From the NCBI GenBank assembly GCA_021818025.1, contig JAKAFH010000005.1, positions 1-44,366 of the forward strand: a stretch of DNA of 44,366 nt, given 5' to 3'. This DNA comes from Actinomycetes bacterium. Lineage in GTDB: Bacteria; Actinomycetota; Acidimicrobiia; Acidimicrobiales; RAAP-2. This document shows positions 1 to 44,366 of this stretch, piece after piece (position 1 is the stretch's first letter; each line of letters opens with the position of its first letter). The translations under genes were made by a program, and so were the position numbers. The notes below the pieces were generated by a model that saw only the letters and a program-made list of their open reading frames with translations, did no database searches and was not told the DNA's origin.

Positions 1-1
1 G

Positions 2-412
2 GTTGCTGCCAGTGACGACGAGTTGCGCGACCGCTTCCTCGCCAAGGTCGTGCCACGCACCTCGCGCGCGGCGCAGCTCTTGTTGCGAAGCGCCCACGTG
101 CGTTCCTTCGACGGCACGAGGCTGGTGCTCGTCGTGCCCACCGAGGAGTTGCGCGAGAACACCGAGCGGATCAAGCAGGGACTGCGCGGGGCGCTCGAGC
201 ACGAGTTCCACACCCCGGTCGACGTCATCTGGGAGGTCGACCCTTCGCTACCGGCAACGCCCGCGCCCCGGCCCGCTCCGTCGCGTCCGCGCACGCCGGC
301 GCCGCCCGACGAGGACGTGGTCGTCAATGACGACGACCCGGTCGTCGTCGTCGACTCCGTCGCCGACCATCTCATCACCGAGATGTTTCCCGGGGCCGAG
401 GAGATCTCGTGA
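2..412 (+). CDS. dnaX: DNA polymerase III subunit gamma/tau, C-terminal fragment
   Basis: This is the 3' end of a gene that begins before the window; the frame is open from base 2 to the TGA at 410-412 (about 136 residues). The first part resembles the C-terminal region of the clamp-loader gamma/tau subunit (a short alpha/beta module with a hydrophobic strand near VRSFDGTRLVLVVP). A Pro/Ala-rich linker, a run of acidic residues with Val, and a short tail follow. No ATPase motif is visible because that part lies upstream. The main support is position: dnaX normally precedes recR, and here the stop overlaps the recR GTG start in a GTGA arrangement. The small ybaB gene often found between them is absent. 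Identity is inferred from context and weak similarity. Confidence 0.7.
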   Translation, partial: VAASDDELRDRFLAKVVPRTSRAAQLLLRSAHVRSFDGTRLVLVVPTEELRENTERIKQGLRGALEHEFHTPVDVIWEVDPSLPATPAPRPAPSRPRTPAPPDEDVVVNDDDPVVVVDSVADHLITEMFPGAEEIS

Positions 413-1011
413 ACTACCCACCGCCGCTACAGGCCGTCGTCGACGAGCTGGGACGATTCCCGGGCGTCGGTCCCAAGTCGGCCCAGCGCATCGCCTTCTG
501 GCTCATGCGTCAGCCGGCCGAGGACGTACTGCGCCTCGCCCGGTCCCTCGAGGACATGAAGTCCAAGCTGGCCTTCTGCGAGCGCTGCTGCAACATCGCC
601 GAAGTGGGCGGACTCTGTCCGATCTGTGCCGACGCGCGCCGCGACCAGACCATCGTGTGCGTCGTCGAGAGTCCGCCGGACGTCGTCGCGGTCGAGCGCT
701 CGGGCGCCTTCCACGGGACCTACCACGTGCTGCACGGCGTGCTCAATCCGCTCGAGGGGGTGACGCCGGACCGGCTGCGGATCCAGGAGTTGGTCCAGCG
801 CCTCAACGGACCGGTGAAGGAAGTCATCTTGTGCTTCAACTCCAACGTCGAGGGAGACGCGACCGCCATGTACCTGAGCCGCCTGCTCAAGGTCCCCGGG
901 CTCGTCGTCTCCCAGCCGGCGAGCGGCCTGCCGGTGGGCGGCGATCTCGAGTTCGCCGACGACCTGACCCTCGGGCGGGCCATCGACGGGCGCCACGTGC
1001 TGGGCGACTGA
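409..1011 (+). CDS. recR: Recombination mediator protein RecR
   Basis: RecR acts with RecO (and RecF) to load RecA on gapped single-stranded DNA in the cytoplasm. The 200-residue product has the usual family length. An N-terminal helix-hairpin-helix is seen at GVGPKSAQR (19-27). A zinc finger follows with Cys57, Cys60, Cys70 and Cys73, then a Toprim domain starting near VVESPPDVVAVE (85-96) with the acidic VEGDATA motif further on. The C-terminus has the conserved ASGLPVGGDLEFAD segment. The GTG start at 409 overlaps the preceding dnaX stop by four bases, indicating translational coupling. Identification is secure. Confidence 0.97.
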   Translation: MNYPPPLQAVVDELGRFPGVGPKSAQRIAFWLMRQPAEDVLRLARSLEDMKSKLAFCERCCNIAEVGGLCPICADARRDQTIVCVVESPPDVVAVERSGAFHGTYHVLHGVLNPLEGVTPDRLRIQELVQRLNGPVKEVILCFNSNVEGDATAMYLSRLLKVPGLVVSQPASGLPVGGDLEFADDLTLGRAIDGRHVLGD

Positions 1012-1039
1012 GCCGCTGCCGCGCCGGCGCTGAACGCGC

Positions 1040-1045
1040 CAGACT
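1040..1045 (+). promoter_or_regulatory. Putative -10 (CAGACT) for a leaderless sixA transcript
   Basis: CAGACT lies exactly six bases before the ATG at 1052, the same geometry seen at many other starts in the window. It would place transcription initiation at or next to the A of the start codon. No convincing -35 box is visible and no Shine-Dalgarno sequence precedes the ATG. Confidence 0.45.
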
Positions 1046-1051
1046 GGACCC

Positions 1052-1564
1052 ATGCGCTACCTCACGGTCGTTCGCCACGCCAAGGCCGTCCCGTCGACGC
1101 CGGGCGGCCGCGACGTCGATCGCGTCCTCGCCGAGCGCGGCCGCGACCAGTGCGCGGTGCTGCGGAGCTGGGCGTGCGACCCGGCCGCCCTCGGCGCCTA
1201 CGGACCGACCACCGCGCTCGTCAGCTCGGCCGCGCGGACCCGTGAGACCTTCGCGCTCGCCTTCGACGGGACCGACTTCGTGGCACACCACGAGTTCAGC
1301 GACCTGATCTACAACGGCACGCGCGACGTGACGGCCGAGGACGTCCTGATCGACCTCGCATCGATCGACCCCGTCACGACGTCACTGCTCGTGGTCGCGC
1401 ACAATCCCACGGTCCTCGAACTCGTGCTCGTCCTGGCCCGTCGCGCGCCAAAGGAGCTGCGCGACGGCCACTATCCGCTGGCGGGCGCGTTCGTGCTGGC
1501 GCTGCCCGACGACCGCCCCGTGGGACTGGCCCACTACGACGTCGTCGAACGCTTCGTGCCCTGA
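1052..1564 (+). CDS. SixA-like phosphohistidine phosphatase (histidine phosphatase superfamily)
   Basis: This 170-residue cytoplasmic protein belongs to the histidine phosphatase (phosphoglycerate-mutase-like) superfamily, SixA branch. The catalytic RHAK motif is at residues 8-11 with nucleophilic His9. An Arg-containing SSAARTRET motif lies at 58-66, and the second catalytic His is at 117 in VVAHNPT. Length and the compact single-domain layout match SixA, which removes phosphate from phosphohistidine; the real substrate here is unknown. The ATG at 1052 follows a -10-like CAGACT by six bases and has no ribosome binding site, suggesting leaderless translation. It converges on the thiolase gene with only one base between the two stops. 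Confidence 0.88.
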   Translation: MRYLTVVRHAKAVPSTPGGRDVDRVLAERGRDQCAVLRSWACDPAALGAYGPTTALVSSAARTRETFALAFDGTDFVAHHEFSDLIYNGTRDVTAEDVLIDLASIDPVTTSLLVVAHNPTVLELVLVLARRAPKELRDGHYPLAGAFVLALPDDRPVGLAHYDVVERFVP

Positions 1565-1565
1565 C

Positions 1566-2744
1566 CTAGAGCGTGCGCAGGATCGCGGCGTCGCCCTGTC
1601 CGCCACCGCCGCAGAGAGCGACGGCGGCGGTCCCGCCACCGCGGCGGCGTAGCTCCATCAAGGCGGTCAGGGCGATGCGCGTGCCCGACATGCCGACCGG
1701 GTGGCCCAGCGCGATCGCGCCGCCGTTGACGTTGACCTTGGACTCGTCCAGGCCCAGGTCGTCCGAGGAGGCGAGGCCGACCGCGGCGAAGGCCTCGTTG
1801 ATCTCGTAGAGGTCCATGGACGTGGGGTCGAGCCCGGCGCGGGCGGCCGCCTTGATGATGGCGTTGGACGGCTGGGAGAGCAGGGACGGGTCCGGTCCGG
1901 CGACCTGGCCGTAGCTCACGAGCTCGCCGATCGGGGTGAGCCCGAGCTCAGCGGCGCGCTCGGCCGACATCAGAAGCACCGCGGCCGCGCCGTCGGAGAT
2001 CTGCGAGGCGTTGCCGGCAGTGATGGTGCCGTCCTTCTCGAAGGCGCCGCGCAGCTTGCCGAGTGACTCGGCGGTCGTCTCGGCGCGCACGCCCTCGTCG
2101 GTGGTGACGAAGATCGGGTCGCCCTTGCGCTGGGGCACGGGCACCGGCACGATCTCCTCGGCGAAGCGGCCGGCCGCGATGGCCGCCGCGGCCAGCTGGT
2201 GGCTGCGCGCGGAGAACTCGTCCTGGCGAGCGCGCGAGATGCGTCCGGCGTTGTAGCGCTCGGTGGCCAGGCCCATCGCGCACTCGTCAAAGGCGCAGGT
2301 CAAACCGTCGAACATCATCGAGTCCACGACGGCCTGGTCGCCGATGCGATACCCGGCGCGCGCGCCCGGCAAGAGGTAGGGCGCGTTGGTCATGGACTCC
2401 ATGCCCCCGGCGATGATGATGTCGGCCTCGCCGGCACGAATCATCAGGTCGGCCAGGTAGATGGTCTGCAGGCCCGACAGGCAGACCTTGTTGATCGTCG
2501 TGGCGTGCACGGTCATGGGCACGCCACCCTTGGTCGCCGCCTGGCGAGCGGTGATCTGGCCCTGGCCGGCCTGGATGACCTGGCCCATGAGCACGGCGTC
2601 GATGGTGGCGGGGTCGACACCGGTGCGCTCGAGCACGCCCTTGATCGCGGCGCCACCGAGGTCTTGGGCGCTCAGGGTGGCGAAGCCGCCCGCGAGTTTG
2701 CCGATGGCGGTGCGCGCACCGGCGACGATAACGCTACGGGACAT
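1566..2744 (-). CDS. Acetyl-CoA C-acetyltransferase (thiolase)
   Basis: Thiolase of 392 residues that condenses two acetyl-CoA to acetoacetyl-CoA or runs the reverse cleavage. With the ATG at 2744, Cys88 (in INKVCLSG) is the acylated nucleophile, His348 is in GHPVGMSG and Cys378 is in CGGGGQG. These positions nearly coincide with the classical biosynthetic thiolase triad. This start is preferred over the ATG at 2780 because a GGAGGA ribosome binding site precedes it and the family N-terminus begins at SVIVAGARTAIGK. It lies 32 bases downstream of the sensor kinase gene on the same strand, so it may share its transcript. It could supply acetoacetyl-CoA to the ethylmalonyl-CoA pathway genes nearby or act in fatty-acid breakdown; the sequence does not decide. 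Confidence 0.93.
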   Translation of the reverse strand: MSRSVIVAGARTAIGKLAGGFATLSAQDLGGAAIKGVLERTGVDPATIDAVLMGQVIQAGQGQITARQAATKGGVPMTVHATTINKVCLSGLQTIYLADLMIRAGEADIIIAGGMESMTNAPYLLPGARAGYRIGDQAVVDSMMFDGLTCAFDECAMGLATERYNAGRISRARQDEFSARSHQLAAAAIAAGRFAEEIVPVPVPQRKGDPIFVTTDEGVRAETTAESLGKLRGAFEKDGTITAGNASQISDGAAAVLLMSAERAAELGLTPIGELVSYGQVAGPDPSLLSQPSNAIIKAAARAGLDPTSMDLYEINEAFAAVGLASSDDLGLDESKVNVNGGAIALGHPVGMSGTRIALTALMELRRRGGGTAAVALCGGGGQGDAAILRTL

Positions 2745-2776
2745 GTGGTCCTCCTCATGGAAACGGTGACTAAAGG

Positions 2777-4219
2777 TCACGATACTCGCGGTACCGACCC
2801 CGTCCCGTTGGCCACCGTGGGCCGCGTCTCGAAGGGGAGCGTCGCCTCGACGACGGTGCCGACGCCGGCCGTCGAGCGTACGGTGAGCGAGCCTCCGAGC
2901 AGCCGGGCTCGCTCGCGCATGCCGACGATGCCCAGCGACGGTGACTCGCCCTCGGAGCGGATGGCCCGGCGCTGGTCGAAGCCGGTCCCGTCGTCGACGA
3001 TCGTGACGTGCAGCGCCGCCTCTTGGAACTCGACGTTCACGCGCAGGTGGTGGGCGTTGGCGTGGCGCTGCGCGTTGCGCAGCGACTCCTGGACGATCCG
3101 GAACGCGCCGAGCTCGACGTCCGACGACAGTCGCGTCGGCGAGCCCTGGACGCTGAGCTGCGTCGACTCGGACCCCTCGTCGTCGACGTCGGCGACGAGG
3201 CTCGAGAGGGCGGCGACGAGTCCCAGCTGGTCCAGGGCCGGCGGGCGCAGGTCGCGCGCGAGCGAGCGGAGCCGCGCCGCGGCGTCGAGGGCCTGGTTGC
3301 GCGTCTCGGCGAGACCGGTCGCCACCGTCTCGGGGACCCCGCCCGTGTTGCCGAGGGTCTCGAGCCGGCGCGCGAGGTGCAAGAACAGCTGCAGCGGCTC
3401 GTCGTGCAGCTCACGCGCGAGGCGACGGCGCTGGTCCTCTTCGACTTGGATCACCTGCTGGGCGAACTGGCGCGCGCGACGCTCCTCGTTGCGCTCCTCG
3501 GTGATGTCCTCGAAGGTGATCTGACGCCGCGGCGCCGACGCGTCGAGCAGGAGCGTGACGACGTCGAGTCGGTAGTCGTGGCCGCCGGCGAGCGAGAGCA
3601 CACGCCCCGACAGCGAGCCGATGTCGAGGTCCTCGTCGAGCACCGCGGCCATGGCCCGACCCACGACGGCGGCGCCCAGCAGCCCCGTCGCGGCCGGGTT
3701 CGCGTCGGTGACGACCCCGCGCTCGTCGATGACGACGATGGGCGAGCGATTCGACTCGAAGAGCCGGCGATAGCCCGCCTCGATCGCGAGCGTGCGCGCC
3801 GCGGCCTCGTCGATCCGCTGCTGGGTGAGCCGCTCGGTCTCGATGCGGCGACCGAAGATGACCGCGACCAGGATGATGATCGCGAAGTTCAACAGGTCGT
3901 CGCCGGCGTGGCCCTCGTCGTGGGGCAGCATCAGGTCGGGCAGCCAGAGGATGAGCGTCCAGATCGTGGTGGCCGCCGAGCCGGCGAGCCCGTAGCGCAG
4001 CGCCGCGTAGCCGATGGGGATGACGAGCACCGCCACGGGCACGCCCGTGGGGAGTGACGAGTTGACGAGCGACGGGTGCAGGTCGACGAAGTAGTGCACG
4101 CCGACGATGACGAGCACCGTCGCCTGGATGATCCAGAAGGGCAGGTCGGTGATCGGCGGGCGCACGATCCGCTCGATGATCGAGCGGTGCGTGAAGTCGG
4201 GGTCAGTCGAGGAGTTCAT
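2777..4219 (-). CDS. Membrane sensor histidine kinase with PAS-like domain (NarL-type partner)
   Basis: This 480-residue sensor kinase phosphorylates a response regulator, almost certainly the one encoded just upstream. About four hydrophobic segments occupy residues 27-122 with short loops, giving a membrane input domain. A PAS-like region follows at about 150-245. The HisKA_3 dimerisation domain has the phospho-acceptor His272 in RELHDEPLQ. The ATPase domain has an N box at 377-387 (QESLRNAQRHA), a DDGTGFD motif at 409-415 and a GIVGMRERA motif at 430-438. The ATG at 4219 lies inside the regulator gene (17-base overlap), implying coupled translation. The signal sensed is unknown. The divergent neighbour is a redox operon, so a redox or quinone signal is possible but only inferred. 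Confidence 0.92.
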   Translation of the reverse strand: MNSSTDPDFTHRSIIERIVRPPITDLPFWIIQATVLVIVGVHYFVDLHPSLVNSSLPTGVPVAVLVIPIGYAALRYGLAGSAATTIWTLILWLPDLMLPHDEGHAGDDLLNFAIIILVAVIFGRRIETERLTQQRIDEAAARTLAIEAGYRRLFESNRSPIVVIDERGVVTDANPAATGLLGAAVVGRAMAAVLDEDLDIGSLSGRVLSLAGGHDYRLDVVTLLLDASAPRRQITFEDITEERNEERRARQFAQQVIQVEEDQRRRLARELHDEPLQLFLHLARRLETLGNTGGVPETVATGLAETRNQALDAAARLRSLARDLRPPALDQLGLVAALSSLVADVDDEGSESTQLSVQGSPTRLSSDVELGAFRIVQESLRNAQRHANAHHLRVNVEFQEAALHVTIVDDGTGFDQRRAIRSEGESPSLGIVGMRERARLLGGSLTVRSTAGVGTVVEATLPFETRPTVANGTGSVPRVS

Positions 4220-4919
4220 TGTTGGGCGCGGTGACCAGTCGGTGGCTGATGGCGTGGGTGACCGCCTCGGTGCGCGAGGTCACCCCGAGCTTGCCGAGGA
4301 TGTTCGAGACGTACCCCTCGACGGTGCGGATCCCGAGCTCGAGCTCGGCGGCGATCTGCTTGTTCGAGCGGCCCTGGACGAGCAGCTCGAGCACGGCGGT
4401 CTCTCGCGGGGTCAGCGTGCCCACCGTCGGCGCGACGGCGTCGCGCCGACGCACGAGGCGCTTGGAGACCTGGCGGTCCAGCACGAAGACGCCGTCGTAG
4501 ACCGCGCGCACCGCGTCGATGAGTTCCTTGGTGCTCGCGGTCTTGAGCAGGTAGCCCCCGACGCCGACCTCGAGGGCCTCGGCGACGTAGGCGTACTCGT
4601 CGTAGGCCGACAGGATCAGGATGCGCACCGTCGGGCGCGTGGCGAGGATCGTGCGCGAGAGTTCGAGCCCGCTCATCGAGGGCAGGTTGACGTCCACGAG
4701 CGCGACGTCGGGTGCGTGCGCCGCGAGCTGCTCGAGCGCCTCCTCGCCCGAACCGGCCGTGGCGATGACCTCGATGGCCGGGTCCTGCTCGAGGAGCTGG
4801 CGGGTGCCCTCGCGCACCAGGGCGTGGTCGTCGACGATCAGCACGCGAATGGGATTGGACGACGACGGAACCGTCGGGTCGGGCGCGTGCGCCACCGGTT
4901 CTTCGATCTCGTCACTCAT
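4203..4919 (-). CDS. NarL/LuxR-family response regulator
   Basis: A 238-residue DNA-binding response regulator. The receiver domain begins near residue 24 with the acidic pair Asp30-Asp31, phospho-acceptor Asp76 (ALVDVNLP) and Lys126 in YLLKT. A linker follows, then a LuxR-type helix-turn-helix at about 168-220 (LTPRETAVLELL, then SNKQIAAELELGIRTVEGYV). The ATG at 4919 is chosen because an AGGAGGGGG ribosome binding site sits just upstream; the ATG 15 bases earlier lacks one. It precedes and overlaps the sensor kinase gene, so the two form a cognate pair. It reads away from the 5227 redox operon across a 307-base intergenic region. Targets are unknown. Confidence 0.93.
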   Translation of the reverse strand: MSDEIEEPVAHAPDPTVPSSSNPIRVLIVDDHALVREGTRQLLEQDPAIEVIATAGSGEEALEQLAAHAPDVALVDVNLPSMSGLELSRTILATRPTVRILILSAYDEYAYVAEALEVGVGGYLLKTASTKELIDAVRAVYDGVFVLDRQVSKRLVRRRDAVAPTVGTLTPRETAVLELLVQGRSNKQIAAELELGIRTVEGYVSNILGKLGVTSRTEAVTHAISHRLVTAPNNELLD

Positions 4920-5106
4920 GGTCCCCCTCCTCAACGATCACCCAGATCGTGTATCGGACTCCTTAAATGTGCCACAGTACGCACCGTGTTGCGCACCGTG
5001 TTTCGCGGTACTGCCGAGATGCCCGAACCGCCCAGTCAGTGACACGCCGCTACCCCACGGCGATGGCATCCCTTGTGATCAGGTTAAGGAGTAGTCATCG
5101 ACGTTA

Positions 5107-5124
5107 CAACTTTAGGTAAAGTTG
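5107..5124. promoter_or_regulatory. Perfect palindrome upstream of the redox operon promoter
   Basis: CAACTTTA (5107-5114), a GG spacer and TAAAGTTG (5117-5124) form a perfect 8+8 inverted repeat. It ends six bases before the TTGACA -35 box. Its place upstream of the -35 suits an activator site or the outer half of a repressor site. The binding protein is unknown; candidates are the Rrf2 protein at 9070-9990 and the response regulator at 4203-4919. Confidence 0.6.
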
Positions 5125-5129
5125 CTGAC

Positions 5130-5157
5130 TTGACAATACGTATGCCTGAGTGATAGT
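5130..5157 (+). promoter_or_regulatory. Promoter of the redox operon (TTGACA / GATAGT)
   Basis: A perfect -35 hexamer TTGACA (5130-5135) is followed after 16 bases by GATAGT (5152-5157), which matches four of six -10 positions. Transcription would begin near 5164, about 60 bases before the ATG at 5227. This is among the best sigma-70-type promoters visible in the window. Confidence 0.7.
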
Positions 5158-5200
5158 ACCTAAGTAGATAAGTAGTAATACGGTACTACTTAAGTACCTA
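5155..5200. promoter_or_regulatory. Operator-like repeat cluster at the redox operon start site
   Basis: TAAGTAGTA (5169-5177), six spacer bases and TACTACTTA (5184-5192) form a perfect 9+9 inverted repeat just downstream of the predicted start of transcription. TAAGTAG is also present at 5161-5167, eight bases from the copy in the left arm. AGTACCTA occurs directly repeated at 5155-5162 and 5193-5200. TACTTAAGTA (5187-5196) is itself a palindrome. This density of overlapping repeats over the start site suggests a repressor operator with more than one binding unit. Confidence 0.65.
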
Positions 5201-5226
5201 GCTACACGATTCCCAGAGGGGGCCGC

Positions 5227-6810
5227 ATGGCAGTACAGACTGATGTGACGACAGAGGAGCACGGTGGCGTGTCCTCCGGCGCGCACTTGATCGATCCCAT
5301 CGCGGTGGCGATTCGCACGCGCCACCCCGAGGAGCCGCCGAGCGGGCGCTTCAGCGAGACCGACCCCTCGAGGGGCCTGGACGTCGCGCGCCACCCACTC
5401 GTGGCCAAGATCCTGCACGACCGCAAGTTCCAGTTCCTCATGATCCTGCCCAACCAGATCATCTTCTGGCTCGTGATTGGGATCGGCCTGCTCGGCACCG
5501 TGGTGCCGGGCCTCAACTTCGCGACTGCGATCACGTGGTACCTGTGGTTCTGCCTGGTCTTCGTGATGATGGTCGTGGTGGGGCGCGCGTGGTGCGCGAT
5601 GTGCCCCTTCGGCGGCTTTGGCGAGTGGGTCCAGCGCCACGCTTTCTGGGCCCGCAAGGGCAAGAGCATCGGCCTCGGACTCAAGATGCCCGAGCGCGTC
5701 GCCCAGTACGGCTTCCTGCTCTCGGTCGGCGCCTTCTTGTTGCTCACGTGGATCGAGGAGTTCTTCAACATCGCCGGCCCGGGCAACCCGGCCTCGACGA
5801 GCTACATGGTGCTCGGCATCGTCTCGAGTGCGTTGCTCTTCTTCCTCGTCTTCGAGCGGCGCACCTTCTGTCGCTACGTGTGCCCGCTCACCGCGCTGAT
5901 CGGCACCGTTGGCACGATGGGCTCGGTCGCGGGCTTTCGCACGCGTGACCGTGAGGTCTGCCAGTCGTGCCAGACCAAGGACTGCATGCGCGGTGACGCC
6001 GATGGCTACGGCTGCCCGTGGTACACCTGGCCGGGCAGCTCGGACTCGAACTCGGCCTGCGGCCTGTGCACCGAGTGCTACAAGGCCTGCCCGAGCGACA
6101 ACATCGGCCTCTTCGTCCAAAAGCCGCTCACCTCGGTCGTCGCGCCGTCGCGCCGTCGCGCCGACGTCGCGTGGTCGATCGCGCTGCTCTTCGGCCTGGT
6201 GCTCTACCAGCAGCTGAACGCGCTGACGACCTTCGCCAACGTCGACACCTGGCTGAACAACCACACGTTCTTCCCGCACTACCCCGACCCGATCAGCTAC
6301 CTCGGGATCATCGTGGGCGTCGCGGTGGCCCTGGCGGGCGTCGCGTGGGTCTTCAAGGCCGCCTTCGCCCGGGCCGACTACACGCCCGCGGTGAGCGGTC
6401 GCGCGTTCTCGGACCGCACGAGCACCTTCCGGGCCTACTTCTTGCCGCTGATGTACGGGATCATCCCGATCGTGGGCGCGGACTACTTCGCCCGCCAGCT
6501 GCCCAAGTTCTTCCAGCACCTGCCGCGCGTGCCGGTCGCGATCGGCCACCTGTTCGGCTTCGGCTCGACGAGCTCCTCGCTCTACAACGCCTCGCTCATC
6601 TCCTCCAACGCCGGCATCATCGCCGTACAGGTCGGCGTGATCGCCGCCGGCACGCTGGCGTCGATGTGGACGAGCTGGCGCATCGCCGGACGCGACCTCG
6701 CACCCGTCGGGGGCAACAAGCGCGTCGTCCAGATCAGCGCGGCCACGCTCGCGCTCGCCATCGGCGTCTTGGTCGCCGTGCTGTACGTCCTCATGAACGC
6801 CGCGGACTAG
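5227..6810 (+). CDS. NosR/NapH-like membrane 4Fe-4S protein
   Basis: This 527-residue polytopic membrane protein has about seven to nine hydrophobic segments. The Cys-Pro motifs resemble the NosR/NapH/CcoG group: C123-x2-C126-P after a membrane segment (GRAWCAMCPFGG) and C215-x3-C219-P (FCRYVCPLT). A soluble insert follows with Cys245, 248, 253 and 263, then a classical C278-x2-C281-x2-C284-x3-C288-P ferredoxin motif, enough for about two 4Fe-4S clusters. More membrane segments occupy 315-380, 403-420 and 455-523. Proteins of this type pass electrons between the membrane quinone pool and soluble or periplasmic redox partners. The ATG at 5227 follows an AGAGGGGG ribosome site. The next gene starts nine bases after its stop, and both likely form one electron-transfer unit. 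The precise donor and acceptor are unknown. N-terminal residues 1-55 look soluble and unassigned. Confidence 0.85.
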   Translation: MAVQTDVTTEEHGGVSSGAHLIDPIAVAIRTRHPEEPPSGRFSETDPSRGLDVARHPLVAKILHDRKFQFLMILPNQIIFWLVIGIGLLGTVVPGLNFATAITWYLWFCLVFVMMVVVGRAWCAMCPFGGFGEWVQRHAFWARKGKSIGLGLKMPERVAQYGFLLSVGAFLLLTWIEEFFNIAGPGNPASTSYMVLGIVSSALLFFLVFERRTFCRYVCPLTALIGTVGTMGSVAGFRTRDREVCQSCQTKDCMRGDADGYGCPWYTWPGSSDSNSACGLCTECYKACPSDNIGLFVQKPLTSVVAPSRRRADVAWSIALLFGLVLYQQLNALTTFANVDTWLNNHTFFPHYPDPISYLGIIVGVAVALAGVAWVFKAAFARADYTPAVSGRAFSDRTSTFRAYFLPLMYGIIPIVGADYFARQLPKFFQHLPRVPVAIGHLFGFGSTSSSLYNASLISSNAGIIAVQVGVIAAGTLASMWTSWRIAGRDLAPVGGNKRVVQISAATLALAIGVLVAVLYVLMNAAD

Positions 6811-6819
6811 GGAGACACG

Positions 6820-9021
6820 ATGACTGCCACCATTTCCACCACTGAGACCCGGGCCGAGCGCCACGTCACGGTCCTCGTCGACCGCTGCGCGGGCTGCCAG
6901 GAGTGCGTCATCCGCTGCCCGGCCGGCGCGCTCTCGATGGAGCCCGTCACTTGGACCGCGATCGCGAATGACGCGCTGTGCGTCGGCTGTCGCCAGTGCG
7001 AGCGCACGTGCCCGTTCTCGGCGATCACCGTCGACGGCCCGCTCGCGGTCACCGAGCGCTACGACCCGCCGATCCACCAGCCCGTCGAGCTGCGCAACAA
7101 CGTCGAGGAGACCCGGCGGGGCTACGACACCTGGGAGGAGGCGATCGCCGAGGCGAACCGCTGCCTCTCGTGCCCCGACCCCACCTGCATGCGGGGCTGC
7201 CCGGCGCACAACGACATCCCCCAGTTCGTGGCCGCGGTGCGCGACCGCGACCTCGAGCGCGCCCACACGATCCTGCGGCGCACGACGGTGATCCCCGACA
7301 TCTGCTCGCGGGTCTGCAACCAGGCCGCCCAGTGCGAGGGCGCCTGCACGTGGTCCCTCGCCGGCGGGGTGCCCGTCGCGATCGGTCGCCTCGAGCGCTT
7401 CATCGCCGACCACGCCTTGGTGCCCGCGCCGGCCGTCACGGCCAACGAGGACCCGCTGTCGGTTGGGATCATCGGCTCGGGCCCGGCGGGCATCGGAGCC
7501 GCCTGGGACCTGATCGAGGCCGGCGCGTCGGTGACCGTGTACGAGAAGGACGACACCGCCGGCGGGCTCCCGATCTGGGGCATGCCCGACTTCACGCTGC
7601 CCGACGACGTCGCGACGCGCCCCTGGCGCCAGCTCGTCGACGCGGGCGTGGACCTGCGGCTCAGCACCCCGATCCCGGCCGAGTCGATCGACCAGTTGCT
7701 GACGGTCCATGACGCGGTCGTCGTCGCCCACGGCGCGGGCGTGCCGATCCGGCTCCCGGTGCCCGGCGCGGACCTCGAGGGCGTCGTGGACGCCACGTCG
7801 TTCCTCAAGGGAGCCAAGGCCGCGATGATGCCGGGCGGCGACCCCGCGGGCCTGCGCGCCGAGCTCGGCGTCGGTGAGCAGCGCGGGGCGCGGGTGCTCG
7901 TGCTCGGCGCGGGCAACACCGCGATGGACGTGGCGCGCATGGCGCGGCGCCTCGGCCTCGAGGCGACCTGCGTGGACTGGCTCGACGAGCGCTTCGCGCT
8001 CGCGCGGCCCGACGAGCTCGCCGAGGCGCGTCACGAGGGCGTCGACGTGCGCTTCCTGCGCACGCTCACCGCGCTCGAGGGCGACGGTCGCGTGGCGCGG
8101 GCCCAGCTCGCCCACACGGTCCAGCCCGAGCGCGCCAAGCAGCCCACCGTGCTCAAGACCGTGCCCGACGTGCTCGACGTGGACCTCGTGGTGATGGCGA
8201 TGGGCTACCGGCTCGACGCGACCTTCCACGAGGCCCTGCCGAGCCTGCCGATCAAGAAGCGCCACGTGGGCATGCCCCACGGCCGCTGGAGCGCCTCGGG
8301 GATCCTGAAGAACCCCGCGTCGGCCTACAACCACCACAACCCCGTGGGCTCGCTCGCCCTGGACCGCGAGGTCGGGCTCTGGGCAGCGACCCTGCCCCAG
8401 CGCGAGCGCGTGTGGGTGGCCGGTGACGCGCTGACGGGCCCGGCGACCGTGGTCGAGGCGATGGCCCAGGGCCGTCGCGCGGCGCGATCGATCCTCGACG
8501 CGCACCCCGCGCGCCCGGACCGCTCCTCGGCGTTCCGCACCGACCACGAGCCGCGCATCCTCGTCGCCTACGCGTCCGCCGGGGGCACCACCGCGGCGCT
8601 CAGCCAGGTGATCGCCGACAACCTCGGTGTCGCGGGGGCGCGCGTCAGCGTGCTGCCCGTGGGCCAGGTCGGCGCGAAGGAGATCGCCGCCGCCGACGCG
8701 CTCGTACTCGGGACCTGGGTCGAGGGACTCGTCGTCGCCAAGGTCCGCCCGGCCAAGGCCATGCGCGACTGGCTGGCGTCGGCGCCCAACCTCGGCGCCA
8801 AGCCCGTCGCGACGTTCTGCACCTTCGGGGTCAACCCGCGCGGGGCGAGCGACGAGCTGGCCGAGCTGGTGCGCGCCGCGGGCGCCACGGTGGTGACCTC
8901 GGAGGTCTTCGGGCCGCGCGACCGGGGCGAGGGGGCCCGGCTGCACCCGACCAAGCCCGAGGCCTTCGCCAACCGCATCGCGGCGCGGGTGATCGCGCGG
9001 GTCGCCGCGGTCGTCGCCTGA
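6820..9021 (+). CDS. Ferredoxin / GltD-like flavoprotein / flavodoxin-like fusion oxidoreductase
   Basis: A 733-residue soluble redox protein with three modules. Residues 15-75 are a two-cluster ferredoxin: C23-x2-C26-x2-C29-x3-C33P and C54-x2-C57-x2-C60-x3-C64P. Residues 95-560 are a GltD/NfnB-like NAD(P)H flavoprotein. This part has its own cysteine groups (Cys115, 118, 123, 127 and Cys162, 166, 172, 176), an FAD-binding GSGPAG at 219-224, a second dinucleotide fold at VLGAGNTAMDVAR (361-373) and a final WVAGDALTGPATVVEAM FAD motif (532-548). Residues 578-733 resemble a flavodoxin (ILVAYASAGGTTAAL at its start), probably binding FMN. It follows the membrane Fe-S protein by nine bases. A likely job is electron transfer between NAD(P)H, ferredoxin-type carriers and the membrane partner. 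Direction, physiological role and any flavin-based bifurcation are inference. Confidence 0.85.
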   Translation: MTATISTTETRAERHVTVLVDRCAGCQECVIRCPAGALSMEPVTWTAIANDALCVGCRQCERTCPFSAITVDGPLAVTERYDPPIHQPVELRNNVEETRRGYDTWEEAIAEANRCLSCPDPTCMRGCPAHNDIPQFVAAVRDRDLERAHTILRRTTVIPDICSRVCNQAAQCEGACTWSLAGGVPVAIGRLERFIADHALVPAPAVTANEDPLSVGIIGSGPAGIGAAWDLIEAGASVTVYEKDDTAGGLPIWGMPDFTLPDDVATRPWRQLVDAGVDLRLSTPIPAESIDQLLTVHDAVVVAHGAGVPIRLPVPGADLEGVVDATSFLKGAKAAMMPGGDPAGLRAELGVGEQRGARVLVLGAGNTAMDVARMARRLGLEATCVDWLDERFALARPDELAEARHEGVDVRFLRTLTALEGDGRVARAQLAHTVQPERAKQPTVLKTVPDVLDVDLVVMAMGYRLDATFHEALPSLPIKKRHVGMPHGRWSASGILKNPASAYNHHNPVGSLALDREVGLWAATLPQRERVWVAGDALTGPATVVEAMAQGRRAARSILDAHPARPDRSSAFRTDHEPRILVAYASAGGTTAALSQVIADNLGVAGARVSVLPVGQVGAKEIAAADALVLGTWVEGLVVAKVRPAKAMRDWLASAPNLGAKPVATFCTFGVNPRGASDELAELVRAAGATVVTSEVFGPRDRGEGARLHPTKPEAFANRIAARVIARVAAVVA

Positions 9022-9028
9022 TCGAATC

Positions 9029-9053
9029 GGGGCCCGTCAACCGGACGGGCCCC
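9029..9053. terminator. Hairpin between convergent redox operon and Rrf2 gene
   Basis: GGGGCCCGTC (9029-9038) and GACGGGCCCC (9044-9053) form a perfect 10-base stem with a five-base loop in the 48 bases between the two stop codons. No T-run follows on either side, so it may be a bidirectional terminator of the GC-rich, U-poor kind. Confidence 0.65.
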
Positions 9054-9069
9054 GCGACGACCGTCTCGG

Positions 9070-9990
9070 TCAGTCGCTCTCGAGGGCGCGCGCGAGTCGG
9101 CGCAGGAACGAACGCACCGTCGATCGCGCGAGGCGCACCATCACCGCGTCGTCCAGGGCGTGCCCGGCCCGCCCGAGCGGCGGCCGGTAGCGCCCCACGA
9201 TCGTGAGCTCGCTGCGTTCGGGATCGAGCTCGGCGACCTGCAGGGTGCCCACGAGTCGCGGAAAGAGCCCCGAGGGTCCGGTCGCCTCCCAGCGCAGGGC
9301 GATAGCCACGCCCTCGGCGGTCTCGACGGGTTCACCGAGTCGCACGGCGACGGTCTTGGCGAGCCAGCCCGACGAGCCGGGGCCGACGCGCACGAGGATC
9401 GCCTCGGCGTCGTCGCGCGCGGCGTCGAGGTGGGGGATGAGCCAGGCGCCACCGCCGGTCATGCGCTCAGTGATGCGCGCGACCGGTCGCTCGACGTGCA
9501 CGGTGTCGCTCACCTCGACGGTGTCGACGGCGCTGTGGCGGTGCCCGACCACGTGGTACTCGCCAGCCGTGATCGCGCGATCGCGCTCGAGCAGGGTCGC
9601 CAGGGTCGTCGAGGCCAGCTCGGCTCGCATGGCCGCCGTGGCGGCGCTCCAGGTCTCGTGCACCGGGCAGACCGAGTCCCACTGGCAGGGGTCGTCGCCG
9701 AGCACGCAGCTGTCGGACTCGAGGGGCCCCTCGCCAGCCTCGACGATCTCGAGCAGGGTGATCTCCGAGGGCGGCCGGGTCAGCCGGTAGCCGCCGTTGG
9801 CCCCGAAGAAGGACGTGGCGATCCCGGCCTGGACCAGGTCACCGAGGATCTGGGAGACGAACGTGCGCGGCACGCCCATCTCGACCGAGACCTGGCGCAG
9901 CTTGGTCGGCGCGGGCGCGTTGAAACCGCTGGCCAGGCACAGCGCCGAGCGCACGACGTAGTCGCCTCGCTTAGAGAGTTTCAACTTCAT
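9070..9990 (-). CDS. Rrf2-family Fe-S transcription regulator fused to an SRPBCC-like domain
   Basis: A 306-residue protein, about twice the usual Rrf2 length. Residues 1-145 are a typical Rrf2 winged-helix regulator: MKLKLSKRGDYVVRSALCLA start, the wing near GANGGYRL (64-70), then a cluster-ligand loop with Cys95, Cys102 and Cys108 (C-x6-C-x5-C) and His111, as in IscR/NsrR-type proteins. Residues 155-306 look like an SRPBCC/START-type ligand-binding domain. Seen features are alternating strands, the AILVRVGPGSSGWLAKTVAVRLG stretch in the middle and a long C-terminal amphipathic helix; this assignment is by pattern only. The protein could combine Fe-S, NO or redox sensing with binding of a hydrophobic small molecule. 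It converges on the redox operon and may control the palindromes at 5107-5192. No ribosome site precedes the ATG. Confidence 0.82.
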   Translation of the reverse strand: MKLKLSKRGDYVVRSALCLASGFNAPAPTKLRQVSVEMGVPRTFVSQILGDLVQAGIATSFFGANGGYRLTRPPSEITLLEIVEAGEGPLESDSCVLGDDPCQWDSVCPVHETWSAATAAMRAELASTTLATLLERDRAITAGEYHVVGHRHSAVDTVEVSDTVHVERPVARITERMTGGGAWLIPHLDAARDDAEAILVRVGPGSSGWLAKTVAVRLGEPVETAEGVAIALRWEATGPSGLFPRLVGTLQVAELDPERSELTIVGRYRPPLGRAGHALDDAVMVRLARSTVRSFLRRLARALESD

Positions 9991-10053
9991 TGGGCAAGGT
10001 TACCGGCGCACCTGACGTAGGGCGCGGGACCACACGACTGACTGAGAAGGGGT

Positions 10054-10263
10054 TCAGCGAGGCGCGATCGGGCCATCGGCGGGCTCGCGCGGGCCGAGCA
10101 CCTCGGCGAGCACCCGGTCGAGGTCGGCGCGCAGCGCGAGGTCGGCCCGGTTGGCCAGGACCGTCTTTCGCACCGCGACCGCGAACGCCACGGCCGTGGC
10201 GCCAATGGCGAGCAGCGATGCCACGATCGCCACCGCCGCCACCACTCCCATCACTTCACCCAT
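10054..10263 (-). CDS. Possible small single-pass membrane protein
   Basis: A 69-residue ORF with one clear hydrophobic segment at about residues 6-30 (VVAAVAIVASLLAIGATAV). A basic patch (RKTVLANR) and an amphipathic helix follow, so an N-out/C-in single-pass protein is plausible. There is no good ribosome site at the first ATG; a second Met is at residue 5. High GC produces many spurious ORFs, but the ordered membrane-helix-plus-tail layout is in favour of a real gene. No function can be given. Confidence 0.4.
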   Translation of the reverse strand: MGEVMGVVAAVAIVASLLAIGATAVAFAVAVRKTVLANRADLALRADLDRVLAEVLGPREPADGPIAPR

Positions 10264-10389
10264 GCATCAATCGTCGGCGACGCGCGACGGCCAGTGAAAC
10301 CCGGATTCCACGCCCGGGGTTCGCCAATTCCACGCGCGCGTACGTGGATCTACGGTGCTCGATGATGGCGCGTCCGCGTTACGCCCAAG

Positions 10390-10395
10390 TAATGT
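10390..10395 (+). promoter_or_regulatory. Putative -10 (TAATGT) for leaderless ccr
   Basis: TAATGT ends six bases before the ccr ATG at 10402 and no Shine-Dalgarno sequence is present. The geometry predicts a transcript starting at the start codon. The -35 region is not recognisable. Confidence 0.55.
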
Positions 10396-10401
10396 TCGTC
10401 A

Positions 10402-11745
10402 ATGAGCGAGATTCTTGACGCAGTTCGCGCGGGAGCCGACGCGGCGGCCCTCGCCGCGACGCCGCTGCCCACCATGACCCGGGCGGTCTTCGTGCGCCGC
10501 GACGAACAAGAGATGTTCGACGGCATGGCCTCGCGCGACAAGGACCCGCGGGCGAGCCTGCACGTCGACGAGGTCCCCCTGCCCGAGTACGCGCCCGACG
10601 AGGTGGTCATCGTGGTCATGGCCTCGTCGATCAACTTCAACACGGTCTGGACGAGCATCTTCGAGCCGCTGTCGACCTTCGGCTTCCTCGACCGGCTCGG
10701 CAAGACGTCCTACTGGGGCGCGCGTCACGCCCTCGACTACCACGTCATCGGCTCGGACGCCTCGGGCGTGATCGTGCGCGTGGGCTCGGCGGTGCGCAAC
10801 TGGAAGGTCGGCGACGAGGTGACGGTGCACTGCAACTACGTCGACGACCAGGACCCCACGAGCCACGACGACTCGATGCTCGGTGCCAACCAGCGCATCT
10901 GGGGCTTCGAGACGAACTTCGGCGGCCTCGCCGACCTCTCGATCGTCAAGGCCAACCAGCTCATGCCCAAGCCGACCCACCTCACGTGGGAAGAGGCCGC
11001 GGTCAACGCGCTCACCAACTCGACCGCCTATCGCATGCTGGTGTCGCGCAACGGCGCGCCGGTGACCCAGGGCGACCGGGTGCTGATCTGGGGTGCCTCG
11101 GGCGGCATCGGCTCCTTCGCGGTCCAGCACGTGCTCAACTCCGGCGGCACCCCCATCGGGGTCGTCTCGAGCGCGGCCAAGGCCGCGACCTTGCGCGAGC
11201 TCGGCTGTGAGTACGTGATCAACCGCGCCGAGAAGGACTACCGGTTCTGGAAGGACGAGCACACCCAGGACGAGTCCGAGTGGCGGCGCCTGGGCAAGGA
11301 CATCCGCGCGCTGGTGGGCGAGGACCCCGACATCGTCTTCGAGCACCCCGGTCGGTCCACCATGGGCGCGAGCGTCTTTGTCGCCAAGCGCGGCGGGACC
11401 ATCGTGACCTGCGCGGCGACGACGGGCTACATGGTCGAGTACGACAACCGCCACCTGTGGATGCGCCTCAAGACGATCAAGGGCTCGCACTTCGCCAACT
11501 ACCGCGAGGCCTGGGACGCGAACCAGACGATCGTCGACGGCAAGGTCGTGCCGCCGCTCTCGGCGGTCTTTCCCCTCGAGCGCGCGGGCGAGGCGACCTT
11601 CGAGATGCACCACAACCGCCACGAGGGCAAGGTGGGGATCCTGTGCGCGGCCACCCGCGAGGGCCTCGGGGTGAGCAACCCCGAGCTGCGCGCCGCGGTG
11701 GGCGAGAAGCGGCTCTCGATCTTCCGACGACACGACCAGGAGTAG
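10402..11745 (+). CDS. ccr: Crotonyl-CoA carboxylase/reductase
   Basis: Key enzyme of the ethylmalonyl-CoA pathway: it reductively carboxylates crotonyl-CoA with CO2 and NADPH to ethylmalonyl-CoA. The 447-residue product matches the family length and is of the medium-chain dehydrogenase/reductase type. Residues equivalent to the known CO2-binding set are present: Asn80 (SSINFNTVW), Phe169-Glu170 (IWGFETNFGG) and His363 (KGSHFANYRE). The nucleotide-binding motif WGASGGIGSFA is at 230-240. The epimerase gene follows after two bases. Alternative roles are provision of ethylmalonyl-CoA for secondary metabolism, but the adjacent pathway genes favour acetyl-CoA assimilation. Confidence 0.97.
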   Translation: MSEILDAVRAGADAAALAATPLPTMTRAVFVRRDEQEMFDGMASRDKDPRASLHVDEVPLPEYAPDEVVIVVMASSINFNTVWTSIFEPLSTFGFLDRLGKTSYWGARHALDYHVIGSDASGVIVRVGSAVRNWKVGDEVTVHCNYVDDQDPTSHDDSMLGANQRIWGFETNFGGLADLSIVKANQLMPKPTHLTWEEAAVNALTNSTAYRMLVSRNGAPVTQGDRVLIWGASGGIGSFAVQHVLNSGGTPIGVVSSAAKAATLRELGCEYVINRAEKDYRFWKDEHTQDESEWRRLGKDIRALVGEDPDIVFEHPGRSTMGASVFVAKRGGTIVTCAATTGYMVEYDNRHLWMRLKTIKGSHFANYREAWDANQTIVDGKVVPPLSAVFPLERAGEATFEMHHNRHEGKVGILCAATREGLGVSNPELRAAVGEKRLSIFRRHDQE

Positions 11746-11747
11746 CC

Positions 11748-12167
11748 ATGGCATCGATGCTGACCGAGATAGACCACGTCGCGATCGCCGTCACCGACCT
11801 CGATGCGGCGATCGCCTGGTACGAGTCGACCTTCGGTGCGACCGTGGTGCACCGCGAGGTCGTCGAGTCTGACGGCGTCGCCGAGGCGCTGATCCAGGTC
11901 GCCGACAGCTACGTCCAGCTCCTCACCCCCACGCGCGAGGACTCGCCGGTGGCCAAGTTCCTCGCCAAGCGCGGCGAGGGCCTGCACCACGTGGGTTATC
12001 GCGTGCGCGACTGCGCGGCGGCCCTGGAGGCCGTACGCGCGGCCGGCGGACGCGTGATCGACGCCGCGCCGCGTCCCGGCTCGCGCGGCACCACGGTCGC
12101 CTTCGTGCACCCGAGCGCCGCCTTCGGGACCCTCGTCGAGCTGGTCGAGGACGGCGACGGCCACTGA
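11748..12167 (+). CDS. epi: Ethylmalonyl-CoA/methylmalonyl-CoA epimerase
   Basis: A 139-residue glyoxalase/VOC-fold metalloenzyme that interconverts the epimers of ethylmalonyl- and methylmalonyl-CoA so that the mutases can use them. Expected metal ligands are visible: His10 (IDHVAIAV), a His in GLHHVGYRV (about residue 79) and Glu near the C-terminus in TLVELVE. The ATG at 11748 follows an AGGAG site inside the end of ccr, with two bases between the ccr stop and this start, so the pair is an operon. A hairpin at 12183-12215 lies downstream. The length and motifs fit the family closely. Confidence 0.94.
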
Positions 12168-12182
12168 AAACGCGTCTCGCCG

Positions 12183-12215
12183 ACCCACCCCCGCGCCGAC
12201 CCGCGCGGGGTGGGT
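12183..12215. terminator. Hairpin ending the ccr-epi transcript
   Basis: ACCCACCCC (12183-12191) pairs with GGGGTGGGT (12207-12215), and three more G-C pairs form after a one-base bulge (12193-12195 with 12204-12206). No T-run follows. The last T is also the first base of the TAGCCT hexamer before pccB, so terminator and promoter abut. Confidence 0.55.
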
Positions 12216-12220
12216 AGCCT
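12215..12220 (+). promoter_or_regulatory. Putative -10 (TAGCCT) of the carboxylase operon
   Basis: TAGCCT ends eight bases before the ATG at 12229 and there is no ribosome binding site, so the mRNA would have almost no leader. The ATG at 12241 would leave a 20-base leader and is the alternative start. Confidence 0.5.
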
Positions 12221-12228
12221 TGCCAGCT

Positions 12229-13781
<1,553 letters not shown>

Positions 13782-13785
<4 letters not shown>

Positions 13786-13970
13786 GCCACGGCCTCGCCC
13801 CGCGACCGGGTCCGACTCCGGCCGAGCTCGCCGCGGTCAGCGCCGCGGTCGCGCTGCTGTCGGGCTCCGCGGTCGCCGCTGCGCCCGAGCGGGCGCCGGC
13901 CTGGCGCTTCTCGGGTCGGTGGTTCAACGCGGGCCGCTACGCCAACCGGCGCCCGATCGTTAACCACTGA
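13782..13970 (+). CDS. Acyl-CoA carboxylase epsilon subunit
   Basis: A 62-residue protein recognisable as the small epsilon subunit that stabilises actinobacterial acyl-CoA carboxylases. It carries the family-like [16 protein letters not shown] helix near the N-terminus, an Ala/Pro linker and a tryptophan near the middle, followed by SGRW. The GTG start at 13782 overlaps the pccB TGA, so translation is coupled. The 3' end overlaps the convergent ecm gene by 11 bases. The short length makes detection by similarity weak; the position directly after the beta subunit is strong support. Confidence 0.83.
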
Positions 13971-15933
13971 CCGACGTCGCCTCCACCATGGCGAGCAGGT
14001 CGCTCATGATCGCCTCGAGCGAGAAGTCCTTGGGCGTGTAGACGGCGGCCACGCCCGCCTCGCGCAGGCGCTGGGCGTCGGCCTCGGGCACGATACCCCC
14101 GACGACGACCGGCACCGAGACCCCGGCCGCCGCGAGCCCGTCGAGGATCCGCGGCACGAGCGCGAGGTGCGAGCCCGAGAGCAGTGAGACGCCCACGAGG
14201 TCGACGTCCTCGTCGCGCGCCACGGCGACGATCTCCTCGGGGCTGAGCCGAATGCCTTGGTAGACGACCTCGAAGCCGGCGTCGCGCGCGGCGACCGCGA
14301 TCTGCTCGGCCCCGTTGGAGTGGCCGTCGAGGCCGGGCTTGGCGACGAGCAGCTTGGGCGGCGCGCCGCGGCGCTCGGCGAGGGCCTTGGAGCGCGTTAC
14401 CAGTGCGGCGAAGCTGGTGGCGCGCCGGCCGACGCCCGCGCGCACGCCCGTGGGGGCGCGGTACTCGCCGAAGACCCCGCGCAGGCAGCCGGCCCATTCG
14501 CCGGTCGTGCCGCCGGCGCGCGCGAGGGCCATCGAGGGCGCCATCACGTTGTCGGCGGGGTCGGCACTGGTGACCACCCGTGCCAGCTCGGCGAGCGCCG
14601 CGGCGACCGCGGCCTCGTCGCGGTTCGCGCGCCAGGCCGCGAGGTCCTCGACGAGTTGGCGCTCGACGTCGGGGTCCACGGTGAGGATCGCCGCGTCCAG
14701 GTCGGCGGTGAGCGGCGAGGGGGCGGTCTCGGTGAACCGGTTGACCCCGACGACGACCTGCTCGCCGGACTCGATGCGCGCGACTCGTTCGGCCTGGCTC
14801 GCCACGAGGCGCGCCTTCAGCTCGTCGACGGCGGCGAAGGCGCCGCCGAGGGCGAGCACGTCGTCGAGCTCGGCGCGCGCGGCGAGGGTGAGCTCGCGGA
14901 CCTTCGCGTCCATGACGATCGAGCCCGCGAAGAGGTCGGGGTACTCGAGCAGGTCGCTCTCGAAGGCGAGGACCTGTTGGAGGCGCAGGCTCCACTGCTG
15001 GTCCCACGGTCGGGGCAGCCCGAGCGCCTCGTTCCAGGCGGGCAGCTGCACCGCGCGAGCGCGCGCGTCGCCCGAGAGGGTGACCCCGAGCATCTCGAGC
15101 ACGATGCGCGCGACGTTGTTCTCCGGCTGCTGCTCGGTGAGCCCGAGTGAGTTCACCTGCACGCCGTAGCGGAAGCGCCGCTTGGCGGGGTCCTGCACGC
15201 CGTAGCGGGTGCGGCAGATCTCATCCCACATCGCGGTGAAAGTTCGCAGCTTGGCGATCTCCTCGACGAAGCGCACGCCGGCGTTCACGAAGAACGAGAT
15301 GCGCCCGACGACGCTCGCCATCGCCGACGGGTCGACCTTGCCCGACTCGGCGACCGCGTCGAGCACGTCGATCGCGGTCGCGAGCGCGTAGGCGATCTCC
15401 TGGACCGGGGTCGCCCCGGCCTCTTGGAGGTGGTAGCTGCACACGTTGATCGGGTTCCACTTGGGCACGTGGGTCTCGGCGAAGGCGATCATGTCGACGA
15501 TGAGCCGTCGCGACGGTTCGGGGGCGAAGATGTAGGTGCCCCGGCTCAGGTACTCCTTGACGATGTCGTTCTGGGTCGTGCCCGCGAGGCGCGCGAGGTC
15601 GGCGCCCTGCTCCTCGGCGAGCACGAGGTAGAGCGACCAGAGCCACGCGGCGGTGGCGTTGATCGTCATCGAGGTGTTCATCTCGTCTAGCGACAGCCCG
15701 TCGAAGAGCTGGCGGACGTGCCCGAGGTGCGCGACCGGCACGCCGACCTTGCCGACCTCGCCCGCGGCGTTCGGGTCGTCGGGGTCATAGCCCGTCTGGG
15801 TCGGCAGGTCGAAGGCGATCGAGAGGCCGGTCTGGCCCTTGGCGAGGTTGGCGCGGAAGAGCTCGTTCGAGGCCCGGGCCGTCGAGTGGCCCGAGTACGT
15901 GCGCATCACCCAGGGCTTGGCTCGCTCGGTCAT
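13960..15933 (-). CDS. ecm: Ethylmalonyl-CoA mutase (coenzyme B12-dependent)
   Basis: A 657-residue mutase that rearranges (2R)-ethylmalonyl-CoA to methylsuccinyl-CoA using adenosylcobalamin. The N-terminal TIM-barrel begins [18 protein letters not shown] and continues [12 protein letters not shown]. These Ecm/MeaA-type signatures differ from the GFST and RGYDSD forms of methylmalonyl-CoA mutase. Further hallmarks are [16 protein letters not shown] and [18 protein letters not shown]. The C-terminal B12 domain has Asp536-x-His538-x-x-Gly ([10 protein letters not shown]), then LSGSH and the VVVGGI strand. The ATG at 15933 overlaps the TGA of the upstream dehydrogenase in an ATGA, so the two are translationally coupled. 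Substrate assignment is strong because ccr is close by. Confidence 0.93.
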
Positions 15934-16787
15934 CGGCGCGGGTAGTCGTAGAAGCCGCGGCCGGTCTTGCGGCCGAGCCGGCCCGCGGTGACCATGCGGC
16001 GCAGCGTCGGCACGGGGGCGAAGTTCGGATCGGCGAACTCGGTGTACAGCGCCTCGAGGATCGCGAGTGAGGTGTCCAGGCCCACGAGGTCGAGCAGCGC
16101 GAAGGGTCCCATCGGGAAGCCGCAGCCGCCCTTCATCGCCACGTCGATCCCCTCCATGCTCGCCACGCCCTGCTCGAGGAGCCGCACGGCGTTGTTGAGG
16201 TAGGGGAAGAGCAGCGCGTTGACGACGAAGCCGGCCTGGTCCTTCACGATCACGGCGTCCTTGCCGCATCGGGTGACGAAGTCGACGACGTAGTCGATGG
16301 TCTCGTCGCTCGCCGAGAGCGGGCGCACGATCTCCACGAGCGACATGAGCGGCGCGGGGTTGAAGAAGTGCACGCCGCAGACGCGCTCGGGCCGCGAGGT
16401 CTCCATCGCGAGGTCGATGACTGACAGGGTCGAGGTGTTGGTCGCGAGGATCGCGTCGGGTCGCACCACGTGGTCGAGCTCGTTGAACAGGACGCGCTTG
16501 ACGTCCATGTCCTCGACGACCGACTCGATCACCAGCTCGCAGTCGGCGAGCTCGGCGAGGTCGGTCGTGACCGAGACCCGCGCGTGCAGGGCGGCCGCGT
16601 CGGTGGCGTCGCGCGTGCCGCGCTCGACCTGGCGGGCCAGTGAGCGGTCCAGTCCCACGAGCAGCGCGTCGGCGCTGGCCTGGTTCCGACTCCGTACGAT
16701 GACCCGCGCGCCCGTCGCGGCGACCACCTCGGCGATGCCGCTGCCCATGATGCCTGACCCCAAGACGCCAATGGTTCGCAAGTTCAT
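15930..16787 (-). CDS. 3-hydroxyacyl-CoA (3-hydroxybutyryl-CoA) dehydrogenase
   Basis: A 285-residue member of the 3-hydroxyacyl-CoA dehydrogenase family interconverting acetoacetyl-CoA and (S)-3-hydroxybutyryl-CoA. The Rossmann motif GSGIMGSG is at 10-17. Catalytic residues are Ser119 (NTSTLS), His140 (GVHFFNPAP) and the later [12 protein letters not shown] segment. The C-terminal dimer domain ends [14 protein letters not shown]. At the end of the second strand the sequence is VIVRSRN rather than an acidic residue, which suggests NADP(H) preference. It is the first gene of an operon with ecm. The ATG at 16787 is six bases after TACGAT on the minus strand. Confidence 0.92.
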
Positions 16788-16793
16788 TACTGG

Positions 16794-16799
16794 ATCGTA
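16794..16799 (-). promoter_or_regulatory. Putative -10 (TACGAT) for leaderless dehydrogenase-ecm transcript
   Basis: On the minus strand TACGAT ends six bases before the ATG at 16787. There is no ribosome site. The identical TACGAT-N6-ATG arrangement occurs before the YajQ gene. Confidence 0.55.
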
Positions 16800-16831
16800 G
16801 TTCGGGGTCGCCCAAATGCGAGACTCGGATC

Positions 16832-17425
16832 GTGGCCACCCTCGTCGCTGGATCGCTCCGTGCGCTGCTCGGGGCCTCGCGCGAGCAGTTCGTCGGCGCG
16901 TCGGTCATCGTCGTGCCGACGGCCGCCGCCTTCCGCGGCGCGGCGGCGGCGGCGATCGAGGTGGCCGCCGCCCTCGAGGAGACTGGCGCGAGCGTCGAGG
17001 CGCTGATGGTGCTCGACCGAGCCGGCGCCAACGACCGCGCCATGGCCAAGCGGGTCGCGGGCGCTGACCTCGTGGTGCTCGCCGACGGGGCGGCGTTGCA
17101 CGCGCTGTCCGTGTGGCGCGACAGCGCCCTCGGCGCGGCGCTGGCCCCGGCGCACCTGGTCGCGATCGGCTCGGTGGCGACGGTGCTCGGCGCGGTGATG
17201 ATCGACCCGCGCGGCGGCGCCCCGACCATCGGGCTCGGCTACCGGAGCGGGGCCGTGCTCACGACCCCCGCGACTGCCGAACAGCTCGAGCGCACCCGCC
17301 GCCTGCTCACGGGCGACGAGCCGCTGGTGGTCGTCGGACCGCGAGGCGTCGTCGCCGAGTCAGACGGGGACTGGCGCGTGGTCGTGTCCGAGGACGTCGA
17401 GGTGACCCCGGCGCGACCTCGGTGA
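16832..17425 (+). CDS. Peptidase S51 / cyanophycinase-like protein, possibly inactive
   Basis: A 197-residue protein with a class I glutamine-amidotransferase-like fold pattern. It opens with a strand ending in VVPTAAAFRG and has VVLADGAALHALSVWRDSALG. The run MIDPRGGAPTIGLGY looks like cyanophycinase (S51) relatives. In active members the nucleophile lies in a small-residue elbow (SAGA) before this last motif. Here the stretch is AIGSVATVLG, where the serine seems shifted and the glycine spacing is lost, so catalysis is doubtful. The GTG start follows GAGACT by six bases and is divergent from the dehydrogenase-ecm operon. Its stop abuts that of the convergent cyclophilin with no gap. Function is unknown. 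Confidence 0.5.
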   Translation: MATLVAGSLRALLGASREQFVGASVIVVPTAAAFRGAAAAAIEVAAALEETGASVEALMVLDRAGANDRAMAKRVAGADLVVLADGAALHALSVWRDSALGAALAPAHLVAIGSVATVLGAVMIDPRGGAPTIGLGYRSGAVLTTPATAEQLERTRRLLTGDEPLVVVGPRGVVAESDGDWRVVVSEDVEVTPARPR

Positions 17426-17977
17426 CTAGGACTCGCTGATCGTGACCGACTCGATGACGACGCGCTCGCGGGGCTTGCCCGACGGGGTGCCGACGTCGTT
17501 GATCGCCGCCACCACGTCGAGTCCCTTGACGACCTTGCCGAAGAGGGCGTAGAGCGGCGGGAGCCGGACGCCGTCGGGACCCGAGATCACGAAGAACTGG
17601 CTGCCGTTGGTGTTGGGGCCGGCGTTGGCCATCGCGAGCGAGCCGAGCTCGTAGCGACCCGGCTTGGGCAGCTCGTCGTCGAAGCGGTAGCCGGGACCGC
17701 CGCTGCCGCTGCCGGTCGGGTCGCCGCCCTGGAGGACGAAGCCCGGGATGATCCGGTGAAAGACGATGCCGTCGAAGTAGTGCCAGCGCGCGAGGAAGAC
17801 GAAGCTGTTGACCGTCGTGGGCGCCGCGAGCGGGTCAAGGGCGATCTCGAGGGTGCCGTGCGAGGTCACGATGGTGGCGCCGTAGGTCTTGGCGGGGTCG
17901 ATGATCATCGGCGGAGCCGCGTCGAAGCGCTGGCGCTGCTCGCTCGAGCCGTCGGGGTTGGGGATGAGGTCACTCAT
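17426..17977 (-). CDS. Cyclophilin-type peptidyl-prolyl cis-trans isomerase
   Basis: A 183-residue cyclophilin that catalyses proline isomerisation during folding. Family hallmarks are FHRIIPGFVLQGGDP (Arg is the catalytic residue), GPGYRFDDE, the AMANAGPNTNGSQFF motif and LFGKVVKGLDVV. There is no signal peptide, so a cytoplasmic location is likely. The N-terminal 30 residues are an unassigned polar extension. The ATG at 17977 lies 25 bases after the stop of the FKBP gene on the same strand, so both isomerases probably share a transcript. Confidence 0.93.
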   Translation of the reverse strand: MSDLIPNPDGSSEQRQRFDAAPPMIIDPAKTYGATIVTSHGTLEIALDPLAAPTTVNSFVFLARWHYFDGIVFHRIIPGFVLQGGDPTGSGSGGPGYRFDDELPKPGRYELGSLAMANAGPNTNGSQFFVISGPDGVRLPPLYALFGKVVKGLDVVAAINDVGTPSGKPRERVVIESVTISES

Positions 17978-18002
17978 GGTCGCTCGATTCGCTAGTGGTG
18001 GG

Positions 18003-18662
18003 TTAACTGATCTTCAATAGGTCGACGACGAACACCAGGGTGTCGTTGGCCGCGATGCCGCCGCCCCGGGCCACGGAGCCGTAGCCGAGCGAGGGCGGGA
18101 GGATGAGCTCGCGGCGTCCGCCCACGCGCATGCCCACCAGGCCCTTGTCCCAACCGGTGATGACCTGGCCGGCGCCGAGGGTGAAGGTGTAGGGCTGGGC
18201 CGTCCAGGATGACTGGATGACCTTGCGCGTCGAGTACGTGGCGAGCACGTACTGCACGGTCAGCTTCTGGCCGATCTTCGCGGGCTGGCCGTTGCCGACG
18301 ATGAGGTCGGTCAACTCGGGCGTGGTGGGCGGGTTGCCCGCCGGCACGATCACCGTTGGCGCTTTGCCGAAGGTCCCCGCCGGCGAGGGACTCGCGACCG
18401 GCGCGAAGTGGACCGGTGCGGTCGTGGTGGTCGTGCCCACGGCGAGCGTGGTCGTGGTGGCCGCACCAGCGGCCAGCGTGGTCGTGGTGGTTGGCGTCGA
18501 CTTGCCACGGAACAACAGGGCCGCCGAGACGATGATCACGATCGCGACGACGACGACGATGGACGAACGCTGGATGGTCTTTCGCCGCTTCGCGGCGCGT
18601 TGCTGGGCCTCAATCTTTTGGCGACGGGCCGCCTTCTGTCGCTCTCGTTTCGCAGTTGCCAT
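18003..18662 (-). CDS. Membrane-anchored FKBP-type peptidyl-prolyl isomerase
   Basis: A 219-residue protein with a strongly basic N-terminus, one membrane segment at about residues 33-51 and a Thr/Ala/Pro-rich extracytoplasmic linker (about 55-105). An FKBP domain follows to the C-terminus: GQKLTVQYVLATY, then FTLGAGQVITGWDKGLVGM, GGRRELILPPSLGYG and the LVFVVDLLKI end. It probably assists folding of secreted proteins at the outer face of the membrane. The ATG at 18662 is chosen over the much longer upstream ORF because it is seven bases after TAGTGT on the minus strand and gives the natural basic start. A cyclophilin gene follows. Confidence 0.9.
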   Translation of the reverse strand: MATAKRERQKAARRQKIEAQQRAAKRRKTIQRSSIVVVVAIVIIVSAALLFRGKSTPTTTTTLAAGAATTTTLAVGTTTTTAPVHFAPVASPSPAGTFGKAPTVIVPAGNPPTTPELTDLIVGNGQPAKIGQKLTVQYVLATYSTRKVIQSSWTAQPYTFTLGAGQVITGWDKGLVGMRVGGRRELILPPSLGYGSVARGGGIAANDTLVFVVDLLKIS

Positions 18663-18669
18663 GGGTGCG

Positions 18670-18675
18670 ACACTA
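18670..18675 (-). promoter_or_regulatory. Putative -10 (TAGTGT) for leaderless FKBP transcript
   Basis: On the minus strand TAGTGT ends seven bases before the ATG at 18662, with no ribosome site. It is back to back with the aspartokinase -10 at 18708-18713 in a 57-base divergent gap. Confidence 0.5.
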
Positions 18676-18707
18676 GTTGGCCAACGAAAGGTCTTCGGCC
18701 GGTCAAC

Positions 18708-18713
18708 TATCGT
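18708..18713 (+). promoter_or_regulatory. Putative -10 (TATCGT) for leaderless aspartokinase
   Basis: TATCGT ends six bases before the ATG at 18720. The same hexamer is the -10 of the rpoB promoter at 34377-34382, which supports it as a functional -10. Confidence 0.6.
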
Positions 18714-18719
18714 TGATGC

Positions 18720-19937
18720 ATGGCACTGGTAGTTCAGAAGTACGGCGGCACGTCGGTCGGTGACGCCGAGCGCATCCGCGCGGTCGCCGATCACGTGGCG
18801 CGCACCCGCGCCGCCGGCAGCGACGTCGTGGTCGTGGTCTCGGCGATGGGCAAGTTCACCGACGACCTGATCCGCCTGGCCGACGACGTCTCACCCGCGC
18901 GCCCCCCGCGCGAGCTGGACATGCTGCTCACCGCCGGGGAGCGGATCTCGATGGCCCTGGTCTCGATGGCCCTGGCGGCCTGTGGCGTCGAGTCGGCGTC
19001 CTTCACCGGTTCCCAGGCCGGGATCATCACCGACACCGACCACACCAGGGCCAAGATCCTCGAGATGCGGCCCGATCGGATCCGCGAGGCGCTCGACGCC
19101 GGCCTGGTGCCCGTGGTCGCCGGCTTCCAAGGCGTGTCGACCGAACGCGACATCACCACGCTCGGCCGTGGCGGCTCGGACGTGACCGCGGTCGCGCTCG
19201 CCGCCGCCCTGAAGGCCGACGTCTGCGAGATCTACACCGACGTGACCGGGGTATTCTCGGCCGACCCGCGCGTCGTCTCGACCGCCCGGCGCCTCCCGAA
19301 GGTCTCCTTCGACGAGATGCTCGAGATGGCCGCCACCGGTGGCCGCGTGCTGATGCTGCGCTCGGTCGAGTTCGCCCGCCGGCACCAGGTGCCGCTGCAC
19401 GTTCGTTCGAGTTTCACCTGGGAGCCAGGAACCTGGATCGTTGAGGAGGACCCCACCATGGAAGAAGCCGTCGTCTCGGCCGTGACCGACGACACCTCGG
19501 AGGCCAAGATCACCGTCGGGGGCGTCCCTGACCGGCCGGGCATCGCCGCCCACCTGTTCCGCGCGCTCGCGGACCGGTCGATCAACGTCGACATGATCGT
19601 CCAGAACACGGGCGCCAACGGGCTGACCGACATCTCCTTCACCGTCGTCAAGACCGACCTCGACGCCGCGCGCGACGCCTGCCTGACGGTCAAGGAGGAG
19701 ATCGGCGCGGCCGAGGTCACGACCGACGACCAGATCGGCCGCGTGACGATCGTGGGCGCGGGGATGAAGTCGAGCCCGGGCATCACGGCGCTGATGTTCG
19801 AGACCCTCTCGGCCAACGGCATCAACATCGAGATGATCTCGACGAGCTCGATCCGCATCTCGTGCGTGGTGCGCGCCAACCGCGTGGCCGAGGCCGTCCG
19901 GCACCTGCACACCGCCTTCGGCCTCGACGCGGCCTAG
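18720..19937 (+). CDS. lysC: Aspartate kinase (alpha subunit)
   Basis: A 405-residue aspartokinase that phosphorylates aspartate, the first step to lysine, diaminopimelate, threonine and methionine. The catalytic domain begins KYGGTSVGD (7-14) and includes [15 protein letters not shown] and the [11 protein letters not shown] region. Two C-terminal ACT domains (about 265-405) give feedback control by end-product amino acids. The gene has an internal start at 19458 for a separate beta subunit, as in other actinobacteria. It is followed 15 bases later by asd, which has its own -10. The two form the usual pair for aspartyl-semialdehyde synthesis. Confidence 0.96.
19458..19937 (+). CDS. lysC: Aspartate kinase beta (regulatory) subunit from internal start
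   Basis: Inside the aspartokinase gene a strong GAGGAGGA Shine-Dalgarno sequence (19443-19450) lies seven bases before an in-frame ATG at 19458. Translation from it gives 159 residues starting MEEAVVSAV, just the two ACT domains (residues 247-405 of the full protein). This equals the beta subunit of alpha2beta2 aspartokinases known from corynebacteria and mycobacteria, where it binds the feedback effectors. Confidence 0.8.
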
Positions 19938-19940
19938 CCC

Positions 19941-20981
<1,041 letters not shown>

Positions 20982-21647
20982 TCAGTCGGCGCCGTCGCGG
21001 CCGACCTGTCGGCGCGCGAGGTTGACGCAGTGGTCGCCGAAGCGCTCGTAGAAGCGCGCGAGTAGCGAGACCTCGACCGCGACGGGCAGGGCCATCGAGC
21101 CCGACACCAGTTCGGCGGTCAGGGCCACGTGCAGCTCGTCGAGCTCGTCGTCGATGTCCTCGATGGTGCCCGTCGCCTCGAGCTTGCCGTCGATGACGAC
21201 GTCGGTCGCCTCGCGCCAGATCGTCGAGGCGACCTCGCCCATGCGTTCGATGAGCCCGCGGCTGCGCGGGGACATCTCCACGCCGAGCCCGCGCGCCGCG
21301 CGGCGCGCGATGTGCTCGGCGAGGTCGCCGTTGCGCTCGACCTCGGGCAACACCCGCAGCAAGGTGAGCAGGGTCCGGCGCGTCTCGACCGACAATCCGT
21401 CGCTCTCGAGCAGCTGGGCCTCCACCGTGGCGACCATCTCGTTGACCAACGTATCGATCGCGTCGTCCTGCTCGACGACCCGCTTGGCCAGTTCGCGGTC
21501 GCCCGCGAGCAGCGAGTGGGTCGCCTCGGCCATCGCCTCGCCGACCAGCGCGAAGACGCGCACCACCGACTGGTGCATGGCCGGCGTCGCCGACGCCGGC
21601 ACGATGGGGGCGGGGGTGCGGGGTGCGTGGCCGAATCGTCGATTCAT
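20982..21647 (-). CDS. PhoU-like phosphate signalling regulator
   Basis: A 221-residue all-helical protein of the PhoU family. It shows two related three-helix-bundle repeats with the acidic metal-binding pattern (EVERNGDLAEHIARRA and LARFYERFGDHCVNLARR). PhoU proteins dampen the Pst/PhoR phosphate response from the cytoplasmic side of the membrane. No Pst or PhoR genes are in the window. The first 20 residues are an Ala/Pro-rich extension, so a start at Met24 (MHQSVVRVF) is an alternative. The ATG at 21647 follows TAGCCT by six bases on the minus strand. Confidence 0.88.
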   Translation of the reverse strand: MNRRFGHAPRTPAPIVPASATPAMHQSVVRVFALVGEAMAEATHSLLAGDRELAKRVVEQDDAIDTLVNEMVATVEAQLLESDGLSVETRRTLLTLLRVLPEVERNGDLAEHIARRAARGLGVEMSPRSRGLIERMGEVASTIWREATDVVIDGKLEATGTIEDIDDELDELHVALTAELVSGSMALPVAVEVSLLARFYERFGDHCVNLARRQVGRDGAD

Positions 21648-21653
21648 CGGTCC

Positions 21654-21659
21654 AGGCTA
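21654..21659 (-). promoter_or_regulatory. Putative -10 (TAGCCT) for leaderless PhoU-like gene
   Basis: On the minus strand TAGCCT ends six bases before the ATG at 21647, without a ribosome site. This supports the upstream ATG over the internal Met24. Confidence 0.5.
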
Positions 21660-21706
21660 CCGCCGTGTCACCGTGCTTCCCTATGGTTGGGGCACGAGGA
21701 GGTGTC

Positions 21707-23050
21707 ATGGTCGCGGTCGTGAGTGCGGTGGTCGGATTGGTGGTCGGGGTGCTCGCCGCCCTGGCGTGGACGCAGCGCCGGATCCAGTCGACCCGCGATG
21801 AGCTCGCCACGGCGCGCGCGACGCTCGCGGCGCGCGAGAGCGAGCTCGCGGGCGCCCGCGAGGCCGCCGAGCGCGAGCGACTCGACCACGACCGGGCGAT
21901 GGCCGATTCCGAGTCCCAGTTCGAGAGCCTGTCGCGGCGCGTCCTCGCTCAGACCGTCGAGGCGTTCAACCAGTCCCAGGTCGACATCCAGCGCGAGCGC
22001 GACGCCCGGCTCGACACCACCCTCCAGCCGCTGCGCGAGGCGCTCGACGCCTACCAGCGAAACCTCAGCACCTTTGACAAGGAGCACGTCGGCGCGCTCG
22101 CCGCGGTGCGCCAGAGCGCGACCGAACTGCTCGAGTCCCAGCTGCGCACCCAGGCCGAGACCCAGCGACTCAACCAGCTGCTCGGGCGCTCGAGCCAGCG
22201 CGGGCACTGGGGCGAGGTCCAGCTGGCCAACGTCCTGCGCGCGTCGGGACTGGCCGAGGGGCTCGACTTCGAGATGCAGGTTTCGGCGGTGTCGGACGCG
22301 GGCCGGATGCGCCGACCCGACTGCGTGGTGACCCTGCCCAACGGGCGCGTTGCGATCGACGCGAAGTTCCCCTTCGACCGCTTCGAGGAGGCGGTGTCGG
22401 CGGCCGAGCCCGAGATCCGCGAGGCGCTCTATCGCGAGCACGCCCAGGCGCTGCGCGGCCACGTGAAGACCTTGCGCGAGAAGTCCTACTGGGAGGTCGT
22501 GGGCCCGTCGCCCGAGTTCGTCGTCTGCTTCGTGCCGAGTGACGCCGCGGTGACCGCCGCCTTCAGCGTGGACGCCGAGCTGCACGCCTACGCCACGCGC
22601 GAGCGCGTGCTGATCGCCGGCCCGACGAACCTGCTCGCGTTGCTCTGGTCGGTGCAGATGGTGCTGCGCCAGCACGAGGTGGCCGTGAACGCCGAGGAGA
22701 TCCTGCGCGTGGCCGAGACCATCTACGACCGCATCCGCGTCGTCGCGGGTCCCATCGAGTCCGTCGGCAAGGCCCTCAACGACGCGACGCGCGCCTACAA
22801 CAAGATGATCTCGTCGGTCGAGAGCCGCCTCATCCCCGCCGCGCGCTCGATGCGCCGCCTGCGCGTCGCGCCCTCGGCCAAGCCGGTCCCGGACCTGGCC
22901 GAGGTGACGACGCTGGCGGCTGGGCTCGACCCCGAGCGCTGGGGGATCGACCCGAGCGCGTCGCCCGACCTCGCGAGTCTCGAGGTCCTCGAGCTCGAGG
23001 GCGACGACCCCGAGTCGACCGAGTTCGAGACCGGGGACGAGGAGTCCTGA
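21707..23050 (+). CDS. rmuC: DNA recombination protein RmuC
   Basis: A 447-residue RmuC-type protein. An N-terminal hydrophobic segment (about 2-20) anchors it, followed by a long coiled coil (about 25-150) rich in Glu, Arg, Ala and Gln. The conserved nuclease-like domain begins GRSSQRGHWGEVQLANVLRASGL and continues with RPDCVVTLPNGRVAIDAKFPFD (Asp and Lys as in PD-(D/E)xK folds) and the VVGPSPEFVVCFVPSD region. RmuC limits inversion between short repeats; details of its action are uncertain. The ATG at 21707 is chosen for its GAGGAGG ribosome site. TATGGT at 21682-21687 could be the -10 for a short-leader transcript. Confidence 0.93.
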   Translation: MVAVVSAVVGLVVGVLAALAWTQRRIQSTRDELATARATLAARESELAGAREAAERERLDHDRAMADSESQFESLSRRVLAQTVEAFNQSQVDIQRERDARLDTTLQPLREALDAYQRNLSTFDKEHVGALAAVRQSATELLESQLRTQAETQRLNQLLGRSSQRGHWGEVQLANVLRASGLAEGLDFEMQVSAVSDAGRMRRPDCVVTLPNGRVAIDAKFPFDRFEEAVSAAEPEIREALYREHAQALRGHVKTLREKSYWEVVGPSPEFVVCFVPSDAAVTAAFSVDAELHAYATRERVLIAGPTNLLALLWSVQMVLRQHEVAVNAEEILRVAETIYDRIRVVAGPIESVGKALNDATRAYNKMISSVESRLIPAARSMRRLRVAPSAKPVPDLAEVTTLAAGLDPERWGIDPSASPDLASLEVLELEGDDPESTEFETGDEES

Positions 23051-23090
23051 CCGGCCGGGCTGTCCGGTCCAGTGAGTAAGTTGGAACGTC

Positions 23091-24092
23091 GTGGCCCGTA
23101 CTCGCGCGCAGCGCCGTCGCTACCAGGTGCTGGTGAGTCTCGCCCTGGTCGCCACCGTGCTGGTGCTCGTCTTCGCCAACGACGTCACCCAGTCGGCGCG
23201 CCAGTCGCGCTCGCCGCGGCGCAGTGAGAACCGGACCTTCGGGGCCCTCGCCAACCGGCTGATCGTCGAGGAGAACGCCGACGACGCGCGCATCGTCTAT
23301 CTCGTGCGCCACGGCTCGACGCTGAGCCGCTCGGTGCTGCTCGCCCGACTCGCCCAGATCGCCGAGCAGTTGCCGGGCTGGTCGGTGGACGCGCGACTGC
23401 TGCGCCGTCCGGCGATCGCCCACGGGCTCAACACGACCCTCGCCGAGATCGCCACCGAGCGGATCGCCGACTACCAGACCATCCTCGACACCATCGCCCA
23501 GGCCCTGCACCTGCCCTGGACGCCGACGGCGACCGTCGCCCAGTCCTGGGTGACCGCCCAGCAGTCGCTCGCCCAGAGCGCCGCGACCTGGTCGGTGGCG
23601 CGCTGGGGCCTCGTGCGCGAGCCGGGCCTCGTGCGCCTCGCCCCGCTCGCCACCGGGCTCGCCACGACACCCTTTCGCGCGCAGGTCGACGCGCTCGCCG
23701 TCGCGCCGGGGCTCGTCCTTACGCGCGGCATCGGGATCACCGCGGTCGCGGTGACGCCCGCGCCGCTGCCCGCGCCCGCCGGCCAGCTGGTGCTCGCGCC
23801 CGTGACGGCGGTCCACCTCGCCGTGACGGTGTCCAACGCCGCGGTCGACACCCAGCCCGTGAGCCTCACGGTCAGCGCGACCCCGACCGGTTCGCTCGGC
23901 ACGCCCCAGCGTCAGGTGATGGCCGCGACCCTGGGCCCGCTCGGGTCCTACGGATTCGTCCTCAACGACCTCACGACGGTGCCGAGCGAGCGCTTCACGT
24001 TGCGCATCGAGCTCGGCGGCGCGCCGAGCGGCCGGGGGTGGCCGACGACGCGCACCTACCAGGTGACCATGGCGCCCTCGGGCAACGGCTGA
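23091..24092 (+). CDS. Hypothetical single-pass extracytoplasmic protein
   Basis: A 333-residue protein that was not recognised. It begins with a basic stretch (RTRAQRRRYQ) and a membrane segment at about residues 13-28, then about 300 extracytoplasmic residues. The first half is helical; the last third (from about 245) is rich in Val, Thr and Pro with alternating strands, resembling an immunoglobulin-like or beta-sandwich domain. It has no cysteines apparent, so no disulfides or Fe-S sites. The GTG start follows TAAGTT by eight bases. It lies 40 bases after rmuC and before citrate synthase. A cell-envelope role is a guess. Confidence 0.75.
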   Translation: MARTRAQRRRYQVLVSLALVATVLVLVFANDVTQSARQSRSPRRSENRTFGALANRLIVEENADDARIVYLVRHGSTLSRSVLLARLAQIAEQLPGWSVDARLLRRPAIAHGLNTTLAEIATERIADYQTILDTIAQALHLPWTPTATVAQSWVTAQQSLAQSAATWSVARWGLVREPGLVRLAPLATGLATTPFRAQVDALAVAPGLVLTRGIGITAVAVTPAPLPAPAGQLVLAPVTAVHLAVTVSNAAVDTQPVSLTVSATPTGSLGTPQRQVMAATLGPLGSYGFVLNDLTTVPSERFTLRIELGGAPSGRGWPTTRTYQVTMAPSGNG

Positions 24093-24176
24093 GCCGAGGG
24101 TCGCTGGTCGGGCGACGATTTGACCCCCTGGGCGTTGACCTAATGTGATCGAGGGGCATTAAGGAAGTGAGGAACC

Positions 24177-25448
24177 GTGACCGAGTCAATTACTGTGACC
24201 GACAATCGGACGGGTGAAGTTCACGAGATCCCGATCAGCAACGGTGGCATCGCCGCCAAGGAGTTCCAGAAGGCGGTGCCGGGCGTCTGGTTCTTCGACC
24301 CCGGCTTCATGGCCACCGCCGCCGCCGAGTCGGCGATCACGTACCTCGACGGCGACGCGGGCATCCTGCGCTACCGCGGCTACCCGATCGAGCAGCTCGC
24401 GGAGAAGTCGACGTACCTCGAAGTCGCCTACCTGCTGAACTACGGCGAACTACCGACGGCCGAGCAGTTCGACGTCTGGAAGCGCGAGGTCACCTACCAC
24501 ACCTTCATCCACGAGAACGTGCGCAAGCGCTTCTTGGAGGGTTTCAACTACGACGCGCACCCGATGGGCATGCTGGTCTCGGCGGTCGCCGCCCTGTCCA
24601 CCTACTACAAGGACGCGAAGCTCCTCTCGGACCCCGAGGTCCTGCACAAGCAGGTGGTTCGCCTGATCGCGAAGATGCCCACCCTCGCCGCGGCCGCCCA
24701 CCGGTTCTCGGTCGGCATGCCCTTCGTCTACCCGGACAACGGGCTCGACTACACCCAGAACTTCCTGTCGATGATGTGGAAGGTCGCCGAGCCTCGCTAC
24801 GAGGCCAACCCGATCCTCGCCCACGCGCTCGACGTGCTGTTCATCCTGCACGCGGACCACGAGCAGAACTGCGGCACGACCGCGATGCGCACGGTCGGCT
24901 CGTCCCACGGCGACCCCTACGTCGCCACGGCGGCGGCGACCGCGGCCCTCTACGGCCCGCGCCACGGCGGGGCCAACGAGGCCGTCTTGAAGATGCTGGC
25001 CAAGATCGGCAGCTACGAGAACATCCCGGCCTACATCGAGTCGGTCAAGCAGGGCAAGGTGATGCTCGAGGGCTTCGGTCACCGCGTCTACAAGAACTAC
25101 GACCCACGCGCCAAGATCATCAAGCAGACCGCCGACTCGGTCTTCTCGGTCACCGGCCGCAACCCGCTGCTCGACATCGCGCTCAAGCTCGAGGAGATCG
25201 CGCTGCAGGATGACTACTTCATCTCGCGTCGCCTCTACCCGAACGTCGACTTCTACTCGGGCCTGATCTACCAGGCGATGGGATTCCCGATGGAGATGTT
25301 CACGGTGCTGTTCGCGATCCCGCGCACGTCGGGCTGGCTCGCGCACTTCCAGGAGCTGCTCGACCAGGACCTCAAGATCACCCGGCCGCGCCAGCTCTAC
25401 ATCGGGCCCGACGCGCGCGACTACGTGCCGATGACCCAGCGGGCCTAG
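24177..25448 (+). CDS. gltA: Citrate synthase (type II)
   Basis: A 423-residue citrate synthase joining acetyl-CoA and oxaloacetate. Active-site residues are visible: His263 (PRHGGANEAV), His302 (GFGHRVYKNYDPRA) and Asp358 (NVDFYSGLIY). The type II N-terminal beta region (about 1-60) and HADHEQNCGTTAMR are also present. Length fits the hexameric, NADH-sensitive form, though allostery cannot be read from sequence. The GTG start has an upstream AGGAAGTGAGGA ribosome site, so unlike many neighbours it has a leader. TTGACC (24135-24140) and nearby TAATGT may belong to its promoter. It shares a CTAG double stop with the convergent DinB-like gene. Confidence 0.97.
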   Translation: MTESITVTDNRTGEVHEIPISNGGIAAKEFQKAVPGVWFFDPGFMATAAAESAITYLDGDAGILRYRGYPIEQLAEKSTYLEVAYLLNYGELPTAEQFDVWKREVTYHTFIHENVRKRFLEGFNYDAHPMGMLVSAVAALSTYYKDAKLLSDPEVLHKQVVRLIAKMPTLAAAAHRFSVGMPFVYPDNGLDYTQNFLSMMWKVAEPRYEANPILAHALDVLFILHADHEQNCGTTAMRTVGSSHGDPYVATAAATAALYGPRHGGANEAVLKMLAKIGSYENIPAYIESVKQGKVMLEGFGHRVYKNYDPRAKIIKQTADSVFSVTGRNPLLDIALKLEEIALQDDYFISRRLYPNVDFYSGLIYQAMGFPMEMFTVLFAIPRTSGWLAHFQELLDQDLKITRPRQLYIGPDARDYVPMTQRA

Positions 25449-25909
25449 GCCCCCAGCGCCTCGCGGATCTGCTCGGCGTGCACCTTCGGGTGGCGCGAGT
25501 AGGCCTCGAGCCAGTCGACCACGCTGAAGTGGCCGCGCGCGCTGTGCTCGCCGTAGCGCTCGAGGTCGGCCTCGTCGAGGCGCGCCAGGATGGCGAGGTT
25601 GTTCGTGCGCAGGCTCTCGATGGCGAGCAGGGATGGCGCCACCGGCAGCGACTCGTAGCCGAGCACCTCGGCGCGCGCCCAGGCGTCCTCGTCAAAGGCG
25701 AGCAGCGGCGCGCCCGCCGGCTCGGCGAGGAGCCGGCGCAGCCGACTGGTCGACTCGGCCTCGGCGTCGGCGAGGTGGTGGATGATCTGACGGGGTGACC
25801 AGCCGCCGGGCACGCGCTGGTCGAGCTGGGTGTCGGTAACGTCGCGCGCGACCGCGAGGAAGGTCGACGTCGCGTCGGCGTAGTCGGTGCGGTACTGGTT
25901 GAGGTCCAT
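25445..25909 (-). CDS. DinB/YfiT-like four-helix metal-binding protein
   Basis: A 154-residue protein of the DinB-like superfamily. Metal-site histidines are visible in QIIHHLADAE (about 43-52) and near the C-terminus in SRHPKVHAEQI. Members include thiol transferases and other enzymes of varied function, so the reaction is not known. The ATG at 25909 follows TAGGAT by six bases on the minus strand. The first three bases of that hexamer are the stop codon of the upstream tesB gene. It overlaps the end of gltA by four bases. Confidence 0.75.
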   Translation of the reverse strand: MDLNQYRTDYADATSTFLAVARDVTDTQLDQRVPGGWSPRQIIHHLADAEAESTSRLRRLLAEPAGAPLLAFDEDAWARAEVLGYESLPVAPSLLAIESLRTNNLAILARLDEADLERYGEHSARGHFSVVDWLEAYSRHPKVHAEQIREALGA

Positions 25910-25915
25910 GGGCGG

Positions 25916-25921
25916 ATCCTA
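25916..25921 (-). promoter_or_regulatory. Putative -10 (TAGGAT) overlapping the tesB stop
   Basis: On the minus strand TAGGAT ends six bases before the DinB-like ATG at 25909. Its TAG is the tesB stop codon, so stop and -10 share bases. The same TAGGAT precedes tRNA-Tyr. Confidence 0.5.
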
Positions 25922-26791
25922 CGGGGTCGGTTGAGGCGCGTGCGCCGGGTCGATCACCCGGGTGAGGCCCTCTTGGACCATCGAGACGCACAGCTGGCCG
26001 GCCTGGTCAAAGAGGAACCCGCGTGCGAGGCCCCGGCCCCCGTGGGCGATCGGCGAGTCGGTGTCGTAGAGCAGCCACTCGTCGGCGCGCAGGTCGCGGT
26101 GGAACCACATGCAGTGGTCGAGGCTCGCGCCCATGAAGGTCCCGTCCATCCAGCTGATGTTGTGCGGTCCGAGGATCGCGTCAAAGAGGCTCATGTCGCT
26201 CGCGTAGGTCACGACGCAGGCGTGCAGCAGCGGGTCGTCGGGCAGCTCGCCGTCGGCGCGGATCCAGAGCCGTTGGCGCGGCTCGCGCGCGCGGCGCGGG
26301 CTCCAGGGCACCTCGCCGATGAAGCGCTGGTCGATGGGGTGGGGGCGCTTGAACCACTCGTCGACCTCGCCGAACTCGGCCTGGACCCGCTCGGCGAGCG
26401 GCGCGATGGTCTCGGGGCCGGGGACCTCGGGCATCGGGAACTGGTGCTCGAGGCTGACCTCGTCGGTGTGGAAGCTCGCCTGCATGTTGTAGATCGCGCG
26501 GCCGTGCTGGATGGCGACGACGCGCCGGGTCGTGAAGCTGCGGCCGTCGCGGATGCGGTCGACCTCATAGAGGATGGGCGCGGTCGGGTCACCGGGGCGC
26601 AGGAAGTACGAGTGCAGCGAGTGCACCCGGCCCCGCTCGACGGTCCGACCCGCCGCCATCAGCGCTTGTGCGGCGACCTGGCCCCCGAAGGTCCGCTGGC
26701 GCTCCTCCTTGGGGTGCTGGCCCCGGTAGGTGTTGACCTCGATGGTCTCGAGGTCGAGCAGCGTGAGCAGAAAGTCGAGGGCGTCGGACAT
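25919..26791 (-). CDS. tesB: Acyl-CoA thioesterase II
   Basis: A 290-residue double hot-dog thioesterase that hydrolyses acyl-CoA to free acid and CoA in the cytoplasm. The N-terminal hot-dog has RTFGGQVAAQAL and HSLHSYFLRPGD. The C-terminal hot-dog has SLDHCMWFHRD and the RGLARGFLFDQAG helix with the catalytic Asp/Gln region typical of TesB. The start at 26791 is used because CAGAAT precedes it by five bases on the minus strand and family members begin near this Met; the ORF continues nine residues further upstream. The DinB-like gene follows after nine bases. It may release carbon from the acyl-CoA pools of the nearby pathway. Confidence 0.93.
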   Translation of the reverse strand: MSDALDFLLTLLDLETIEVNTYRGQHPKEERQRTFGGQVAAQALMAAGRTVERGRVHSLHSYFLRPGDPTAPILYEVDRIRDGRSFTTRRVVAIQHGRAIYNMQASFHTDEVSLEHQFPMPEVPGPETIAPLAERVQAEFGEVDEWFKRPHPIDQRFIGEVPWSPRRAREPRQRLWIRADGELPDDPLLHACVVTYASDMSLFDAILGPHNISWMDGTFMGASLDHCMWFHRDLRADEWLLYDTDSPIAHGGRGLARGFLFDQAGQLCVSMVQEGLTRVIDPAHAPQPTP

Positions 26792-26840
26792 GCCCCATTC
26801 TGGCACCGCCCGCGCCACGCCCCGGCGGGGCGCGGGCGGG

Positions 26841-26846
26841 TAGGCT
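26841..26846 (+). promoter_or_regulatory. Putative -10 (TAGGCT) for leaderless GtrA-like gene
   Basis: TAGGCT ends seven bases before the ATG at 26854 with no ribosome site. The same hexamer precedes tRNA-Trp at 30672-30677. Confidence 0.5.
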
Positions 26847-26853
26847 GGTCCGG

Positions 26854-27357
26854 ATGATCGAACGGTTGCGCGCCCTGTGGGCGTGGTCCAAGACCCACGA
26901 GGGGCGCAAGATCATCCGTTTCACGTCGGTCTCGGTCATCTCGACCGTGGTGTCCTTCACGTCGATCTCCGTGCTGTACGGCTTTCACATCGTCAAGGGC
27001 GTCATCTACGCGACGGTCTACGGAAACCTCATCGCCACCTTGCCGTCGTACTACCTGAACCGCACCTGGACCTGGGGCAAGCGCGGCCGGAGCCACTTCC
27101 GCACCGAGATCGTGCCGTTCTGGGCCATGTCGTTCCTCGGCATCGGGGTCTCCATGCTCGGCGCGAGCTGGGCCAAGGACGTGGTGAAGGACCACCACTG
27201 GGCCCACATCATCAACACCGGGATCGTGTCAGGGACGAACCTCGTGAGCTTCGGCCTCTTCTGGGTACTAAAGATGATGGTCTTCAACCGCATCTTCCAC
27301 GACCACACCCTCGAGGAGATGGACGAGCACCTCACCGCCGAGGAGGCGCACCGCTAG
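26854..27357 (+). CDS. GtrA-family membrane protein
   Basis: A 167-residue integral membrane protein with four predicted hydrophobic segments (about 19-40, 45-65, 85-105 and 120-145) and the YYLNRTWTWGKRGR motif typical of GtrA. These small proteins are linked to transfer of lipid-linked sugars across the membrane for cell-wall glycans. A GT-C mannosyltransferase gene lies 700 bases downstream, which fits a shared envelope role, but this is inference. It converges on the YajQ gene and both stops share the palindrome CTAG at 27354-27357. Confidence 0.85.
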   Translation: MIERLRALWAWSKTHEGRKIIRFTSVSVISTVVSFTSISVLYGFHIVKGVIYATVYGNLIATLPSYYLNRTWTWGKRGRSHFRTEIVPFWAMSFLGIGVSMLGASWAKDVVKDHHWAHIINTGIVSGTNLVSFGLFWVLKMMVFNRIFHDHTLEEMDEHLTAEEAHR

Positions 27358-27842
27358 TCGCGGAAGTTGGTGAACTGCAGGGGGACCGCGAGCTCGGCCT
27401 CCTTCAGGTGCGCGATCGCCGACTGGAGGTCGTCGCGCTGCTTGCCCGTGACGCGGACCTGATCGCCCTGGATCGAGGAGCTGAGGCTCTTGACGCCCAT
27501 CTCCTTGACCAACTTGTTGATCTGCTTGCCGACGTCCTGGGAGATCCCGGCGCGCAGGGAGACCTTCTGGCGGGCCGAGCCGTGGCTCGCCTCCTCGACC
27601 TTGCCCGGGTCGAGGGTCTTCAAGGACACGTTGCGCTTGACGAGCTTCTCCTCGAGCAGCGAGTACAGCGCGCGCAGCCGGTCCTCGGTGCTGGCGCTCA
27701 GGGCGAGCTCCTTGTCGGAGAACTCGATGACCGCGTTGGTGTTCTTGAAGTCAAAGCGCGTACCGGCCTCGCGGTTGGCCTGGTCCACCGCGTTGCGTAC
27801 CTCTTGGAGGTCGATCTCAGAGACGACGTCGAAACTCGGCAT
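27354..27842 (-). CDS. YajQ-family nucleotide-binding protein
   Basis: A 162-residue protein of the YajQ (UPF0234) family: MPSFDVVSEIDLQEVRNAVD start, FDFKNTNAVIEFSDKEL, then KQINKLVKEMGVKSLSSSIQGDQVRVTGKQRDDLQ in two ferredoxin-like halves. Some relatives bind cyclic di-GMP or nucleic acid; the role here is unknown. The ATG at 27842 follows TACGAT by six bases on the minus strand. It is divergent from tRNA-Tyr. Confidence 0.93.
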   Translation of the reverse strand: MPSFDVVSEIDLQEVRNAVDQANREAGTRFDFKNTNAVIEFSDKELALSASTEDRLRALYSLLEEKLVKRNVSLKTLDPGKVEEASHGSARQKVSLRAGISQDVGKQINKLVKEMGVKSLSSSIQGDQVRVTGKQRDDLQSAIAHLKEAELAVPLQFTNFRD

Positions 27843-27848
27843 GGCCCC

Positions 27849-27854
27849 ATCGTA
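27849..27854 (-). promoter_or_regulatory. Putative -10 (TACGAT) for leaderless YajQ gene
   Basis: On the minus strand TACGAT ends six bases before the ATG at 27842, the same hexamer and spacing as before the dehydrogenase gene at 16787. Confidence 0.55.
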
Positions 27855-27896
27855 GAAGACCCGCGGTGCGAGGCGACGACGGGGGTGGCGGTCTTG

Positions 27897-27902
27897 TAGG
27901 AT
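27897..27902 (+). promoter_or_regulatory. Putative -10 (TAGGAT) next to tRNA-Tyr
   Basis: TAGGAT ends seven bases before the mature 5' base of tRNA-Tyr at 27910. Initiation would fall on or next to that G. The -35 region shows no clear consensus. Confidence 0.5.
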
Positions 27903-27909
27903 GCTCGAC

Positions 27910-27991
27910 GGGTCGGTGCCCGAGCGGCCAATGGGATCTGGCTGTAAACCAGACGGCTTTGCCTACGGGGGTTCAAATCCCTCCCGGCCCA
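27910..27991 (+). tRNA. tRNA-Tyr (GTA anticodon)
   Basis: An 82-base class II tRNA with a long variable arm. The acceptor stem GGGTCGG pairs with CCGGCCC (one G-U). The anticodon loop is CTGTAAA between TCTGG and CCAGA, giving anticodon GTA. The T arm is GGGGG-TTCAAAT-CCCTC. The discriminator is A27991 and is followed by CC then G, so CCA is not fully encoded. Confidence 0.97.
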
Positions 27992-27995
27992 CCGC

Positions 27996-28026
27996 TGGCC
28001 GACCCCGCCTCTGGCGGGGTCGGCCA
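27996..28026. terminator. Terminator hairpin after tRNA-Tyr
   Basis: TGGCCGACCCCGCC (27996-28009) and its exact complement at 28013-28026 form a 14-base stem with a TCT loop. There is no T-run. It starts four bases after the tRNA and precedes the next gene by 45 bases. Confidence 0.7.
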
Positions 28027-28070
28027 TCAGCAGTTATCGCCGAACCGTTCGAGACCCAGAGAGGAGTGGC

Positions 28071-29681
28071 GTGCAGCGAATCCGGGCGTTGACCCAGCGA
28101 ATCCGCCACCACTACGAACGCCTGGCGAGCGGCTTCGAATCGGGTGTCCAGGTGCTCGAGCGTCGCTACACACCCCTCGGTCGCTTCACGCCGGGCCCCT
28201 TCGAGGGCTGGTCGTTCCTCTGGCAGCCGGCCGCGCTGGGCCTGCTCGCGATGGTCCTGATCCTCGCGGGCGGCACGTTCACTAACTCACCTTTCAAGCT
28301 CAACATGGCCGGCACGTGGTTCTTTGGCGAGCCGTCGGTGAATCCGACGGGCATACCGAGCGAGACCAAGTCCCTGGTGGCGATCGTGCTCGTCTACGGC
28401 GGGCTGCTGCTCTTGATGCGGGTGTGGCTGCGCCTGGTCGAGGTGATGAAGATCCACCCCGGCTCGCCGACGCGGCGCCTGTGGATCATGCTCGTGCTCT
28501 GGAGCCTGCCGATGATCATCGCGCCGCCGATGTTCTCGCGTGACGTCTTCAGCTACGCGGCCCAGGGCGAGATGACGAGCCACCACCTGAGCCCCTACGT
28601 GCTCGGACCCTTCTCGCTCGGCTCGAGTCCCTACGTCAATCCCGTCGACCCGCTCTGGGGCAACGCCCCCGCCCCCTACGGCCCGCTCTTCTTGTTCCTC
28701 GACGGCAGCATCGCGCGCCTGACCGGTCACCACCAGCTCGCCACCGTCGTCGGGCTGCGGTTGCTCGAGGTCGTCGCCGTCGCCTTGATCGGGCTCGGGC
28801 TGGTCATGCTGGCGCGCGCGCTCGGGCGCGACCCGGGCGAGGCCTTCGTCTTGGGCGCGATGAACCCGCTCGTCCTGCTGACCCTGATCGGCGGGGCCCA
28901 CAACGACGCGATCATGACCGGCCTGCTCGTCATCGGCATCGCCTTCGCCGTGCGAAAACAGCCCTGGTGGGCCCTCTTGTTCTGCTCGCTCGCCACCGCG
29001 ATCAAGGCGCCGGCCGCGCTCGGGCTCGCCTACGTGGCCTGGACCTGGCTCGGGCCGACCGCCAAGATCAAGGAGCGCCTGATCCCCATCGCCAAGGCGA
29101 CCTTCGTCGCGGCGGCGACCCTCGGGGTCTCGTCGTGGCTCGCCGGCTTTGGTTTCGGGTGGGTCCAGAACCTGCTCTCCAACGGCACCGTTCGCTCCTG
29201 GGCGGCGCCCGCGACGGCCCTGGGGATGGCCCTGGGCAACACCCTGCACGCCGTGGGCCTGCACGCGATCTCCACGACCACGGTGCTCTCGGGCACCCGA
29301 GCGCTGGGCCTGGGCGTCGCGGGGGCCTTCGCCCTCTGGCTGCTCTGGCGTGGCGAAGCGCGCGGCTGGGTCCGCTCGCTCGGGGTGTCGCTGCTGCTCG
29401 TGGTCGAGCTCGGCCCGGTCGTGCAGCCGTGGTACCTGGCCTGGGGCCTGGTGCTGCTCGCGGCGAGCTACCGCGGCCGCGAGCACTTCTGGCTGCTCGC
29501 CCTGACGATCACCGGGCCCTTCATCGGGCTGCCCGGCGGGCGCCAGCTGCTCTCGGGGCTCGTGCACGCCAACCCCCTGCTCATCGCGGCCGCGGTGGCG
29601 ATCCTCGGGGGCGTGCTCGTGGCGCCGATGGGGCGCTGGACCCAGTGGTCCTGGCCCGAGGAGCGGGCCCTGGTCAGCTAG
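28071..29681 (+). CDS. mptB: MptB-like alpha-1,6-mannosyltransferase (GT-C, polyprenol-phosphomannose dependent)
   Basis: A 536-residue polytopic membrane glycosyltransferase with about 12-13 hydrophobic segments after a 60-residue polar N-terminus. The extracytoplasmic loop with FSRDVFSYAAQGEMTSHHLS carries the acidic catalytic residue expected for GT-C enzymes, followed by SPYVNPVDPLWGNAPAPYGP. The GAHNDAIMTGLLV motif comes after. These features fit the MptA/MptB group that elongates mannan of lipoglycans from polyprenyl-phosphate-mannose. The GTG start has a GAGAGGAG ribosome site. It follows tRNA-Tyr and ends in a CTAG double stop shared with the GNAT gene. The exact glycan made is not known. 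Confidence 0.85.
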   Translation: MQRIRALTQRIRHHYERLASGFESGVQVLERRYTPLGRFTPGPFEGWSFLWQPAALGLLAMVLILAGGTFTNSPFKLNMAGTWFFGEPSVNPTGIPSETKSLVAIVLVYGGLLLLMRVWLRLVEVMKIHPGSPTRRLWIMLVLWSLPMIIAPPMFSRDVFSYAAQGEMTSHHLSPYVLGPFSLGSSPYVNPVDPLWGNAPAPYGPLFLFLDGSIARLTGHHQLATVVGLRLLEVVAVALIGLGLVMLARALGRDPGEAFVLGAMNPLVLLTLIGGAHNDAIMTGLLVIGIAFAVRKQPWWALLFCSLATAIKAPAALGLAYVAWTWLGPTAKIKERLIPIAKATFVAAATLGVSSWLAGFGFGWVQNLLSNGTVRSWAAPATALGMALGNTLHAVGLHAISTTTVLSGTRALGLGVAGAFALWLLWRGEARGWVRSLGVSLLLVVELGPVVQPWYLAWGLVLLAASYRGREHFWLLALTITGPFIGLPGGRQLLSGLVHANPLLIAAAVAILGGVLVAPMGRWTQWSWPEERALVS

Positions 29682-30208
29682 GACCGCGTCGGCATCACGT
29701 ACTGGTACTCGACGACGTCGAGCCAGATCCCGTGCTTGCGCCCGACCTCGATCTCCGTTCCCACCAGGTTGAACCCGCACTTCTCGTGGAGCCGGATCGA
29801 GCCGTCGTTCTCCCCGACGATCCGCGCGATCAGCGAGTGGAAGCCCGACTCCTGGGCCAGCGCGATCAGCTCGCGCAACAAGAGCTCGCCCACCCCGCGC
29901 CCCCGCGCCCCGCGATGCACGTAGACCGAGTTCTCCACCGTCGTGAGGTAGGCCGGGCGCTCGCGAAAGGGCGAGACCAGGGCGAAGCCGATGATCCGGT
30001 CCCCGTCGGCGCCGAGTTCGCCCACCTCGTCCAGGTCGTTCACCGCCACCAGGCAGGGGTGCGTGGCGCGGTGCCGGCGAATCCAGGCGACCTGCTCGTC
30101 GTAGGTTCGCGCGACGAGGTCGAAGGTCACCGTGGTCTCGACGACCTCGGGGTTGTAGATGTTCATCAGCGCCGCCGCGTCACCCTCGTCGACCAGGCGG
30201 ATACGCAT
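29678..30208 (-). CDS. GNAT acetyltransferase, phosphinothricin-acetyltransferase-like
   Basis: A 176-residue GNAT enzyme that transfers acetyl from acetyl-CoA to an amine. It has the family start IRLVDEGDAAALMNIYN and the ENSVYVHRGARGRGVGELLL acetyl-CoA loop. LHEKCGFNLVGT and the KHGIWLDVVEYQY end follow. This resembles the PAT/MnaT subfamily acting on phosphinothricin or methionine derivatives, but the substrate cannot be read from the sequence. The ATG at 30208 is seven bases after TACCCT on the minus strand. Confidence 0.9.
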   Translation of the reverse strand: MRIRLVDEGDAAALMNIYNPEVVETTVTFDLVARTYDEQVAWIRRHRATHPCLVAVNDLDEVGELGADGDRIIGFALVSPFRERPAYLTTVENSVYVHRGARGRGVGELLLRELIALAQESGFHSLIARIVGENDGSIRLHEKCGFNLVGTEIEVGRKHGIWLDVVEYQYVMPTRS

Positions 30209-30215
30209 GGAACCC

Positions 30216-30221
30216 AGGGTA
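30216..30221 (-). promoter_or_regulatory. Putative -10 (TACCCT) for leaderless GNAT gene
   Basis: On the minus strand TACCCT ends seven bases before the ATG at 30208, with no ribosome site. Confidence 0.45.
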
Positions 30222-30257
30222 GTGCGGGCCGGGTGGAAAGCGAGGGCCTCGGGGCAC

Positions 30258-30263
30258 TACAAT
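30258..30263 (+). promoter_or_regulatory. -10 box (TACAAT) for tRNA-Thr / tRNA-Met / rpmG
   Basis: TACAAT matches the -10 consensus at five of six positions and lies 27 bases before tRNA-Thr. A -35 box is not obvious (GGAAAG at 30235-30240 with a 17-base spacer). Confidence 0.6.
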
Positions 30264-30290
30264 TCCCCTTCGCGTCGTTTACGGCGTGTC

Positions 30291-30362
<72 letters not shown>

Positions 30363-30367
30363 CGCCA

Positions 30368-30441
30368 GGCGGCGTAGCTCAGGTGGTTAGAGCACACGGC
30401 TCATAATCGTGGTGTCGCGGGTTCGACTCCCGCCGCCGCTA
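30368..30441 (+). tRNA. tRNA-Met (CAT anticodon, elongator type)
   Basis: A 74-base tRNA followed by an encoded CCA (30442-30444). The anticodon stem CACGG/TCGTG encloses CTCATAA, giving CAT. The body resembles elongator tRNA-Met of actinobacteria. It lacks the initiator's three consecutive G-C pairs below the loop. The acceptor GGCGGCG pairs with CGCCGCT, so position 1:72 is a G-U wobble. Lysidine-modified tRNA-Ile with CAT is an alternative but less likely. Confidence 0.9.
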
Positions 30442-30484
30442 CCAGGCACGGTTACCGGCAGTAGCAGAGGAAAGCGAGAAGGCG

Positions 30485-30649
30485 ATGGCCAAGAACGAAA
30501 AGCGGGTGCAGGTGACCCTCGCCTGCGAGGACTGCAAGCGGCGCAACTACATCACGATGAAGAACAAGGTCAACGACCGCGAGCGCATCGAGATGAAGAA
30601 GTACTGCCGGTTCGAGCGGCGCCACACGCTGCACAAGGAAACCCGATAG
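30485..30649 (+). CDS. rpmG: 50S ribosomal protein L33
   Basis: A 54-residue ribosomal protein found in the usual place between tRNA-Met and tRNA-Trp. The sequence begins [20 protein letters not shown] and ends [10 protein letters not shown]. In zinc-binding (C+) L33 four cysteines form two CxxC pairs. Here the first pair is present (Cys14, Cys17), but the second is Cys41 followed by Glu44 in CRFE, so one ligand is replaced. It may bind zinc with altered ligands or not at all. It is too short for many gene callers. The ATG is 40 bases after the tRNA-Met CCA. Confidence 0.95.
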
Positions 30650-30671
30650 GGACAGTCCCCGGGGTTGGTGG

Positions 30672-30677
30672 TAGGCT
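30672..30677 (+). promoter_or_regulatory. Putative -10 (TAGGCT) upstream of tRNA-Trp
   Basis: TAGGCT lies 26 bases before tRNA-Trp in the gap after rpmG and would drive tRNA-Trp, secE and nusG. No clear -35 box is visible. Confidence 0.45.
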
Positions 30678-30703
30678 AGACACTCCTTGCGGCCCAGGGC
30701 CAA

Positions 30704-30776
30704 AGGGCAGTGGCTCAATTGGTAGAGCACCGGTCTCCAAAACCGGGGGTTGGGGGTTCGAGTCCCTCCTGCCCTG
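30704..30776 (+). tRNA. tRNA-Trp (CCA anticodon)
   Basis: A 73-base tRNA. The acceptor AGGGCAG pairs with CTGCCCT. The anticodon stem CCGGT/ACCGG encloses CTCCAAA, giving anticodon CCA. The discriminator is G, as expected for Trp. It precedes secE as in many bacteria. Confidence 0.97.
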
Positions 30777-30821
30777 CTCGGAGATGCGTGAGAGCAGTAC
30801 CAGATCAGTGAACGAGACGAG

Positions 30822-31118
30822 ATGAACCGCGAACAGAAGCGCATGATGCAGCGACAGGGCCAGGTGGGCGCCGACGGCGCCGCGACCCGTCGCGCCACCT
30901 CGGCCCAGGACCTGCAGCGTCGCCGCGGCGAGCGGACCAAGCCCCGCCAGTTCATGCGCGAGGTGCGCGACGAGATGCGCCAGGTCGCCTGGCCCAAGCG
31001 CCCCGAGGTCATCAACTACACGACGATCGTCTTCTTCGTCCTGGTCTTCATGACCGCCCTCATCTTCGGGCTGGGCGCGGGCTTCTCCAAATTCGTCACG
31101 TTCTTCTTCCAGAAGTAG
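30822..31118 (+). CDS. secE: Preprotein translocase subunit SecE
   Basis: A 98-residue SecE that clamps the SecYEG channel. About 40 polar residues precede the conserved FMREVRDEMRQVAWPKRPEV amphipathic helix. One membrane segment at about 67-92 (TIVFFVLVFMTALIFGLG) follows. It lies between tRNA-Trp and nusG, five bases before the latter. Identification is secure from sequence and order. Confidence 0.96.
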   Translation: MNREQKRMMQRQGQVGADGAATRRATSAQDLQRRRGERTKPRQFMREVRDEMRQVAWPKRPEVINYTTIVFFVLVFMTALIFGLGAGFSKFVTFFFQK

Positions 31119-31123
31119 GCATC

Positions 31124-31768
31124 ATGAGCGACATGTCCACGACCGAGCACGACGAGCACGACGCCGACGTCGAGGACGTCTTTGACGACGAGGTCGTCGA
31201 CGCCATCGAGAGCGCCTTTGACCGTCCCGGCCGCTGGTACATCGTGCACACCTTCGCCGGCCACGAGCAGAAGGTCATCGGGGCGCTCAACAACATCATC
31301 AAGAGCCGCGAGCTCGGCGACAGCATCTACGAGATCTACCTGCCCGAAGAGGACGTCACCGAGTTCAAGGGCGGCAAGAAGGTCACCGTCTCCAAGCGCA
31401 TGTTCCCGAGCTACGTGCTGATCCGCTGCGAGCCGGACCCCGAGATCTTCTACGTCATCGGCTCGACCCCCGGGGTCACCGGCTTCGTCGGCGCCGAGAA
31501 GACGCGTCCGACCGCGCTCACCCGTCGCGAGGTCGACAACATCATCCGCCCGCACGTCGAGGGCGCCGAGCCCGCCCAGAAGCGCCGCATGCCGAGCCAC
31601 GAGTTCGAGGTGAACGACACCGTGCAGATCAAGACGGGCCCGTTCGCGACCTTCTCGGGCCACGTGGCCGAGATCAACGAGGACCAGCTCAAGGTCAAGG
31701 TGCTGGTCGACATCTTCGGCCGCGAGACTCCGGTGGAGCTCGACTTCACCCAGGTCACGAAGCTCTAG
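31124..31768 (+). CDS. nusG: Transcription termination/antitermination factor NusG
   Basis: A 214-residue NusG that binds RNA polymerase and couples it to Rho or ribosomes. An acidic N-terminal extension of about 35 residues precedes the NGN domain (GRWYIVHTFAGHEQKV, then MFPSYVLIRCE). The C-terminal KOW domain contains NDTVQIKTGPFATFSGHV and ends QVTKL. The acidic extension is common in actinobacteria. A second ATG at codon 4 is a possible start. Confidence 0.97.
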   Translation: MSDMSTTEHDEHDADVEDVFDDEVVDAIESAFDRPGRWYIVHTFAGHEQKVIGALNNIIKSRELGDSIYEIYLPEEDVTEFKGGKKVTVSKRMFPSYVLIRCEPDPEIFYVIGSTPGVTGFVGAEKTRPTALTRREVDNIIRPHVEGAEPAQKRRMPSHEFEVNDTVQIKTGPFATFSGHVAEINEDQLKVKVLVDIFGRETPVELDFTQVTKL

Positions 31769-31786
31769 GACGTAAGGAGAACCACC

Positions 31787-32212
31787 ATGGCGAAAAAGAT
31801 CACCGCGATCGTCAAGATCCAGCTCGAGGCCGGCTCGGCGACGCCGGCGCCGCCCGTCGGCACCGCGCTCGGGCCCCACGGCATCCAGACGATGGAGTTC
31901 TGCAAGCAGTACAACGCGGCCACCGAGTCGATGCGCGGCACCACCATCCCGGTGGACATCACCATCTACGAGGACCGGTCCTTCACCTTCGTGCTGAAGA
32001 CCCCGCCGACGCCGGTGCTGCTGCGCCAGGCCGCGGGCGTCGCCAAGGGAGCCCGCACGGCCGGTCGTGAGACCGTCGCGTCGGTCACCATGGACCAGGT
32101 CGAGGAGATCGCCAAGACCAAGCTCAAGGACCTCAACACCGACGACCTCGAGATGGCCAAGCTGCAGGTGGCGGGCACGGCCCGCTCCATGGGCATCGCG
32201 GTGGCGGGCTAG
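31787..32212 (+). CDS. rplK: 50S ribosomal protein L11
   Basis: A 141-residue L11 with the expected [12 protein letters not shown] motif, [14 protein letters not shown] and the rRNA-binding C-terminal domain ending MGIAVAG. It belongs to the GTPase-associated centre. A TAAGGAG ribosome site precedes the ATG. rplA follows after 11 bases. Confidence 0.98.
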
Positions 32213-32223
32213 GAGAGAGAACA

Positions 32224-32946
32224 GTGAAGCACGGCAAAAAGTACACGAACGCCCTGGCCCAGGTCGACCGCGAGTCCCTCGTCGGCGTGACCGAGGCCAT
32301 CGAAAAGGTCAAGGCCCTCGCCACGGCGAAGTTCGACGAGACCGTCGAGATCGCGGTGCGCCTCGGGGTCGACCCGCGTCGCGCCGAGCAGATCGTGCGC
32401 GGCACGCTCTCGCTGCCCGCGGGCACCGGCAAGACGAACCGCATCGTGGTCTTCGCCGCCGGCGAGGCCGCCCAGGCCGCGCGTGAGGCGGGCGCCGACG
32501 AGGTCGGCGCCGACGACCTGGTCGCCAAGGTGGCCGGTGGCTTCCTCGACTTCGACGTCGCGATCGCCACGCCGGACCTCATGGGCAAGGTCGGCGGGCT
32601 GGGCCGCGTGCTCGGACCGCGCGGGCTCATGCCCAACCCCAAGACCGGCACGGTCACCATGGACGTCGCGCGCGCCGTCGGCGAGTTCAAGGGCGGGCGC
32701 GTCGAGTACCGCACCGACAAGATCGGCAACGTCCAGCTGCGCGTGGGCAAGGTCAGCTTCGCGACCGCGGATCTCGTGCGCAACGTGCACGCGGTCCTGG
32801 ACGAGCTCGTTCGCGCCAAGCCGTCGAGCTCCAAGGGCCGCTACCTGCTGAGCGTCACGGTCAGCTCGACGATGGGGCCCGGGGTCAAGATCGACCCGGC
32901 GCGCGCCCGCGACGTCGAAGAGACCCTCACCAGCGCCACCGCCTAG
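32224..32946 (+). CDS. rplA: 50S ribosomal protein L1
   Basis: A 240-residue L1 with [21 protein letters not shown] and the [15 protein letters not shown] motif. [14 protein letters not shown] and the [16 protein letters not shown] end are also present. The GTG start has an AGGAGAGAG site. L1 forms the mobile stalk and often represses the L11-L1 operon; no leader operator was identified here. Confidence 0.98.
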
Positions 32947-32973
32947 CTTTTGCGGCGGTGGGCGTCGACCCAC

Positions 32974-32979
32974 TAGCAT
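32974..32979 (+). promoter_or_regulatory. Putative -10 (TAGCAT) of the rplJ-rplL transcript
   Basis: TAGCAT lies in the 200-base gap after rplA. TTGCGG at 32949-32954 could be a -35 with a long 19-base spacer. Initiation near 32986 would give a leader of about 160 bases containing the L10 leader structure. Confidence 0.45.
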
Positions 32980-33019
32980 GACAAGCCTGCGCCCTCGGGC
33001 GCGACAGTCGTATCAGAAC

Positions 33020-33143
33020 GCCGAAGACATCCGGTGGGGGAGACCCCTCAAGGGACCGTAGGTCCGCCTGACGAGGAGTTCGAGCGGGGCTCTCGCCCTC
33101 TCGGATGTCTTGGCCCGCACCGGGCGGCATCCGGCAGAGGAGC
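33020..33143 (+). promoter_or_regulatory. Ribosomal protein L10 leader RNA
   Basis: The closing stem AAGACATCCG (33024-33033) pairs perfectly with CGGATGTCTT (33102-33111). It encloses the typical GGGAGACCCC and AAGGGACCGTAGGTCC-like elements before CCTGACGAG, matching the layout of the L10 leader where L10(L12)4 binds to repress rplJ-rplL. A second CATCCG (33128-33133) just before the ribosome site can pair with the same CGGATG (33102-33107), giving a possible switch. Confidence 0.8.
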
Positions 33144-33146
33144 ACC

Positions 33147-33863
33147 ATGAGCAAGATTCGTCCCGAGAAGGTCGCCACCGTCGACGAGGTCTCCTCGCGT
33201 GTCGCGTCGACCACGACGGCCGTGGTCACCGAGTACCGCGGCCTGACCGTCGCGCAGATCTCGACCCTGCGCCGCAGCCTGCGCGCGCTCGGCGCCGACT
33301 ACAAGGTCTTCAAGAACACCCTCGTGCGCCGCGCGATCCTGGGCACCCCCGTCGAGCCGATGGGCGCCTTCCTCGAGGGCCCCACCGCCATCGCCTTCGT
33401 CGACGGCGACGTCTCGGCGGTCGCCAAGGCCCTGCGCGACTTCACCAAGGGCGCGCCCGCGCTGGTGGTGAAGGGCGGCGTGCTCGACGGCCACGCCCTC
33501 TCCGCCAAGGACCTGACGGCCCTCGCGGACCTGCCGAGCCGCGACGTGCTGCTCGCCCAGTTGGCGGGACTGCTCGCCTCGCCGATGCGCACCATGGCCG
33601 GCCTCATCAAGGCCGTCCCGCAGAACCTCGCCTACGGCCTCGCGGCCCTCATCGACGCCAAGGGTGGCTCCGCCACCGCGTCGGTCGAGTCGCCGGCCAC
33701 CGAGACTCCGGCCGGGGTCGAGGACGCCGCACCCGCGGCGAGCGACGACGCCGCGGCACCCGTCGCGGAGGTCGCGGAGGAGGCGGCGGCTAGCGCCGAC
33801 GCCGAGCCCGAAACCCCCGAGGCGCCCGCAGTGGACGCCGCGAACGAAGAACCGGCCGAATAA
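33147..33863 (+). CDS. rplJ: 50S ribosomal protein L10
   Basis: A 238-residue L10 that carries L7/L12 dimers on the ribosome. The core has VVTEYRGLTVAQISTLRRSLR, YKVFKNTLVRRA and the C-terminal helix with LAYGLAALIDAK. After about residue 175 it has a 60-residue Ala/Glu/Pro-rich acidic tail not part of the usual 165-175 residue core. The ATG at 33147 is preferred to an upstream in-frame codon because it has an AGAGGAG site and the correct MSKIRPEKV start. rplL follows after 32 bases. Confidence 0.96.
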   Translation: MSKIRPEKVATVDEVSSRVASTTTAVVTEYRGLTVAQISTLRRSLRALGADYKVFKNTLVRRAILGTPVEPMGAFLEGPTAIAFVDGDVSAVAKALRDFTKGAPALVVKGGVLDGHALSAKDLTALADLPSRDVLLAQLAGLLASPMRTMAGLIKAVPQNLAYGLAALIDAKGGSATASVESPATETPAGVEDAAPAASDDAAAPVAEVAEEAAASADAEPETPEAPAVDAANEEPAE

Positions 33864-33895
33864 CAACCACGACGAAGTAGAGAGAAGGAGACATC

Positions 33896-34288
33896 ATGGC
33901 TGCAACCCTGACCAAGGAGCAGATCCTCGACGGAATCGCCGGGCTCACGGTGATCGAGCTGAGCGAGCTGCTGAAGGAATTCGAAGAGAAGTTCGGCGTC
34001 ACCGCCGCGGCGCCCGTTGCGGTCGCCGCGCCGGCTGCGGCCGGCGGCGGCGCGGCTGACGAGGCCGCCGAGGAGAAGAGCGACTTCGACGTCATCCTCG
34101 TGAGCGGTGGCGAGAAGAAGATTCAGGTCATCAAGGAAGTCCGCTCGCTGACCAACCTCGGCCTCAAGGAAGCCAAGGACCTCGTGGACGGCGCCCCCAA
34201 GCCCGTCCTGGAGAAGGTCTCCAAGGCCGACGCGGAGAAGGCCAAGGCTGCCCTCGAGGGCGCCGGCGCCACCGTCGAACTCAAGTAA
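33896..34288 (+). CDS. rplL: 50S ribosomal protein L7/L12
   Basis: A 130-residue L7/L12. It has the N-terminal dimer helices, an Ala/Gly-rich hinge (about 37-53) and the C-terminal domain [21 protein letters not shown], then [17 protein letters not shown]. It recruits translation GTPases. An AGAAGGAG site precedes the ATG. A long hairpin follows. Confidence 0.98.
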
Positions 34289-34300
34289 TCAGGGGATTTA

Positions 34301-34341
34301 CGACGCGAGCCCGGCCGATTCGTTCGGCCGGGCTCGCGTCG
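34301..34341. terminator. Terminator/attenuator between rplL and rpoB
   Basis: CGACGCGAGCCCGGCCGA (34301-34318) and its exact complement (34324-34341) make an 18-base perfect stem with a TTCGT loop, 12 bases after the rplL stop. There is no T-run. It likely reduces read-through so that rpoBC is set mainly by its own promoter. Confidence 0.75.
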
Positions 34342-34353
34342 CTCCCGCGGTAC

Positions 34354-34382
34354 TTGACCGCGCGAGCGAAGTTGCCTATCGT
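34354..34382 (+). promoter_or_regulatory. rpoB promoter (TTGACC / TATCGT)
   Basis: TTGACC (34354-34359) and TATCGT (34377-34382) are separated by the ideal 17 bases. Initiation near 34389 gives a leader of about 175 bases before the TTG start of rpoB. The promoter sits right after the rplL hairpin. The leader holds a small GGCCGC/GCGGCC hairpin (34383-34403) near the start site. Confidence 0.75.
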
Positions 34383-34563
34383 GGCCGCAACCGCCTAGCG
34401 GCCGCGTACCCTCCTGGGGGCGCTACTTGCGCGTCGCCCGCTCCAGGGACTAGAGTCGAAAGACCGTGCCCCTGCGTCTCTCTTCGTCGTCCCCTGTTGT
34501 CGTCGTCGCTGCTGCGCGCGCACGCTGCCTGGTTCACCCACCCACGACACGGAGGATTGACCG

Positions 34564-42269
<7,706 letters not shown>

Positions 42270-42274
42270 GCGGT

Positions 42275-42304
42275 TTGCCGACGACGCCCCCCGTGTCGTA
42301 GAAT
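42275..42304 (+). promoter_or_regulatory. str operon promoter (TTGCCG / TAGAAT)
   Basis: TTGCCG (42275-42280) and TAGAAT (42299-42304) with an 18-base spacer lie in the 100-base gap after rpoC. Initiation near 42311 gives a 60-base leader before rpsL. Confidence 0.65.
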
Positions 42305-42369
42305 TGACAGTCCGCGTGCTGACGTTGTCTGCACGCCCCGAAGCGAAGTACATCGAGAAGAGGTTTCGC

Positions 42370-42741
42370 GTGCCCACCATCGCGCAACTGGTCCGCAAGG
42401 GCCGGCAGGACAAAGTATCCAAGACCAAGACGCCAGCGCTGAAGGGCGCGCCCCAGCGTCGCGGCGTGTGCACCCGCGTGCACACGGTCACGCCTAAGAA
42501 GCCGAACTCGGCGTTGCGCAAGGTGGCTCGTGTCCGTCTCACCTCGGGGGTCGAGGTCACGGCCTACATCCCCGGCGTCGGCCACAACCTCCAGGAGCAC
42601 TCGATCGTGCTCGTGCGCGGCGGTCGTGTGAAGGACCTCCCGGGTGTGCGCTACAAGATCATCCGCGGCGCCCTGGACACCTCGGGCGTGCGCGACCGCA
42701 AGCAGGCCCGTAGCCGCTACGGCGCCAAGAAGGAGAGCTGA
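42370..42741 (+). CDS. rpsL: 30S ribosomal protein S12
   Basis: A 123-residue S12 beginning with GTG (M)[11 protein letters not shown] and containing [11 protein letters not shown] and GHNLQEHS. Lys43 and Lys88, where changes give streptomycin resistance in other species, are unchanged. The longer ORF upstream is rejected because GAGAAGAGG precedes this GTG and the family begins here. The rpsG ATG overlaps its stop by one base. Confidence 0.97.
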
Positions 42742-43211
42742 TGCCTCGCAAAGGACCCGCGGAGCGCCGTGAACTGGTGCCGGACCCGATCTACAAGTCG
42801 GTCCTGGTCACCCAGGTGACCAACAAGATCCTGGAGCGCGGCAAGCGCACCATCGCCGAGCGCATCGTCTACAGCGCCCTCGAGACCGTCGAGCAGAAGG
42901 CCGGCGGGGACCCCGTCGCGACCCTGAAGCGGGCCCTGGAGAACGTGCGCCCCGAGCTCGAGGTGCGCAGCCGGCGCGTCGGCGGCACGACCTACCAGGT
43001 CCCCGTCGAGGTTCGCCCGCGCCGCGCGACGACCCTCGCCATCCGCTGGCTGACCGACTTCGCCAAGAAGCGCCGTGAGAAGACCATGGCCGAGCGCCTG
43101 GCCAACGAGATCATCGACGCCGCCAACGGCGTCGGCGCGGCCGTCAAGCGCCGCGAGGACATGGCCAAGATGGCCGAGTCCAACAAGGCCTTCGCGCACT
43201 ACCGCTGGTAA
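42741..43211 (+). CDS. rpsG: 30S ribosomal protein S7
   Basis: A 156-residue S7 with the normal start [18 protein letters not shown] and [20 protein letters not shown]. It ends in [21 protein letters not shown]. It nucleates the 30S head and often regulates this operon. AGGAG precedes the ATG, which overlaps the rpsL stop. Confidence 0.98.
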
Positions 43212-43233
43212 CGAGAGAGAAAACCCGATCACT

Positions 43234-44366
43234 ATGACCGCACGTGAAATCCCCCTGGACAAGGTCCGCAACATCGGCATCATGGCGCACATCGACGCCG
43301 GTAAGACCACGACGACCGAGCGCATCCTGTTCTACACGGGCAAGAACTACAAGATCGGCGAGGTCCACGAGGGCGCGGCGACCATGGACTGGATGGTCCA
43401 GGAGCAAGAGCGCGGCATCACCATCACCTCGGCCGCGACCACGTGCCACTGGAACGGTCACCGGATCAACATCATCGACACCCCCGGCCACGTCGACTTC
43501 ACGGTCGAGGTCGAGCGCTCGCTGCGCGTGCTCGACGGCGCCGTCGCGGTCTTTGACGCGGTGGCGGGCGTCGAGCCCCAGACCGAGACGGTCTGGCGCC
43601 AGGCCAACAAGTACCACGTGCCACGCATCTGCTTCGTGAACAAGATGGACCGCATCGGCGCGGACTTCTTCCGCTGCGTCGACATGATCGCCGACCGCCT
43701 GGACTGCGTGCCCGCGGTCATCCAGCTGCCCATCGGCGCCGAGTCGAACTACGAGGGCATCGTCGACCTGACGACGATGAAGGCCCTGGTCTGGCGCGAC
43801 GAGGACCGCGGTGAGAACTACGACGAGGTCGAGATCCCCGAGGCGCTGCGCGCCCAGGCCGAGCAGTACCACACGGCGCTGCTGGACGTGCTGACGACCT
43901 TTGACGACGAGCTCATGGAGAAGGTGCTCGGCGAGGAGGAGATCACCCCCGCCGACATCCGCCGCGCGCTTCGCGTGGGCACCCTCGAGAACCACTGCGT
44001 GCCGATCCTCAATGGCACCGCCTTCAAGAACAAGGGCGTCCAGCCCATGCTCGACGCGGTCGTGGACTACCTGCCCTCGCCGGTGGACCTGCCCCCGACC
44101 CAGGGGACCAAGCCCGGCAAGGACGAGGTCGTCGAGCGCAAGCCGAGCGACGACGAGCCCTTCTCGGCGCTGGCCTTCAAGATCATGACCGACCCCTACG
44201 TGGGCAAGCTGACCTACCTGCGCGTCTACTCGGGCACCCTCGAGAAGGGCGAGACGGTCGTCAACACCACCAAGGGCATGAAGAAGGAGCGTCTCGGACG
44301 CCTGCTCTTGATGCACGCGAACAACCGCGAGGACCTCGACACCATCCGCACCGGCGACATCGTCGC
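43234..44366 (+). CDS. fusA: Elongation factor G (3' end outside the window)
   Basis: The first 377 codons of EF-G, the GTPase that drives translocation. G1 AHIDAGKT is at 18-25; [16 protein letters not shown] and NKMD follow in order. The switch and effector regions are intact, and domain II begins near [15 protein letters not shown]. The frame stays open to the last base, so the gene continues beyond the window. The ATG at 43234 is 22 bases after the rpsG stop with a GAGAGAG stretch upstream. Confidence 0.97.

Follow-up and report, generated by a model that had tools for sequence, protein, structure and literature searches.

A conserved actinobacterial gene pair encoding a NapH/NosR-like Fe-S membrane protein and a ferredoxin-flavoprotein-flavodoxin fusion: a candidate NADH:quinone module

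Gene content and conservation of the locus

The window, that is, the whole stretch of 44,366 nucleotides analysed here (contig JAKAFH010000005.1), carries two adjacent forward-strand genes, A and B, a convergent regulator gene, R, and, divergent from A, the genes of a sensor kinase (HK) and a response regulator (RR). The genes and promoter elements are the following:

2780-4219, minus strand: HK, membrane sensor histidine kinase; PAS, HisKA_3 and HATPase_c (Pfam)
4206-4934, minus strand: RR, response regulator with a LuxR/GerE DNA-binding domain (Pfam); divergent from A
5107-5124, no strand: inverted repeat CAACTTTA-2-TAAAGTTG (8+8), upstream of A
5114-5134, plus strand: predicted R operator, motif AAGTNTAGNNNNNNACTTGAC with 2 mismatches; overlaps a -35-like box
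5156-5205, no strand: 22-nt imperfect (82%) inverted repeat near the presumed transcription start, with GTAGTNNTACGG at 5172-5183
5227-6810, plus strand: A, 527-aa polytopic Fe-S membrane protein, NapH/NosR-like (Fer4_5)
6820-9021, plus strand: B, 733-aa fusion of ferredoxin, NfnB/GltD-type flavoprotein and flavodoxin
9070-9990, minus strand: R, Rrf2-family regulator with D10, C95/C102/C108 and an SRPBCC-like C-terminal domain
9996-10016, plus strand: predicted autoregulatory site immediately 5' of the R start codon; matches the motif with 3 mismatches

A, B and R lie where a previous sequence-only reading of this DNA had placed them, and the gap of nine bases that it described between A and B is present (6811-6819). 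The two genes, which that reading took to work together, were not separated in the relatives examined: A stands directly upstream of B in 76/76 non-duplicate loci that have 900 nt or more of upstream sequence, at distances of 11-211 nt (measured by profile ends); since these loci are related to each other, they do not represent 76 independent events. Strong matches were confined to one order, except for one draft genome from another class, and the A-B unit is present in genome G014 (locus L121). The correlation of tree distances between A and B (r 0.84, 67 loci) is not above that between HK and B (0.88, 45 loci), so common ancestry is as good an account of it as specific pairing. An Rrf2 gene, whose co-occurrence with the pair that reading had proposed to test, was found in 37 of the 48 wide loci. 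A and B are supported as one conserved unit.

Domains, cofactor sites and relatives of A and B

The earlier description of A as a polytopic Fe-S membrane protein holds: the protein matches Fer4_5 (Pfam, 6.5e-12), has eight or nine predicted membrane helices and carries 12 conserved Cys. Each of eleven motif Cys is retained in 50 or more of the 51 sequences, and the remaining one, C248, in 49. The CxxCP and CxxxCP helix-edge motifs that define NapH/NosR proteins (C123, C126, C215 and C219) occur in 51/51, and the eight further Cys of the Fe-S domain are conserved in 49-51 of 51. In our reading of the topology all the motif Cys face one side, C123 from the end of a helix and the other 11 from loops; of the 30 loop Lys/Arg, 29 are found there too, and this side is predicted to be cytosolic. 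The net acidic N-terminal segment (6 Lys/Arg vs 10 Asp/Glu) does not help in reading the topology. With every Cys on the predicted cytosolic side and none opposite, a quinone in the membrane is the likely partner. A Foldseek search of the PDB gave no usable match for A (best E 0.8), so the quinone site is predicted by analogy with NapH/NosR proteins. These polyferredoxins likewise combine Fer4_5 helix-edge Cys motifs with ferredoxin-like Cys on the predicted cytosolic side; unlike them, A has several extra C-terminal helices and no match to a NosR-type FMN domain, and its NapH score is below the NCBIfam cut-off (27.9 of 213 bits).

By Pfam, B contains a dicluster ferredoxin, Fer4_20, Pyr_redox_2 and a weak Flavodoxin_1, arranged as follows:

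Residues about 12-75: 2[4Fe-4S] ferredoxin
Residues 93-199: Fer4_20
Residues about 210-565: FAD/NAD(H) flavoprotein of the NfnB/GltD type, cofactors predicted
Residues about 579-730: flavodoxin

Pfam and profile comparisons thus bear out the fusion of ferredoxin, GltD/NfnB-like core and flavodoxin proposed before. The Flavodoxin_1 match in B itself is under the Pfam cut-off (2.6e-4); at 1e-3 the family is recognised in 35 of the 47 full-length B proteins, and a search with a C-terminal-domain profile finds a clostridial flavodoxin (5e-11). By sequence, the C-terminus of B belongs to the flavodoxin family. The domain is therefore real but not universal, being carried by 77 of 82 non-duplicate B proteins and missing in five. 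The 16 Fe-S Cys and E192 are invariant in 47/47 full-length proteins.

AegA and YgfT, in which an Fe-S domain is also N-terminal to a GltD-like flavoprotein, resemble B in this layout. B matched their models (NF009408 and NF009451) far below the NCBIfam equivalog cut-offs (204 of 1003 and 183 of 1154 bits), and to our knowledge neither protein has a flavodoxin or an A-like partner. Identification of B as GltD, the glutamate synthase small chain, was rejected, as gltA (252 of 472 bits) and gltD_gamma (236 of 483 bits) remained below the NCBIfam equivalog/subfamily cut-offs. Pfam, NCBIfam, the PDB and the literature yielded no characterised protein with the three-domain architecture of B, and literature searches no description of the A-B module; the parts are known and their arrangement is new.

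The closest fold of the B core is that of NfnI, Xfn and T. maritima NfnB (Z 37-38, rmsd 2.3-2.5 Å), with alignments spanning 431-436 residues at 34-36% identity. B and Nfn have in common the fold and order of the core and the FAD and NAD(P) Rossmann halves; with NfnB, B also shares both [4Fe-4S] motifs and their Glu, RCx2Cx4Cx3CP... and ...Cx3C...GxxER (PMC6405883, section 8), whose eight Cys and E192 are present in all 47 full-length proteins. Unlike Nfn, B has the extra ferredoxin and flavodoxin domains and the membrane partner A, and no NfnA-type gene or domain was found among the ten Pfam-named window genes, adjoining ones included, or in B.

The flavin and nucleotide sites differ as well. 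PMC6405883 describes Arg187 of T. maritima NfnB, on N5 of b-FAD, as a residue that every Nfn retains and that matters for bifurcation. T259 of B aligns with it and is Thr in 47/47 full-length proteins; in B proteins without flavodoxin the residue is Thr (L063, L077) or Ser (L116, L125), that of L123 being unread. The motif was read in five NfnB/GltD-core relatives belonging to the phylum; all five have Arg at this position, and a GltD-type protein of the window's own genome has Lys. Two further Arg of Nfn hold the extra phosphate of NADP+ according to that source. Val/Ile-Asp-Trp (D386-W387 in 47/47 B) stands where Nfn has Tyr-Arg-Arg, and by our own mapping this Arg pair would correspond to those two residues. 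Its loss makes B lean to NAD(H), a preference guessed from two residues; on this footing the NAD(P)H exchange suggested earlier would lean to NADH. Taken together, the Thr at the N5 position and the Asp-Trp at the NADPH site disfavour Nfn-type bifurcation by B. The earlier proposal that the module makes low-potential electrons is weakened by this Thr and by the genome comparison (36 related genomes, 16 with A and 20 without), in which nitrogenase had no match over the cut-off in 36/36 and three weak matches below it.

The Rrf2 regulator and the promoter elements

R contains an Rrf2 domain (Pfam, 3e-28) and, at its C-terminus, a Polyketide_cyc2 match (6e-6, 27.0 vs a cut-off of 27.4 bits) absent from the sequence-only reading; Pfam sees this SRPBCC-like domain at 0.01 in 11 of 32 R proteins. 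D10 is found in 32/32 and C95, C102 and C108 in 31, 30 and 30 of 32, which agrees with the proposed Rrf2 regulator with Fe-S ligands. NsrR, RsrR and IscR resemble R in the Rrf2 domain, the three Cys and an Asp near the N-terminus, and differ in that R scores below the NCBIfam cut-offs for NsrR (43.5 of 182 bits) and IscR and adds the C-terminal domain. In S. coelicolor NsrR the cluster ligands are three Cys and an Asp (PMC5411485), and from its position near the N-terminus D10 may be the equivalent of NsrR Asp8.

The operator-like repeats noted earlier, of 8+8 and 22 nt, are present, with parts kept at fixed spacing in relatives. When up to 3 deviations are allowed at its 14 fixed positions, the AAGTNTAGNNNNNNACTTGAC motif occurs upstream of A in 32 of 43 regions, and the predicted operator of the window overlaps a TTGACA -35-like box (5130-5135). 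GTAGTNNTACGG (at most 1 mismatch) is found in 19 of the 43 regions, 10 of the 19 copies lying 42-43 nt after a TTGAC box. The AAGTNTAGNNNNNNACTTGAC motif is common to the A and R promoters; the R-side site, which had gone unmentioned, stands at the same position in several relatives, and sites with 3 mismatches number 14 in the 2.06-Mb genome, this one included, against 19 for a reversed-pattern control.

A tentative electron path and its alternatives

The pair is most naturally read as cytosolic Fe-S and flavin chemistry that meets an Fe-S protein in the membrane. Our preferred explanation, which we hold tentatively, is that A-B is a membrane-bound Fe-S/flavin NADH:(mena)quinone oxidoreductase with linear electron flow, repressed by R. 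From the pairing, the domains, the conserved Cys, both Arg losses and the shared motif we infer the path, its direction, the quinone partner, the NADH preference and the direction of control. NADH would reduce the FAD of the NfnB/GltD-like core, and electrons would then pass singly through the two Fer4_20 clusters and the two N-terminal ferredoxin clusters of B to the Fe-S domain of A at the cytosolic face, and finally to a quinone near the helix-edge Cys. The flavodoxin, missing in a few lineages, may be a side branch or a one-/two-electron buffer. R would close the A-B promoter and its own, both opening when its cluster is lost or oxidised. A gene family of the F420H2-dependent quinone reductase type, which follows B in 10 loci, would fit this explanation. 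Several points count against it. In a path leading straight from NADH to quinone the flavodoxin (77/82) lacks an obvious function; an enzyme with about seven Fe-S clusters would be an odd stress response; and since a NuoH-type subunit is present in 36/36 genomes, another NADH:quinone route would not be indispensable. Should the explanation be correct, a mostly uncultured actinobacterial order would possess, alongside complex I, a regulated NADH-to-quinone machine of its own, and genes whose annotations are expected to read no more than 4Fe-4S protein and FAD-dependent oxidoreductase would gain a role and a regulator.

An unlikely alternative, raised by the earlier reading as a protective role, is a module against nitrosative or oxidative stress, in which NO or O2 destroys the R cluster and derepresses the genes, and the flavodoxin/A part detoxifies NO, repairs metal centres or keeps quinones reduced. 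The NsrR-like ligand set of R and the promoter motif common to A and R would suit it, as would a gene family of the F420H2-dependent quinone reductase type (PF04075, one member assigned by Pfam) downstream of B in 10 loci. R nevertheless scores under the NsrR cut-off and bears an additional domain, the ten named window genes include neither an NO reductase nor a flavohaemoglobin, and so Fe-S-heavy an enzyme would itself be sensitive to NO and O2.

Use in reverse, with A taking electrons from menaquinol and B passing them through ferredoxin or flavodoxin to a cytosolic acceptor, or with energy to NAD+, would resemble the uphill flow of iron-oxidising acidophiles and fits the quinol side at which NapH/NosR-type proteins operate. 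We regard it as decidedly unlikely. RuBisCO is found in only 4 of the 16 genomes with A, all of one family, and in 1 of the 20 without, and is absent from the window's genome; the pair therefore does not go together with Calvin-cycle autotrophy, and complex I, given the ubiquitous NuoH-type subunit, could do the same job.

Quinone-linked bifurcation appears quite improbable. Here the FAD of B would split NADH electrons between menaquinone, via A, and flavodoxin or soluble ferredoxin, an analogue of FixABCX/EtfABCX on an NfnB core. The parts list is analogous (NADH flavoenzyme, Fe-S path, quinone), but those proteins are unrelated to A and B, and no ETF family was among the Pfam families for A (3/3 at 0.1) or B (19/19 at 1e-3). 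The NfnB-like core and the presence of a candidate quinone-side membrane protein, ferredoxin and flavodoxin speak for it, and the energetics would permit it, as for EtfABCX (PMC10734219). POR-family ketoacid:ferredoxin oxidoreductase gives a weak hint within the window's genus (4/4 genomes with A, 5/10 without) but does not track the pair over the 36 genomes (13/16 with A, 14/20 without). The Thr at the N5 position, the nitrogenase result and the loss of flavodoxin in 5/82 B proteins weigh against it. More doubtful still is a third, evolutionarily independent quinone-linked bifurcating complex of NfnB type, with NfnA and the N5 Arg swapped for flavodoxin and a hydroxyl-bearing flavin site, and with a NapH-like quinone reductase; if true, it would supply an actinobacterial order with low-potential electrons from NADH. 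The invariant Thr offers a natural test of the role of the Arg in bifurcation.

NosR/NapH-like respiration to an outer acceptor (N2O, nitrate or Fe(III)) with B as cytosolic electron source is very improbable, for A matches NapH weakly (TIGR02163, 1.5e-6) but its conserved Cys are all placed on the side predicted to be cytosolic, neither Pfam nor conserved-Cys topology revealed an outer redox domain in it, and no terminal reductase occurs among the ten Pfam-named window proteins and ten Pfam-named neighbours.

The divergent kinase/regulator pair beside A (2780-4934) was absent from the earlier reading. In the preferred NADH:quinone explanation it would add a second, probably extracytoplasmic, signal. 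The HK profile was matched in 37 of 48 non-duplicate wide loci. HK has about four hydrophobic stretches, and H42, D46, D95, H104 and D108, invariant in the 25 aligned HK (25 of 27 representatives), would lie on the outer face, judging from a hydropathy scan.

Organisation and distribution of the A-B gene pair

The sequence-only reading had set a polytopic Fe-S membrane protein (A) beside a ferredoxin/NfnB-GltD-like/flavodoxin fusion (B), with a convergent Rrf2 regulator (R), and this observation proved right and stronger than could have been known at that stage. The nine bases between A and B were confirmed, and Pfam searches added a histidine kinase (HK) and response regulator pair that was absent from the earlier list. 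The features of the region are:

2780-4219, upstream of A and divergent: PAS/HisKA_3 histidine kinase (Pfam)
4206-4934, upstream of A and divergent: LuxR-type response regulator (Pfam)
5227-6810, plus strand: gene A, 527 aa; Pfam Fer4_5
6811-6819: A-B intergenic gap, nine bases
6820-9021, plus strand: gene B, 733 aa; Pfam dicluster ferredoxin, Fer4_20, Pyr_redox_2 and a weak Flavodoxin_1
9070-9990, minus strand, convergent with A-B: gene R, 306 aa; Pfam Rrf2 and a borderline Polyketide_cyc2 C-terminus
9996-10016: predicted motif site of the window before the R start, three mismatches

A search for related loci returned 77 loci (from the best 80 of 83 hits), titled nearly all as Acidimicrobiaceae, Acidimicrobiales or uncultured Actinomycetes/Actinobacteria MAGs; the titles of three name Acidobacteria, and that of one Mycobacteriaceae. 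Together with 20 further genome stretches these formed the locus set, from which four duplicates and the frameshifted L082 were removed, as they were from the pairing and flavodoxin counts; in L082, B lies in two frames within a MAG contig, which represents a frameshift or an assembly error. Far from being separated in relatives, A directly precedes B in the same orientation in 76/76 loci whose upstream sequence runs to 900 nt or more, and the gap between profile ends ranges from 11 to 211 nt (median 26.5, 78 loci). Among the 48 wide loci (non-duplicate, reaching beyond 5 kb upstream and 2.5 kb downstream), an R-type regulator is present in 37, a kinase likewise in 37, both in 29, and neither in three (L063, L075 and L123). 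The loci share kinship and some come from one MAG, so that these counts are not independent events. In a mirror-tree test the tree distances of A and B correlate (r 0.84, 67 loci) no more strongly than those of HK and B (0.88, 45 loci), a level that common ancestry explains as much as specific pairing. The placement of R differs by locus: it may follow B convergently, precede A divergently or lie elsewhere in the vicinity. For each of the pairs L044/L049, L045/L054, L030/L031 and L043/L059, a single MAG has two A-B copies on separate contigs, and their different nearby regulators suggest specialised paralogues.

In the class sample, A was detected in 20 of 296 genomes (1e-10), with 16 strong matches from the window's own order and four weak matches (30-32% identity); no B was found in the neighbourhoods fetched for these four. 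The phylum sample gave A matches in 10 of 296 genomes, six of them outside the order; five of these are weak (29-37%) and had no B in the fetched neighbourhoods, and G481 (locus L116), a draft from another class of the phylum, has a strong A (50%) with an adjoining B that lacks the flavodoxin domain. Since this draft is 84% complete, both transfer and mis-binning are possible. When the phylum was searched with B (296 genomes, three candidates per genome scored at E 1e-60), no full-length match was found outside the order; G481 matched at 11-468, and the remaining hits covered the NfnB/GltD core. No place in the plasmid collection covers 80% of B, and B is not beside the five weak A homologues (26-31% identity) retained in alignment A1. 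Within the window's genus, 14 genomes were listed, and only 4 of them have A.

The domains of A and B are known ones, and as far as our searches reach the architecture and the pairing are new; a literature search covering titles and the starts of abstracts returned no description of the module.

Predicted electron path through B and A

The AlphaFold2 model of B (mean pLDDT 84, 47 sequences) matches P. furiosus NfnI, Xfn and T. maritima NfnB with Z of 37-38 and an rmsd of 2.3-2.5 Å over 431-436 residues (34-36% identity), above the glutamate synthase small chains (Z 33-34). Each of the 16 Fe-S cysteines, like E192, is invariant in all 47 full-length proteins, which leads us to expect four [4Fe-4S] clusters. 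By sequence the C-terminal domain is a flavodoxin, and 77 of the 82 non-duplicate B proteins have it. Representatives were limited to near-full-length matches, so the flavodoxin-less proteins are not in alignment A2; the rows used were 51/55 representatives in A1, 47/48 in A2, 32/36 in A3, 25/27 in A4 and 33/48 in A5, whose last row (L126) is misaligned, with a longer protein tail.

Despite its Nfn-like fold, B departs from Nfn at two sites, located by a pairwise alignment through a well conserved stretch (GIPEFRLP versus GMPDFTLP). According to PMC6405883, Arg187 of T. maritima hydrogen-bonds N5 of the bifurcating flavin and is conserved in all Nfn; this position is taken in B by T259, invariant in the 47 full-length proteins. 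It holds Arg in five core relatives from the phylum (L150-L154, which carry no Nfn assignment), Lys in a GltD-type protein of the window's own genome (L002), and, in the four of the five flavodoxin-less B proteins that could be read there, Thr (L063 and L077) or Ser (L116 and L125). Where the NADPH site of Nfn has Tyr-Arg-Arg, B has instead D386-W387, also invariant in 47, and the flavodoxin-less L077 and L125 have Glu-Trp. From these residues we infer that B would be a flavoprotein with linear electron flow and a link to NAD(H). In outline the sequence-only reading is right, with electrons passing between a cytosolic flavin/Fe-S protein and a membrane-bound Fe-S partner and with Rrf2 control, but the low-potential electrons that it also offered are unlikely to be made by an Nfn-like mechanism.

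The model of A (pLDDT 82) shows eight or nine long hydrophobic helices, the helix at 413-431 being doubtful, as its mean hydropathy is only 0.11 and it possibly does not span the membrane. The helix-edge cysteines C123, C126, C215 and C219 are conserved in 51/51 sequences, and each of eight further cysteines in the ferredoxin-like domain in 49-51 of 51. With the topology read from the helix ends of the model and not from a topology program, all 12 cysteines fall on the side where 29 of the 30 loop Lys/Arg lie, and the predicted outer loops are without cysteine. The cysteine-bearing side is probably cytosolic in this model, although the N-terminal segment has a net acidic charge and so lends this reading no help. 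In a Foldseek comparison with the PDB the best match of A reached only E 0.8, and no usable solved structure of a relative was found. Since the outer side shows no redox group, the likeliest partner of A would be a membrane quinone, by analogy with NapH/NosR-type proteins. In 10 loci (L030, L031, L034, L039, L041, L047, L049, L054, L065 and L067) the gene right after B belongs to a family of PF04075 type (F420H2-dependent quinone reductase), one member of which was named by Pfam; this gives a mild hint of quinone chemistry.

Other physiological roles were compared in 36 genomes, 16 with A and 20 without it, the latter being the first-listed same-genus, same-family and same-order misses and not a random sample. 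A NuoH-type subunit (the one subunit searched) was found in 36/36 genomes, with or without A; RuBisCO in 5/36 (four with A, all from one family, and one without), and not in the window's own genome; nitrogenase gave nothing over the cut-off in 36/36, with three weak matches below it. These results argue that A-B does not replace complex I, and they show no tie to the Calvin cycle or to nitrogen fixation. A POR-family ketoacid:ferredoxin oxidoreductase occurs in 13/16 genomes with A versus 14/20 without it, and inside the window's genus in 4/4 versus 5/10.

The Rrf2 regulator, its candidate motif and the sensor kinase

R (9070-9990) is an Rrf2 regulator whose C-terminal domain is SRPBCC-like, and no description of such a fusion was found among titles and starts of abstracts. 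D10 is conserved in 32/32 sequences and three cysteines in 30-31 of 32, and these residues correspond to the cluster ligands that PMC5411485 and PMC9338935 describe for S. coelicolor NsrR.

The motif AAGTNTAGNNNNNNACTTGAC was present in 32 of 43 regions upstream of A (with up to three of its 14 fixed positions mismatched), where it overlaps a -35-like TTGAC box; its right half reads ACTTGACG in 19/43 and ACTTGACA in 12/43, with 0.05 expected for each in resampled sequence. Where R and A diverge, two overlapping promoters could account for part of the motif, and many of the 23 among 71 R-like rows that carry it (at most two mismatches) within 6 nt of the start share their intergenic region with A. 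The motif likewise stands 5-6 nt ahead of the R start, with at most two mismatches, in L030, L031, L034, L060, L065 and L072, where R is not beside A, and these R-only promoters argue against overlapping promoters being the whole story. By contrast, most R-like genes located after B lack the motif: there are 4-8 mismatches in 21 plus-strand R-like rows (scores 165-226), most of them downstream of B, and 6-7 in L014, L015, L066 and L037. A scan of six genomes at up to three mismatches gave, among the matches listed, 14 sites in the window's own genome versus 19 in its reversed control, and counts of the same order as their controls in the other five. With the scan at background no wider regulon can be claimed, and only the two locus sites stand out by position and conservation; it is on these, and not on rarity, that the predicted motif is proposed. 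A second motif, GTAGTNNTACGG, is found 42-43 nt downstream of the TTGAC box in ten regions, and it might be a site for the response regulator.

H42, D46, D95, H104 and D108 of HK are invariant and fall on its predicted outer face, a set of His/Asp residues that suggests an extracytoplasmic metal or proton (pH) sensor.

Neighbouring genes

A recurring set near A-B (L038, L043, L056, L059, L075 and L098) includes a weak, below-cut-off match to the ribonucleotide reductase small chain, a 158-aa protein and a small ferredoxin, though not every locus has all three. Beside the module, the window holds a probable carboxylase subunit (12220-13785) and, within 10402-17229, a zinc-binding dehydrogenase family gene, which we take to be similar to crotonyl-CoA carboxylase/reductase. 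The same stretch encodes a B12-dependent mutase with around 430 extra N-terminal residues, the frame being much shorter (655 aa) in several relatives; its start may be wrong or a domain may be fused.
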